A stretch of DNA of 44,712 nucleotides, taken from positions 1 to 44,712 of IMG/VR virus record IMGVR_UViG_3300048908_000199; one strand, 5' to 3'. The position numbers were made by a program, and so were the translations under genes. Under the pieces are notes generated by a model. That model worked only from the letters and a program-made list of their open reading frames with translations, had not been told where the DNA came from and did no database searches. Every line of letters starts with the position of its first letter. The first letter of the stretch is position 1. Origin of the DNA: a virus. Of this stretch, positions 1-44,712 are shown in pieces.

Positions 1-117
1 GTTCGCCTCATAGGCCGCCGAGAAGGCGTCGCCCGGCGTCGTCTCAAGCCGATCGGCAATCTGCGACGATGCGCGGGCCTGCGCCTCTTGCGTCTCCTGC
101 GGGAATAGATCGAACAT
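1..117 (-). CDS. Virion protein N-terminus, cut by window edge
   Basis: Only the first 39 codons are present. The ATG at 117 lies three bases after the stop of the 1017-residue virion protein, so the gene belongs to the same leftward late operon. The visible residues (starting MFDLFPQETQEAQARA) are Ala/Gln-rich and probably helical. The reading frame is open to the edge. The leftward gene at the other end of the window also lacks its start, so the two may be one gene in a circular genome. The function is not visible from this fragment alone. An internal virion (ejection) protein is inferred from position. Confidence 0.6.
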   Translation of the reverse strand, partial: MFDLFPQETQEAQARASSQIADRLETTPGDAFSAAYEAN

Positions 118-120
118 GGC

Positions 121-3100
121 TCAGTATCCGAAAACGGGGTCGATCGGGCGATTGTTCTTTCCAGCGATAAGGCTGGGCGACTGCGGCATCCCCGGCTGAT
201 AGTTGCGTTCATCGACGGGCGCCGGGAGCGTCACGCCCTGTTGCGGGTGCTGCATGGCGTCCTTGGTCTGCTGGCGCAGATCGAGCAGGAATGCGCCGCC
301 GTCCGCGCCCTTTAGATAGGTGCGCGTCGTCGGGTCGTTGCCGCCCGAGAAGATGCGATATTGGCCGTCGCCGTGGCTTTCCAGCCGCCATTGCCCTGAC
401 GCGCCAAACTCATTGCGTTGCAGCATCTTCGCCGTGATCGCATTGCCCTCCTTGTCAGTCGCCCCGGCAAGATCAGCGTCGCTCAAACGATTGATCGCGT
501 CGCGCACATAACCTTCATTCGCGCCATAGACCGGAGAGAGGATCGACGTGCCTTTAAAATTTACGACGCCGCCCGTCACCTTGTCGATGGCGTCCTTCCA
601 GCGCTCGGCATTGAACTGGCCGGTTTCATCGCCGGATTTCGCCGCCTGCGCGACATAATAGGCCTTGGCGCTGTTCAGCGTGGAGGCGCGCAATCCTGGG
701 TTGCCAAAATCCTGAATGGGGAACGACTTGGCGAAAGCCGGCGCCAATTCCTTGTCGGCCGGGATCAGTTTATCGGCCGCGCCCGATTTGATGAGCGCCT
801 GCCCTTCCATGAGGTCTTGCGCAACCTGCGGGCTGTATTGCCCGACCTGCCCGGCCTTGGCGACAATCTGCCCCTCGACGCCGGTTTGCGCGATGGCCGA
901 GAGCGTGGCCTGGCGCTGCGCCTCCGGGAGCGCGGAAAGAGCAGCCGAGGCATTGAGCTTCTGCTGTGTCGTCCCGGTTTCCATGACGCCCTTCCATTGG
1001 TCCGTCTCGCTGCTCGGGATCGCAGACAGGTTGCGCAGCCCCTCGCGCGCGCCGATCGCCGTCATCGCCTGCGACCGCTCAATCATCGCGGCGCCCAGGT
1101 CGTGGGGATCGTCAAAGTTCAGCGGGCGCGGCGGCTGCGCGATCCAGCCACGGTTCAGTGCCGCCTCGATCGGGTGATCGCGAAGCTGCGCCTGCCCGCG
1201 CTGATAGGCCGCCTGCGCCTCGTTGGCGATATTCTGCTGGTGGATCGAGCCGCCTTGCGCCTGCTGCATGACGGAATTGACGAACGCCTGCCCCTGCGTC
1301 GGCGGCATCCCCATAGCCACATCAGACTGGATTTTGCCCTGCACCATCGCCGTCAGCTTTTCGCGCTGTGTCGCCTGCGAAGTGTCGCCTTCCGTGAGCT
1401 GGATATAATTTGCGAGCGCGGTCGATGACGGCATAAAACCATTCTGCAACTGCTTCTCAAGCGCCGGCCCCATGATTTGCGCCGCCTGCGACTGGTTCTG
1501 CTGGTCGCGCGCCTGCTGGCCGATCCATGCCGAGGCGAGATAGGGGTTCTGCTTGACCTGCTCGGGCGTGTAGGGGACGCCGTTCGCAGATGGCGCCTGC
1601 GTGCCGGAATATTTCGCCGCCCATTTCTGGACGAAGGCGCTCGCCGGCGCGTTCGGGTCGCCCCCATTATTGGAAATCGCCTGCGCCGAGACAACCTGCC
1701 CCGCGGGCGCATTTGGGTTTTGCAGCAGCGCGAGTGCGCCGCCCGCGCCCTGCTGGTGCGCGAGATACAATTCAGCCTCAGTCGGCGCGCGGCCAAGGCC
1801 GCCTTTCAGCGCGGAATAGTTGTCTGCGGTAAGGCGCTGCATGGCGACTTCCTGCGCCTTCGGGTCCATAACATCCCCGCCGCCGCCATATTTCGCCCAC
1901 GTCCCGAAGGTGAACTGATAGCGCCCCTTGGCGCTACTCGTGCTGGCGCCCGCCGCGTCATTGCCCGCGCTTTCGATCTGGCGGGTGCGCGCCATATAGC
2001 CGGGGAGCGCCGCGGAAAGATCGTTGACCTGCCCGGCGCCATGTCCCATCAGCATATCGGCCTGCTGCTGCGGCGAGAGGCCCGCCGTCGCAGTATGGAA
2101 GCCGTGGATCATCTTGAGCGCGGCGACTTCCTGCGCGCTGTGGCCGTCGCCGGATGCGACCGCCGCCTGCGCCGCCTGGTCCCACACCTTGCCCTCGATC
2201 GGCTTGCCAGTGCCGATCATGGTTTTCAGGTTGGCCATGCTCTGCTGGTTAGCGTCAACCGCCGCGACATTCTGCCCCTGCAAATACGAAAGCCGCGCCT
2301 CGCCCGCCGCCTTGATCTGCGCGCGCTGCGCCGGGCTGGCGTCGGGCATCGTCTCTGCAGCGTGCCACAGTTCCTCGCGCGCCTTAAGAACGCCGTCGCT
2401 CGCATAGGTCCGGTCCATGTGGCCGACAACCGCCGCGCCTTGCAGCGCCGCCGTCGCGTCCTTGCGCGAGTTCTCGACAACCTGCTCTGGCATGCCCCAG
2501 CGCGGGTTCTCCTTGGCCGTATCGAAATAGCCATTGAGCTTGGCCATGCCCTGCTTATAGGCTTCGGTCCCGGTCGCGCCCTGCTGTGCGAGTTGGAGCA
2601 GATCGTTCTTCTGGCTCTCAATCTGCGCCAGCACATTGGCCTTGGCGTCGGCATCGTCAGATGAAGCCTTGGCGTTTACCAACCCGTTATAGTGTTGAGC
2701 CGCCATGGTAGTGGCGTTGTCCACCATCTGGACGCCGAGCGGCGACGAGCCATATTGCCCTTTGAGGGTCGTGATAAAGCCGTTCGCCGCGTTCTGGAAG
2801 CCCCGCGGATCGCCGTCGAACTTCTGGCGCATGGTGTTGAGCGCCATCGTCGTGGCAGCCTGCCCCTGCGCCTGCGTCCCGGCGACGGCGGCATGTTCAT
2901 AGATCGCGCCCGCCTGCGCGTTGAAGATGAAGGACTGGTGCGGGTGCACGGCGACGATGCCGCCGCTGGCGTCGCGCGTCACGACGGGGTTCATCGCGTC
3001 CTCGCGGCCCTGCTGTTCAGCCGACACATTCGCGAGCTGCTGCACGCCCTGCCCGAGCGCGGCCACGCCATTGGCTAAGTCCTGTCCCTTGGCCGCGATC

Positions 3101-3174
3101 TGCGCGCCGGAAATGCGCGGCGTCGGGGCCTGGATCAGCGGGTCGCCGGGATCGGGAATTTGCAGCTCAACCAT
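121..3174 (-). CDS. Large internal virion protein with transglycosylase-like domain
   Basis: This 1017-residue protein follows the tail nozzle and a small core protein, the usual place for podovirus ejection proteins. Most of it is Ala/Gln-rich and helical. A globular segment near residues 395-500 contains RQIESAGN followed by AKGRYQF and later an AHQQG motif. This resembles the catalytic Glu region and the G-x-YQF signature of lytic transglycosylase-like lysozyme folds. The inferred role is local peptidoglycan cleavage during DNA injection, with the rest forming part of the internal core. The virion-protein call is fairly sure; the enzyme assignment rests on motif resemblance only. Confidence 0.7.
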   Translation of the reverse strand: MVELQIPDPGDPLIQAPTPRISGAQIAAKGQDLANGVAALGQGVQQLANVSAEQQGREDAMNPVVTRDASGGIVAVHPHQSFIFNAQAGAIYEHAAVAGTQAQGQAATTMALNTMRQKFDGDPRGFQNAANGFITTLKGQYGSSPLGVQMVDNATTMAAQHYNGLVNAKASSDDADAKANVLAQIESQKNDLLQLAQQGATGTEAYKQGMAKLNGYFDTAKENPRWGMPEQVVENSRKDATAALQGAAVVGHMDRTYASDGVLKAREELWHAAETMPDASPAQRAQIKAAGEARLSYLQGQNVAAVDANQQSMANLKTMIGTGKPIEGKVWDQAAQAAVASGDGHSAQEVAALKMIHGFHTATAGLSPQQQADMLMGHGAGQVNDLSAALPGYMARTRQIESAGNDAAGASTSSAKGRYQFTFGTWAKYGGGGDVMDPKAQEVAMQRLTADNYSALKGGLGRAPTEAELYLAHQQGAGGALALLQNPNAPAGQVVSAQAISNNGGDPNAPASAFVQKWAAKYSGTQAPSANGVPYTPEQVKQNPYLASAWIGQQARDQQNQSQAAQIMGPALEKQLQNGFMPSSTALANYIQLTEGDTSQATQREKLTAMVQGKIQSDVAMGMPPTQGQAFVNSVMQQAQGGSIHQQNIANEAQAAYQRGQAQLRDHPIEAALNRGWIAQPPRPLNFDDPHDLGAAMIERSQAMTAIGAREGLRNLSAIPSSETDQWKGVMETGTTQQKLNASAALSALPEAQRQATLSAIAQTGVEGQIVAKAGQVGQYSPQVAQDLMEGQALIKSGAADKLIPADKELAPAFAKSFPIQDFGNPGLRASTLNSAKAYYVAQAAKSGDETGQFNAERWKDAIDKVTGGVVNFKGTSILSPVYGANEGYVRDAINRLSDADLAGATDKEGNAITAKMLQRNEFGASGQWRLESHGDGQYRIFSGGNDPTTRTYLKGADGGAFLLDLRQQTKDAMQHPQQGVTLPAPVDERNYQPGMPQSPSLIAGKNNRPIDPVFGY

Positions 3175-3184
3175 TCATCACCTG

Positions 3185-3643
3185 TCAGGAACCGAAACCG
3201 CCCGATTTGAACGCGCCGGAAAGGCCACTCATCGCACCGCCCGCCGCGCCGAGGAGGCCGCCGAGCAGGTCGCTCTGCGCCGCCTTGGTATAGAACTGCG
3301 ACGCCTTCTGGTCCTCTCCGACCTGCGCCATGATGTTCTTGACCTTCTGCTGGCGCACGTCATCCGAACGCTGCTCGAAATTGTTCGCCACAGCCGCGCC
3401 GGATGGCGAGTTGGTCGCCGTATTGGTCGAGGCGCGCACGGCCGAGATATTGGCCAGCGTCGCCGCCAGCCCGCGCCGCATCGCCGTATCGGTCTGCGTC
3501 GCCTGGATCATCCCATATTGGGATTGGTCCTGCATCCTCTGCGCCTCATGGGCGTCGCCCTGGGCCTTGGCGTTGGCGCCCATGATGGAGCCGACCATCG
3601 ACAGGCCGGTGGCGGCAAGGCCAAGGACGGGAGCGAAAGCCAT
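3185..3643 (-). CDS. Small internal virion/core protein
   Basis: This 152-residue protein is best started at MAFAPVLGLAATGLSMVG, where ATG overlaps the upstream stop as TAATG. A hydrophobic Gly/Ala N-terminus is followed by a Gln-rich helical middle (residues about 35-110) and a Gly-rich tail. This is the pattern of T7 gp14-like ejection proteins. It lies between the tail nozzle and the large transglycosylase-containing protein, which also suggests an ejected core component that could insert in the envelope. No enzymatic motif is visible. Confidence 0.6.
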   Translation of the reverse strand: MAFAPVLGLAATGLSMVGSIMGANAKAQGDAHEAQRMQDQSQYGMIQATQTDTAMRRGLAATLANISAVRASTNTATNSPSGAAVANNFEQRSDDVRQQKVKNIMAQVGEDQKASQFYTKAAQSDLLGGLLGAAGGAMSGLSGAFKSGGFGS

Positions 3644-5949
3644 TAGGGCGTGACCTCGATCGTGACTTCGACAATCTGGCAAGGGCCAGGGCGGGGCTTG
3701 ACGAGAGATATGCGCGGTTCGTAATCGCGCAGCAACGGCCTGATGTGCTGGACGCGATCGCGCTGCGGCGGCGCAACCGTCGTATCGTCGCCAAAGTCAT
3801 AGGCCGGGAAGGTCTTGTTGCGCACGGCAATGTCGGTCGAGCCGGTATAGGCCACGGTGAAGCGGGTAATCCGCCGGCGCCTCTGGCGCTGGCCCATCGA
3901 CTGGCCATCCGCCGCGTCAGGCGTGAATGGCTCAAATTCAGACGCTGGATATGCCACGCCGATCTTGAGCGTCGGGCTGGTCAAGTCCTCGCCGGGGTAC
4001 GGGATGATATTGCCATTGGCGTCAACGGCGCGCTCGCCGCGGTCATAGGCGCCATCCATCAGCGTCACCGACGCCCCGGCCGCCCACCACGCCGGGCCTT
4101 TCCCCGCGATGACGAGGTTCCCAGGAAATACGCTCAGGAGAACAGACATATCGCAATAGGCGCCAGGGTTTTCGACCTCGCAGATCAGGCCATAGGGCGT
4201 CGCGGAGACGTAATAGATCGTCGCGGAGTTGGATGAGAGCCAGGTCGAAGAGAATGCGCCAAGCCACGGCATCCAGCCGACGATAACGCGGTCTTGTTTC
4301 TTCGTGAGCGTCCCGACCAGAACCGAACCGTCGGCGTTCAGGACATAGACATATTTTTCGGGGAATGCGCCGGCGCCAATCGTCAGGCCAAGGCAAACCG
4401 GATCGTTGAACAGCGAGGCGTAAAACCCGCTGGCATCGATGCCGATATAGGGCGTCGTGTAGCCGCCGGTGCGGATCAGCGCGGAGACGGAATTGGAGCC
4501 GATGCCCATGTAAAGGATGCAGTCGGAAGTCTGGACCGGCTTGATATCGGAGCAGCCGTCGCTTGTGATTTCGCGGAACTCGACCGATCCGGGCTTGAGC
4601 GGGTTGGCCGCTGAAACGGGAACGTAGAAAATCCCGCTGTCCGTGAAGACAAATTCGTCGCCCCAACCCACGACATGGCGCACGCGCGGACGGGCACGAC
4701 CGGACGGCGCCAGAAATTCGAGGATCGCGGAGCTGGCGTCGGCGCCCGCCGTCGGGTCGCTCGACGCGGCCGTGGCGTCAACCCAAAAGAAATTCGGCCC
4801 GTACAGCGATCCCCAAAGCACGGCTTCCGGCATCTGCGGAAAATCGTAGAAGATGATGCGCCCGTTATCATAGGCGCAGCCCTGCGGCCAGCCATTGATA
4901 TAGGACATGAACTCCTCAGCCCATTGCACAGTCGGTAGCGGTCCACCGGTCTGGACCGGGTTTTGCGCGACGGGCGACTGCGCCGTGGGCGAGACGAGCG
5001 TATCGCCGGCCGCGCCAATGACGATGTTCGTCGTGCCGGCATAGGGGCCGCCGGTTAGCGGATCGCCAAAGACCAGGAACGGGTCAAACGAAACCACGTT
5101 CATAATCACGCCGTCAATGTAATAGCCGGTGATCGAGGATGGCCCAGGGCCGACGATCGTCCCGGCGTCCGTGATCGACGAAATCTCCATCTTGAGTTTC
5201 GAGACGGTCGTTTCTGCAATCTGCCCGACTTTGAAACCGGCCTTGCTCCGCACCGTGACGCGGATATAGCTTGGCAGCACATTGGCGACGGTCGCCGTCG
5301 CATGGGTCGGATCGGTATAGCCGGTGATCTGCACCTGCTGGCCGAGGATCGAAAGCCGCGCGCCGACCATTGCCGGCGTGAAATAGTTCACGCTGCAAAC
5401 CAGCGTCACGGTCCCGCTGATGGCGGAATAGGACATGGTGGCGCCAGGAACCGAAAGCCGGAAGAATGGCTCCATCAGATAGTTGTTTGCGCCGACGGTG
5501 AAGGCGAAAGCGTTCGCGCTCCAAGCGTGCGTCGTCCGGTCCCATGTCAGGATTTGCGGCTGCATCCCAGGAAAGCAGATGACGATTTCAAACTGCGCCT
5601 GGCACCAAACGATCTGCGCATAGGTCGCGCCGGTCCAGAGATAGCTTCCGCTCGTATTGGTGAAAACGACGTTGCCGTAAATGTCCGTGATGATGATCTG
5701 GCCCGCCGGGAAGGCGATCATATATTCGTAGCCAGGCGCCATGCGGACATATTCGGCGCGCTTGGAGGATGGCTGAAAGAGCGCGTCACGACCCGGCCGC
5801 TGCTTCATCGAGCCGGCCGCCGTCGGGCGCCAGTTCAGCATCTTGCGGCCGGCGCTTTTCAGATCATCGGCGTCGTCGCGGCGGCGGGCCGCGGCGTCGA
5901 TCTGGCCGCCGTTGAAATCGCGCTGGGCGTGGACGAGTTTGTTGCTCAC
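3643..5949 (-). CDS. Tail nozzle / tail tubular protein B-like
   Basis: This 768-residue protein is beta-rich, with an N-terminus like podovirus tail-nozzle proteins: an early FNGGQI segment, then a NWRPTAAGSMKQRPG segment (about residues 39-53) followed by repeated beta strands. It starts four bases inside the preceding tail-adaptor gene, so the two are translationally coupled, as tail tubular A and B are in T7-like phages. The inferred role is the distal part of the short tail tube. Length and order fit the family. The call rests on N-terminal pattern plus synteny. Confidence 0.72.
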   Translation of the reverse strand: MSNKLVHAQRDFNGGQIDAAARRRDDADDLKSAGRKMLNWRPTAAGSMKQRPGRDALFQPSSKRAEYVRMAPGYEYMIAFPAGQIIITDIYGNVVFTNTSGSYLWTGATYAQIVWCQAQFEIVICFPGMQPQILTWDRTTHAWSANAFAFTVGANNYLMEPFFRLSVPGATMSYSAISGTVTLVCSVNYFTPAMVGARLSILGQQVQITGYTDPTHATATVANVLPSYIRVTVRSKAGFKVGQIAETTVSKLKMEISSITDAGTIVGPGPSSITGYYIDGVIMNVVSFDPFLVFGDPLTGGPYAGTTNIVIGAAGDTLVSPTAQSPVAQNPVQTGGPLPTVQWAEEFMSYINGWPQGCAYDNGRIIFYDFPQMPEAVLWGSLYGPNFFWVDATAASSDPTAGADASSAILEFLAPSGRARPRVRHVVGWGDEFVFTDSGIFYVPVSAANPLKPGSVEFREITSDGCSDIKPVQTSDCILYMGIGSNSVSALIRTGGYTTPYIGIDASGFYASLFNDPVCLGLTIGAGAFPEKYVYVLNADGSVLVGTLTKKQDRVIVGWMPWLGAFSSTWLSSNSATIYYVSATPYGLICEVENPGAYCDMSVLLSVFPGNLVIAGKGPAWWAAGASVTLMDGAYDRGERAVDANGNIIPYPGEDLTSPTLKIGVAYPASEFEPFTPDAADGQSMGQRQRRRRITRFTVAYTGSTDIAVRNKTFPAYDFGDDTTVAPPQRDRVQHIRPLLRDYEPRISLVKPRPGPCQIVEVTIEVTP

Positions 5950-6608
5950 CAGTTATTCCAATTGCGATAGCGGCGGACTTCAAGCATCCGCGACCGGAAC
6001 GGAACGCGGCGCGGCTCCTGCTGGCTGTCGCGCGAGCGGGCCTCTTTCAATTCGTCCTTGGCCATGCCCTTGACGCCGGCGGCGAGCGTCGCATCCTCAT
6101 TGAGCGACAGAGCCAGCATCGCGGCGACTTCATTGGTCAGCGTCTCCATGAAGCCGACCGAAACTGTCGTCGGCTGCGTCGTCGGAACATAGAGCGCGGT
6201 CACGCCCTGCGACTGCGGCGTGCAATGGACCTGGCCGCCGATCAGTTTGTAATCGAAAGCCGGAGGGCGCGTTTGCAGCGCGGGGTTGCCGGGCAGGTTG
6301 CCGGGGATGATGAGCGAGGCATAATAATTGTCCCACACGTCGATCAGTTGCAGGCAGTCCGCCGGCATCGCGAAGATGGTCTGATAGCCAGGGAACGCGC
6401 TCGATCCGACGGAAGTTAGCGCCAGCATCTTCGTCTGGAATTTCCAGTTGTGGCGGTTCAGGACAACCGGCAAGAGCCGATCATAGGCGCTCGAACCAGC
6501 GAGCCATTCATCCGAGCCGTCCTGAAACGTGACGGGCGCGTTGCCCGTCTGGACCAGGGCGTTATTGATGATGGTCAGCTTGTCGATCGTGACGGTGACG
6601 TTTTCCAC
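5946..6608 (-). CDS. Tail adaptor / tail tubular protein A-like
   Basis: This 220-residue protein begins with ITIINNALVQTG-type helices and carries the WLAGSSAYDRLLPVVLNRHN region, which is common in podovirus head-tail adaptors (T7 gp11-like). A central beta segment (FPGYQTIFAMPADCLQL) is followed by a basic C-terminus. It sits directly before the nozzle gene and overlaps it by four bases. The inferred role is the ring that joins the portal to the nozzle. The pattern is convincing for the family, though no direct comparison could be run. Confidence 0.75.
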   Translation of the reverse strand: MENVTVTIDKLTIINNALVQTGNAPVTFQDGSDEWLAGSSAYDRLLPVVLNRHNWKFQTKMLALTSVGSSAFPGYQTIFAMPADCLQLIDVWDNYYASLIIPGNLPGNPALQTRPPAFDYKLIGGQVHCTPQSQGVTALYVPTTQPTTVSVGFMETLTNEVAAMLALSLNEDATLAAGVKGMAKDELKEARSRDSQQEPRRVPFRSRMLEVRRYRNWNNW

Positions 6609-6640
6609 GGCGCGCTCCTGTCATGCGGAAAGTGCCGCCC

Positions 6641-6699
6641 TTGAAGGCCGCCTTCAACGCACACGAAAAGACCGCCGTGAGAATTACCCCGCGGCGGTC
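6641..6699 (-). terminator. Double hairpin, possible late-operon attenuator
   Basis: The gap between the head genes and the tail adaptor holds two hairpins. In the leftward direction the first has a 7-bp stem GACCGCC/GGCGGTC (6670-6699) followed by TTTTC. The second is TTGAAGG-CGG-CCTTCAA (6641-6657), a perfect 7-bp stem with a 3-base loop. The first looks like a weak intrinsic terminator. Together they could lower tail-gene expression relative to capsid or protect mRNA ends. Confidence 0.5.
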
Positions 6700-6727
6700 C
6701 TCTTGCCTTCCCCTGTGACGGGCAGGA

Positions 6728-6961
6728 TCAGGAAGCGGCGTCGTCGCCCTTCTTGCCTTTCGCGGGGGCGCGATCCTTGGGCACCTCCACGACGGCGGCG
6801 CTGGCCAGTTCCGCGAGCTTGGCGGCCGAGGCTTCCGCTTCGGCGTCGGTCCACGGTTCCTTGCGCCATTCGAGCGGGTGGAAGCCGATAGCGGCGTTGG
6901 CGTCGATCACGAACATATCGGCGGCGCCATAGAGGTAGTGGTAGATCGTGGTGCGGTCCAT
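6728..6961 (-). CDS. Small late protein of unknown function
   Basis: This 77-residue acidic/Ala-rich protein starts MDRTTIYHYLYGAADMFV and has a Lys-rich C-terminal tail. A purine-rich AAGGGG lies five bases before the ATG. It sits between the decoration-like protein and the tail adaptor, in the slot where head-completion or assembly factors often occur. No domain was recognised. Confidence 0.6.
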   Translation of the reverse strand: MDRTTIYHYLYGAADMFVIDANAAIGFHPLEWRKEPWTDAEAEASAAKLAELASAAVVEVPKDRAPAKGKKGDDAAS

Positions 6962-6970
6962 ATCGGCCCC

Positions 6971-7474
6971 TTAGTCGGCGGTGTCGTAGACGATCCACGA
7001 CGAGAAGGTGATGCTCGGGCCGGTGCCGCCAACCTTGAGATAAAGCTGGAGATACTGGAACACGAAGCCGCCCATCTGATTGCAGAACGGGATCACATGG
7101 CGCGTCGCGGCCGAGCCGGTAATCGGCATGGTCGGAGACACCGAGGAAATGCTCGCGATGATGCGCAGCGCCGAGGTCGCGGCGAAATCGTGGATCGCCA
7201 GGAGTTCGACGTTGCCGTTCGTGAAGGCCGCGTCATTCGAGCCGCAGAGCGCGAACTGATAATATTCATCGCTCGTCGCCATATTGGCGGCGGAAACATC
7301 GATCACCCAAAAGCCGATGAAGCGGCCCGAAAGGATCGGAACCTGGGTGTTGACGTTGCCGGAAATAAAGCCGCTTCCGGTGACAGTCTGCGCCTTGGAA
7401 AAGGCGGTCGAGCTGTCATAAGGCATTGCCCAGGTTGGAAGGACCGAGGGGAGGGTAGGGTTCGTGAGCGCCAT
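6971..7474 (-). CDS. Capsid decoration/cement-like protein
   Basis: This 167-residue protein is predicted all-beta. An early SSTAFSKAQTVTGSGFIS segment is followed by alternating hydrophobic strands and the segment LYLKVGGTGPSITFSSWIV. It lies immediately after the major capsid gene, where podophages such as the Bordetella BPP-1 group encode a jelly-roll cement protein (Bbp16 type). The fold and role are inferred from strand pattern and synteny. Its Shine-Dalgarno lies inside a short dyad touching the ATG. Confidence 0.5.
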   Translation of the reverse strand: MALTNPTLPSVLPTWAMPYDSSTAFSKAQTVTGSGFISGNVNTQVPILSGRFIGFWVIDVSAANMATSDEYYQFALCGSNDAAFTNGNVELLAIHDFAATSALRIIASISSVSPTMPITGSAATRHVIPFCNQMGGFVFQYLQLYLKVGGTGPSITFSSWIVYDTAD

Positions 7475-7488
7475 ATCAGGCTCCTGAT
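7475..7488 (-). promoter_or_regulatory. Hairpin over the ribosome-binding site
   Basis: ATCAGG-AG-CCTGAT is a perfect dyad immediately before the ATG at 7474. The AGGAG ribosome-binding site lies in the stem and loop (5-bp stem with a GAGC loop). This could restrict initiation on the decoration-like gene. Confidence 0.45.
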
Positions 7489-7539
7489 TTCATGCCGTTG
7501 AAGGTCCGGGCCAGCACCGCCAGCCCGGAGCGGATTGCA

Positions 7540-8502
7540 TCAGACGGTGATCGTGGCCGCCGTGATCGAGGACAGGCGGGCGGCCGCCTTCGGGTGTTCC
7601 TTGGCGATGCCCCAATCCCATTTGATGTGGGTCGAGTAGAACGGGGCGCCGACCATCATGCCCTCATCGAGGACCGAAAGCGGGGTCTGCTCGATCGCGT
7701 AAATGCCGCCATCACGCAGCGACACGCAGTAGATCGAGGAAGTCTGCGCGGCGCCGCCGCCGGAGCCGACTTCGGTGAAGGGCAGCATGTCGGGCGTATC
7801 GTCCGGCTCGTATCCGAACAGGATCGGGAGGCCCTTGTACTTCATGATGCGCCGGCCGAAATCGTCTTCCGCGAACGCGATGGTCTGGTTGACCAGCGAA
7901 TTGTTGCGGGCGGCGGCTTCGACATAGGGCATCAGGCCGCGCGGGAAAATCCAGTGCGTGGGCTTGTTGACCATCCAGTAAAGGATATCGAGGTTCGCCA
8001 ACGACAGCGCGCCGCCGCCGGAGGCCGCCGAGTTCGCCAGGAAGTTGGAGTTCGTGGTCGAGCAGCGCGATTGCAGGCCGGTGGGCTGCGCGACGTTCGA
8101 CGTGTTGTCGCCCTTGATGAAGGTCGAGGTGAACATCTGCGAAAGCGCGATGGTCTTGAGCTTTTCCTGGCGCGCGCGATGCTCCATGCCGAGGCGGTCG
8201 CAGATGGCGCGATCGGCCTGAACATATTCGTCGATGAAGAAGGTATCTTCTTCACGCAGCGAGAAGGAGCCGGTGGCGGAGTTGCCGGCGGCGTTCAGGT
8301 TGCGGAAGCCGACGCTCGGCAGGCCCGAGATATCCATGAAGGCGCGCTTGCCGTTGGTGGCCGGCAGGAATGGAACCGCCCGCATCACATCGGACTCGGC
8401 AATCATGTTCTCGACAAAAACGCGCGTGGGAGCGCCCTGGTCAAAGGTCTGCGCATATTCGGCAAGCGTGATCGGGCTTGCGACTTGGACGGTGACGGCC
8501 AT
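7540..8502 (-). CDS. Major capsid protein
   Basis: This 320-residue protein is encoded directly after the scaffold gene, with a good AAAGGAA site before ATG. The N-terminus (ITLAEYAQTF) and the central ADRAICDRLGMEHRARQEKL helix match a podophage major-capsid family of HK97-like fold. A segment near the middle (WIFPRGLMPYVEAAARN) also fits. It forms the icosahedral shell around the portal. Order scaffold, capsid, cement and tail adaptor strongly supports the call. Confidence 0.85.
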   Translation of the reverse strand: MAVTVQVASPITLAEYAQTFDQGAPTRVFVENMIAESDVMRAVPFLPATNGKRAFMDISGLPSVGFRNLNAAGNSATGSFSLREEDTFFIDEYVQADRAICDRLGMEHRARQEKLKTIALSQMFTSTFIKGDNTSNVAQPTGLQSRCSTTNSNFLANSAASGGGALSLANLDILYWMVNKPTHWIFPRGLMPYVEAAARNNSLVNQTIAFAEDDFGRRIMKYKGLPILFGYEPDDTPDMLPFTEVGSGGGAAQTSSIYCVSLRDGGIYAIEQTPLSVLDEGMMVGAPFYSTHIKWDWGIAKEHPKAAARLSSITAATITV

Positions 8503-8540
8503 TTGATTTCCTTTCTATAACCCTATGTTTCAACCGCCCG

Positions 8541-9338
8541 TCAGCGGCCAGAAGTCCGCGCCTGCGGCGGGACATTGGCGTATTGCCAGGCCCGCTTTTG
8601 CTCGAAAGTCATCTTGTCCCAGTTGCCCGGGACGCCACCGTTGCCGGGGCCGCCGGGGCCGCCGCGCGCGAGCGCGTCCACGCCCTGCGAAGTGAGCGCC
8701 GACTGGATTTTCTCGATCAGTTCAAGGCCCGATTTCGAGGCCCCCATGTTTTGGAAATGCTTGACGACATCGGCATCGTCAGAAAGCGTCTTGGAGAAGC
8801 GCAGCGCGTTATCGATGCGCTCCTGCCCGTTGTCGCCAAGAGACTGCACATATTGGCGGAGACCGGCCTCCACCTGCTGCGCCTGCGCCTGCTTGGTGGC
8901 AAGGTCAGCGGCGAGCAGTTTGGAGAAGGCTTCCTGCGTCCAGCCTTCCTTGAGCGCCATTTCGCGCAGCGGGGCGAGCAGCGGGTTTTTCTCATCGAAG
9001 CCGAAACCATCCGGCAGCGTGGCGCCATCTGGAAGCTTCAACTCGTAGCCGGCGGCTTCCTTGGGGACCGCGGCGGCGCGCTCATCGGCGGCGCGGCGCA
9101 TGTCCGCCAGTTCGGTCAGGCGCGCATTGATATCATCGAATTTGACGGAGCCTTTTTCGGCGTCCCAATATTCCTCGCTCAGCCCTTCCGGGCGCGACGG
9201 CGCCGCCGGCGGCGAAGCAGGAGGAGCAGCAGCAGCGGCATCAGCGGTCGGGTTCGGGTTCGACCCGACGCTGGATAGACCGGCGGGGGAGGGAGACGCC
9301 GGTTCGGCCGGCGGGGCTGGGGTCGTTAGGTCCGTCAC
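8541..9338 (-). CDS. Capsid scaffolding protein
   Basis: This 265-residue protein has a long Pro/Ala-rich disordered N-terminus (about residues 1-50). An EGLSEEYWD motif follows, then a mostly helical, charged body and a Gly/Pro-rich linker before the last helix. This low-complexity plus helix architecture, together with its position between portal and major capsid, is typical of scaffold proteins that template procapsid assembly. The first 98 bases overlap the preceding small gene in another frame. Confidence 0.75.
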   Translation of the reverse strand: MTDLTTPAPPAEPASPSPAGLSSVGSNPNPTADAAAAAPPASPPAAPSRPEGLSEEYWDAEKGSVKFDDINARLTELADMRRAADERAAAVPKEAAGYELKLPDGATLPDGFGFDEKNPLLAPLREMALKEGWTQEAFSKLLAADLATKQAQAQQVEAGLRQYVQSLGDNGQERIDNALRFSKTLSDDADVVKHFQNMGASKSGLELIEKIQSALTSQGVDALARGGPGGPGNGGVPGNWDKMTFEQKRAWQYANVPPQARTSGR

Positions 9339-9546
9339 TGAAAATCGCCTCTTTATCGAGCAAGCTCAACAGTTCGCGGGCGAGGATGCGGCGGCCCTCA
9401 TGGCCCAGCAACGCACTCGGATCATGCGGCTGCGGGCAGAGCGCGGAGAGTTGGTCGATCAGAAGCTGGCGCGCATTGCGACCGGCCGGCGATGCGCCGA
9501 TGATTGCCCATGCGTTCTCGATTTCCTTGCGGGTAAGGGCGGCCAT
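9241..9546 (-). CDS. Small protein between portal and scaffold
   Basis: This 101-residue protein starts at the TAATG overlap with the portal stop. The N-terminal 70 residues look helical and folded (MAALTRKEIENAWAIIG). The C-terminal 30 are basic and may only be the by-product of overlapping the scaffold start by 98 bases. Small helical proteins occur in this slot in related podophages. The role is unknown; an assembly factor is possible. Confidence 0.6.
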   Translation of the reverse strand: MAALTRKEIENAWAIIGASPAGRNARQLLIDQLSALCPQPHDPSALLGHEGRRILARELLSLLDKEAIFSDGPNDPSPAGRTGVSLPRRSIQRRVEPEPDR

Positions 9547-11234
9547 TACATGCGGCTCCGGGCGCTAAGCGGCGTGACGGCCGGCATCTTCGGGGCGGGC
9601 AGCGCCGCCGCCGGCGGCGCGCTCCCGGCGGCGGGGTTCGGCGCGGCCGGGTTGCCGGCCATCGCGGCGTCCGGCGCGCCGGGCTGGGCGCCGCCCGTCA
9701 GTTGCCCGAGCATCTGCACGGCGTTCTGGATATCCTCCGCCTTGCGCATGACGATGATCTTGTCGGCGCCAAGCTTCTTGACGATGTTGACGAAGGTTTC
9801 CTTGCCATCCACGGTCGCCTTGAATTCTTCCGGGAAGGCCTGGCCGCCAAGTTCGATCGCGCGGGAGGCCTGCGCCACTTCCTGCTGCTCAGCAGCGCGC
9901 ATCGCCGGGTTGTAGGGAACGAGCGCGATGTTCTTGCCATCGACCTTGACCGGCTCGATATGCCCGGCCTTGGTCAGCAGATAGACGAACCGCTGGAAAA
10001 TTCCTACGCACCATTCCTCCCAAAACGGGAGGCCGGGCGTGCCGATGCGGCGCTGCGCCATCGTCATCTGGTCAAGCCATTGCGTGGCGCTGGGCGGCGT
10101 GTCGCCGCGCTGCTCTGGCCAGTCGAGGAAATGCAGGCGCTTCACGCGCTGTTCGACTTCCTGGGCCGCGTAAATGCCCACAGTCGCCGGCGGCGGCTCA
10201 TAAATATTCTTGATCGCGTTCTCGGAGCCAGGGCGGATCGGATAAGCCATACCCGCCTCAATGCCATCCTCGAAATTAACCATCGAGTCATCGGGGATTG
10301 TGACCGGAGGACGAAGCGCAAGATCGCAGTTCTGAATGCGCGCCGCAGAGAGTTCGTCCAGGTGGCGAAGATCGGGCAGCGACTGGATGAGTGGCCCATT
10401 ACCGAAGGCCCATTCCTTCATGGGGTTGAACCGCGCGACGATGAGAGGGACGGCGCCTTGCCCCTTGATCTTCGCCTGCGAAACCAGCACGTCATCGACC
10501 AGCACGACATATTGCCACGTCTCGGTCGTCTCCTCGTCCCAACAGCGCCAGAAGCCGCGCACGAGGCACGTCTTTTCCTTGGCGTTGTCCTTGACGTATT
10601 TTTCCATGTCGGCCGGGAGCTTGATCTTCGGGATCAGCGATTTCAGCTTCCGGTTCGTCGTGTGCTGGACGAAGAAGCGATCATCGATCTTGCCATCAGG
10701 GCCGGTCCCGATTTCCAGCTCATGCAGCGGGATCGCCTGACAGCGATTGCCCTGCCATGCGAGCGGAGCGTCGATCCACATGGCGACCGTGCCGACTGCG
10801 ATATCGGGGATGAAGCTGGTCGCGCATTCAGAATAGAAATTGCTCGCGCTGATCGCGTCGAAAATCTGTTCGTCCTGCTGCGCAACCTTGTCGCTGATCT
10901 GCGCGCGAACGGCGTCAGGAACGCCAAAACCCGCCTTGCGCTGCGCCCAATGCTCCGCCTCCGGAATGAAGGTGTTCACGATCACGGTCGCGAAGTCGCT
11001 CGCCATTTCGCAGGCGAAGGAAATATTGCTCTCGCCCTGATTGCGCGGCTTGGCGCCGACAGCCTGGCGCGAGCTGATATGGCGGGAGCGATGCGGCGCG
11101 GCGAAAAAGTACGCCTCGCGCATGTCGAGTTCCCACTCCGCCTTGTGGCGGCGGCAATCCTCAAGGCGCCAAAGGGCTTCTTCCTCAAGCTTATCGTCGA
11201 TGCCCTTGAATTGCTTGTTGCGCGTGGTGCTCAT
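9546..11234 (-). CDS. Portal (head-tail connector) protein
   Basis: This 562-residue protein contains the podovirus connector signature: PMKEWAFGNGPLIQSLPDL, then LDELSAARIQNCDLAL and the following RPPVTIPDD segment (about residues 270-320). The body is mixed helix/beta and the C-terminus is Ala/Pro-rich. It forms the dodecameric ring through which DNA is packaged and exits. Start and stop are coupled to both neighbours (ATGA and TAATG). This is one of the firmest structural calls in the window. Confidence 0.9.
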   Translation of the reverse strand: MSTTRNKQFKGIDDKLEEEALWRLEDCRRHKAEWELDMREAYFFAAPHRSRHISSRQAVGAKPRNQGESNISFACEMASDFATVIVNTFIPEAEHWAQRKAGFGVPDAVRAQISDKVAQQDEQIFDAISASNFYSECATSFIPDIAVGTVAMWIDAPLAWQGNRCQAIPLHELEIGTGPDGKIDDRFFVQHTTNRKLKSLIPKIKLPADMEKYVKDNAKEKTCLVRGFWRCWDEETTETWQYVVLVDDVLVSQAKIKGQGAVPLIVARFNPMKEWAFGNGPLIQSLPDLRHLDELSAARIQNCDLALRPPVTIPDDSMVNFEDGIEAGMAYPIRPGSENAIKNIYEPPPATVGIYAAQEVEQRVKRLHFLDWPEQRGDTPPSATQWLDQMTMAQRRIGTPGLPFWEEWCVGIFQRFVYLLTKAGHIEPVKVDGKNIALVPYNPAMRAAEQQEVAQASRAIELGGQAFPEEFKATVDGKETFVNIVKKLGADKIIVMRKAEDIQNAVQMLGQLTGGAQPGAPDAAMAGNPAAPNPAAGSAPPAAALPAPKMPAVTPLSARSRM

Positions 11235-11482
11235 TTGCCGCCCCCGAATATCGAGGCGAGCGACGGCATGGCGCCGAGCGAGAGGCCGCCGACCGTGGGC
11301 GAGCCGCCAACAAGAGGCGGGATCGAGACGCTCTGCCCCTGCGCGGCAGGCGAGCCAAACATTTTCAGGAGATTGGCGGTATCGACGCCCGTGTTCTGCT
11401 GCGTCTGCTGGATGAGCTTCTGACCGGCATTATTCTGCTCGATCGCCAGTTCCCAATTTTGGTGAGGCTTTGGCGCGTTCAT
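11231..11482 (-). CDS. Small late protein before portal
   Basis: This 83-residue protein has a Gln/Asn-rich helix at the N-terminus (EQNNAGQKLIQQTQQN) and a Gly/Ser/Leu-rich flexible C-terminus. It overlaps the upstream gene by 53 bases and the portal start by four (ATGA), so it is embedded in the coupled terminase-portal block. No family was recognised. Confidence 0.55.
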   Translation of the reverse strand: MNAPKPHQNWELAIEQNNAGQKLIQQTQQNTGVDTANLLKMFGSPAAQGQSVSIPPLVGGSPTVGGLSLGAMPSLASIFGGGK

Positions 11483-11891
11483 CGTGGATCACTTTGGCTC
11501 CTGCTCGCAAGCAGTCTCGCCAAAGGCCGTCAGGCAGCAACGCACCACTCCGCAGGCCCAGCAAATGCTTGATCGCCGGTACACACCAAAACCCCGCGCG
11601 CATCCAGAGCGCAGGCTGATCTTCCGACCGGTCGAGGCGCAGGATCGCTGCCGTATCGGCCCATGCGGAAAGCTCGCGCTCGCCTGCCGCGCCCGCCGGG
11701 AACAAGAACACCCGCGTCCCCCAAAGCCCTACCTCGTACAGCACCCATGTCCGCGCGGCCTCAGACCAGCCGAAGGCGTTCACATGCTTGAACCGGCCCG
11801 GCACCATCCTGTCGAGCCACTTGTTCGCGCAGGATGGATAGAAGGCCACGAACCATTGCGTGACCTCGCCCGGCGACAGCTTCACGATCAC
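11430..11891 (-). CDS. Conserved-position protein between terminase and portal
   Basis: This 153-residue protein is rich in Trp and aromatic residues in the first half (WFVAFYPSCANKWLDR, then HVNAFGWSEAARTWVLYEV). A C-terminal Cys/His-containing helix region follows, then a charged tail. It begins in the ATGA overlap with the large terminase stop. A compact protein of this length is common at this place in podophages, but I recognise no function. Confidence 0.6.
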   Translation of the reverse strand: MIVKLSPGEVTQWFVAFYPSCANKWLDRMVPGRFKHVNAFGWSEAARTWVLYEVGLWGTRVFLFPAGAAGERELSAWADTAAILRLDRSEDQPALWMRAGFWCVPAIKHLLGLRSGALLPDGLWRDCLRAGAKVIHDERAKASPKLGTGDRAE

Positions 11892-13423
11892 GAAACGCGC
11901 CTCAGAGATTTCGCCTTAGGCGCGACATTCAGCCGCTTCATCGAGCCGAGCGGGGCGCGCCCCGTCGCCCGGCGCCCTTCGCCCAAGCCAAGGAAGGCAT
12001 ATTGCGCGCAGTCGGCCACGTCGGAGAACTTGTCCTTGACGGGATCAGGGTCGCCATTTGCGCCCTTGCGGACATGATAGCGCCCGCACATCGCGGCCTT
12101 GAACGTCGGACAGCCCGACGGCGACACATTCACCCGCGGCAGGCCGTTGTGCATTTCGTTCAGCGCGCTTTCGACCGCGGCAAGGCGGGTCTGGATATTG
12201 TTGTTCGCCAGCCCAGGCGCTGGCAGGACCGTGATGCCGTGCGTGGCGAAAATCTCGTAGGCCGTGCGCTCATCGCCCTGCCCCTTGTCCTGCCCCTTCG
12301 GGTCGCCATAGATACGATATTCAAAGCCGGGATATTTCTCCGCGAGGAACCGCTTGAAGATCGGCGCGAAGGTCGCCGCGCCCATGCCGTAGCCGCGAAC
12401 CTCGTACTGGATGAAAATCCGGTTGTTGATATGCTGCATGAACAGCGCGCAGGGCCGGCGCCCAAAGTCCATGCCGATAATGACTTCATGCCCCTCGACG
12501 GGGAGCAGCGGCGCGGCGGCGATATGCGTGTCCTGATTGAACGATCCCCAAACCGGTTCGCCGTCCACGACGAACACGATCTGGTTGCGCAGGCGCGAGT
12601 CGATCCACGACTTCTTTTTGCCGCGCGACTTTTCCTCGTAATAGCCAGGCTTGAGCCAACGCTGGTTCTCGCAGGCCGGGTTCATCTTGTAGCCGACAAC
12701 CTGGCGCCCATCCGGAGAACGGATTTCGAGCAGCGCCGGCGGCTGGATGAAATAGGACCAGTTCGTCGGCAACCGGAGCAGGCCCAATTCTTCCTCTGTC
12801 AGGTCATCCGCCGGCGGGGCCTCGCCCGTCATCTGCGGCAACCAATGATCCTCGTTCGGCGCGTTCAAATCCGCGATCACGCCATCCCAATTCGAGCCGC
12901 CTTCCTTCATCGACGGATAGCGGCCGGTGCGGCTTTCCGCTTCGTCAAAGATCGCCTTGTTCGTCCACTCCAATTCGTTGAACCACACGCCGGTCAATTC
13001 CAGCGAGCGCAGCTTGGAAATATCGTCGGCGCTGTCGAGCGCGAGAAAATAAACGTCGAGTTCGATATCCCCGATCCGCACCATGTGGCACATCGGGCGC
13101 GTGCGAACGAGCGTCCCGTACTGCGCTTCCGGGAACCAATCTAGCCAAGTCTTTAGTGTAGTATTCGTAAGATCAGGGTAAGTATTACGAACGATTGCCC
13201 AGCGCGATCGGCGCTTTCCGTCGAGTGGGCTTGGCTTCTGCTCCATCGCCAGCATGTAAATCTTCATACATGATGCGGAAGAAGTGCCTGAGCCAATAGG
13301 TCCGCGGATGATCGACACATGCGCCCGATCCTTGAGATACTGCCGCAGCACTTCGCCATCCGGCGAATAGACGCGCTTCCCGTCGATGGTTTCAAGTCCG
13401 GTCGTGGCGGGCGCTGCTGTCAT
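11888..13423 (-). CDS. Terminase large subunit
   Basis: This 511-residue protein is taken from MTAAPATTG, whose ATG overlaps the upstream stop (an in-frame ATG lies 18 codons earlier). The P-loop reads RGPIGSGTS near residue 45, with Thr where Walker A normally has Lys. A Walker B-like GVWFNELE lies near residue 148. The C-terminal RNase H-like nuclease begins with IIGMDFGRRP near residue 317 and has a second acidic YGDPKG further on. It powers DNA packaging and cuts the concatemer. Position ahead of the portal confirms it. Confidence 0.88.
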   Translation of the reverse strand: MTAAPATTGLETIDGKRVYSPDGEVLRQYLKDRAHVSIIRGPIGSGTSSASCMKIYMLAMEQKPSPLDGKRRSRWAIVRNTYPDLTNTTLKTWLDWFPEAQYGTLVRTRPMCHMVRIGDIELDVYFLALDSADDISKLRSLELTGVWFNELEWTNKAIFDEAESRTGRYPSMKEGGSNWDGVIADLNAPNEDHWLPQMTGEAPPADDLTEEELGLLRLPTNWSYFIQPPALLEIRSPDGRQVVGYKMNPACENQRWLKPGYYEEKSRGKKKSWIDSRLRNQIVFVVDGEPVWGSFNQDTHIAAAPLLPVEGHEVIIGMDFGRRPCALFMQHINNRIFIQYEVRGYGMGAATFAPIFKRFLAEKYPGFEYRIYGDPKGQDKGQGDERTAYEIFATHGITVLPAPGLANNNIQTRLAAVESALNEMHNGLPRVNVSPSGCPTFKAAMCGRYHVRKGANGDPDPVKDKFSDVADCAQYAFLGLGEGRRATGRAPLGSMKRLNVAPKAKSLRRVS

Positions 13424-13614
13424 TCTGGCATCCCCTGGCGCATAGCCATCTCGAATAGGTCTTCGATCGTTTTCCAATGCAGCCCATGCGCATGCGTGCC
13501 TTCAAGCAGCATGCGCGTGAACTCGGCCGGTGAGAGTTTTGGTTGCACAGGAGGCTCGTCTCCCGGCGTCACGCCAAGCAGGGACGCGGCGGCCGATGTT
13601 TGAATGCGCGTCAT
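13420..13614 (-). CDS. Small protein before large terminase
   Basis: This 64-residue protein ends in helices (SPAEFTRMLLEGTHAH, then IEDLFEMAMRQG). It overlaps terminase by four bases and the preceding gene by four. It could be a packaging accessory because of its position, but no domain is recognised. It is too short to be a normal small terminase. Confidence 0.55.
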   Translation of the reverse strand: MTRIQTSAAASLLGVTPGDEPPVQPKLSPAEFTRMLLEGTHAHGLHWKTIEDLFEMAMRQGMPE

Positions 13615-13760
13615 TCGGGGCGCCCCTTCTCATCGTCATAGAGGCCGAAAAAGACCGCCGCCATCACTGCGGCCATAAGCGTCCAGTCGAGCCAACCGTG
13701 GTTGTAATAGACGGACATCCCGCAAAAAAATGGGAAGAACGTTCTTGCGATTCTATCCAT
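13611..13760 (-). CDS. Small single-span membrane protein
   Basis: This 49-residue protein is chosen from MDRIARTFF, whose ATG overlaps the upstream stop (TGATG). A hydrophobic stretch, DWTLMAAVMAAVFFGLY, can span the membrane once, and the short acidic/basic tail DDEKGRPE follows. It lies in a string of coupled tiny genes ahead of terminase. Function unknown. Confidence 0.5.
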   Translation of the reverse strand: MDRIARTFFPFFCGMSVYYNHGWLDWTLMAAVMAAVFFGLYDDEKGRPE

Positions 13761-14233
13761 CACTCTCCCCCGTCCTCGCATTTTGCAGCCATAGCGCGGC
13801 AGAAAGACACACACAGCGCCAGCGCGGCGAAGTGCTTGCCACGGCCATCAATCGACGTGGAAAAGCCTTCATCATATTCGTGCCGGGCGGAAATCTCCGG
13901 CAGGCCCTTCGCGAGCGGGTCGTTATAATCCGGCGCCAAGGTCGCGTGGGTTTTCAGCCGCACCTGGTTCATGTCGCCCACGTCGCCATCTCCGGTCAGG
14001 TGGCAGGAGCCGCAGGACCACCACCAGCCGGGCAAAGCAGCCTCGATCAGGTCAGCTATCCCATCGAGCGAGTCCGTAAATCCTCCGCGTCGGATAACCC
14101 ATGTTTCCGGGTCGTAGTTCACCGGCGCGCGCGGATAGACGGCGCGCGCCAAAGCGATGTCCAGATCGTAATCTGGGCCGCCTGCCTGTTCGAGCCGATC
14201 CGCGAGCTCAAGCCATTCGGATGATGTCGCCAT
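13760..14233 (-). CDS. Phage ABA-sandwich domain protein
   Basis: This 157-residue protein starts MATSSEWLELADRLEQAGG at a TAATG overlap. The central GIADLIEAALPGWWWSCGSC segment and the late GKHFAALALCVSFCRAMAA helix resemble the small phage ABA-sandwich domain family, common among accessory phage genes. Biochemical function is not established for that family. The four Cys could be structural. Confidence 0.6.
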   Translation of the reverse strand: MATSSEWLELADRLEQAGGPDYDLDIALARAVYPRAPVNYDPETWVIRRGGFTDSLDGIADLIEAALPGWWWSCGSCHLTGDGDVGDMNQVRLKTHATLAPDYNDPLAKGLPEISARHEYDEGFSTSIDGRGKHFAALALCVSFCRAMAAKCEDGGE

Positions 14234-14688
14234 TACTCTCCCCCTTTCTCGATGCGATCGGCCTCGGCGCGGAGGGCGGCCACGCACCTGTTCAATTCGC
14301 GAACGAAACCGTCGTCGCTATGATTGATCCAAAGTTGTTCGGCTTCTTGCAGCCCCTCAACACGGCCAGCGGTGCGGGCGGCGGCGAGGGCTTTGCTGCC
14401 TTCCCACGCCGACAGCAATTCGAGCAGACGGGCGTTAGCCGCGCCGTTGCTCATCTGCTTCCACGGGCGGTTTTCCAATACCGCCACAGCTTCACACCAA
14501 CCTAAGCCGCCACGTTCAGCCAGCCGTCTAAGACTTTGGCCATGGTTCGCCTGCGCTTGGTTTTCGTGCGGTGTCATCATCGCCCATGGCAAAGCAATGA
14601 CAACGGCATAGCCGCCGGACTTGCTGACCTCGACAGACTTCCTTCCAATCTCATAGGTGGACAGGATCGGGAACATCGCCTCGCTCAT
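14233..14688 (-). CDS. Hypothetical phage protein
   Basis: This 151-residue protein begins MSEAMFPILSTYEIGRKSVE. It contains VVIALPWAMMTPHENQAQ with NHGQSLRRLAERGGL and CEAVAVLENR, a pattern I associate with a widespread uncharacterised phage accessory family. The C-terminal half is helical and acidic. It is coupled to the next gene by TAATG. Function unknown. Confidence 0.6.
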   Translation of the reverse strand: MSEAMFPILSTYEIGRKSVEVSKSGGYAVVIALPWAMMTPHENQAQANHGQSLRRLAERGGLGWCEAVAVLENRPWKQMSNGAANARLLELLSAWEGSKALAAARTAGRVEGLQEAEQLWINHSDDGFVRELNRCVAALRAEADRIEKGGE

Positions 14689-14689
14689 T

Positions 14690-15133
14690 TCATCCCCCCT
14701 TCGTGGGAGGGGCAGCCGCGATCATGACGCGATAGCTATTTTCCAGGCTTCGACCCTGCGCTTGATCCTGTCGCCAAGCGTCAATCATTTCGCGCGTTGC
14801 GTTTTCTGGAACCAGCCTCCACCCATCCCCGGCAGGCGCAGGAGGGGCGGCGGGGAAGTCCACGGCGTAGGCGATGCGAAGAGCATTCAACACAACCCTT
14901 ACGCGGGGATGTGAGGCATCGTAGTTGTCCCCCGGTTCGATAGAGCAGCAGTCTCGAAGCACCTCGCGCACCGCCTTATCGCTCGGCTCGCGTGGCGCTT
15001 CCAGCGCGGCGAGAGCGGCGGCGTTGAGCATATCAGCGACCAATCTCTTGGCTGCTTCTGGGGCCACCCTGTATCCGCCGTCATAGTCCATCAAGACTTT
15101 AGCCGCCGCCTCGATCTGCTTCTCATTTGCCAT
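14690..15133 (-). CDS. Hypothetical phage protein with REMIDAW motif
   Basis: This 147-residue protein is started at MANEKQIEAAAKVLMDY. The N-terminal half is helical. The C-terminal half has WRLVPENATREMIDAW and YRVMIAAAP, a short module found in many phage accessory proteins and often attached to different partners. It overlaps the small membrane protein gene upstream by 11 bases. Function unknown. Confidence 0.55.
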   Translation of the reverse strand: MANEKQIEAAAKVLMDYDGGYRVAPEAAKRLVADMLNAAALAALEAPREPSDKAVREVLRDCCSIEPGDNYDASHPRVRVVLNALRIAYAVDFPAAPPAPAGDGWRLVPENATREMIDAWRQDQAQGRSLENSYRVMIAAAPPTKGG

Positions 15134-15284
15134 GTTCGGTCTTCCTATAAAATAAAGCACGGGCTAGGATCATAAGAAAAATGATCACTAGAAACAGGAA
15201 CGTGGTGTAGGCAAAAGCTGCGGAAGCTATCTCGTCAACTACAGCTTTTTGAGCATACATTGTTGTAATGGCGTCATTTGCCAT
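15123..15284 (-). CDS. Small single-span membrane protein
   Basis: This 53-residue protein starts MANDAITTMYAQKAVVDE. One clear transmembrane helix follows (TTFLFLVIIFLMILARALF) and then a basic cytosolic tail. It overlaps both neighbours slightly. It is the clearest of the single-span proteins in this block. A membrane-targeted role in exclusion or lysis timing is speculative. Confidence 0.55.
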   Translation of the reverse strand: MANDAITTMYAQKAVVDEIASAAFAYTTFLFLVIIFLMILARALFYRKTEHGK

Positions 15285-16053
15285 CGGTCTTCTCCAAGGC
15301 GGTATCGAGCGCATCAACAGCGTCCGTGAATGAATTGCGGGGCGCGTTCGTGTTGCACATTTCGTGGAGAGCAAGCTTCGCCGCCTCCCGCAGCGTCGCA
15401 ACATCGGCCAAGGCGGCGTTCAGCGCGTCTCTCATTTGCTGCGCGCCCTCGTGCAATTTCAGATCGCCACCATCGGGCGGAACAAGCATGTAGTCGCCGA
15501 TGACGCGGGCGGTAGCATCGTTCTCCGCCTGCGCCTCTCCCAGCTCCCGCCCGATCCGCGCGAGGTCTGCGGCGCAGTCGCGCTGGGCGGCGAGAGCGGC
15601 GTCGCGTTCGTCGCGCATCGTAAGAATGTCTGTGGTCAATCCAGCATTCGACGCTATGAACACGTCCCGTTCCGCAATCGCGGCGTCGCGCTGACGGGCA
15701 ACGTCCTCGGTAGTGCTCCACTCATTCTCAAGCAACGCTCGCGCCTCGTCCCGTTCCGCCTCTGCCTTTTCGGCGCGGGCGATGACGGAAACACATTTCG
15801 CGCCGATCTCAACAACCGCTTGTTTCCAGGACCGCGCATCAGCCAAGTCTTCGCGCGCTTCGTCCCGTTCCTTCCCAAGCCGCTCTATCTCGGCAATGAG
15901 GCGGGGGAGGGCTTCACGGGCGGCGTCAGCAAGGGCCAAGCGCGCTAGTGCGAGCCGCCGCCCGCTCAATTCATGGTCGCTCGGCTTCGGCGTTGCCGCC
16001 TCGCACGTCGCCAGCAGGCCCGCGAGGTATTCAGGGGGGATGGGGGCGGTCAT
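15274..16053 (-). CDS. Coiled-coil phage accessory protein (Ea22-like)
   Basis: This 259-residue protein is started at MTAPIPPEYLAGLL, where ATG overlaps the stop of the upstream gene (ATGA). Residues about 50-180 are a long charged coiled coil with repeated AERDEA/ERDAAL units. The C-terminal part has an LREAAKLALHEMC helix. Similar coiled-coil proteins with an early LAGLLAT segment occur among lambda Ea22-type accessory genes. Role unknown. Confidence 0.55.
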   Translation of the reverse strand: MTAPIPPEYLAGLLATCEAATPKPSDHELSGRRLALARLALADAAREALPRLIAEIERLGKERDEAREDLADARSWKQAVVEIGAKCVSVIARAEKAEAERDEARALLENEWSTTEDVARQRDAAIAERDVFIASNAGLTTDILTMRDERDAALAAQRDCAADLARIGRELGEAQAENDATARVIGDYMLVPPDGGDLKLHEGAQQMRDALNAALADVATLREAAKLALHEMCNTNAPRNSFTDAVDALDTALEKTDGK

Positions 16054-16280
16054 GGGGTGGCCTTCCTCCAATGGGTTGGGCCGAAACGAGTCGAGTTCCA
16101 AGTCACCGATCCATCCGGCGAAACCCACATTCCGACTATTCCTGGGAAAAGCCCGTTGCGCTGAGTGTGGCTCCATTGCATCGGCCAGATTTCTTGCGGT
16201 TCGCCGCCATCCATCCACGTCAATTCAATGACCGTCCCGTCTTTTGGAGCCGTGTCGATTGGTTGCCACTCGTTCATCAT
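16050..16280 (-). CDS. DUF551-like small protein
   Basis: This 76-residue protein carries NEWQPIDTAPKDGTVIEL at the N-terminus and FGPTHWRKATP at the C-terminus, the two ends of the DUF551-type phage module (WQPI-TAPKDG ... HW). AGGAAG sits just ahead of two adjacent ATGs; the first overlaps the upstream stop. The family is common in temperate phages but has no known activity. Confidence 0.65.
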   Translation of the reverse strand: MMNEWQPIDTAPKDGTVIELTWMDGGEPQEIWPMQWSHTQRNGLFPGIVGMWVSPDGSVTWNSTRFGPTHWRKATP

Positions 16281-16366
16281 CACTTCCTCTCGCGCCGTCT
16301 GCGGGCGTCATTTGCAAGCTGGGCCTCCCGAACATCCGGATCATGATGGCGCCGGCTGGCGGTCAT
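16280..16366 (-). CDS. Tiny basic peptide gene
   Basis: This 28-codon frame (start MTASRRHHDPDVREAQ) fits exactly between two genes through TGATG overlaps at both ends. This supports it as a real coupled cistron or a translation relay. The peptide is strongly basic with no recognised domain. It could equally be a translational bridge with no functional product. Confidence 0.35.
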   Translation of the reverse strand: MTASRRHHDPDVREAQLANDARRRRERK

Positions 16367-16671
16367 CACTCGTCCTCCGCATCGAGCGCGTACACGTCGA
16401 TCGCCTGGGCAAGCATATCGCTCAGCCATTCGGGACAGTCGCAGATTTCCTTGACCATCCCGCACTTCCCGCCCGGCGCACTCTTGAACGGCCGTACGCT
16501 GACAATCTCCCGCTCACCGCCCTCCTCGGGATAGCAGTCTTCCGGCGGGCCGTATAAGCGCGCGGGGATGATCGGCGTTTGGGTGAAGGTGACTTCGACT
16601 TCCAGTTCGGCCGCCTCGTCGCCGTGGCTGAGCGTGACGACGCAATAGTCTTGGTAGGTGCGCTCGGTCAT
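16366..16671 (-). CDS. Hypothetical acidic protein
   Basis: This 101-residue acidic protein has a beta-rich N-terminus (YCVVTLSHGDEAAELEVEV) and a Cys-containing C-terminal part (KCGMVKEICDCPEWL). Alternating charged strands and three Cys may form a small fold or bind a metal. Overlaps with both neighbours show it is in the same leftward operon. Not recognised. Confidence 0.5.
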   Translation of the reverse strand: MTERTYQDYCVVTLSHGDEAAELEVEVTFTQTPIIPARLYGPPEDCYPEEGGEREIVSVRPFKSAPGGKCGMVKEICDCPEWLSDMLAQAIDVYALDAEDE

Positions 16672-16994
16672 GGCTTGGCCTCCGCGAGAGCGAGGGCGGC
16701 GCGGGCTATTTCAATCGGGGAAAACCCAACCCGCCATTCGGCTGAATAGACGAACCCTTCGGAAAGCTGTTCCTCGCGCCAGTTCTCACGGTCCACGAAC
16801 CATTTCAGCGCCTCGACCAGCGCGTCATGGGCGTTTACTGCGCGGACGATGAAGGCTTCATTTTCCACCCATGAGGGAAGTTTGCCGGATTTGGTTTCGG
16901 CATGGGCGATCATCGGGCCGCCACCATGCGGGTAAATCCCGCCTACGGGGCCTCTGCTCCACGGCGTCGGCGTATGTTTCGCTTGCTCACTCAT
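16668..16994 (-). CDS. HTPTPW-type phage accessory protein
   Basis: This 108-residue protein starts MSEQAKHTPTPWSRG. It has ENEAFIVRAVNAHDALVEAL in the middle, the diagnostic features of a widespread small phage accessory family also seen as domains in Ea22-like proteins. Function unknown. A second relative (HKPGPW type) occurs in the rightward early operon at 20.4 kb. Confidence 0.6.
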   Translation of the reverse strand: MSEQAKHTPTPWSRGPVGGIYPHGGGPMIAHAETKSGKLPSWVENEAFIVRAVNAHDALVEALKWFVDRENWREEQLSEGFVYSAEWRVGFSPIEIARAALALAEAKP

Positions 16995-17134
16995 GGCCGC
17001 ACCATCGACACAAGCGCCGCCACCGCATCATAGGAAAGCCCCAGCGCATAGATCAGCAGCGCCCATGCCGCAACCGCCAGGATCACGACCGCGCCAACTC
17101 GCGCCCCGACTGGCGCACGCTCCGGGGGCCTCAT
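16991..17134 (-). CDS. Small single-span membrane protein
   Basis: This 47-residue protein (start MRPPERAPVGARVG) has one hydrophobic helix (GAVVILAVAAWALLIYALGL). Its ATG overlaps the stop of the upstream gene, and its own stop overlaps the next ATG. This perfect coupling is the main evidence that it is real. Function unknown. Confidence 0.5.
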   Translation of the reverse strand: MRPPERAPVGARVGAVVILAVAAWALLIYALGLSYDAVAALVSMVRP

Positions 17135-17469
17135 TGCTTCACCGCGGACTTCGCCGTGTCCATGATCGCGTCGGCCTGGTCGCAGACGCCCATCGCCCGA
17201 TCAAAAGCCTCGCGATAGATCGGCTCGATATCGCCAGACTTCATGCCATAGGCGCGGAAGCTTATGCCGGCATGAACCATCATCTCGCGGTATGCGTGCA
17301 GCACCCGGAGCGAACCAGCGCCGGCCTCCATCGACTCGCACGCATCGCCAAGCTCGATCATCATGCCGATGAAGATTTTGGCCAGCGTCTTGCCGTCCGC
17401 TTTCGGATCGGCCGTCATGTCGAAATTGCCCTCGCGCTCGACAACCCCGCACTTCACTCCATCAACCAT
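17131..17469 (-). CDS. Hypothetical protein, first gene after an operator-promoter
   Basis: This 112-residue protein starts MVDGVKCGVVEREGNFD and is mainly helical (TLAKIFIGMMIELGDAC). It is the first gene after the leftward promoter with an embedded ACACACTAATGTGT dyad at 17.5 kb, so it may open the cluster that runs into terminase. No recognised domain. Confidence 0.55.
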   Translation of the reverse strand: MVDGVKCGVVEREGNFDMTADPKADGKTLAKIFIGMMIELGDACESMEAGAGSLRVLHAYREMMVHAGISFRAYGMKSGDIEPIYREAFDRAMGVCDQADAIMDTAKSAVKQ

Positions 17470-17505
17470 CCCGTCACCCCGTCAGCGCAACAACCGCGCC
17501 ACACA

Positions 17506-17533
17506 TTTGTAACACACTAATGTGTAATCGCAA
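17506..17533 (-). promoter_or_regulatory. Leftward promoter with operator dyad
   Basis: Read leftward: TTGCGA, 16 bases, TACAAA. The spacer contains the dyad ACACATTAGTGTGT (17512-17525). The same layout (operator abutting the -10) occurs in front of the Cro-like gene. It likely drives the small-gene/terminase cluster and is switched by the phage repressor. Inference from sequence only. Confidence 0.6.
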
Positions 17534-17537
17534 CAAG

Positions 17538-17570
17538 AAAAAACCCGGCGAGCGATTAAGCTGGCCGGGT
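17538..17570 (-). terminator. Intrinsic terminator (leftward)
   Basis: Leftward transcript: ACCCGGC stem (7 bp), 14-base loop, GCCGGGT, then six T residues (TTTTTTCTTG). It ends the single-gene unit at 17.66-17.92 kb and separates it from the promoter at 17.5 kb. Confidence 0.75.
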
Positions 17571-17658
17571 GGAGTTGGGATGAAACGCCCATGGCAGGCG
17601 AGATATGATGATGGCGTTGGGCGTGTGTGAAGTCAATAGTTTTGTGTGTGGATGAGTA

Positions 17659-17916
17659 TCAACCAGCCTTACCAGCCCGATCGGCCGCCTGCTGCAAAAG
17701 CCACCGCCGGAACTCGGCCATCTCGGACTTGTTCACGATCGTTTTCTTACCGCGCTCGACTGGGACGCCGAGCTGCCGCATCACGGCGATCCAGTTGGAA
17801 AGTTGCGCGAGGTCGCTGAGGTCGTACTTGATGATGACCGCACGGTTCGTCTCCCCAACCTCGATATCAGTCAGCACGTCCTCGATCTTCGCGATCTGCT
17901 CGGGGGTTAGTTTCAT
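17659..17916 (-). CDS. Monocistronic helical protein, possible regulator
   Basis: This 85-residue protein is started at MKLTPEQIAKIEDVLTDIEV. It is helical with a basic middle (VERGKKTIVNKSEMAEFRRW) that could contact nucleic acid. It has its own operator-containing upstream region and its own terminator, so it is a separate leftward unit. This makes a regulatory or host-directed role plausible, but no HTH is convincing. Unrecognised. Confidence 0.55.
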   Translation of the reverse strand: MKLTPEQIAKIEDVLTDIEVGETNRAVIIKYDLSDLAQLSNWIAVMRQLGVPVERGKKTIVNKSEMAEFRRWLLQQAADRAGKAG

Positions 17917-17954
17917 GTTGGGGCGGCTCGCATTGGAGAGAATAAAAAAAAGAT

Positions 17955-17990
17955 AACACACTAATGCGTGAAGTGACACATAAAGTTGTT
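17955..17990 (-). promoter_or_regulatory. Operator pair upstream of the 85-residue gene
   Basis: Two copies of the 14-bp motif: ACACACTAATGCGT (17956-17969) and a weaker ACACATAAAGTTGT (17977-17990). Read leftward, a TATCTT -10-like hexamer directly follows the first site, as in the two other leftward promoters. The -35 (TGTCAC) is weak. Confidence 0.5.
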
Positions 17991-17999
17991 GAGTGAGTA

Positions 18000-18457
18000 A
18001 TCAATGAATGAATTTCAGGATGATAAAAAAAATTGGGAATCGCGTGGGGGAAGCGATGAACCAATCGGCCAATCAAAGAATGGGTGAAAAGAAAAATCGC
18101 GTGAGGGAAGGTGGAGCCCACCTCGCGCGACCCGGTTTTTGGGGGCCGGCCCTCCTCCGCGAGCCTGGGGAGATCGGCCCCCATGGGGGTCACGGTCGCT
18201 CGATCTGGCCCAAGATCGGTCACGTTCCCGGCGTGCCGTCGGAACACATGTGTGATAAATCAATGGCTTACGTATGGTTGAGCGTTAAGAGCGGCTTAAT
18301 GTGATGCGCTCGTGTGCGCTTGTGCAATCTGGTAGGGCGTTCTGCTTGCGAATAAGCCAGCGCCTCGGCCTCGCGTGTGCGCAGAGCATGACGACTGAGG
18401 CTCTATCCCTTCAATCGTCCTGCCCTTCATCCATGGATCAATCGGCTGATTGGCTGC
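18000..18457. other. Gene-free region with GC-rich palindrome cluster
   Basis: No convincing gene is seen. An AT-rich stretch (about 18000-18100) is followed by a dense set of dyads. These are AGGTGG-AGC-CCACCT (18109-18123), GGGCCGGCCC (18143-18152), CCCCCATGGGGG (18178-18189), CGATCT-N6-AGATCG (18201-18218) and ACACATGTGT (18244-18253). GGTCACG is repeated directly 30 bases apart (18188 and 18218). CAATC-GGCT-GATTG lies at 18439-18452. The cluster is next to the small-terminase candidate. It may be a packaging (cos/pac) or replication site; neither is shown. Confidence 0.45.
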
Positions 18458-19051
18458 CTACTCGCTAGCCTGCTCGATCACTGCCGCTGCTTCGTCTATC
18501 CTCGGCGCTGGATCATCCAACCGGATCACATACCCTGGCGACACCTGATTAACCGTCTGCTGGTTGATCTGGACATTGACGGTCGAGCCGCCCTCGGCCT
18601 TGCCCTCTATGGATGCGATGGCCTTGAGACGCACGGTCTTGGTTGCGGCTGAGCCATCGCCCTCGTCGTCCCGTATCTCAATTGCGGTTCGCAGATTGCG
18701 GGGCTTCTCAGCGTTCCGCAGGGCGATCAACTCCTTATTGAACTCGCCCTGAAACAGCGCAGTGGCGGAGACTTCCCTTGCCCTGCGAACTCGAACGCCG
18801 ACCAGGCGGGCCGCTTGATTGAGCGTAAGCGGGAAGCCCGCCGCGATCTGTACGCCTTCAATCGACGTAGGCTTGTCCTGCCCATGCACCATCAATTCTA
18901 TGATGGCCTTGAAGTCGTCATTCAGCTCTTTGATCTGATCGGCTGGCACACGCCGGCCCGGCAGGTGAGCCGGGGACCGCAGAGGCTTGGCGATCGCTCC
19001 GCCGCTTCCGGTTGTCGCGTCTACGCTCTCCGGCGAGAACTCTGACTTCAT
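18458..19051 (-). CDS. Terminase small subunit candidate
   Basis: This 197-residue protein is started at MKSEFSPESVDATTG. Residues about 60-110 form an HTH-like region (FPLTLNQAARLVGVRVRRA). A helical middle with IEIRDDEGDGSAATKTVRLKA follows, then a beta-rich end (GSTVNVQINQQTVNQVSPGY). HTH plus central helices plus a short beta tail is the pattern of small terminases that bind packaging sites, and the gene abuts a palindrome-rich region. It is about 5 kb from the large subunit, which is unusual. A transcription regulator is the alternative. Confidence 0.5.
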   Translation of the reverse strand: MKSEFSPESVDATTGSGGAIAKPLRSPAHLPGRRVPADQIKELNDDFKAIIELMVHGQDKPTSIEGVQIAAGFPLTLNQAARLVGVRVRRAREVSATALFQGEFNKELIALRNAEKPRNLRTAIEIRDDEGDGSAATKTVRLKAIASIEGKAEGGSTVNVQINQQTVNQVSPGYVIRLDDPAPRIDEAAAVIEQASE

Positions 19052-19227
19052 GTTTGATTGTCCCTGTCCGGTCGCTAGTCGCTCCCTACCAGGAAAGAAC
19101 GGGCGCGATGCGTGTTGTGGGCGACGCGGGAAATCTGCCATTGATTTGCGGCCGATGCGACGCACCCGCCATTCCTCGCACGTAGGCGCTATATTTGCCT
19201 TTGTTTATCAATGGCTTGCGTTTTGTC

Positions 19228-19300
19228 TGATTTGGTCGCCTGATTTGGTGCGTCGCCGGCGAGGGGCTTGACAAGCCATAGTGGGGGCAACTGTTGTTGC
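19228..19300. promoter_or_regulatory. Divergent control region of small-terminase candidate and HTH gene
   Basis: Contains the direct repeat CTGATTTGGT twice with a 13-bp period (19228-19237 and 19241-19250). The dyad GGCTTG-A-CAAGCC (19265-19277) overlaps a TTGACA -35 (19268-19273). GCAAC-N4-GTTGC (19287-19300) lies just before the HTH gene. These differ from the 14-bp operator family, so a second regulator, perhaps the HTH protein itself, is likely. Confidence 0.45.
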
Positions 19301-19315
19301 AACCAAGGTCGCCTA

Positions 19316-19606
19316 ATGTCCGACGATCGAGACGCCGTGCTGCGCCTGTTGCGCGATGGCAAATGCACCATGTCCGAGGCGGCCGACCTGATCGGTGTGA
19401 ACCGCGCGACCGTTCTGAAATGGGCGCGAGCTGGCGGCATTGATCCGCAGGCGACACGCCAAGCGCTGCTTCTCAAGCTGATCGACCGATCGCGCTACGC
19501 CGTCACCCTCTGGCCCAGCGCCGATCGCCTGCGCTTGCGATACGGCGAGCGCCCGACACACAAACAACGCCTCGCACACAAATCAAGCCGATCCATTCCC
19601 CGCTAA
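19316..19606 (+). CDS. Small HTH DNA-binding protein
   Basis: This 96-residue protein is started at MSDDRDAVLRLL, with AAGG upstream. Residues about 18-40 form a clear helix-turn-helix (MSEAADLIGVNRATVLKWAR). The rest is basic (QRLAHKSSRSIPR at the end). It is transcribed away from the small-terminase candidate and just upstream of the strong rightward early promoter. It could control the shared intergenic region or late transcription. The target is inferred only. Confidence 0.65.
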   Translation: MSDDRDAVLRLLRDGKCTMSEAADLIGVNRATVLKWARAGGIDPQATRQALLLKLIDRSRYAVTLWPSADRLRLRYGERPTHKQRLAHKSSRSIPR

Positions 19607-19666
19607 AACTATGCGTCTCGCCCATAGTTTACGCGTAACACATTGTTTTCCATCACACTTTTATCT

Positions 19667-19708
19667 ACGCGTTTTTGTGTTGACAGGTTAACTCGTTTAA
19701 CGCATATT
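19667..19708 (+). promoter_or_regulatory. Strong rightward early promoter with operator
   Basis: TTGACA (19680-19685), 17-base spacer and CATATT (19703-19708) form a near-consensus sigma-70 promoter. ACGCGTTTTTGTGT (19667-19680), a weak member of the 14-bp family, overlaps the -35. GTTAA-N5-TTAAC lies in the spacer and TGTTG-N6-CAACA follows the -10. The leader to the ATG at 19743 is about 28 bases. Confidence 0.65.
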
Positions 19709-19742
19709 GTTGTTAGTTCAACACGCACAAACGAGGCCCGTT

Positions 19743-20153
19743 ATGTCCTTATCCGATTACAAGCCGACCGCCGCCGAGCGCCGCGCGATCATCGCTGGCC
19801 TCAACATCATCGAAGACATTGCGGACAAGGGCATGGGCCATTGGTTCCAGGTCGAGCAGCATATCAAGCAGGAGCGCACCGGCTGCGGCATTTCGCCCGA
19901 CCGCGTTCCGCTCATCTGCGCTCAGGGCATGTTCTGCAAATGGTTCCTGCATGGCGCCGAGAACCCAAACATGCTCTTGCGCAATACGTGGAGCCTGCGC
20001 CCGGCCGCCGTCTTCGCTTACGGCATGGCGGCCGATCGGGCCGCATATGAGAACGCCAAGGAGCTTTGGAAAGTCGGTGTTGTGAACACATTGCGCGACG
20101 CCGCCAACGCTCACGAAGCGGCGTTCGCCCGCGCTCTCAAGCAGGAGGCTTGA
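19743..20153 (+). CDS. First gene of rightward early operon, unknown
   Basis: This 136-residue protein starts MSLSDYKPTAAERRAIIAGL, with GAGG six bases before the ATG. It is helical, with several Trp/Cys residues in the middle (RVPLICAQGMFCKWFLHGA). As first gene behind a strong repressed promoter it is a candidate early host-takeover factor. This is inference from position; no domain is recognised. Confidence 0.6.
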   Translation: MSLSDYKPTAAERRAIIAGLNIIEDIADKGMGHWFQVEQHIKQERTGCGISPDRVPLICAQGMFCKWFLHGAENPNMLLRNTWSLRPAAVFAYGMAADRAAYENAKELWKVGVVNTLRDAANAHEAAFARALKQEA

Positions 20154-20156
20154 GCC

Positions 20157-20348
20157 ATGACCATCATTGAACGCGACGTGGCTTTTTATGAAGGCCAGAT
20201 CGAGGAATACCGCGCCCTTTTGCGCCGTTGCCATCCCGACAAGGAGAACGGCGTGCGCGCCCTGATCGACTACACGCAAGACGTTGTGACCGCGCTCAAG
20301 GCTCTTGCCTGCGCCCTGCCCCGCAACCTCGCAGAATGGGAACGCTAA
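20157..20348 (+). CDS. Small helical early protein
   Basis: This 63-residue protein starts MTIIERDVAFYEGQIEEYRA and looks like an antiparallel helical hairpin (EGQIEEYRALLRRC, then VVTALKALACAL). It follows the first early gene by three bases and overlaps the next start (TAATG). Unknown function. Confidence 0.5.
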   Translation: MTIIERDVAFYEGQIEEYRALLRRCHPDKENGVRALIDYTQDVVTALKALACALPRNLAEWER

Positions 20349-20437
20349 TGCCCTTCCTCCTCTCCCTCCTCACCAACTGGCGCCGCCGCCATGCGCACCG
20401 CCAATTCTGCCGTAGCTTTTTCGGAAAGGATGCTTGA
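20348..20437 (+). CDS. Tiny basic peptide gene
   Basis: This 29-codon frame starts in the TAATG overlap with the previous stop and ends three bases before the next ATG. The peptide has a hydrophobic start (MPFLLSLLTNW) and an Arg/His-rich middle, resembling a short amphipathic membrane-active peptide. Evidence is only the tight gene packing. Confidence 0.35.
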   Translation: MPFLLSLLTNWRRRHAHRQFCRSFFGKDA

Positions 20438-20440
20438 GCC

Positions 20441-20764
20441 ATGAACACGAAACACAAGCCGGGACCGTGGACCGAGGAAACGGACTATGTGAGCGCCGAG
20501 CGCAAGCAGAAATCCGGAACGTCTACTATCCGTGATGCCAGAGGCCGCTTCATTTGCACCGCGCCCGCTGATAAAGGCCGACTGATCGCAGCCGCGCCCG
20601 ATTTGCTGGCCGCTCTTGAGACGGCCGCCTGCCCGTGCTGGGTCCATAATGCAGCGATTACCGATGACATTGAGGCGCTGCGGAAAATCGCGCTGTGGTA
20701 CGCCGATTGGAATAATGGGCCGCGCCTATCCGCCATCGCCATCGCCAAAGCCACAGAGGCCTAA
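20441..20764 (+). CDS. HKPGPW-type phage accessory protein
   Basis: This 107-residue protein begins MNTKHKPGPWTEETDYVSAE. It includes KGRLIAAAPDLLAALETAA, typical of the widespread small phage accessory family (H-x-PGPW ... LIAAAPDLL). The middle has two Cys around CPCW. A relative (HTPTPW type) is encoded at 16.7 kb. No known function. Confidence 0.6.
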   Translation: MNTKHKPGPWTEETDYVSAERKQKSGTSTIRDARGRFICTAPADKGRLIAAAPDLLAALETAACPCWVHNAAITDDIEALRKIALWYADWNNGPRLSAIAIAKATEA

Positions 20765-20768
20765 GCCT

Positions 20769-20912
20769 ATGACCGGAACCACCCTCCACGAACTCATCCA
20801 CGCGGCCCGCATCTTCGTAGCTTACCTGCCCGTCATTATCGCTGGCATCACGGCCGCCGGCATCTTCGGCGCCGCGATCGGCCTCGAAATCATCTTCCTG
20901 TTTCTCGCTTGA
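20769..20912 (+). CDS. Small membrane protein
   Basis: This 47-residue protein (MTGTTLHELIHAARI...) is largely hydrophobic (FVAYLPVIIAGITAAGIFG, then AIGLEIIFLFLA), enough for one long or two short membrane spans. It is packed in the rightward early operon. Possible roles include exclusion or membrane perturbation; nothing more specific can be supported. Confidence 0.5.
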   Translation: MTGTTLHELIHAARIFVAYLPVIIAGITAAGIFGAAIGLEIIFLFLA

Positions 20913-20926
20913 TTGGAGTGCTTGCT

Positions 20927-21172
20927 ATGTCCCTATGCTGGAACCTTGCCGACGATGGATCATTCACCTGCGGCGATACCGAAAGCCGCGTCACGTCCTA
21001 TTCCTACCCCACCAGCCAGAACGCGAGCGACGCGGCGCGCGCGGTGCGTAAGAGCGAGGGATCGGTTCAACTCATCGCCTTTCGCATCTTGAACGCGGAG
21101 AAGCGCATTCGCTATGGCGCCGAGCATGAGGCGGAATACGACGCCCGCAACTGGGACCGCCTCAAAGCTTGA
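20927..21172 (+). CDS. Last gene of rightward early operon, unknown
   Basis: This 81-residue protein is started at ATG 20927 with GGAG upstream; an in-frame TTG at 20909 is the alternative. It has two Cys near the N-terminus (LCWNLADDGSFTCGD) and a basic C-terminal half. It is followed by a non-coding stretch and a rightward terminator at 21.54 kb. Not recognised. Confidence 0.5.
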   Translation: MSLCWNLADDGSFTCGDTESRVTSYSYPTSQNASDAARAVRKSEGSVQLIAFRILNAEKRIRYGAEHEAEYDARNWDRLKA

Positions 21173-21242
21173 CCCCTAGCACCAGCGCCGCCCCACCCCG
21201 GCGACGCTGTAGCGAGTGATTAAGCCAGAGGAGAAGCCAGCC

Positions 21243-21290
21243 ATGACCTACACGCTACCCCGCCAACCTTGGGCGCGGCTGAACTTATAG
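21243..21290 (+). CDS. Possible 15-codon peptide gene
   Basis: A good GAGGAG site lies eight bases before an ATG that opens a 15-codon frame (MTYTLPRQPWARLNL). It sits between the last early gene and the terminator. The peptide is too short to judge. It may be a leader peptide or chance. Confidence 0.2.
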   Translation: MTYTLPRQPWARLNL

Positions 21291-21470
21291 CCAGCCTAGC
21301 AGCCGGCGCCCGATCATCGCAAGCAGATTGAGCACGCCCCAACCCAACCACATCGCGGCCGCCACACACGCGACCGCGACCAGGAACCCGCCCAGCCCGA
21401 GGGCAAGCCCATGAAACAGCGACAGGTCATCGTCAGAAATCCAGAATTGGCGCGACAGCAGTTTGCGCAT
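21285..21470 (-). CDS. Small membrane protein, end of leftward early operon
   Basis: This 61-residue protein is started at MRKLLSRQFWISDDD, with GAGG before the ATG. One or two hydrophobic spans follow (GLALGLGGFLVAVACVAAAM, then WGVLNLLAMIG), with a basic end. It is the last gene of the leftward early operon, beyond the 21.55 kb hairpin, so it may be read through or separately transcribed. Unknown role. Confidence 0.45.
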   Translation of the reverse strand: MRKLLSRQFWISDDDLSLFHGLALGLGGFLVAVACVAAAMWLGWGVLNLLAMIGRRLLGWL

Positions 21471-21535
21471 CCCCGACCTCACCCAAGTTAGAATGGCGTT
21501 TCGGACCCTGTTACCACCCGAGCGCCAAAACGAGA

Positions 21536-21572
21536 AACCCCCACCCCGATTTTTTCGCGAGGTGGGGTTTTT
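21536..21572 (+). terminator. Intrinsic terminator between converging operons
   Basis: The stem CCCCACC/GGTGGGG (21539-21545 and 21561-21567) has a 15-base loop and is followed by TTTTT. It works best rightward and should end transcripts of the 19.7-21.2 kb operon. Only a short A-run precedes it, so leftward activity is doubtful. Confidence 0.7.
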
Positions 21573-21658
21573 CATTTGCGCCGGCTGTGCCGCCATATCG
21601 CCTCGGCCAGCAGCAGCACCAGGCCGCCAATGAAGCCGGCGAAAAAGGCGCCGCTCAA
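21572..21658 (-). CDS. 28-residue single-span membrane peptide
   Basis: A TTG start overlaps the upstream stop (TTGA) and opens a 28-codon frame (SGAFFAGFIGGLVLLLAEAI then WRHSRRK). The peptide is a single hydrophobic helix with a basic end, the layout of very small membrane effectors. The non-ATG start and small size keep confidence low. Confidence 0.35.
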   Translation of the reverse strand: MSGAFFAGFIGGLVLLLAEAIWRHSRRK

Positions 21659-22041
21659 ATCTCCGTCGCCCGGCGCCCGGCAATCAGCGCCTCGCCAATC
21701 TGCTTAGCCGCGTTCCCGCCAAACCGAAACGCCACCGGCCCATAGCGCGGATCATGCAGCAAAATCACGCGATCGGACGAACCAGGAGTAGACCCAAGTT
21801 CAAATGGCGAATTGTTCACCGTTGGCACCGGGCCATTCTTCATGCTGGCCGGGGTGCTTTCCGGCATTAGGCCAATCCGGATCGAACCGAGCTGAGCGAT
21901 AAACGCATCCAGCTTGGCCGCATCGAGCACCACGCGCGCCGCATGAGGCTTGGCGGGAATGGTGATTTCCACCCGCTTGGCGTCGCCCGAGATGCGCCAC
22001 TCAGCCGCGCCTTGCGGCATCCCATTTGAACCGAGGATCAC
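21655..22041 (-). CDS. Hypothetical protein of leftward early operon
   Basis: This 128-residue protein is beta-rich (VEITIPAKPHAARVVLD, then RVILLHDPRYGPVAFRFGG). Its ATG overlaps the stop of the upstream DNA-binding-like gene. A small globular early phage protein; not recognised. Confidence 0.5.
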   Translation of the reverse strand: MILGSNGMPQGAAEWRISGDAKRVEITIPAKPHAARVVLDAAKLDAFIAQLGSIRIGLMPESTPASMKNGPVPTVNNSPFELGSTPGSSDRVILLHDPRYGPVAFRFGGNAAKQIGEALIAGRRATEI

Positions 22042-22508
22042 TTGCTTTTCTCCATCCGTCGCGCGGCCTTGCGTTCGCGCTCAGCCTGCTTGCGTTTCGT
22101 CTCGCGCCAGTCGCGCCAGCGTTTGGTCGCCATCATCGAGGCGTGCTGTTTTCGCTCCACGTCAGTCATCATTCCGTTCTTGGTTTTGCCGCCCTTTTTT
22201 CCGCGTTCGGACAGCGTTTTTTTTCGCGTATCGACTTGCAGGCTTAGAGTTTGCTCGCAAAAATCATTCTGCTTGCCCCGGCTACGCACTACCGCCAGTT
22301 TCAGCCCCAACGCCGCCAAAAGCTGGCCCAGCGACTTGTCTCCGAAGTGCCGCGAGCCGCACAAAATCTTGCCCGTATAGCCAGTTTGCAGGCCCGCGAT
22401 TTCATCGACGTGCAGGTGCGTGAAGCGCAACTCGTTTACCCGAACCGATAGCGCAGCGCGCAGGCCGGGATATGTCTCGACAATGGCGAGGATCGAGGCG
22501 TCATCCAT
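22038..22508 (-). CDS. Basic putative DNA-binding early protein
   Basis: This 156-residue protein is started at MDDASILAIVETYPGLRAAL. The middle (about 40-75) may hold an HTH-like segment (DKSLGQLLAALGLKLAVV). From residue about 95 it is extremely Lys/Arg-rich (TRKKTLSERGKKGGKTK, later KRKQAERERKAARR). This suggests binding to DNA or RNA. Located in the replication operon; exact role unknown. Confidence 0.5.
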   Translation of the reverse strand: MDDASILAIVETYPGLRAALSVRVNELRFTHLHVDEIAGLQTGYTGKILCGSRHFGDKSLGQLLAALGLKLAVVRSRGKQNDFCEQTLSLQVDTRKKTLSERGKKGGKTKNGMMTDVERKQHASMMATKRWRDWRETKRKQAERERKAARRMEKSK

Positions 22509-22713
22509 TGGTGCGCTCCGCAACGAACTCGCGGCGGCGCCGAACAGTCAGCCGCTCCATGCGCGGCGTCAGGCGGCCGAAGTGCCATTGCCCGCATTCA
22601 TCGCAGGAATAGGCGCAGGGCTTGTCACCTTCCGGCTTGCGCTTCACCAGGCGAACCAGTGCGCGCTCAGCCAGGCGGCGCGTGGCGTAAGGCATCTTGC
22701 CATTGCAGGCCAT
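22501..22713 (-). CDS. Small zinc-ribbon-like protein
   Basis: This 70-residue basic protein has a Cys/His motif C-A-Y-S-C-D-E-C-G-Q-W-H (about residues 33-44) that could bind one zinc ion. It resembles short zinc-ribbon proteins common in phage replication modules. It starts in the TGATG overlap with the upstream gene. Nucleic-acid binding is inferred. Confidence 0.55.
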   Translation of the reverse strand: MACNGKMPYATRRLAERALVRLVKRKPEGDKPCAYSCDECGQWHFGRLTPRMERLTVRRRREFVAERTNG

Positions 22714-23285
22714 CAGCGCGCCCCCGCCAGTTCGGCGCGCAGAGCCGCCAGGCCCGCCTTGATGCGCTCGCGCTCGCCTGCCGTCGCCGCGCGCCGAGGC
22801 TTGGCGCTCAGGATCATGAACAGCGCGTGGCGTTCGCGCGAAAACTCCACCACCTGCGCCAAGACAGACTTGCGAACTTCGCCCGGCGCCGGAGCAAACG
22901 AACTGTCGCGCCGCAATAGCGCATTGCAGCCCGCGGCGACGGCCCAGGCGGGGAACTCGCCCAAGACCGACACATGGGCCGTCAGTAGCGCCTTGGCCGC
23001 CTGCGCGTCTCCTGCGCCGGGATAGGACGCCAGCAGCCGCCCGACCTCCGCCGCGATGGCGCGACGATCCGCCGGCGCTAGATGGCGCTCGAGCGACGCT
23101 AGCCGCCGGCGCATCGTGTCGGCCATTTCGCCCGTCGGCGCATCGGCCTCAGAAATCGACCACCCGGCGCCGCGCCGCTCGATCCGGTTCCGCAAAGCCA
23201 TCGTCGTCGCCGCGAGGGCCTGCGATGGCGGCCCGATCGGAGCCGCCTCCGCATTTTCCCATCGCTCCATCGGTAAATTCGTCAT
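22713..23285 (-). CDS. Replication accessory / helicase-loader candidate
   Basis: This 190-residue helical protein is started at MTNLPMERWENAEAAP. Residues about 75-150 (LAPADRRAIAAEVGRLLASY ... VLGEFPAWAVAAG) resemble accessory proteins encoded next to DUF1376 replication proteins in proteobacterial prophages. No P-loop is visible, so an ATP-dependent loader is unlikely. An adaptor for the host helicase is possible. It overlaps the 3' end of the DUF1376 gene by about 137 bases in another frame. Confidence 0.45.
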   Translation of the reverse strand: MTNLPMERWENAEAAPIGPPSQALAATTMALRNRIERRGAGWSISEADAPTGEMADTMRRRLASLERHLAPADRRAIAAEVGRLLASYPGAGDAQAAKALLTAHVSVLGEFPAWAVAAGCNALLRRDSSFAPAPGEVRKSVLAQVVEFSRERHALFMILSAKPRRAATAGERERIKAGLAALRAELAGAR

Positions 23286-24024
23286 GTTCCAATCCCCCGT
23301 AGCCAACCTGTGCGAAGAAATTCCGTGCGGTTTGTGGCGGCCCGGCGCGCGGCGCGGCGGCCGGTCGGTCGTTGAACCGCTCCTGGTTCAGAAACGTCGC
23401 TGGATTGAGCCAGGGGCGATCCGAAGGCTTGCTGGCGAGATAGGTTCGCAACCCCGCCATGATCTGATCGAGCGACGATTGACCGCGCGCCTTGGCGAAG
23501 GCTTTCATCGCAACCGGCTTGCCGACCTTGTTCGGCCATTCCGGCCAGAAATACCGATCGAATTCATGATCGAGCCGAGAGCGCGAAGCGCGCGCATCTT
23601 CTGAACGAAGTGAAGAAGATTGTGATTGTGAAGAAGATGCTATGTCTTTTGCTACGGTTTGCTGTGGCAAAACTCTAGCTTTTGCTAGGTGCGCTTCCTT
23701 ATCTTTCAATGACTTAGCAGCGCCACCGCGCGCCCCACACTCCGCGCGAGCCTCGCTTTTAATTCGCGCTTTTTCTAACTCTTGCTCGATGCGATCGTGC
23801 TTCCAATCGGCGCTGAAAAACTCGGCCAGCACCGGCCGGCTCTTGGCCCACTCGCGCGCCGTCAAGCGGCAAATGCGCGCCAGGATCGCTTCATCAGTCG
23901 GGAGCGATCCCTTCTGCCAATAGTGCATGATGAGAAAGAGGTAAGCGCCACTCTCGGCCGCCGTCAGATGCGTCGTGTCCGCGAGATAGTCGCCAACGTA
24001 GAAGGGCATCCAGGCGTGGCTCAC
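23149..24024 (-). CDS. DUF1376 (YdaU-type) replication initiation protein
   Basis: This 291-residue protein begins with the diagnostic WMPFYVGDYLADTTHLTAAE and GAYLFLIMHYWQKGSLPTDE motifs of DUF1376. A basic, Ser/Gln-rich linker follows. A C-terminal region (RPWLNPATFLNQERFND) is often seen at the end of phage replication initiators. The family is thought to recruit host replication proteins to the phage origin. The terminal ~45 residues overlap the next gene. Together with the DnaA domain IV protein it makes up the likely replisome-recruitment pair. Confidence 0.8.
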   Translation of the reverse strand: MSHAWMPFYVGDYLADTTHLTAAESGAYLFLIMHYWQKGSLPTDEAILARICRLTAREWAKSRPVLAEFFSADWKHDRIEQELEKARIKSEARAECGARGGAAKSLKDKEAHLAKARVLPQQTVAKDIASSSQSQSSSLRSEDARASRSRLDHEFDRYFWPEWPNKVGKPVAMKAFAKARGQSSLDQIMAGLRTYLASKPSDRPWLNPATFLNQERFNDRPAAAPRAGPPQTARNFFAQVGYGGLEHDEFTDGAMGKCGGGSDRAAIAGPRGDDDGFAEPDRAARRRVVDF

Positions 24025-24461
24025 GCGCGCCCACCCTTTCGATAGACCGGCCCAGCAAGGAGCGCTTCATGCCGGCGTATCCCGTGAATGATGGCCGTAT
24101 GGTCGCGATGGCCGAAGAACCGGCCGATTTGGACAAGACTCCATGTCGTGCTTTTCGAGATGAGGTAAATTGCTTCATGGCGAGCCATGACGAGCGGCTT
24201 ATGCCGCCGGGCAGAGCAAAGCTCTTTCACCGAGAAGCCTGAGCGGTCAGCCACAGACTGACGGATTAACTTCGCCGTCTCGTAGCTTTCAGTGACATGC
24301 GGAGGACCAATGGGGCTGCCATAGATGACGCGGCCGCACCTCTTGACGACTTCCGCCGCTAACTGTAGAGGCCGCCCGAAAACTACCGGACCCACATTCG
24401 GAGACGGGATACCCAGCCGCGCGCGCCGCGCTAAAATTTCCTCGCGTGTCGGCAAAATCAT
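24021..24461 (-). CDS. Stand-alone DnaA domain IV-like protein
   Basis: This 146-residue protein is started at MILPTREEILARRARLG (ATGA overlap). Residues about 85-140 match the DnaA C-terminal DNA-binding domain: VADRSGFSVKELCSARRHK, then VMARHEAIYLISKSTTWSL and IGRFFGHRDHTAIIHGI, the GxRDHTxxxH signature. No AAA+ part is present. It should bind DnaA-box-like sites and could recruit or compete with host DnaA. Sited between RusA and DUF1376, hence replication. The family call is strong; the mechanism is inferred. Confidence 0.85.
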   Translation of the reverse strand: MILPTREEILARRARLGIPSPNVGPVVFGRPLQLAAEVVKRCGRVIYGSPIGPPHVTESYETAKLIRQSVADRSGFSVKELCSARRHKPLVMARHEAIYLISKSTTWSLVQIGRFFGHRDHTAIIHGIRRHEALLAGPVYRKGGRA

Positions 24462-24868
24462 CCGCAGCACTCCATCGACCGAACAGAAACGATAATCACC
24501 GAGCGATCGCCGTAATGCTTGGTCACGGACAGCCGCGCGACCTGCGCGTCATCGACGAAAACGATTTCGTTGATCGCGTCGGAAACGAGCTTTGCGAGGT
24601 TGTCGCCATCGGGCTTGCTGGTCTTCCAGAACACCAACTCGCGCTTGGTTTTCGACCAGCTCGCGGGCGCCAGATAGATCGCCTCGACGGTCATTTCGAC
24701 CGGGCCTTGCATGGGCGCCTGGCCGGCCATCGCGCGCGAGGCGAACAGTTTGACGGCCGCCATGAACGAGGCTTGTTTTGGCGGGGTGTAGCGGCGCTTC
24801 CCATTGGCGCCGGCGCGCGCAAAGGCGCATGGCTCACCAGGGATCGCGAATGAAATTTCGGAGGCCAT
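24458..24868 (-). CDS. rusA: Holliday-junction resolvase, RusA family
   Basis: This 136-residue protein has the RusA signature KPDGDNLAKLVSDAINEIVF followed by VDDAQVARL (about residues 84-112), with the conserved Asp residues needed for metal-dependent cleavage. It resolves Holliday junctions during phage recombination and replication. TGATG coupling to GapR upstream and ATGA coupling to the DnaA-like gene downstream place it in the replication operon. Confidence 0.88.
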   Translation of the reverse strand: MASEISFAIPGEPCAFARAGANGKRRYTPPKQASFMAAVKLFASRAMAGQAPMQGPVEMTVEAIYLAPASWSKTKRELVFWKTSKPDGDNLAKLVSDAINEIVFVDDAQVARLSVTKHYGDRSVIIVSVRSMECCG

Positions 24869-25119
24869 CAGCCTTCGCCCAGCGCGGCCAAATAGAGCTG
24901 AGTGATTTCTTCTTCTTCGCGCCGCTTGGTCGCGTCCTGCTTCCGCATCGCGACGATCTTGCGCATGATCTTGGCGTCGTAGCCGTTGCCCTTGGCTTCG
25001 GCGTAAATGTCGCGAATGTCCTCCGCGAGCGCCTTCTTTTCTTCTTCCATGCGCTCGATACGCTCGATGAAGGATTTCAGATGGCCGCCATTGACGGAAT
25101 TGTGGCCTAGCTCGCTCAT
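24868..25119 (-). CDS. gapR: GapR / DUF2312 family nucleoid protein
   Basis: This 83-residue protein matches the alphaproteobacterial GapR family: [19 protein letters not shown], then [20 protein letters not shown] and [12 protein letters not shown]. GapR coats overtwisted DNA ahead of replication forks and helps topoisomerases. A phage copy in the replication operon likely supports phage replication or modifies the host nucleoid. The symbol follows the host family; phage function is inferred. Confidence 0.85.
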
Positions 25120-25361
25120 TTCTTGCCGTCCTCGATCTTGAATTGGTCGCGATGCTTGCCGCAGGCCCAGGTATATTTACCGGGCGCGATCTGCACGCCG
25201 AAGCAGGGATATGCGCGGCAACCAGGGTGCGCGCATTGCTTGCGCAACAGCGATAGGTCAGGTGTCGCGGGAAGTTTTTGCGCCCTCTGCGGCGCGTATT
25301 TCTTCCTCACGGTTTGGTCGATAGGTTCGGAGGCGATTTTGCCTGCTCGAAATATCTGCAT
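25116..25361 (-). CDS. Small Cys/His-rich (zinc-binding) protein
   Basis: This 81-residue protein is started at [16 protein letters not shown]. It carries [15 protein letters not shown] and [10 protein letters not shown], a Cys/His set that could form one zinc finger. Basic N-terminus. It overlaps its upstream neighbour by 55 bases in a different frame. Nucleic-acid binding or a protein-contact role is possible. Confidence 0.5.
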
Positions 25362-25621
25362 GACGGCGTGGCCGCCTCGATAGCCGGGCCAGCGCCCATC
25401 AATTGGGCCTTGCGCAACTGTGTATATTTCCGGCGGCGGCGCGCGCTGAGAACGCCACCGGTGCGCTTGTATTTCCCACCCGGCGCATTGGCCCAAAACC
25501 GGCACTCGCGGCATACCTTGTCGGCCGGGCCGGTCGCTGCCCACATCGCCATACCCGGCGCCGTGGCGAATTGTTTGGCCGCAAGGTCTTGTCCCTGCGG
25601 TTGCGTCAGATGATTATCCAT
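25307..25621 (-). CDS. Small Cys-containing early protein
   Basis: This 104-residue protein is started at MDNHLTQPQGQDLAAKQF. It contains VCRECRFWANAPGGKYKR and CRYFEQAK, a spaced Cys motif seen in small phage early proteins. An RRRRKYTQLRK segment is basic. It overlaps the Cro-like gene by eight bases, so it is coupled to the switch transcript. Function unknown. Confidence 0.5.
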   Translation of the reverse strand: MDNHLTQPQGQDLAAKQFATAPGMAMWAATGPADKVCRECRFWANAPGGKYKRTGGVLSARRRRKYTQLRKAQLMGAGPAIEAATPSCRYFEQAKSPPNLSTKP

Positions 25622-25868
25622 CGGCACCTTCCCTCCACCCTTCCGGCCATAAATCCGGCCGGAACTGTTCGCGCTTGAACTCGCCATCGGTCTTTTCCTC
25701 GACCAGAACGGCGAACTCCGCGGGAACGCGGTTCGATTGCAGATAGCGCCAGACGTTTTGCTGCTTGGCGCCGATCTTTCGCGCGAGCGCGCTTTGACCG
25801 CCGGCCCACTCGATGGCGGCCTCAAGCGCCCGTCTGGAAGGTGTTTTGTGCTGTAAAATGGTATCCAT
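25614..25868 (-). CDS. Cro/YdaS-like regulator
   Basis: This 84-residue protein is started at MDTILQHKTPSRRALEAAI. Residues about 13-45 form the Cro/YdaS HTH (GGQSALARKIGAKQQNVWRY). The C-terminal REQFRPDLWPEGW is also typical of the family. It is the first gene of the leftward early operon and divergent from the S24-type repressor, so it acts as the lytic-side regulator. The promoter's -10 lies only six bases from the ATG, suggesting a leaderless transcript. Confidence 0.8.
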   Translation of the reverse strand: MDTILQHKTPSRRALEAAIEWAGGQSALARKIGAKQQNVWRYLQSNRVPAEFAVLVEEKTDGEFKREQFRPDLWPEGWREGADG

Positions 25869-25874
25869 TACACA

Positions 25875-25902
25875 GTTATAACACACTAAGTTGTGAGGTC
25901 AA
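25875..25902 (-). promoter_or_regulatory. Leftward early promoter (PR-like) with operator
   Basis: Read leftward: TTGACC, 16 bases, TATAAC, then TGTGTA and the ATG of the Cro-like gene. The spacer contains the operator dyad (25881-25894, ACACACTAAGTTGT on the + strand). Repressor binding would block polymerase directly. Confidence 0.75.
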
Positions 25903-25929
25903 TGGCCGATTGGGGGTGCTACCTTGGTG

Positions 25930-25958
25930 TTGCAATCCAACTCGATTATGTGTTAAAT
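25930..25958 (+). promoter_or_regulatory. Repressor promoter with operator
   Basis: TTGCAA (25930-25935), 17 bases and TTAAAT (25953-25958) point toward the repressor gene. A weaker operator copy, ACTCGATTATGTGT (25940-25953), fills the spacer, suggesting autoregulation. The start point would be about 35 bases before the repressor ATG. Confidence 0.6.
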
Positions 25959-25998
25959 GCGAGTCAACTGGGCGTAATGCCAAGCTAAAGGGGTCGCA

Positions 25999-26619
25999 AT
26001 GACGGAGGACGGGCCTATGAAATCACTCGGACAGCAAATTCGCGAAGCGCGCGACGCGCACGGATGGAGCCAGAAAAAGGTTGCCGAAATGGCCGGCTGC
26101 TTGCAGCAGACCGTCGGCCGCCTGGAAACCGGAGAGATCAAAAAGTCGGAGGACTTGCCGGCCATCTGCGCGGTCCTCGGCATCCGGCATCCGGCGCTGG
26201 CGAAGAACGTGCGCTATTTCGAGACGCCGATGGAGACGCAGGAAAATATCGTCGTTTTCTACACGGACTCGACGCCGGACGGCGTTTTCATGACAGAAAC
26301 CATCGGATCTGAGCGCCCGCGGCCGCAATTTCTCACCAATGCGCCCTTGACCTATGGCATCTATGTTCCGGGCGGATGCTGCATGGCGCCGATCTTCCGG
26401 CCCGGCGAAATCTTGCTCATCAATCCCCACCAGGCGCCGCGCCCCGGCGATCGCTGCTTGTTCCGCGACGGCGCCAACCCGGCCTCGCGCATCAAGCTTG
26501 GCGAGCTTGTCGGAGAGGATGCGGCGACATGGAGCGTGAAGGTCGTTGATGCTGACCACCAGATTGAAAAATCTGCGTTTCCTCACGCACATTTGATTGT
26601 TGCCTGCTTGCGTGGTTGA
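25999..26619 (+). CDS. S24/LexA-type phage repressor
   Basis: This protein has 206 residues from the first ATG; an internal ATG at 26017 with GGAGG upstream (MKSLGQQIREAR) is an equally good start. The N-terminal XRE HTH (WSQKKVAEMAGCLQQTVGRL) is followed by a C-terminal S24-like domain: YVPGGCCMAPIFRPGEILL, then RPGDRCLFRDG and ASRIKLGELV. The catalytic Lys is present, but the position normally Ser (GxSM) is Cys. It should bind the 14-bp dyads and keep lysogeny. Induction by RecA may differ from classical repressors. Confidence 0.85.
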   Translation: MTEDGPMKSLGQQIREARDAHGWSQKKVAEMAGCLQQTVGRLETGEIKKSEDLPAICAVLGIRHPALAKNVRYFETPMETQENIVVFYTDSTPDGVFMTETIGSERPRPQFLTNAPLTYGIYVPGGCCMAPIFRPGEILLINPHQAPRPGDRCLFRDGANPASRIKLGELVGEDAATWSVKVVDADHQIEKSAFPHAHLIVACLRG

Positions 26620-26631
26620 TGTGTGAACTTA

Positions 26632-26672
26632 ACAACATTATGTGTTGACTCTGAACACGAGCGTGTTACCGT
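26632..26672 (+). promoter_or_regulatory. Promoter/operator of recombination-integration operon
   Basis: The operator ACAACATTATGTGT (26632-26645) abuts TTGACT (26645-26650). A second dyad, ACACG-AG-CGTGT (26655-26666), lies in the spacer. A weak TACCGT (26667-26672) serves as the -10 candidate. The layout suggests repression of the operon starting at 26706 in the lysogen. Confidence 0.6.
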
Positions 26673-26705
26673 CTAGCTGCACATTTCGCAGAAGGCGGGA
26701 ATAAA

Positions 26706-27065
26706 ATGGTTCAGCAAGCAGGCGGCGAAAGCGCGGCCGAGAGAGCGTTATCGGCTGTCGATTATTTCGTCGGGGTCATGCCGGATGACGGCTATGTCGT
26801 TGTTTTTATCAATCATCAGCTAACGCAATGGGAGGGCGTCAGCCGGCGCCTTGAGCGCTGGCTGGCCGAGGGCGCGCCCGGGATCAACCCCTATTCGCCG
26901 CCGATCGACTTGGTTCAGGCGCAATGCGTCATCGGCGCGCTCGAGGCACGGCTGAGCGAGGCCCGCCAGCGCATCACGCGCAAGATCGCCCAGGCGCAAG
27001 AAACCTATGGCGCCGAGACGCCGGCCTATTCTGGCTTCCTGCCCTTGCGGGAGGTCTTGAATTGA
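26706..27065 (+). CDS. First gene of recombination operon, unknown
   Basis: This 119-residue acidic protein has a hydrophobic strand (GYVVVFINHQLTQWEGV) and a long C-terminal helix (ALEARLSEARQRITRKIAQA). Its stop overlaps the TTG start of the nuclease gene, so the two are coupled. It may be a nuclease partner by position only. Confidence 0.55.
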   Translation: MVQQAGGESAAERALSAVDYFVGVMPDDGYVVVFINHQLTQWEGVSRRLERWLAEGAPGINPYSPPIDLVQAQCVIGALEARLSEARQRITRKIAQAQETYGAETPAYSGFLPLREVLN

Positions 27066-27976
27066 AGATCACCCCGCACACCGAGGGGCTTGTTCCTGGC
27101 GCCGGCATCTATGCCATGCCCGCGGCGCTCTATCACGCCGACCCGGCACCCCTCCCAAGCCTTTCCAGCTCCATCGCCAAGATCATCATCTGGCAGACGC
27201 CGCGCCATGCCGCCGCCGAGCATCCGAGGCTCCCCGGCGTGAAGAAGGAGCGTAAGGAAACCGCAGCCATGTCTCTTGGCTCAGTCGCCCATGAGCTTCT
27301 GCTCGGGAAAGGCGGCGGGTTCGATGTGTTCGATTTCGAGGACTGGCGCAAGAAGGAAGCCCAGGCGGCGCGCGACGCGAGCGCGCTGAGCGGCCATGTC
27401 CCGATCCTGAAAAAAGATTTCGAGCGCGCCGAGGCGGTGCGGATCGCCGTCCTCGATATCATGGCCGAGACGCCCAATTGCGGGAACTTCTTCCGCGAAG
27501 GCCACGGCGACGCCGAGACGGTGCTGATCTGGCAGGAGGATAACGGCGTCTGGTGTCGCGCCATGTTCGATTGGTGGAGCTCCGACCGCGCCCATATCAT
27601 CGACCTGAAAACGACCGGCAACGGCGTATCGACGGGCGACGCCGGGCGCACGATGGCCAACATGGGCTATGAGGTCAGCGAGGCATTCTACCTGCGCGGC
27701 CTCACGCGCCTCATGCCCGAACTGGCCGGGCGGGCGAAGTTCACATTCGTCTTTGCGGAAACCGATCCGCCCTATGAGGCCGCCGTGATCGAGAACGACG
27801 CGACCGGCCGCGAAATGGGGCGCCGCAAGATCGAATACGCCATCAGCCGGTTTGGCGATTGCCAGCGCGACGGCGAATGGCCGGGATATCCCCGCAAAAT
27901 CCAGACGGCCGCATATCCCGTCTATGCCGAGAAGGCATGGCTAGAGCGCGAGCTGAGCGACCCTTATTTCGTGTGA
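27062..27976 (+). CDS. RecE-like PD-(D/E)XK exonuclease
   Basis: This 304-residue protein is started at a TTG that overlaps the previous stop (TTGA). An AMSLGSVAHELLLG helix (GxxxHE), then CRAMFDWW and HIIDLKTTGNG give the PD-(D/E)XK core (Asp ... Asp-x-Lys) of the exonuclease VIII group. An YLRGLTRLMP segment near the end fits too. It likely processes DNA ends for phage recombination with the ATPase encoded next. The track of conserved residues is good. Confidence 0.78.
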   Translation: MKITPHTEGLVPGAGIYAMPAALYHADPAPLPSLSSSIAKIIIWQTPRHAAAEHPRLPGVKKERKETAAMSLGSVAHELLLGKGGGFDVFDFEDWRKKEAQAARDASALSGHVPILKKDFERAEAVRIAVLDIMAETPNCGNFFREGHGDAETVLIWQEDNGVWCRAMFDWWSSDRAHIIDLKTTGNGVSTGDAGRTMANMGYEVSEAFYLRGLTRLMPELAGRAKFTFVFAETDPPYEAAVIENDATGREMGRRKIEYAISRFGDCQRDGEWPGYPRKIQTAAYPVYAEKAWLERELSDPYFV

Positions 27977-27980
27977 GGCG

Positions 27981-28994
27981 ATGATGGCAAGAGTTTTTGA
28001 AATCCACGACGCGGCGCTTGATCATGTCCCGCTTCTGATCGGCCTCATGGGGCCATCCGGTTCCGGCAAGACATTCTCGGCCCTGCGCTTGGCTGAGGGC
28101 ATCCAGAAGGTTTCCGGCGGTGATATTTGCGTGATCGACACCGAGACAAAGCGCGCGAAGCACTATGCCGACCGCTTCAAATTTCGGCACATCGATTTCG
28201 GGTCGCCGTTCGGATCGGCCGACTATCTGGCAGCGATGCGGATGGCGGCAAGATCAGGTTGCAGGACCATCATTGTGGACAGTATGAGCCATGAACACGA
28301 AGGGCCTGGCGGGCTACTCGACGCCCAGGACCAGGAGGTTCGCCGCCTAGCTGGCGATGATTACGGCACATGGAAGGCCGAAAAATACAACATGCAGGCA
28401 TGGATTAAGCCGAAGCACGAGAGGAGAAAGCTGCTCTACGGCCTCACTCACCTGAATGAGGATGCTGGCGGCGATACTGTCAACCTGATCCTATGCTTTC
28501 GGGCGAAGGAGACTTCGAAGCCGAAGCGCGACGAGCGCGGGAAGATCAAGATCGAGCCAATGGGCTTTATGCCGATCGCTGGCGATGAGTTCGTTTTCGA
28601 AATGACGATGAATTGCCTGTTGCAGCCCGGATGTCGCGGCGTCCCGTCTTGGCAGAGCGATTATCCCGGTGAGCGATCTATGATGAAGCTGCCAGCTCAG
28701 TTTGAGGATATCATGCGCGACAATTGCGCGCTCGACCAGAACATTGGCGAGCGGTTGGCGATGTGGGCGCGCGGGGGGGCGACAAAACCTGTCACCCAGG
28801 CGCCGACGATGCAGCCGACGATCGATCTGCTCGCCGCTGGCCAGATCGAGGCCGAGCGCGGCCTTGATGCCTATCGCGCGTTCTGGAAGGGCCTTACGGC
28901 CGACGATCGCCAAAGCCTCGCGCAACTGCATGAGGAATGGAAGAAAGTCGCCCAGGCGAGCGACGAGCGGTTCCTTGCCGAGAGCGCGGAATGA
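27981..28994 (+). CDS. RecA-like/AAA P-loop ATPase (Sak4-like candidate)
   Basis: This 337-residue protein has Walker A GPSGSGKTFSALRLAEG (about residues 23-38) and Walker B CRTIIVDSMSHEHEG (near 95). The basic C-terminal half ends in a helix. P-loop proteins of this size beside a RecE-like nuclease often act as annealing or strand-exchange factors (Sak4 type). The exact subclass cannot be fixed without a profile search. Its stop overlaps the start of the excisionase-like gene. Confidence 0.72.
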   Translation: MMARVFEIHDAALDHVPLLIGLMGPSGSGKTFSALRLAEGIQKVSGGDICVIDTETKRAKHYADRFKFRHIDFGSPFGSADYLAAMRMAARSGCRTIIVDSMSHEHEGPGGLLDAQDQEVRRLAGDDYGTWKAEKYNMQAWIKPKHERRKLLYGLTHLNEDAGGDTVNLILCFRAKETSKPKRDERGKIKIEPMGFMPIAGDEFVFEMTMNCLLQPGCRGVPSWQSDYPGERSMMKLPAQFEDIMRDNCALDQNIGERLAMWARGGATKPVTQAPTMQPTIDLLAAGQIEAERGLDAYRAFWKGLTADDRQSLAQLHEEWKKVAQASDERFLAESAE

Positions 28995-29329
28995 CACTCG
29001 ACGCGCTGCCCCTTTACGCGACCGACGCCGAACTGGCGAAAGCCATCCTTGGCAAGCGCGCTAAGGAGTGGCCGCGCGTCGTCGCGCTCTATGAGGCGAA
29101 GGGCTTACCACCGATCAACACATTAATGTGTGGACGCTATTCGCCAGCAGTGCTAAGGTTCTTCGACCATTTGGAAGGCGTGACGAACAGCGCCCCGGTG
29201 GCCTCCTGTGACGGGAAAGAGGACGCTTTGGCATGGAACAAGAGAAAAACGCGGCGCCCGGCCTCAAGTGGCGCCCGCGAGCAGATGGCCGCAAAATCCC
29301 GGTCTGGTGCGCCCGCCCCGACGCGATAG
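28991..29329 (+). CDS. Excisionase-like small winged-helix protein
   Basis: This 112-residue protein is started at MTLDALPLYATDAELAKAIL in the ATGA overlap. The N-terminal 60 residues contain a short helix-turn-helix-like segment (TDAELAKAILGKRAKEWPRV) and the turn YEAKGLPPIN. This resembles excisionase and DUF4224-type proteins. The basic C-terminus overlaps the integrase start by 97 bases. The position directly before integrase supports a recombination directionality factor. A perfect copy of the operator dyad is inside its coding sequence. Confidence 0.5.
   Translation: MTLDALPLYATDAELAKAILGKRAKEWPRVVALYEAKGLPPINTLMCGRYSPAVLRFFDHLEGVTNSAPVASCDGKEDALAWNKRKTRRPASSGAREQMAAKSRSGAPAPTR
29118..29131 (+). 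promoter_or_regulatory. Perfect 14-bp operator dyad inside a coding sequence
   Basis: ACACATTAATGTGT is a perfect palindrome and the best match in the window to the operator consensus. It lies in the excisionase-like gene, about 100 bases before the integrase ATG. It could block read-through or a local promoter for integrase. Confidence 0.6.
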
Positions 29330-30435
29330 CCGCCGGGTTCCCCCTCAAGACCGTGAACCTGTCAGATACGCCGCTCGACATGCTGCCCGCGCGCTGTCAG
29401 CGCCTTTGGGCGGAAATGCTCGACTTCGCCGGACAGAGCAAGCGGCCGGGATATGATGGGACGATCGGCGCGCTGATCGACGTGTACACGACCGCGCCGG
29501 AAAGCCCCTATCAGAAGCTCAAGGCGAGCAGCCTTCACCCCTATCGCATCTATGCGGCGAAGATCAAGGCGATGGCCGGCGCGCGCCGCGTGGACGCGCT
29601 GACAGGCCTCGATGTGATGCGCTGGCATGAGTTGTGGCGCCACCCGCAGAAGCCCGGCGGGAAGCCGCTGCTTGGCGCGGCGACGATGGCGCTGAACGTC
29701 CTCAAGGCTGCTTTGGCTTTCGGGCAGATTTGTGGCTTCCGCGAGTGCGCCGAACTTCTCTCGACCACGAAGCTCCTGACGCTGCCGAGGCCCAGGAGCC
29801 GCGAGGAAGCGCCGGAGGCCCAGGATATCGAGCGAGCGCGCGAAGCCGCCCACGCCATCGGACGGCCGCGCGCCGCCCTATGCTATGCCCTACAGTTCGA
29901 CACGACCGCGCGCCAGTGGGATTTGATCGGGGGATGGGTTCCACTGGACGACCCGCGCCCCTCGACGGTCCTTGGCTACGGAAAAAAATGGATCGGTCTG
30001 ACATGGGCGAGCATTGCGGATGGCGTGCTGCGGATCATGCCGAGCAAGACATTCGAGACGACCCGCGCCCGCGTGAGCGTGAACCTGTCGCTCTGCCCAA
30101 TGGTGCAGGAGGAAATGGCGCGCGTGCCGCTGTCCGAGCGCGTCGGCCCGCTGATTGTGAACGAGGCGACCGGCCTACCCTATCTCCCGCAGGAGTTCGC
30201 CACGATCTGGCGTAAGGTCCGCAAAAAGGCCGAACTGTCGCCCACGCTCTGGAACCGCGACATTCGCGCCGGCGGCATCACCGAGGGCGGCATTGCGGGC
30301 GCCAGCGCCGACGACCGGGCGAAGGTAGCTGGCCATTCCAGCAGCAAGACGACGCGCGCGGTCTATGACCGTGATGTGATCGTGGCGTCGGATCGCGTGG
30401 CCGAGGCAAGAGCGAAGTTCAGGCGTGGTGAATGA
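29233..30435 (+). CDS. int: Tyrosine integrase
   Basis: This 400-residue protein has an N-terminal arm/core-binding part and a C-terminal catalytic domain from about residue 190. Arg I is in ALQFDTTARQWDLIGGW. Arg II is in WNRDIRAGGITEGG, where the usual HxxR His is Asn. His/Lys-type AGHSSSKTTRA is followed by the nucleophile Tyr (AVYDRDV). It integrates and excises the phage. The AT-rich gap just downstream has arm-like repeats, the expected place of attP. Confidence 0.88.
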   Translation: MEQEKNAAPGLKWRPRADGRKIPVWCARPDAIAAGFPLKTVNLSDTPLDMLPARCQRLWAEMLDFAGQSKRPGYDGTIGALIDVYTTAPESPYQKLKASSLHPYRIYAAKIKAMAGARRVDALTGLDVMRWHELWRHPQKPGGKPLLGAATMALNVLKAALAFGQICGFRECAELLSTTKLLTLPRPRSREEAPEAQDIERAREAAHAIGRPRAALCYALQFDTTARQWDLIGGWVPLDDPRPSTVLGYGKKWIGLTWASIADGVLRIMPSKTFETTRARVSVNLSLCPMVQEEMARVPLSERVGPLIVNEATGLPYLPQEFATIWRKVRKKAELSPTLWNRDIRAGGITEGGIAGASADDRAKVAGHSSSKTTRAVYDRDVIVASDRVAEARAKFRRGE

Positions 30436-30504
30436 CACAGAACAGCGTGAGAACGCCGTTCCTTTAGTCGCCGGGAACGACCGGGAATAGCCAGAACAGC
30501 AGCA

Positions 30505-30636
30505 AGCAAAATCAATAGGTTGCTGGTCCCAAATATTAAAATTTGGTTAACGACAACCTATTGAGTTAATTGTGGAAAGTTCCCCGCAAAATCAACACGA
30601 TATGGCTACATACACGACAACTTATTGTGTTTTCTC
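30505..30636. other. AT-rich attP/operator candidate
   Basis: The 230-base gap after integrase holds ACAACCTATTGAGT (30553-30566) and ACAACTTATTGTGT (30617-30630), both within ACGACAAC direct repeats. An inverted copy, TCAATAGGTTG, lies at 30512-30522. GCAAAATCAA is present twice. The sites fit either integrase arm sites or repressor operators (they match the 14-bp family). No core identity to a tRNA was seen. Confidence 0.5.
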
Positions 30637-30667
30637 GGTATTTTTTATCGAAAGATAGGGTCAATAA

Positions 30668-31120
30668 ATGGCTGACGTACCATATTCAGGCGCGACTAGT
30701 GGCGCAGCGGCGCGCGAGGAAATCACGAAGCTGCTGCGCCGCATCGGCTGCGATCGGATCGGTTTCATGGACGAATACGCAACGTCGTCGCTCTTGCTGG
30801 CGTTCGAAATCCACGGGCGCCCGATCCAGATGAAGGCCAGCGCCAAGGGCTGGGCGGAATGGTGGCTGCGCGAAAATCCGTGGAACAATCGCCGCCGTGG
30901 GACCAACGCGGAATGGCGGGCCAAGGCGCTGGCGCAAGGAATGATCGCGATCAATTCAATCCTGCGGGATTGGTGCAAGGGACAGGTCACGGCGATTGAG
31001 TGCGGCATGATGCCGGCAGAGGCCGCATTCCTCGCGCACATGCTGACGAGCCAAGGCGTGACGGTTCTGGAAATGGTCGATGGCGCAAAATTGCTCGCCC
31101 CGCCAACCATTAAAAATTAG
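30668..31120 (+). CDS. Hypothetical protein, possible lysogeny-associated gene
   Basis: This 150-residue protein (start MADVPYSGATSGAAAREEIT) is mixed helix/beta. It has an AWKE-like region, KASAKGWAEWWLRENPW, and helical GMMPAEAAFLAHMLT. It follows operator-like repeats and converges with the lysis genes, overlapping their last stop by four bases. It may be expressed from its own promoter in the lysogen. Not recognised. Confidence 0.55.
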   Translation: MADVPYSGATSGAAAREEITKLLRRIGCDRIGFMDEYATSSLLLAFEIHGRPIQMKASAKGWAEWWLRENPWNNRRRGTNAEWRAKALAQGMIAINSILRDWCKGQVTAIECGMMPAEAAFLAHMLTSQGVTVLEMVDGAKLLAPPTIKN

Positions 31121-31461
31121 ATCGCCTCTGGCAAAATATGGCGGCATCCGCCACCTATCCGCTCAAGCTCTGGCTGGATCAATTCCTGCCAATGCTCGCA
31201 GGCGTGGCAATGCTCGTTGCGAACTTGGAGCGCCCGCGATAGGGCCTCTACCTGCTCGCGGAGGTTATGGACTTCCTTCATCAGCGTTTGGATATGCCGG
31301 TCCTGCGACGTGACGAGCGTTTCGATCCTGGCGTTCATTGCCGTTTCGAGCGCGGGGCCTCGGTTCATGAGGGCCACGATGAAGCCACCAAGAGCACCTA
31401 GCAGCGCGACGGTGATCGTGACTGCCCATGCGGGCAGCATGTCTGGGGCAGGTGCCGGCAT
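31117..31461 (-). CDS. Single-span coiled-coil lysis protein (i-spanin-like)
   Basis: This 114-residue protein has an N-terminal membrane helix (AWAVTITVALLGALGGFIVA), then a coiled coil (RHIQTLMKEVHNLREQVEAL) and a CHAC motif near the end. An in-frame ATG eight codons in could be the true start. TM plus periplasmic coiled coil next to a short lipoprotein suggests a spanin partner. It is the last gene of the leftward late operon. Confidence 0.5.
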   Translation of the reverse strand: MPAPAPDMLPAWAVTITVALLGALGGFIVALMNRGPALETAMNARIETLVTSQDRHIQTLMKEVHNLREQVEALSRALQVRNEHCHACEHWQELIQPELERIGGGCRHILPEAI

Positions 31462-31468
31462 TCCAATC

Positions 31469-32020
31469 TCACTTCTTCTTGATGTTCAGCGTATCAAGCG
31501 CGATGCCCGAATATCGCTCATAGGTCCGAAGCCCGGCAATTCCGACCCAAACTGGCAAAAACGCCGCCCAAATTCCGTCCGACATGAGCGGCAGATGCGC
31601 GGCGCTGGCGATGAGTTGATAGGCGGCCGGGATCGGGCAGAGCAGCCATCCCGCCGCCGGGCGCCAGCCGCCATAGAAGAAGCGCAGCGCCGCCGGCCCC
31701 TCGATATGCAGCTCAGCGTCGTTCTGATCGACCTGCAACTGCGCCAGCGCCAGATCGGTCTTGTTCTTTTCCTCTAGCGCCATGAGCGCGTCGGGCGCAG
31801 CGGCGGCGGCCTGCACCGTCGAGGCGACAACCGCGGGCGAGGCGTCGGCCGGCAATCCGACCGACTGCGCAATCTCGGGGATCAGATCGCCAATGGCGCC
31901 GCCAACGAACGTCCCCAGCGGCCCCCCTACGGCAGTGCCAACCATCCGGCCGAGGATTGGCGCGCCCTTTGAAATGAGGGCGCCTGCGAGGGCTTGGAGG
32001 TCTTTCGGGTCGAAGCCCAT
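31469..32020 (-). CDS. 3TM holin, gene-transfer-agent type
   Basis: This 183-residue protein is started at MGFDPKDLQALAGALISK, one base after the lipoprotein stop. A Gly-rich hydrophobic N-terminal segment is followed by charged helices ending in LALAQLQVDQNDAELH. FFYGGWRPAAGWLLCPIPAA and two further hydrophobic spans come next. The D-x-N-x-E ... GWRPAxGW pattern is the signature of the 3TM holin family named for gene-transfer-agent release. It forms the membrane lesion for lysis. Confidence 0.8.
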   Translation of the reverse strand: MGFDPKDLQALAGALISKGAPILGRMVGTAVGGPLGTFVGGAIGDLIPEIAQSVGLPADASPAVVASTVQAAAAAPDALMALEEKNKTDLALAQLQVDQNDAELHIEGPAALRFFYGGWRPAAGWLLCPIPAAYQLIASAAHLPLMSDGIWAAFLPVWVGIAGLRTYERYSGIALDTLNIKKK

Positions 32021-32021
32021 G

Positions 32022-32141
32022 TCAGCGGCCCTCCTGGTGGCGGACAATATCGGAAATGGCGCCCCAATCATCTTGGTCCCTGGCGGGCGCCGCGCAGCCG
32101 GTGAGCAGCAGCACGGCGGCGAGTGCGAGAATGGCCCGCAT
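32022..32141 (-). CDS. Short lipoprotein (o-spanin-like)
   Basis: This 39-codon gene encodes MRAILALAAVLLLTGCAAPA plus a short soluble tail ending HQEGR. The LTGC lipobox is clear. It starts two bases after the endolysin stop and ends one base before the holin ATG. A tiny lipoprotein in the lysis cassette suggests an outer-membrane spanin, although it is shorter and less Pro-rich than typical Rz1. Confidence 0.65.
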   Translation of the reverse strand: MRAILALAAVLLLTGCAAPARDQDDWGAISDIVRHQEGR

Positions 32142-32142
32142 G

Positions 32143-33054
32143 TCAGCCTGCCTTTCGCGCGGCGGTGAGCATGGCGACAACAGCGGCGAACGCTTCCGCG
32201 AGCGTGTGGCCGGCGGCGAGAAGCGCGCGCGTCGTTTCGTGGATCAGATCAGAGTCGGCGGCGGCCGCCGGCGGCGCGGGAAGCGGGATCGGCGCGGGAA
32301 ACTCGGCGGTAACGGGGTTCGCCGCCGGGACATTCAGGCGAGAGACGAGACTTCCGGCCGATGGCGCGACCGGCGCGGTGACGGCCGACGGCGCCTGTGG
32401 GGCGGCCGGCGCGGGGATAGGCTCCGGGGCAGGCTCCGCGCCATCGAGGAAGTGATGCGCCCGACCGAGATACATAATGCGGTCTGACAACCCATTGGAG
32501 CCGCCATTGATGAGGCGCGTCACGTCGGCAGTCTTGCCCGCGCGCGCCGGCTCATGAATGTTGCGGGAGGTCCAATAGGCGCAGGCGATATCCAGCGCGT
32601 GAGCATCGGAAAGGGCGAGGTCTGGATTGCTGACGAGCGGAAGGCCGGTCGCGCGCTCCATCGCGGCGTATTGGTCACGACCGGTCAACCCGAGAGGCCC
32701 GCGCGCGCGGAAGGTCCAGCCGTCATTCGGGCCACTGTTGCCCATCCGGCCGCCATAGACCTGGTTGGCGATCGCCTGCGGCCCCTGCGCGGCGACATGC
32801 GCGGCGTCAATCTCGCTCTTGAAATGAGAGGTGCCGAAAACCTGCCAGAGCCGCGAGCCGGAATAGTTCAGGTTTTCCTCAAAGCGCGTCAGGCCCCATG
32901 TCTCGACGCAAATCTGCGCGATGAGCTGACACGCTTCCTCGCCCGATTGAATGTTGCGCCTGGCGAAAACGTCAGCCGCGTGATCGACAATCGCGGCGAC
33001 GATTTTCGCATCTGCGTTCGGGCATATCAATTTGAGGGCGTTGCCGGAAATCAT
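32143..33054 (-). CDS. Endolysin, GH19 (chitinase-like) muramidase
   Basis: This 303-residue protein has the GH19 endolysin core: AQICVETWGLTRFEENLNYS near residues 46-65, with the two Glu of the catalytic region. FRARGPLGLTGRDQYA (about 118-133) and NGGSNGLSDR follow. A Pro/Ala-rich linker and a C-terminal helix (HTLAEAFAAVVAMLTAARKAG region) come last. It degrades peptidoglycan after the holin lets it out. Its ribosome-binding site is in a hairpin. Confidence 0.85.
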   Translation of the reverse strand: MISGNALKLICPNADAKIVAAIVDHAADVFARRNIQSGEEACQLIAQICVETWGLTRFEENLNYSGSRLWQVFGTSHFKSEIDAAHVAAQGPQAIANQVYGGRMGNSGPNDGWTFRARGPLGLTGRDQYAAMERATGLPLVSNPDLALSDAHALDIACAYWTSRNIHEPARAGKTADVTRLINGGSNGLSDRIMYLGRAHHFLDGAEPAPEPIPAPAAPQAPSAVTAPVAPSAGSLVSRLNVPAANPVTAEFPAPIPLPAPPAAAADSDLIHETTRALLAAGHTLAEAFAAVVAMLTAARKAG

Positions 33055-33059
33055 AGGTT

Positions 33060-33082
33060 CTCCCCGTCAGGAACGACGGGAG
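33060..33082 (-). promoter_or_regulatory. Hairpin covering endolysin ribosome-binding site
   Basis: Leftward RNA: CTCCCGTC, six-base loop and GACGGGGAG, one base bulged. The right arm contains GGGGAG, the probable ribosome-binding site six bases before the endolysin ATG. It could delay endolysin synthesis. Confidence 0.5.
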
Positions 33083-33128
33083 AGTGCGGCGCGCGGCGCC
33101 GAGCGGCAACGCACCAATGCCGGCCTGG

Positions 33129-34769
33129 TTAGAACGCCATACACTGTCCGGCGATCACATCGCCGGACCCCATCACTTGCGCCGAACCGGTCGTGCGGGA
33201 GTAATCTTGAAAAGACGCGCTCGTGGCCGTGTAGCCGTATTGCGCGATGACGTGAGTAGCGGCCCCGGTAATATCTTGCAGATTGCATGACCATCCATGC
33301 GCCGCAGGCGGCAAAGCAATCGACGCGTTGCCGGCCGCGCAGGCCGACCCGACCGTGATTGAGAAGGCGGCGGTACCGTTGGCGGTGATTGACGGGCTGG
33401 TGCAAAAGCCGCTCGCAATCGTCGCGGCCTGCCCGCTTATGGCAGTGCTAGCGAGAGTCAATCCGGCGACTTTCGTATTGCCAACACCGTCCACCTGGAA
33501 CCCGCTTGATTTCAAAAAATATCCGGTGATGGTATATGCAGACAGGTCCATCCCTTTATAGATGGTGTTGTGTGTGCCATCCGTACAAATTACACAACCG
33601 CCCGCGGAAATCGGCGCAAGCCCGCCGAGGTTGGATAGATAGAAGCCGTTGACCCAGTTGGTAGCTAACGCCCCCGACGCCGCATGAACCTCATAAGCCG
33701 CATCGCCCAACGATCCCTCGGCGCCAGGGAAGGAAGCTGCTGTATAGCCGAAGCGGTAAAGCGCCGTTCCAACCACGTTCACATCATTTTCTTGGCCTGC
33801 CACTTCCACAACATGCGAAGCCGCGCCACGAACAACAAAGTTGGCTCCGAAGAACGCGCCCTTTTCATTCCCGAGCGTGCCGCCGTCTCCGCTGTCGATT
33901 TGCATGTACGTTGTTAGCGGAACATAATTGCGGTTTGGATTGGTGGCGCTGGATGGAGCCGTAAAATCCATGATAATATCGACGCCCTGCCGCGCGCCTT
34001 TGACGCCCGCGCCGATCTTGTAATTGAATTGCCAGCCGTCGATCGCGCCGAGTTCCGACGAGTCCACCGTATCGCCGGTGATCGAAAAAAGCTGCATGCA
34101 AGTAAATCCGAACGACGATACTCCGCCGCAGGTCGTCGCGGCTATGCCAGACGCCGAAAGCGTCTCACCTGCGACGTTGAGGGTCATCGCAGGATTGCTA
34201 GTGCTTGGCAGGACGGCGAGCATGGCCGGGAATTCACCGATGGATGTCGGAGAGGCCGGCGCCCAAATAGGCCGAATGCCAGGGCCAGCCGATGTCAGGA
34301 CATAGCCCGCCGTCTCAGGGAACGATGGCGCGAACTGCTTTACCTCACGCAGCGACGAGGTAAGCGTGTTGACTTCCTGTTCGTATTCTTGGCGCGTGAT
34401 GCCCGGAGCCGTCGGGATCGTCGTATTGCGCGGATGCCAGGCCCCGATGATTTCCAGCGTGCCAGACGACAGCGATGGTGAAAGCGTCACCTGCATGTCC
34501 GTGATCGGCAGCGATTGCAGATTGAGAGCAACGCCGGACGCCGACGCGCAGGTCCATTGGCTATTCAGCGCGAGCGCGACACCATTGGAAAGCACCTGGA
34601 TATCGGAGCAGTCGCCATAGACCGCGAAAGGGACGCCAACAACCGTCGTAGGGGACGAAAGCGTGAAACTGGCGTAGCGATCAGCGTCAGGGACGGGAGG
34701 AACCGTCGCGTGCGCGGCGAATGGAAAGAGCGCGAGGATCGCAGCGGCGGCGATGCGCTTGATGGTCAT
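33129..34769 (-). CDS. Signal-peptide-bearing tail-fibre-like protein
   Basis: This 546-residue protein is started at MTIKRIAAAAILALFPFAAH; an upstream in-frame ATG adds 13 residues. It has a Sec signal peptide with an AHA-T cleavage site. A beta-rich body follows, and the C-terminal domain (FSITVGSACAAGNASIALPP, AHGWSCNLQDITGAATHVIA) is typical of phage tail-fibre tips. The last gene before endolysin in the fibre cassette. Host-receptor binding is likely. The signal peptide is odd for a virion protein. Confidence 0.7.
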   Translation of the reverse strand: MTIKRIAAAAILALFPFAAHATVPPVPDADRYASFTLSSPTTVVGVPFAVYGDCSDIQVLSNGVALALNSQWTCASASGVALNLQSLPITDMQVTLSPSLSSGTLEIIGAWHPRNTTIPTAPGITRQEYEQEVNTLTSSLREVKQFAPSFPETAGYVLTSAGPGIRPIWAPASPTSIGEFPAMLAVLPSTSNPAMTLNVAGETLSASGIAATTCGGVSSFGFTCMQLFSITGDTVDSSELGAIDGWQFNYKIGAGVKGARQGVDIIMDFTAPSSATNPNRNYVPLTTYMQIDSGDGGTLGNEKGAFFGANFVVRGAASHVVEVAGQENDVNVVGTALYRFGYTAASFPGAEGSLGDAAYEVHAASGALATNWVNGFYLSNLGGLAPISAGGCVICTDGTHNTIYKGMDLSAYTITGYFLKSSGFQVDGVGNTKVAGLTLASTAISGQAATIASGFCTSPSITANGTAAFSITVGSACAAGNASIALPPAAHGWSCNLQDITGAATHVIAQYGYTATSASFQDYSRTTGSAQVMGSGDVIAGQCMAF

Positions 34770-34771
34770 GT

Positions 34772-34800
34772 GCCAGTCTCCAATTTTCAAGGAGACTGGC
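34772..34800 (-). promoter_or_regulatory. Perfect 10-bp hairpin covering a ribosome-binding site
   Basis: Leftward RNA: GCCAGTCTCC, nine-base loop, GGAGACTGGC, then AC and the ATG of the fibre gene. The GGAG site is inside the stem. No T-run follows, so it is not a terminator. Translational control is the best reading. Confidence 0.65.
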
Positions 34801-34846
34801 TGTGTCAAGGGGTCGTCTCAACGCACCCGGATCAATTCAGGCATCG

Positions 34847-35884
34847 CTAAACCAGTGCCGCCCCGGCAGGCGTCCCGATAGTCGGGCAAATGCCGTTGCC
34901 TTCGTCGCATTCGTTCCATGCGTAAAGGAGAGCCGTGTTGGCGTCGCACGGCGCCGGGTTCGCCGCGATGAAAGCCCGCACCGCGGTAATATGCGCTTTA
35001 AGGTCAGCCGCAGCAGGGCGAGCAGCAGTCACTAGACTGCCCATCCAGGGGCGAATGGATTGGTAGAACGACATGGGCCGCCGATAGATGCCGGCGCGGG
35101 TCCAGCCGCTCGAACAGCTCGGGATGAACTTCGCCCCCGTCGCCAGTTGCGAGGCCCAATAGGCTTCGACGGCTGCTTCATAAGCAGCCCATGACATATT
35201 CGGCGTGACGGTGACGGTCGGATTATAAACGCCGATGGCGTCCGCGCCGATCGAGGTTTTGACGGCCGTGTCAAGATCGTTCATGACGACGATGTAGGGC
35301 GTCCCCAACCCCGCCGCGACCGCCGCAGCACGCAAAGCCGTAATCATCGCGGCGACGTTGGACAGCGAGCCGCCCCAATAGCCAGCCAAATCCGCCGCAG
35401 CCGAACCCCACCAAATATAAAGCAGCGGGCGGTTTGTCAGCACTTTGAAATAATTCGGCTGCTGGAACCACGCTACCATCTGATTGACTTGCGTGGTGTA
35501 GTTTCCGGTCGATCCCATCATGCCGAGCTGCATCATGGCGCACCAGGGCATCGTGGCTTTGATGCTTGACGATTGGTGTAAATCCCACGCATTCATCATG
35601 TAAGGCGCGCCGGAATAATCCGGATCGCCGGGGTTGCGCCCGTACATAAGATAGGCCCAATAGCTCAGGCCGTTGGCGGCGGCTTTGGTGATTTCGTTGT
35701 CGATGATCGCCTGCGTTCCGGTGACCGCCCCGAGCGTGTAGCTGTTGATCTGCTTGTAATGAACCGGCGCATATTGCTGAAGGTCAGCATCGGAGAGCGC
35801 AATCGCGTTCTGCGCGGCAGGAGAACCGGCTGCGGCAGAATACCATGCATCCCAACGGATAGCGCCAATGGTGGGAGTCGTCAT
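34847..35884 (-). CDS. GH99/GH71-like hydrolase candidate (depolymerase)
   Basis: This 345-residue protein has no signal peptide. TPTIGAIRWDAWYSAAAG at the start, NEITKAAANGLSYWAYLMYG near residue 65 and NRPLLYIWWGSAAADLAGYW near 145 resemble the early strands of GH99/GH71-type TIM-barrel glycosidases. Such domains attack surface polysaccharide. Set in a fibre/adhesin cassette it may be a capsule depolymerase. The start overlaps the upstream stop (ATGA). The family call is from pattern only. Confidence 0.5.
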   Translation of the reverse strand: MTTPTIGAIRWDAWYSAAAGSPAAQNAIALSDADLQQYAPVHYKQINSYTLGAVTGTQAIIDNEITKAAANGLSYWAYLMYGRNPGDPDYSGAPYMMNAWDLHQSSSIKATMPWCAMMQLGMMGSTGNYTTQVNQMVAWFQQPNYFKVLTNRPLLYIWWGSAAADLAGYWGGSLSNVAAMITALRAAAVAAGLGTPYIVVMNDLDTAVKTSIGADAIGVYNPTVTVTPNMSWAAYEAAVEAYWASQLATGAKFIPSCSSGWTRAGIYRRPMSFYQSIRPWMGSLVTAARPAAADLKAHITAVRAFIAANPAPCDANTALLYAWNECDEGNGICPTIGTPAGAALV

Positions 35885-37122
35885 CCGTTCATGTCCTCGA
35901 CGTTATCGACGCGCACAGTCCAGCGAATGGTTTCGCCTGCCGCTCCGGTGCAAATCACATAGCCGTAGCCAGTCGTGGTGTTTGTCCCGAGCGTCGCCGT
36001 CCAGGTCGAGCCGGCCCCGGTCGATGCGACGGGGGCGCCAGTACCGGTGGAATAAACCAGCGCCAGCGTCGATGCCGTGGCTCCCTCGTTCCAGTAGGCA
36101 AGAATATTCCACATTGCCGAAGCGCCCGTCGTCGTGTTTCGAGCGACAACGAGGATGCGGCTGGCTACCGTCTGATTTGCCTGAACCTGGATCGTGTTGA
36201 CATAGGTCGCCGCCCCGGCGTCTGACGTTGCGGTGACGGGGGTTGCGGATGTGGACTGAATGGCAAACGCCTGTTCAGAAATCTGTGTGGTGCCGTGCGC
36301 CGAGCCAAGTAACGCGCTCATGTGCGATCGCTTTCCAACCACGTAATGGTCAGAAGCGGTGTTGCCAGAAGATACAGAATAGTTTCCGAGGGCATAATTA
36401 TTATTGCCAAGAGCGGTGGATGCGAACCCCAGCGATTGATTGAACCGCCCGAGAGCTACGGAATTTCCTCCCGTAACGACCTCGCTCGGACCGGCCGAGA
36501 AGCCTCCAGTGCCAGTAGGCAAGACGTTTATCGAAGTGTTGTCCCCGGACGCCGTGTAGATGACCGTGTCGCCTTGCACGGATTGAAACACCGGCCAAAC
36601 TGACGGGCTAAGACCATTCAGCGCCTGAAACTGCGCCAGCAGCCCAAGACCATTGCCAAGGACGACATTGCCGGTCCCTTTCGCCGCAATGTCGGCGTCA
36701 ATATTGGCGTCGGACCCCTGCGCGAAAAGAGTTGGAGCGCCCCCCGCGATATTACCCTCGACGGAAAAGTAATTGACCGCCCCTGGGAATGGATAAATCT
36801 CGAACTGCCGCGATCCATCTGGCCCCATGAAGTCAGTAGCGCCATTCCCCAAATTCGGGACGGCAAACGCATATCCGAAACCGAGATTGGCGACTGACGC
36901 ACTTAGCGAAGCAGAATGCGCGACGGGATCAAATACGCCGATCGGGGTACAGATATCATCCGGCGTATTGCCGGCCGCGCCAAAGCCCTTGAGGCAAAGC
37001 GTCCGGGCGCCGCCGCCCCCATAGACTGAGAGGATTACAGGCTGATCGGCATAAGCCAATTGCGCCAGCAATGCTGCGGCCAAGAAGATGGCCGAGCGGA
37101 CCCTTAATGTGAGGCGTCGCAT
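35881..37122 (-). CDS. Signal-peptide-bearing adhesin with YadA-head-like repeats
   Basis: This 413-residue protein has a Sec signal peptide (SAIFLAAALLAQLAYA, cut AYA-D). The mature N-terminus RTLCLKGFGAAG ... PIGVFDPVAH is shared with the next protein. Residues about 215-275 contain SVALGRFNQSLGFASTALGN, the YadA-head type repeat. A beta-rich C-terminal tip follows. There is no membrane anchor. Likely a trimeric adhesin-like fibre. TGATG coupling to its upstream neighbour places it in the same late operon. Confidence 0.68.
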   Translation of the reverse strand: MRRLTLRVRSAIFLAAALLAQLAYADQPVILSVYGGGGARTLCLKGFGAAGNTPDDICTPIGVFDPVAHSASLSASVANLGFGYAFAVPNLGNGATDFMGPDGSRQFEIYPFPGAVNYFSVEGNIAGGAPTLFAQGSDANIDADIAAKGTGNVVLGNGLGLLAQFQALNGLSPSVWPVFQSVQGDTVIYTASGDNTSINVLPTGTGGFSAGPSEVVTGGNSVALGRFNQSLGFASTALGNNNYALGNYSVSSGNTASDHYVVGKRSHMSALLGSAHGTTQISEQAFAIQSTSATPVTATSDAGAATYVNTIQVQANQTVASRILVVARNTTTGASAMWNILAYWNEGATASTLALVYSTGTGAPVASTGAGSTWTATLGTNTTTGYGYVICTGAAGETIRWTVRVDNVEDMNG

Positions 37123-38249
37123 CAGAAATGCTCAACGATAATGGCGTAGCCAGCGCCGCCGAGGCCGCCGGCCCCCGCCGTACCGCCGTTTTGCGCCGAG
37201 CCGCCGCCACCACCGCCGCCACCTGGGAGGCCGCCAGCGCCGCCCGCAAAGGCAGCAGCGAGAGCAGAAGCTCCGCCGGCCCCACCCGCGCCGCAAAGCA
37301 TACTCGTCCCGCTCGCCGCGACACTGAGAGCCGCGCCGGAAGGCCCCGTTCCGGCCCCGCCCGTCGCCACATTCGTAATGGAGCAAGCGTAGCCGCCAGA
37401 ACCGCCATTCGAAACAGCATTGCCTGAGGTAATGCCGCCGCCAGAGCCGCCGCCGGAGGGCGCAGTATTGGACGAGCCTGTTGCGGACGACGCGCCAGCC
37501 GCCGTGCTACCACCGCCACCGCTGCCGATAAGATAGTTCGCGGTCGAAGCCGCCCCCGCACCACTCCCACCAGCAATGCCCAGCCCAGACCCGCCGGAGC
37601 CAGCCGTTGACCCGGAGGCATTCCCGCCCGCGCCGAGGAAGCCGCCGGAGCCGCCACCCGCGCTTGCGGCCGCAAGCTGCCCGCCGGAGCCGCCGCCGGC
37701 GCCATAAGCGATCAGGAGCGAACCAAGCGACGTGTTGCCGCCGGAACCGCCATTGCCGCCGGCGGTCGTATCAGAAGCCGCGGCCGTCCCGATACTCCCA
37801 CCGGACCCGATGGTTATGGCCTGCGATGCTCCAACTGCCGCAGATGTGAATGTAGCAAATCTCGCCGCCGCAGCGCCACCGCCGCCACCACCGGAAACAG
37901 CCGTAGAGGCCGCCTGGCGCGCTCCGCCGCCTCCACCACCGCCGCCGCCGATAAGGTAAACATCAGCCGTCTTCATGCCCGTCGTCGGCGTATAGGTTCC
38001 CGACGCCGAGAAGGTGACGACATTGGTTTGGTTCAGGCTGGTCGTATGCGCGACCGGATCGAACGTGCCGATCGGGACGCAGGTTGCGTCAGGCGTGTCG
38101 CCATTGGCGCCGAAGCCATGCAGGCAGAGCGTGCGCTGGCCAACGCCAACGGCGACGCCGAGCGTGACCGGCTGCGTCGCCATAGCGGGAGCGATGGGGC
38201 AGATCGCCGTAGCGAGAGAGAGCGCGAGCGCGAAATGCTTGAGAGACAT
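37122..38249 (-). CDS. Signal-peptide-bearing glycine-rich adhesin
   Basis: This 375-residue protein has a Sec signal peptide (ALALSLATAICPIAPAMA, cut AMA-T) and the mature start QRTLCLHGFGANG ... PIGTFDPVAH shared with its neighbour. From residue about 85 to the end it is a long glycine/serine/alanine repeat region (GGGGGGGGARQ, GGSGGNTSLGS and similar), as in Gly-rich phage fibre tips. The repetitive DNA is consistent with changeable specificity. Probably a receptor-binding fibre. Confidence 0.68.
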   Translation of the reverse strand: MSLKHFALALSLATAICPIAPAMATQPVTLGVAVGVGQRTLCLHGFGANGDTPDATCVPIGTFDPVAHTTSLNQTNVVTFSASGTYTPTTGMKTADVYLIGGGGGGGGGARQAASTAVSGGGGGGAAAARFATFTSAAVGASQAITIGSGGSIGTAAASDTTAGGNGGSGGNTSLGSLLIAYGAGGGSGGQLAAASAGGGSGGFLGAGGNASGSTAGSGGSGLGIAGGSGAGAASTANYLIGSGGGGSTAAGASSATGSSNTAPSGGGSGGGITSGNAVSNGGSGGYACSITNVATGGAGTGPSGAALSVAASGTSMLCGAGGAGGASALAAAFAGGAGGLPGGGGGGGGSAQNGGTAGAGGLGGAGYAIIVEHF

Positions 38250-38291
38250 TTGCCATACCTCGAAACGATGAGACGGTTGCGGATCGCGGCC

Positions 38292-40103
38292 TTACCGGAG
38301 GACCGCCAATTGGTTCATGAGAAGCTGTTCGACCTGGATGTGGGTAAAGCTGGTCGGGTGGATGCCATCGGTCTGGCCGACATAGCCGGGACACCACACG
38401 CCGCCATTCGGGACGAGGACGGTCGCCTGGTTCGGGGCGCACTCCACCAGGCGCGCAATGTCGATCAGGCCCGCGCTCGACGTGGGGAAGGTGTTCGACA
38501 TCGTCGGCCATTGCAGCGTCACGGCGAACGATCCGGTCGCCGTCGCGGCGCTCGTGAGCGTCATGGTTCCGGCGTACTGGTTGATCGCGGTGATGACGTT
38601 ATTGGCCGGGATATTGCCCGCGCTCACGGCGTACATGCCCGTCGCGCCGGTCGTGACCGTCAGGCCCGTGCAGGCGGTGACAGCAGTTGTGGCGTTCAGC
38701 GTGCATGTCGTCGGCTGGCCATAGCCGACGAGGCCGCGCATGAAATCGTTGAATTGCGCTCGGTAATTGTTCGCAGTGACATTGACTGTGGTCTGTCCAG
38801 TCGTGTCATTCCATCCGTTGGCCGAGTTCGTCTCAGGCGTGATGGTCGTGTCATAAACCTTGATGCCCGGGATCGCCGCCGTCGCAGCGGTCCTAAAGGT
38901 CGCGCGGTCTGTGATTACGTTGTCGGCCGTGCGCGACCCTGCAAAAAAGTCATTGACGCCCGGTTCCAAGACCGCACTTGTCGCCCCCGCCGTCGCGGCA
39001 AGCTGGGTGCGCAGCGTGGCGTTACTGGCAATCCACATGGCGCGATCGCCAGGGACGCCGAAGTTAAGTTGAGGCCCGAGATAGGCCGCCGCACGCCCGA
39101 GCAGCCCGCGACCGCCAGACGGGTCGCCCATCATGTCGTTGACGCCGGCGACAATACTGTCACCGACCAGCCACCAGACCGAACGGTCGGACAGCCCTAT
39201 GACTGCGCCGGGAAACCAGCAGTTGGCCGGCGACGTGCCGAGAACCGTATCGTTCGCGGAGTTGTCGGCCATTGCGTTGCCAATGGCGAACTCATCGCCA
39301 TTGCCGCGATCGCAAGCGTTCGACCACGACGAATAGACGGCCTTGCCAGCACCGCCGGACCAGTCGAGGAAATAGTTGATGCGGAATTTCGCGAAGGGCG
39401 GGATCGTGAAACCAAGGCTCGTTAAGTCCGTGCAGCCATTCGTGAGCGCCGTGACCACCCCCGAAGACGCGCCATTCCAGAGCAGGTCTTTGAAAGTCCC
39501 ACGCGGATATTCCACGACGATATGAGCGGCCGTGATATTGCCGCCGGGCGTAGTTTCAACGCCCGAAACAGTCGAATTGATGAAATAATTCGGGACGCAG
39601 ACCTTGAGCGCGTTGACCGGCACATAGGCCATCTGCCAAGAGCGGCCATTGATTTGGGTGTTGCCGCCAGAAAGGGTGTTCGCCATGCCGGTGCGGTTCG
39701 TGACCTGGCGAGGCGTCGCGGGCGTGACGGAGCTGACCGGGACGGCGAACGGACCTGACGTGTTCCGCACGCCAATGAGCGTCGAGGAAGCCGATGGCGT
39801 GGTGTAGCCCGTCACCAGCACATTCGCGGAGGACGCGCCGAGCGACAGGCCCCAAAGATGCGATGCGGTCGAAAAGGTGGCGGGCGGCGCGCTGGGGCTT
39901 ATAGTCTGGCAAATCGCCGCCGCGGCGGGCTGGGCATCCGCAGAGCAGATCGAAACAAGCGACGCCGAGACGTTCTTGATTTCGGCCGGACCGGCGCCGA
40001 GGTCAGTATAGGAACTGGACGTGATCGCCGTTTGCGCGAAAGCGGGCGCGGCAAGAGCAGCAAGGGCGAGGGCCGCCGCGAAAATCCTGGATATGCGCGC
40101 CAT
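38292..40103 (-). CDS. Signal-peptide-bearing SGNH esterase/deacetylase
   Basis: This 603-residue protein has a Sec signal peptide (IFAAALALAALAAPAFA, cut AFA-Q). The SGNH hydrolase blocks are VWWLVGDSIVAG (Ser, about residue 315), GVPGDRAMW (Gly), LEPGVNDFFAG (Asn, about 382) and DGIHPTSFTH (Asp-His, about 580). It likely removes acetyl or other ester groups from surface polysaccharide during adsorption. First gene of the fibre cassette. The fold call is good; the substrate is inferred. Confidence 0.78.
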   Translation of the reverse strand: MARISRIFAAALALAALAAPAFAQTAITSSSYTDLGAGPAEIKNVSASLVSICSADAQPAAAAICQTISPSAPPATFSTASHLWGLSLGASSANVLVTGYTTPSASSTLIGVRNTSGPFAVPVSSVTPATPRQVTNRTGMANTLSGGNTQINGRSWQMAYVPVNALKVCVPNYFINSTVSGVETTPGGNITAAHIVVEYPRGTFKDLLWNGASSGVVTALTNGCTDLTSLGFTIPPFAKFRINYFLDWSGGAGKAVYSSWSNACDRGNGDEFAIGNAMADNSANDTVLGTSPANCWFPGAVIGLSDRSVWWLVGDSIVAGVNDMMGDPSGGRGLLGRAAAYLGPQLNFGVPGDRAMWIASNATLRTQLAATAGATSAVLEPGVNDFFAGSRTADNVITDRATFRTAATAAIPGIKVYDTTITPETNSANGWNDTTGQTTVNVTANNYRAQFNDFMRGLVGYGQPTTCTLNATTAVTACTGLTVTTGATGMYAVSAGNIPANNVITAINQYAGTMTLTSAATATGSFAVTLQWPTMSNTFPTSSAGLIDIARLVECAPNQATVLVPNGGVWCPGYVGQTDGIHPTSFTHIQVEQLLMNQLAVLR

Positions 40104-40157
40104 GTCAATCCCATCCTGCCGAAACCACGGCGAGAATGGGCGACGGATGCTAGGGCC

Positions 40158-42632
40158 TCAACGCACCATCTGGCTCATGTCTGGCGGCGCGCTCGGGGCG
40201 TTGTCGCCCGGCGCCCACCAATAGGTCTGGTGGTGCAGTTTCTCGGCGTTTTCCTTGGCCCTCGCGAAGGCGCGCGCATAATCAGGGTCAACGGATTTTT
40301 GAATGTTATCAAATAGATAACGGTTTGCGAGGAGACGGGTGTACCAGAGCGTCCCGCCCGGCGCGAACTTCTGAATGTCGCGCGCGAGCATCCGGCCATA
40401 GTTGACCTTCTCGCCGTTCTCCGCTGCGCGCCGCGTCGATGACGTGATATCCTGCAACGCCTCCGGGAACTCTGCCATCGGCCCCATCAGCATATCGGTC
40501 CACGACGCTTTGCCAGGTTCGGTCGCGCCCTTGAGCAGATCGCCGTAAGGCCCGAGCGCGCCGCCCATCAGCGCGGCCTCGCCCCAGAACCAGCCTTCAT
40601 CGACCGGCTTGGGATTTTTGCCCTGCAAGACCTGCTTGGCCTGGATCGCGACGGCGCCCGCGAGCGTCATGAACAGGCCGAGCGAGGCCGCCTGCCCCCA
40701 TCGCCCATTGCTCGCCTCCTGCGCCGCGCGCACGCCATGCGTCGCCAGCATCATGATCGGGAACGACTTGAACAGGAACATCGAGCGCGTCAGTTCGCCG
40801 GGCAGCGTGCCGCCCTTGGTCCCGCCGCTGGTCAGCGCGCGGATGCGGTTCGACGAGCCGGCGAGGTAGGCGAATTGCTTCTCGTCGCCAATGGCCGACA
40901 TGAGCTTGGCGCGCACACCTTCCTCAAGGCTATCCGGCATCAGGAACTTCGCCGCCCCGGCGCTCATCGTCTCGCCCTTGGACAGCTTGGCCCAGTCCTC
41001 CTTGGTGAAGCCGTAATCGGTCAGGAAGCGCGCGAAATCATGATCCAGATCATCGAAGCCCTTGCCGGCGCGCTCCGCGATCGAGGCCAGAAATTCCATC
41101 GAGAAGGCGCGATTGATCGCGCTGTCCCACGCGTGAAGGCCCTGCGCGCGCACGACGAAATCGGCCATGCGCTGGAATACGCCGGTTCCGAACATCTGGT
41201 CGCCATATTGCTTCGTCCCAAGCGCGATGCGGGTCGCCGCGTGCGCCGTGACGCCGAGCCGGGTTGCGAAGGCCTCCTTGTCCGGTGCGTCCGATGCAAG
41301 CTGATCGAAGATCGCCTTGGCGAGCCGCCCGGCATCGAGGCCGCGGAACTTCGCCGCCATCGCCCAATTGACCGCATCCGATGGGATCGCCGTCACGATG
41401 GCGCCGCCCATGTTGGAAGCCGTCAGCCAGGCGCGCGCGCCCTGGAACACCCCGGCGATCGCCTCACTCTCGACGCCGGAAGTCTGGCCGGTCATCAGCT
41501 TGTGCAGCCGCTCGGCATTGGCGCGGCCTTCCAGCGGCGACATGAGCGTATCGCCCAGCTTTTCCCAAGCCGAGCGCGCCGGCGGATTGAGAGCGCGGGT
41601 GGCGTCTTTCTCGATCGCTGACTTGAGCAGTGCATCGCCCGCCGTGCGGAAGTTTGGCCCCATGACGTGGAGCATCGCCAGCTCGCGCGCCATCTTCTCG
41701 CCGTGGGATTGCAGCATCGGATAATAGTGGCCCTGCCCAGGCCCGTACTTGTCCATCAGTTCGAGATAGGCGTCGGCGCCCTTCCGTCCTTCCGCGAACC
41801 GGAAGGTGCGCTGCTCGTTCTTGAACACGGTCGAAGGCCCAGCGCGCGAGGACATATCCTTGCGAATGTCATCGCTCGCGCGCTGCAAAACCTTATCGCG
41901 CTCGGCCCCGGCGACGAATTTTCCGGTGTCCTGGTCGAACACCTTGAGCGCGCCGCTGTCGATATGGCGTTGCAGGTCAGCCTTGAACTCGCCCTCGCCA
42001 AATCTGTTGACGCGCTTGCTCTCCCAAAACTGCGGCAGGCGCCAATCTTCGGCCAACTCGAAAATCTTGCCGAGGTCTTTGGCCTTCTGCGTCGCCCATT
42101 CGGTCGCGTCTTTCCAGCCCTTGGCGGCGTGCGCGGCCACCGTATCGCCGGTCTGCTCGCCAAACATCTCACGAACCATGTTGCGAACGCCGGTCTTGTC
42201 CTGCTTCAAACCCGCCATCGTGGAGCGATAGGCCGCATCCGCCTCGTGCATCTTGGCGGCGATCGTCGGCTGATACATTTCCTTTTCGAGCGAAGACACA
42301 TTCTCGCGGTTCGCCATCGCGGCATTGCGGGTGTCGCGGTCATAGAGCGCCATGAACCCAGCGATCGGCCCGTTCGGATGCGCGTCGATGCGCTCGCTAT
42401 TCTCGATCCAATGGTTGACGCGGCGCGCCAGTTCCATCTTCTTCGCCTTGGCCTGCGCTTCCAGGCGCTTCGCCAGTTCGACGGAGGCCGCCGCTTCCGC
42501 CGCCGGCTTGTCCATGTTGCGGAACAGGTCTTCGTTCAGGATGCGATTGTAGAGCGCGCGGGCGTCATCGGCCTGCTGCTTGGTCAGTTTCCCGGCGTTC
42601 GCGAGGCGCGCGATGCATGGCTCGATCGACAT
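40158..42632 (-). CDS. Large internal virion protein
   Basis: This 824-residue protein starts MSIEPCIARLANAGKLTKQQ in a TAATG overlap. Long helical regions, Lys-rich N-terminal part, a segment around TASNMGGAIVTAIPSDAVNW and hydrophobic ALGLFMTLAGAV-type helices later suggest an ejected protein that can meet the membrane. It lies between two structural genes. I recognise no enzyme domain. Confidence 0.6.
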   Translation of the reverse strand: MSIEPCIARLANAGKLTKQQADDARALYNRILNEDLFRNMDKPAAEAAASVELAKRLEAQAKAKKMELARRVNHWIENSERIDAHPNGPIAGFMALYDRDTRNAAMANRENVSSLEKEMYQPTIAAKMHEADAAYRSTMAGLKQDKTGVRNMVREMFGEQTGDTVAAHAAKGWKDATEWATQKAKDLGKIFELAEDWRLPQFWESKRVNRFGEGEFKADLQRHIDSGALKVFDQDTGKFVAGAERDKVLQRASDDIRKDMSSRAGPSTVFKNEQRTFRFAEGRKGADAYLELMDKYGPGQGHYYPMLQSHGEKMARELAMLHVMGPNFRTAGDALLKSAIEKDATRALNPPARSAWEKLGDTLMSPLEGRANAERLHKLMTGQTSGVESEAIAGVFQGARAWLTASNMGGAIVTAIPSDAVNWAMAAKFRGLDAGRLAKAIFDQLASDAPDKEAFATRLGVTAHAATRIALGTKQYGDQMFGTGVFQRMADFVVRAQGLHAWDSAINRAFSMEFLASIAERAGKGFDDLDHDFARFLTDYGFTKEDWAKLSKGETMSAGAAKFLMPDSLEEGVRAKLMSAIGDEKQFAYLAGSSNRIRALTSGGTKGGTLPGELTRSMFLFKSFPIMMLATHGVRAAQEASNGRWGQAASLGLFMTLAGAVAIQAKQVLQGKNPKPVDEGWFWGEAALMGGALGPYGDLLKGATEPGKASWTDMLMGPMAEFPEALQDITSSTRRAAENGEKVNYGRMLARDIQKFAPGGTLWYTRLLANRYLFDNIQKSVDPDYARAFARAKENAEKLHHQTYWWAPGDNAPSAPPDMSQMVR

Positions 42633-44712
42633 TATTCAGCCGCTTCCGTGAGGGACATGGGCGTGTTGCAGGCGTTCAGTTCCTTCGATAGCGCCAAGTC
42701 GCCGTCGATCTTGTGCAGTTCGGCGTCGGCAAAGCCCAGCGTCGTGTTGCCTTCGGCGTCCGTGACCGGCACGCGGTTCTTGCCCTGCGCGATATTGCGC
42801 TCAAGATCGGCGTTCATCGCCTCTTGCACTTTCGGATCATCGACGGCGTGAAGCAAGTCTTTTTCCGGCGTGGCGAACCGGGCAAGCGCCGCCTCGCGCG
42901 CATCCGATTTGGAGACGACGGCGGAAAGCGCCTCCTTCGCCGTGACGGGCGCCGCGCCGAACATATCGGTTCCCTTGGCCGCGCTCTCGGTCATTTCCCG
43001 CGCGAAGCCGGAAAGGTTTTCGCCCATTGCGGTTTTCGACAGGAACCGCTTGAGGTCGCCATCCTCCGTCCGCTTGAAGAACAGACGAGCGGCGAGTTGC
43101 GACGTGTCGCTGTGGAAGAAATCCCCCTGCGCCAGCAGTTTCCCGACCGGCTCGCCTTCGTCGCGGGCGCGCATGATCGTCTTGACCGCGCGCATCACAT
43201 CGTCGGTCACGTCATGCGATGACGGGATTTCGCCGCGCGTCACGGCCTCGCGGAACTTGATCCAGTCGCCTGAGCTGTCCACCAGGGCCGAGGCGATCGA
43301 CTTGATGTTGCTGTCGGCATGGTCGAAGGCGCGCGACACGACGCCGGGGTCGCCATAGGCGCGCGCCACCATCGCGGCTTTGATCCGCTGCACGCCCGCC
43401 GCCGACAGATCGCCGTTCGCGGTCAGCATGCCGCCGCGCTCGCCCGGCGGCAGCTTATTGGCGAAAGCGCGTGCGAAATCCCGGTTCGACGCCTTGAGAA
43501 CGTCGCCGCCGCGGTAATATTGCGTCACGTCGCCGTTCAGATGGCGTGCATCCGACAAGGCCTGCTCAGCCGTGGACATGCGCAGCGAGGCCGAGCCGTT
43601 GGCGGCATGGGCGAAGTCCGCGCGCGCCGTCTGGTCCATTTGCGTCACGCGCCGCGCGACCAGCACCGGCTCTTTCATGCCGGCTGTGTCGAAGCCTGAC
43701 CGCTCAAGGAACGCTTTGTAGGCTGCCGCGTCATCCGACGGATAGGCCATGCGGACAGCCATCGCGCGCCCGTTGCCGCTCTCGACGACATTATCAGGCC
43801 CAACGATCGGGGCGCCGGAATTAGCCTCGACGCTTGGCCCGAGCCTTTCCGGCTCAAGGTTCTGCGCGATCGAATAGACCTGCTCGCGCGCTGGGACGCC
43901 GCCACGATTGCGGGGCTGCAACTCAGGCGGGTAATCCGGGTTGACGTTGAAATTCGTGTCGTGTGACGTGACGAGGTCGCGCGCTTCCGCGAGTTCATAT
44001 TTCACATCGACGGCGCGATTGCCGACGAAGGAGCGGCCGGGGGTCGACATGGCGGCCGGGGCTGGCGCTTTCGGCTCGGCCGGGAATACTTGCCCGGTGC
44101 GGGCACCAAGTTCAGCCTGCGCCGACGCGGGCAATGCCGCATCCTGACCGCGCAGAAGCTGGCCCTCGATCGTCTGCACCGCTTCCGAATGCGCCGCCGC
44201 GCCGGTCGCGCCAGTCCTAAAGGGGTTGTTGGCGGTGATATCCTCCTGCCGCTCAGCCACAATGCCGGCGTCGCGCGCCGCCGTGGGGAGTGTCGCGGCG
44301 ACTTCCGGCGCCTTGTCCGTCAGGTTGCGCCATATCGCCCCGGCGGTCTTGCCGATCAGCCGCCCGGCGAGGTCGAGGCCGACGCCGCCCGCCGCCGCCC
44401 CGGCAACATTCTCAGCCGCGCGACCGAAGCCATAGTTCGGGTCCACGTCCGATTTATAGCTGGCAGTCGCCGCCTCCTGCACCGCCTGCTGCGCGGCCAT
44501 GCTGGCGCCGGTCATCAGCGCCGACTTGAGCAAGCCGCCTTCCGGGATCGTCGTCATCGCGGCGATGTTCAGGCCGGCCGTGAGCGGATCGGAGAATTGC
44601 GCGCCGAGTCCAGCCGCCATTTCCGCGCCGCCCGTGCCGAAATCCTGCATCCCCTGCGCAAGCCGCGCCTGGTCCTGCGTCGCCTTGCGCGCCTTGGCGA
44701 TGCCCAATTCGT
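42632..44712 (-). CDS. Virion protein with DdrB/ParB-like domain, 5' end missing
   Basis: The frame is open through the right window edge (about 693 residues seen); the start lies outside. Early residues are Gly/Ala-rich with possible membrane segments. From about residue 225 to 400, RSFVGNRAVDVKYELAEARD, then NVVESGNGRAMAVRMAY and MSTAEQALSDARHL fit the DdrB-like ParB-superfamily domain of large phage polyvalent proteins. It may be injected to act on DNA. Probably the same gene as the start at the left edge. Confidence 0.65.
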   Translation of the reverse strand, partial: ELGIAKARKATQDQARLAQGMQDFGTGGAEMAAGLGAQFSDPLTAGLNIAAMTTIPEGGLLKSALMTGASMAAQQAVQEAATASYKSDVDPNYGFGRAAENVAGAAAGGVGLDLAGRLIGKTAGAIWRNLTDKAPEVAATLPTAARDAGIVAERQEDITANNPFRTGATGAAAHSEAVQTIEGQLLRGQDAALPASAQAELGARTGQVFPAEPKAPAPAAMSTPGRSFVGNRAVDVKYELAEARDLVTSHDTNFNVNPDYPPELQPRNRGGVPAREQVYSIAQNLEPERLGPSVEANSGAPIVGPDNVVESGNGRAMAVRMAYPSDDAAAYKAFLERSGFDTAGMKEPVLVARRVTQMDQTARADFAHAANGSASLRMSTAEQALSDARHLNGDVTQYYRGGDVLKASNRDFARAFANKLPPGERGGMLTANGDLSAAGVQRIKAAMVARAYGDPGVVSRAFDHADSNIKSIASALVDSSGDWIKFREAVTRGEIPSSHDVTDDVMRAVKTIMRARDEGEPVGKLLAQGDFFHSDTSQLAARLFFKRTEDGDLKRFLSKTAMGENLSGFAREMTESAAKGTDMFGAAPVTAKEALSAVVSKSDAREAALARFATPEKDLLHAVDDPKVQEAMNADLERNIAQGKNRVPVTDAEGNTTLGFADAELHKIDGDLALSKELNACNTPMSLTEAAE

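Follow-up and report, generated by a model that had tools for sequence, protein, structure and literature searches.

The DNA analysed here (the window) comprises the 44,712 bases of an IMG/VR virus record; its genes include an integrase, a large terminase, tail proteins, ejection-type internal proteins and an endolysin, the structural genes being encoded on the minus strand. The integrase gene (29233..30435, plus strand; phrog_1, E 9.5e-11) indicates that the phage is temperate. The fibre cassette (33129 to 40103) lies between a downstream gene for a GH19-like endolysin (32143..33054, minus strand; phrog_181, E 7.5e-61) and an upstream gene for a virion structural protein (40158..42632, minus strand; phrog_684, E 1e-116), a homologue of phiV10 p20 that serves as a marker of the slot. 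In phiV10 the genes for tail proteins and then internal proteins are followed by those for the p20 homologue, tail fibre p25, oac, holin, endolysin and integrase, and the window cassette occupies the position of p25/oac. This shared arrangement, running from tail and internal genes through fibre and lysis genes to the integrase, places the phage among the epsilon15/phiV10-like podoviruses. The record is apparently circularly permuted, the cut falling between the gene of a 1017-aa protein (121-3174) and the one at 42632-44707, because both genes adjoin in the sister phage L002; the 691-aa ORF 42632-44707 is probably the cut remainder of a gene that encodes 813 aa in L002, after the large internal protein.

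Within and flanking the cassette, a scan restricted to the sigma-70 consensus found promoter-like sites at the level of shuffled sequence and terminator-like sites below it, and start/stop overlaps couple the cassette genes. Since there is no excess of promoters or terminators inside the cassette and its genes overlap, late co-expression is likely. The same scan did not find the promoter and terminator of its own that characterize a lysogenic-conversion gene (moron).

Signal peptides in the fibre cassette

It had been proposed from the sequence that four neighbouring fibre-type proteins of this operon begin with Sec signal peptides. We confirmed the four ORFs at 33129-34769, 35881-37122, 37122-38249 and 38292-40103, all on the minus strand, and applied a rule-based detector that combines a charged n-region, a hydrophobic h-region devoid of D, E, K, R, H, N and Q, and an AxA-type cleavage site. 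On 42 E. coli K-12 genes used for calibration, it flagged exported proteins together with the inner-membrane proteins pqiB and yccF, and none of the cytoplasmic proteins. Exactly these four of the 49 window ORFs were flagged as carrying a Sec/signal-peptidase-I-type signal peptide, each with a positive n-region, an uncharged hydrophobic core and an AxA-type site, as originally described. The N-terminus of 33129-34769 reads MTIKRIAAAAILALFPFAAHA, with predicted cleavage ahead of TVPP; its start, the ATG at 34769, is backed by a GGAG ribosome site, and the TTG at 34808 is an alternative upstream start. For 35881-37122 the N-terminus is MRRLTLRVRSAIFLAAALLAQLAYA, with cleavage predicted ahead of DQPV, for 37122-38249 it is MSLKHFALALSLATAICPIAPAMA, with cleavage predicted ahead of TQPV (the rule also permits cleavage between APA and MATQ), and for 38292-40103 it is MARISRIFAAALALAALAAPAFA, with cleavage predicted ahead of QTAI (the rule also permits cleavage between APA and FAQ). 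The hydrolase-like protein in the middle of the cassette (34847-35884) was negative with the detector, which agrees with the earlier reading that it has no signal peptide.

Among 176 distinct large ORFs of epsilon15-like phages, the detector flagged three and no fibre; the three comprise two membrane-protein-like sequences and an SGNH hydrolase, predicted to be exported. The four cassette proteins have no lipobox, and inspection by eye revealed no convincing twin-arginine motif; export as lipoproteins or through the twin-arginine route was rejected on these grounds. A dual start yielding an exported and a cytoplasmic form was also rejected, as no internal start backed by a ribosome site lies between signal peptide and mature part.

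Modular architecture of the cassette proteins

The tail-spike/fibre protein 33129..34769 (minus strand) consists of the signal peptide (34707-34769), a T7-type-like docking N-domain (about 34323-34706) and a variable C-terminal body, of which residues 243-383 align with the tail spike of an Escherichia phage (30.7% identity, E 2e-4) and which is replaced in the sisters L002, L003 and L011. In epsilon15-like relatives, fibres begin with a T7 gp17-type docking domain, which in most of them lies at the ORF start or close to it, and have no signal peptide. The mature N-domain of 33129-34769 aligned in register with the N-domain of T7/T3/Lo5/epsilon15-type fibres over 128 aa, with hhalign scores of 12.6-14.1, whereas 60 column shuffles gave a maximum of 8.0 and a mean of 2.9. 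This signal required a wider set of relatives, a direct hhalign comparison of two profiles built from few sequences giving none, and the N-domain has no match above cut-off to Pfam (PF03906) and no convincing PHROG profile match. Structure prediction with AF2, which had been suggested as a check, gave an uninformative model of the hydrolase (pLDDT 35). The N-domain model, built from four sequences, is of low confidence (pLDDT 44), yet the best nine of 350,542 PDB chains matched by the N-domain model are podophage tail or tail-fibre chains, the T7 gp17 N-terminus included (best E 1.2e-3). Against a viral library, the named top matches were mostly tail fibres, one of them titled T7 tail fibre. 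In 4/4 sisters the signal peptide precedes the T7-type-like domain, so that the domain is not at the protein start there. A T7-type docking fold is thus supported by sequence and model, though not proven, and the combined tests, none decisive alone, make it likely that the mature N-domain is a virion-docking domain.

The next two signal-peptide proteins share a different N-terminal module. The fibre protein 37122..38249 (minus strand; signal peptide 38178-38249, Cys-pair module 38025-38177, glycine-rich domain 37350-38000) matches the tail family phrog_863 (E 3.9e-15) and, just below cut-off, PF21722 (E 1.1e-4). The fibre protein 35881..37122 (minus strand) has its signal peptide at 37048-37122, its Cys-pair module at 36895-37047 and a body with a weak YadA-head repeat at 35884-36888. 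The common module, of about 50 aa and with the motif RTLCLxGFG...CxPIGxFDPVAH, lies directly behind the signal peptide in both, as does every copy in the loci examined, and is joined to glycine-rich, fibre, SGNH and glycoside-hydrolase-like bodies. The contractile-tailed L148 has a weak copy (E 0.0045). A role as a tail-specific dock is unlikely for a module that podophages share with contractile-tailed phages. In L003 the third cassette gene (L003:13017-15872) encodes a 951-aa protein with a signal peptide, the same Cys module and weak GH79/GH30-like C-terminal matches; as read from its sequence, the N-terminal module stays in place while enzyme bodies behind it are exchanged.

The SGNH/GDSL esterase protein 38292..40103 (minus strand) combines a signal peptide (40035-40103), a beta-type Cys-pair module (39744-40034) and the esterase domain (about 38745-39167), which matches PF13472 above cut-off (E 1.8e-8, 35.5 bits against 32.9) and phrog_8480 (E 4.4e-53). 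Its post-signal module recurs in L149 as a stand-alone signal-peptide protein. In another epsilon15-like phage, L084, a signal-peptide-bearing SGNH hydrolase (L084:16699-17877) lies between a normal signal-less tail fibre and the lysis genes; from its position at the place of phiV10 oac it is likely to be an exported O-antigen-modifying enzyme.

A conserved Cys pair is thus present in three post-signal N-terminal modules, the T7-type-like domain among them, where two conserved cysteines are found in 4/4 sisters against zero to one in 36 signal-less relatives. SGNH proteins with a signal peptide contain on average 1.52 Cys per 100 residues versus 0.78 in those without (p 0.001), but the signal-bearing members with 8 conserved Cys form a single related group and do not count as independent cases; exceptions are the signal-bearing L002b with only 3 Cys and the signal-less TtB with 10. 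That the conserved pairs form disulfides, as expected in an oxidizing compartment, is supported by these patterns and not proven.

Residues 79-413 of 35881-37122, which in part resemble an annotated Pseudomonas phage tail fibre (41.5% identity over 65 aa, E 1e-3), recur at 66-85% identity in L004, L148, L149, L151 and L102/L103. The N-termini ahead of this shared body are unrelated: the Cys module in the window and L148, repeats in L149, a PSAAEWN fibre motif in L102/L103, and in L151 a signal peptide followed by almost nothing. All of these fibres carry a signal peptide except that of L004, whose signal-less N-terminus weakly resembles hypothetical proteins from two further phages. L148 is contractile-tailed, a tail-sheath gene adjoining, and in L103 the neighbour is a baseplate gene. 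The body travels with the signal-less hydrolase-like protein (34847..35884, minus strand; 345 aa where complete), whose gene begins at the stop of the shared fibre body in each phage and in the window overlaps that stop by 4 bases. Copies lie at L004:13855-14892 (86% identical), L148:3527-4564, L149:6001-7038, L151:6001-6555 and L152:5992-7071. The protein has a weak WbsX/GH99-like match (PF14307, E 0.021, 14.7 bits against a cut-off of 25.1) and no match in the PDB. In L148 the tail sheath gene follows directly on the fibre-hydrolase pair; in L152 the pair adjoins a gene, located upstream of a tail sheath gene, for a 375-aa protein with a signal-peptide-type N-terminus containing a twin arginine (L152:7343-8470; MNRRTALL).

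Sister phages and the distribution of signal-bearing fibres

Three sister phages, L002 (= L010), L003 (= L012) and L011, were compared with the window, a check that had been called for, and a signal peptide was found on every large fibre-slot protein in them (4/4 in L002, 4/4 in L003 and 3/3 in L011). The earlier assignment of the signal-peptide proteins to a virion-fibre operon likewise stands, given the phiV10 fibre slot, the T7-type-like N-domain and the body that is also found in a signal-less fibre. Between the window and L003, the signal peptides of the glycine-rich protein are 23% identical and the following 50 residues 80%; for the third cassette gene the corresponding values are 27-39% and 60-82%. 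The spike gene departs from this pattern, with a signal peptide as strongly conserved as the remainder. Signal peptides typically drift freely in their letters while keeping their features, a pattern not expected of a helix that contacts the virion.

About 77 other epsilon15-like loci have fibres without signal peptides. Signal-bearing fibres are not unique to the window operon and recur in several unrelated phages. The N-module has no match in isolated phages. The remainder of the L002 and L003 genomes contains no fibre gene and no additional signal-peptide gene of note; judged by sequence, the sister genomes hold no receptor-binding candidate besides the cassette.

The records with the shared fibre body all carry the neighbouring metagenome numbers 3300048907 and 3300048908, and the SGNH protein, with a signal peptide, also occurs in metagenome 3300048918; these phages may share a host. 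The SGNH protein has no close relative in GTDB genomes (best identity about 29%), and 385 alphaproteobacterial genomes yielded distant prophages only, without signal-bearing fibres. An alphaproteobacterial host is our guess. One alphaproteobacterial prophage encodes, directly downstream of a signal-less T7-type fibre, a 396-aa protein with a signal peptide and no Pfam family (L143:1347-2537).

Proposed export of the fibres and its alternatives

We favour, at roughly even confidence, the explanation that the cassette encodes true fibres or spikes which pass through Sec, acquire their fold and disulfide bonds in the periplasm and attach to virions at lysis. A temperate epsilon15/phiV10-like podovirus would produce four receptor-binding proteins from its late operon, and these would leave the cytoplasm unfolded through Sec, whereupon signal peptidase I would cleave off the signal peptide and the exported fibres would trimerize and form disulfides in the periplasm. 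Lysis proteins would then open the envelope, and virions crossing the fibre-filled periplasm would acquire fibres on their short tails. In parallel, the exported esterase and fibre domains would likely act on glycans of the host envelope. Export, cleavage, oxidation and docking at lysis are all steps that we infer from sequence. Counting against this explanation, the docking-domain match is below HMM thresholds and its model has a pLDDT of 44, and virion docking is not obvious for the L151 fibre because almost nothing separates its signal peptide from its body. Periplasmic content, moreover, is quickly diluted at lysis.

The main rival, which we consider clearly less likely, is that the proteins are exported adhesins and esterases which no longer belong to virions and which act on the producing cell's receptor by binding, masking or stripping it, so that superinfection is prevented or progeny leave the debris without re-adsorbing, in the manner of a receptor-destroying enzyme. 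An SGNH esterase accompanied by otherwise fibre-type proteins would suit such a role, as would the L151 fibre with no evident dock, the pairing in L084 of a normal signal-less fibre with a signal-bearing SGNH hydrolase, and the O-antigen acetyltransferase oac of phiV10 in the same slot. It leaves the sisters, however, with no other candidate for receptor binding, and it does not account for a probable virion-docking domain retained in one signal-peptide protein or for a late-operon cassette that showed no promoter of its own; Sec alone, furthermore, carries a protein no further than the periplasm.

Tailed-phage virions are, by textbook knowledge, assembled in the cytoplasm, and one could suppose that the signal-like stretch is not used for export and is retained as a hydrophobic element that serves assembly or attachment to the virion. 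We consider this improbable, as the letters of the stretch vary while its charge, hydrophobic core and AxA site persist, it precedes seven or more unrelated mature N-termini across podophages and contractile-tailed phages, and ordinary relatives lack any such segment. Least probable is a chance position in the fibre slot of host-derived morons expressed from the prophage to alter the cell surface, for which the temperate lifestyle and the exported, lysogen-expressed lambda Lom (PMC12309495) speak, but which fits poorly with coupled start/stop overlaps and no promoter or terminator excess seen around the genes, with a body common to an ordinary phage fibre, and with three to four such genes in succession in all sisters.

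Known systems resemble the proposed export and docking of fibres in part. The phiV10 p25 or T7 gp17-type arrangement is alike in gene slot, flanks, a resembling N-domain and variable C-terminal bodies; its relatives begin with the domain and have no signal peptide, whereas in the window a Sec signal peptide stands ahead of the domain and a Cys pair is present. Filamentous phage coat proteins are virion proteins made with Sec signal peptides, but their assembly takes place in the membrane and involves no lysis, whereas the window phage is short-tailed and has an endolysin. The outer-membrane protein Lom of lambda is exported in lysogens from a gene between those of the tail spike and the tail fibre (PMC12309495), and is alike in being a signal-peptide protein that a temperate phage encodes among its spike and fibre genes; it is a single beta-barrel gene, whereas in the window nearly the whole fibre cassette, with fibre and enzyme domains, bears signal peptides. 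The endolysin of phage fOg44 shows that a tailed-phage protein can have a working Sec signal peptide (PMC6116005), although there the exported protein is a lysis enzyme and here the proteins are fibre-type. SGNH esterases of phrog_8480, for example in Mesorhizobium phage Lo5R7ANS, belong to the same family as 38292-40103, but this and other distant members have no signal peptide and lack most or all cysteines of the signal-bearing group. A paper on "N-terminal signal peptides" in eCIS was rejected as a precedent, since it concerns effector loading and not Sec. The literature searched, outside which most subscription papers lie, contained no description of a tail fibre with a Sec signal peptide. 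We regard the cassette as one of tail fibres with a Sec signal and not as a new system.

More tentatively, and with somewhat under even confidence, we propose that a group of podo- and contractile-tailed phages finishes its virions outside the cytoplasm, by Sec export, periplasmic oxidation and docking during lysis. If this is true, tailed-phage assembly gains an extracytoplasmic step, in which fibres could be stabilized by disulfides, and modification of the receptor could be tied to fibre production. One paper took the absence of a signal peptide as an argument in favour of a phage origin for a variable protein (PMC6199706), and filters that drop signal-bearing proteins as non-virion would miss the receptor-binding proteins of such phages.
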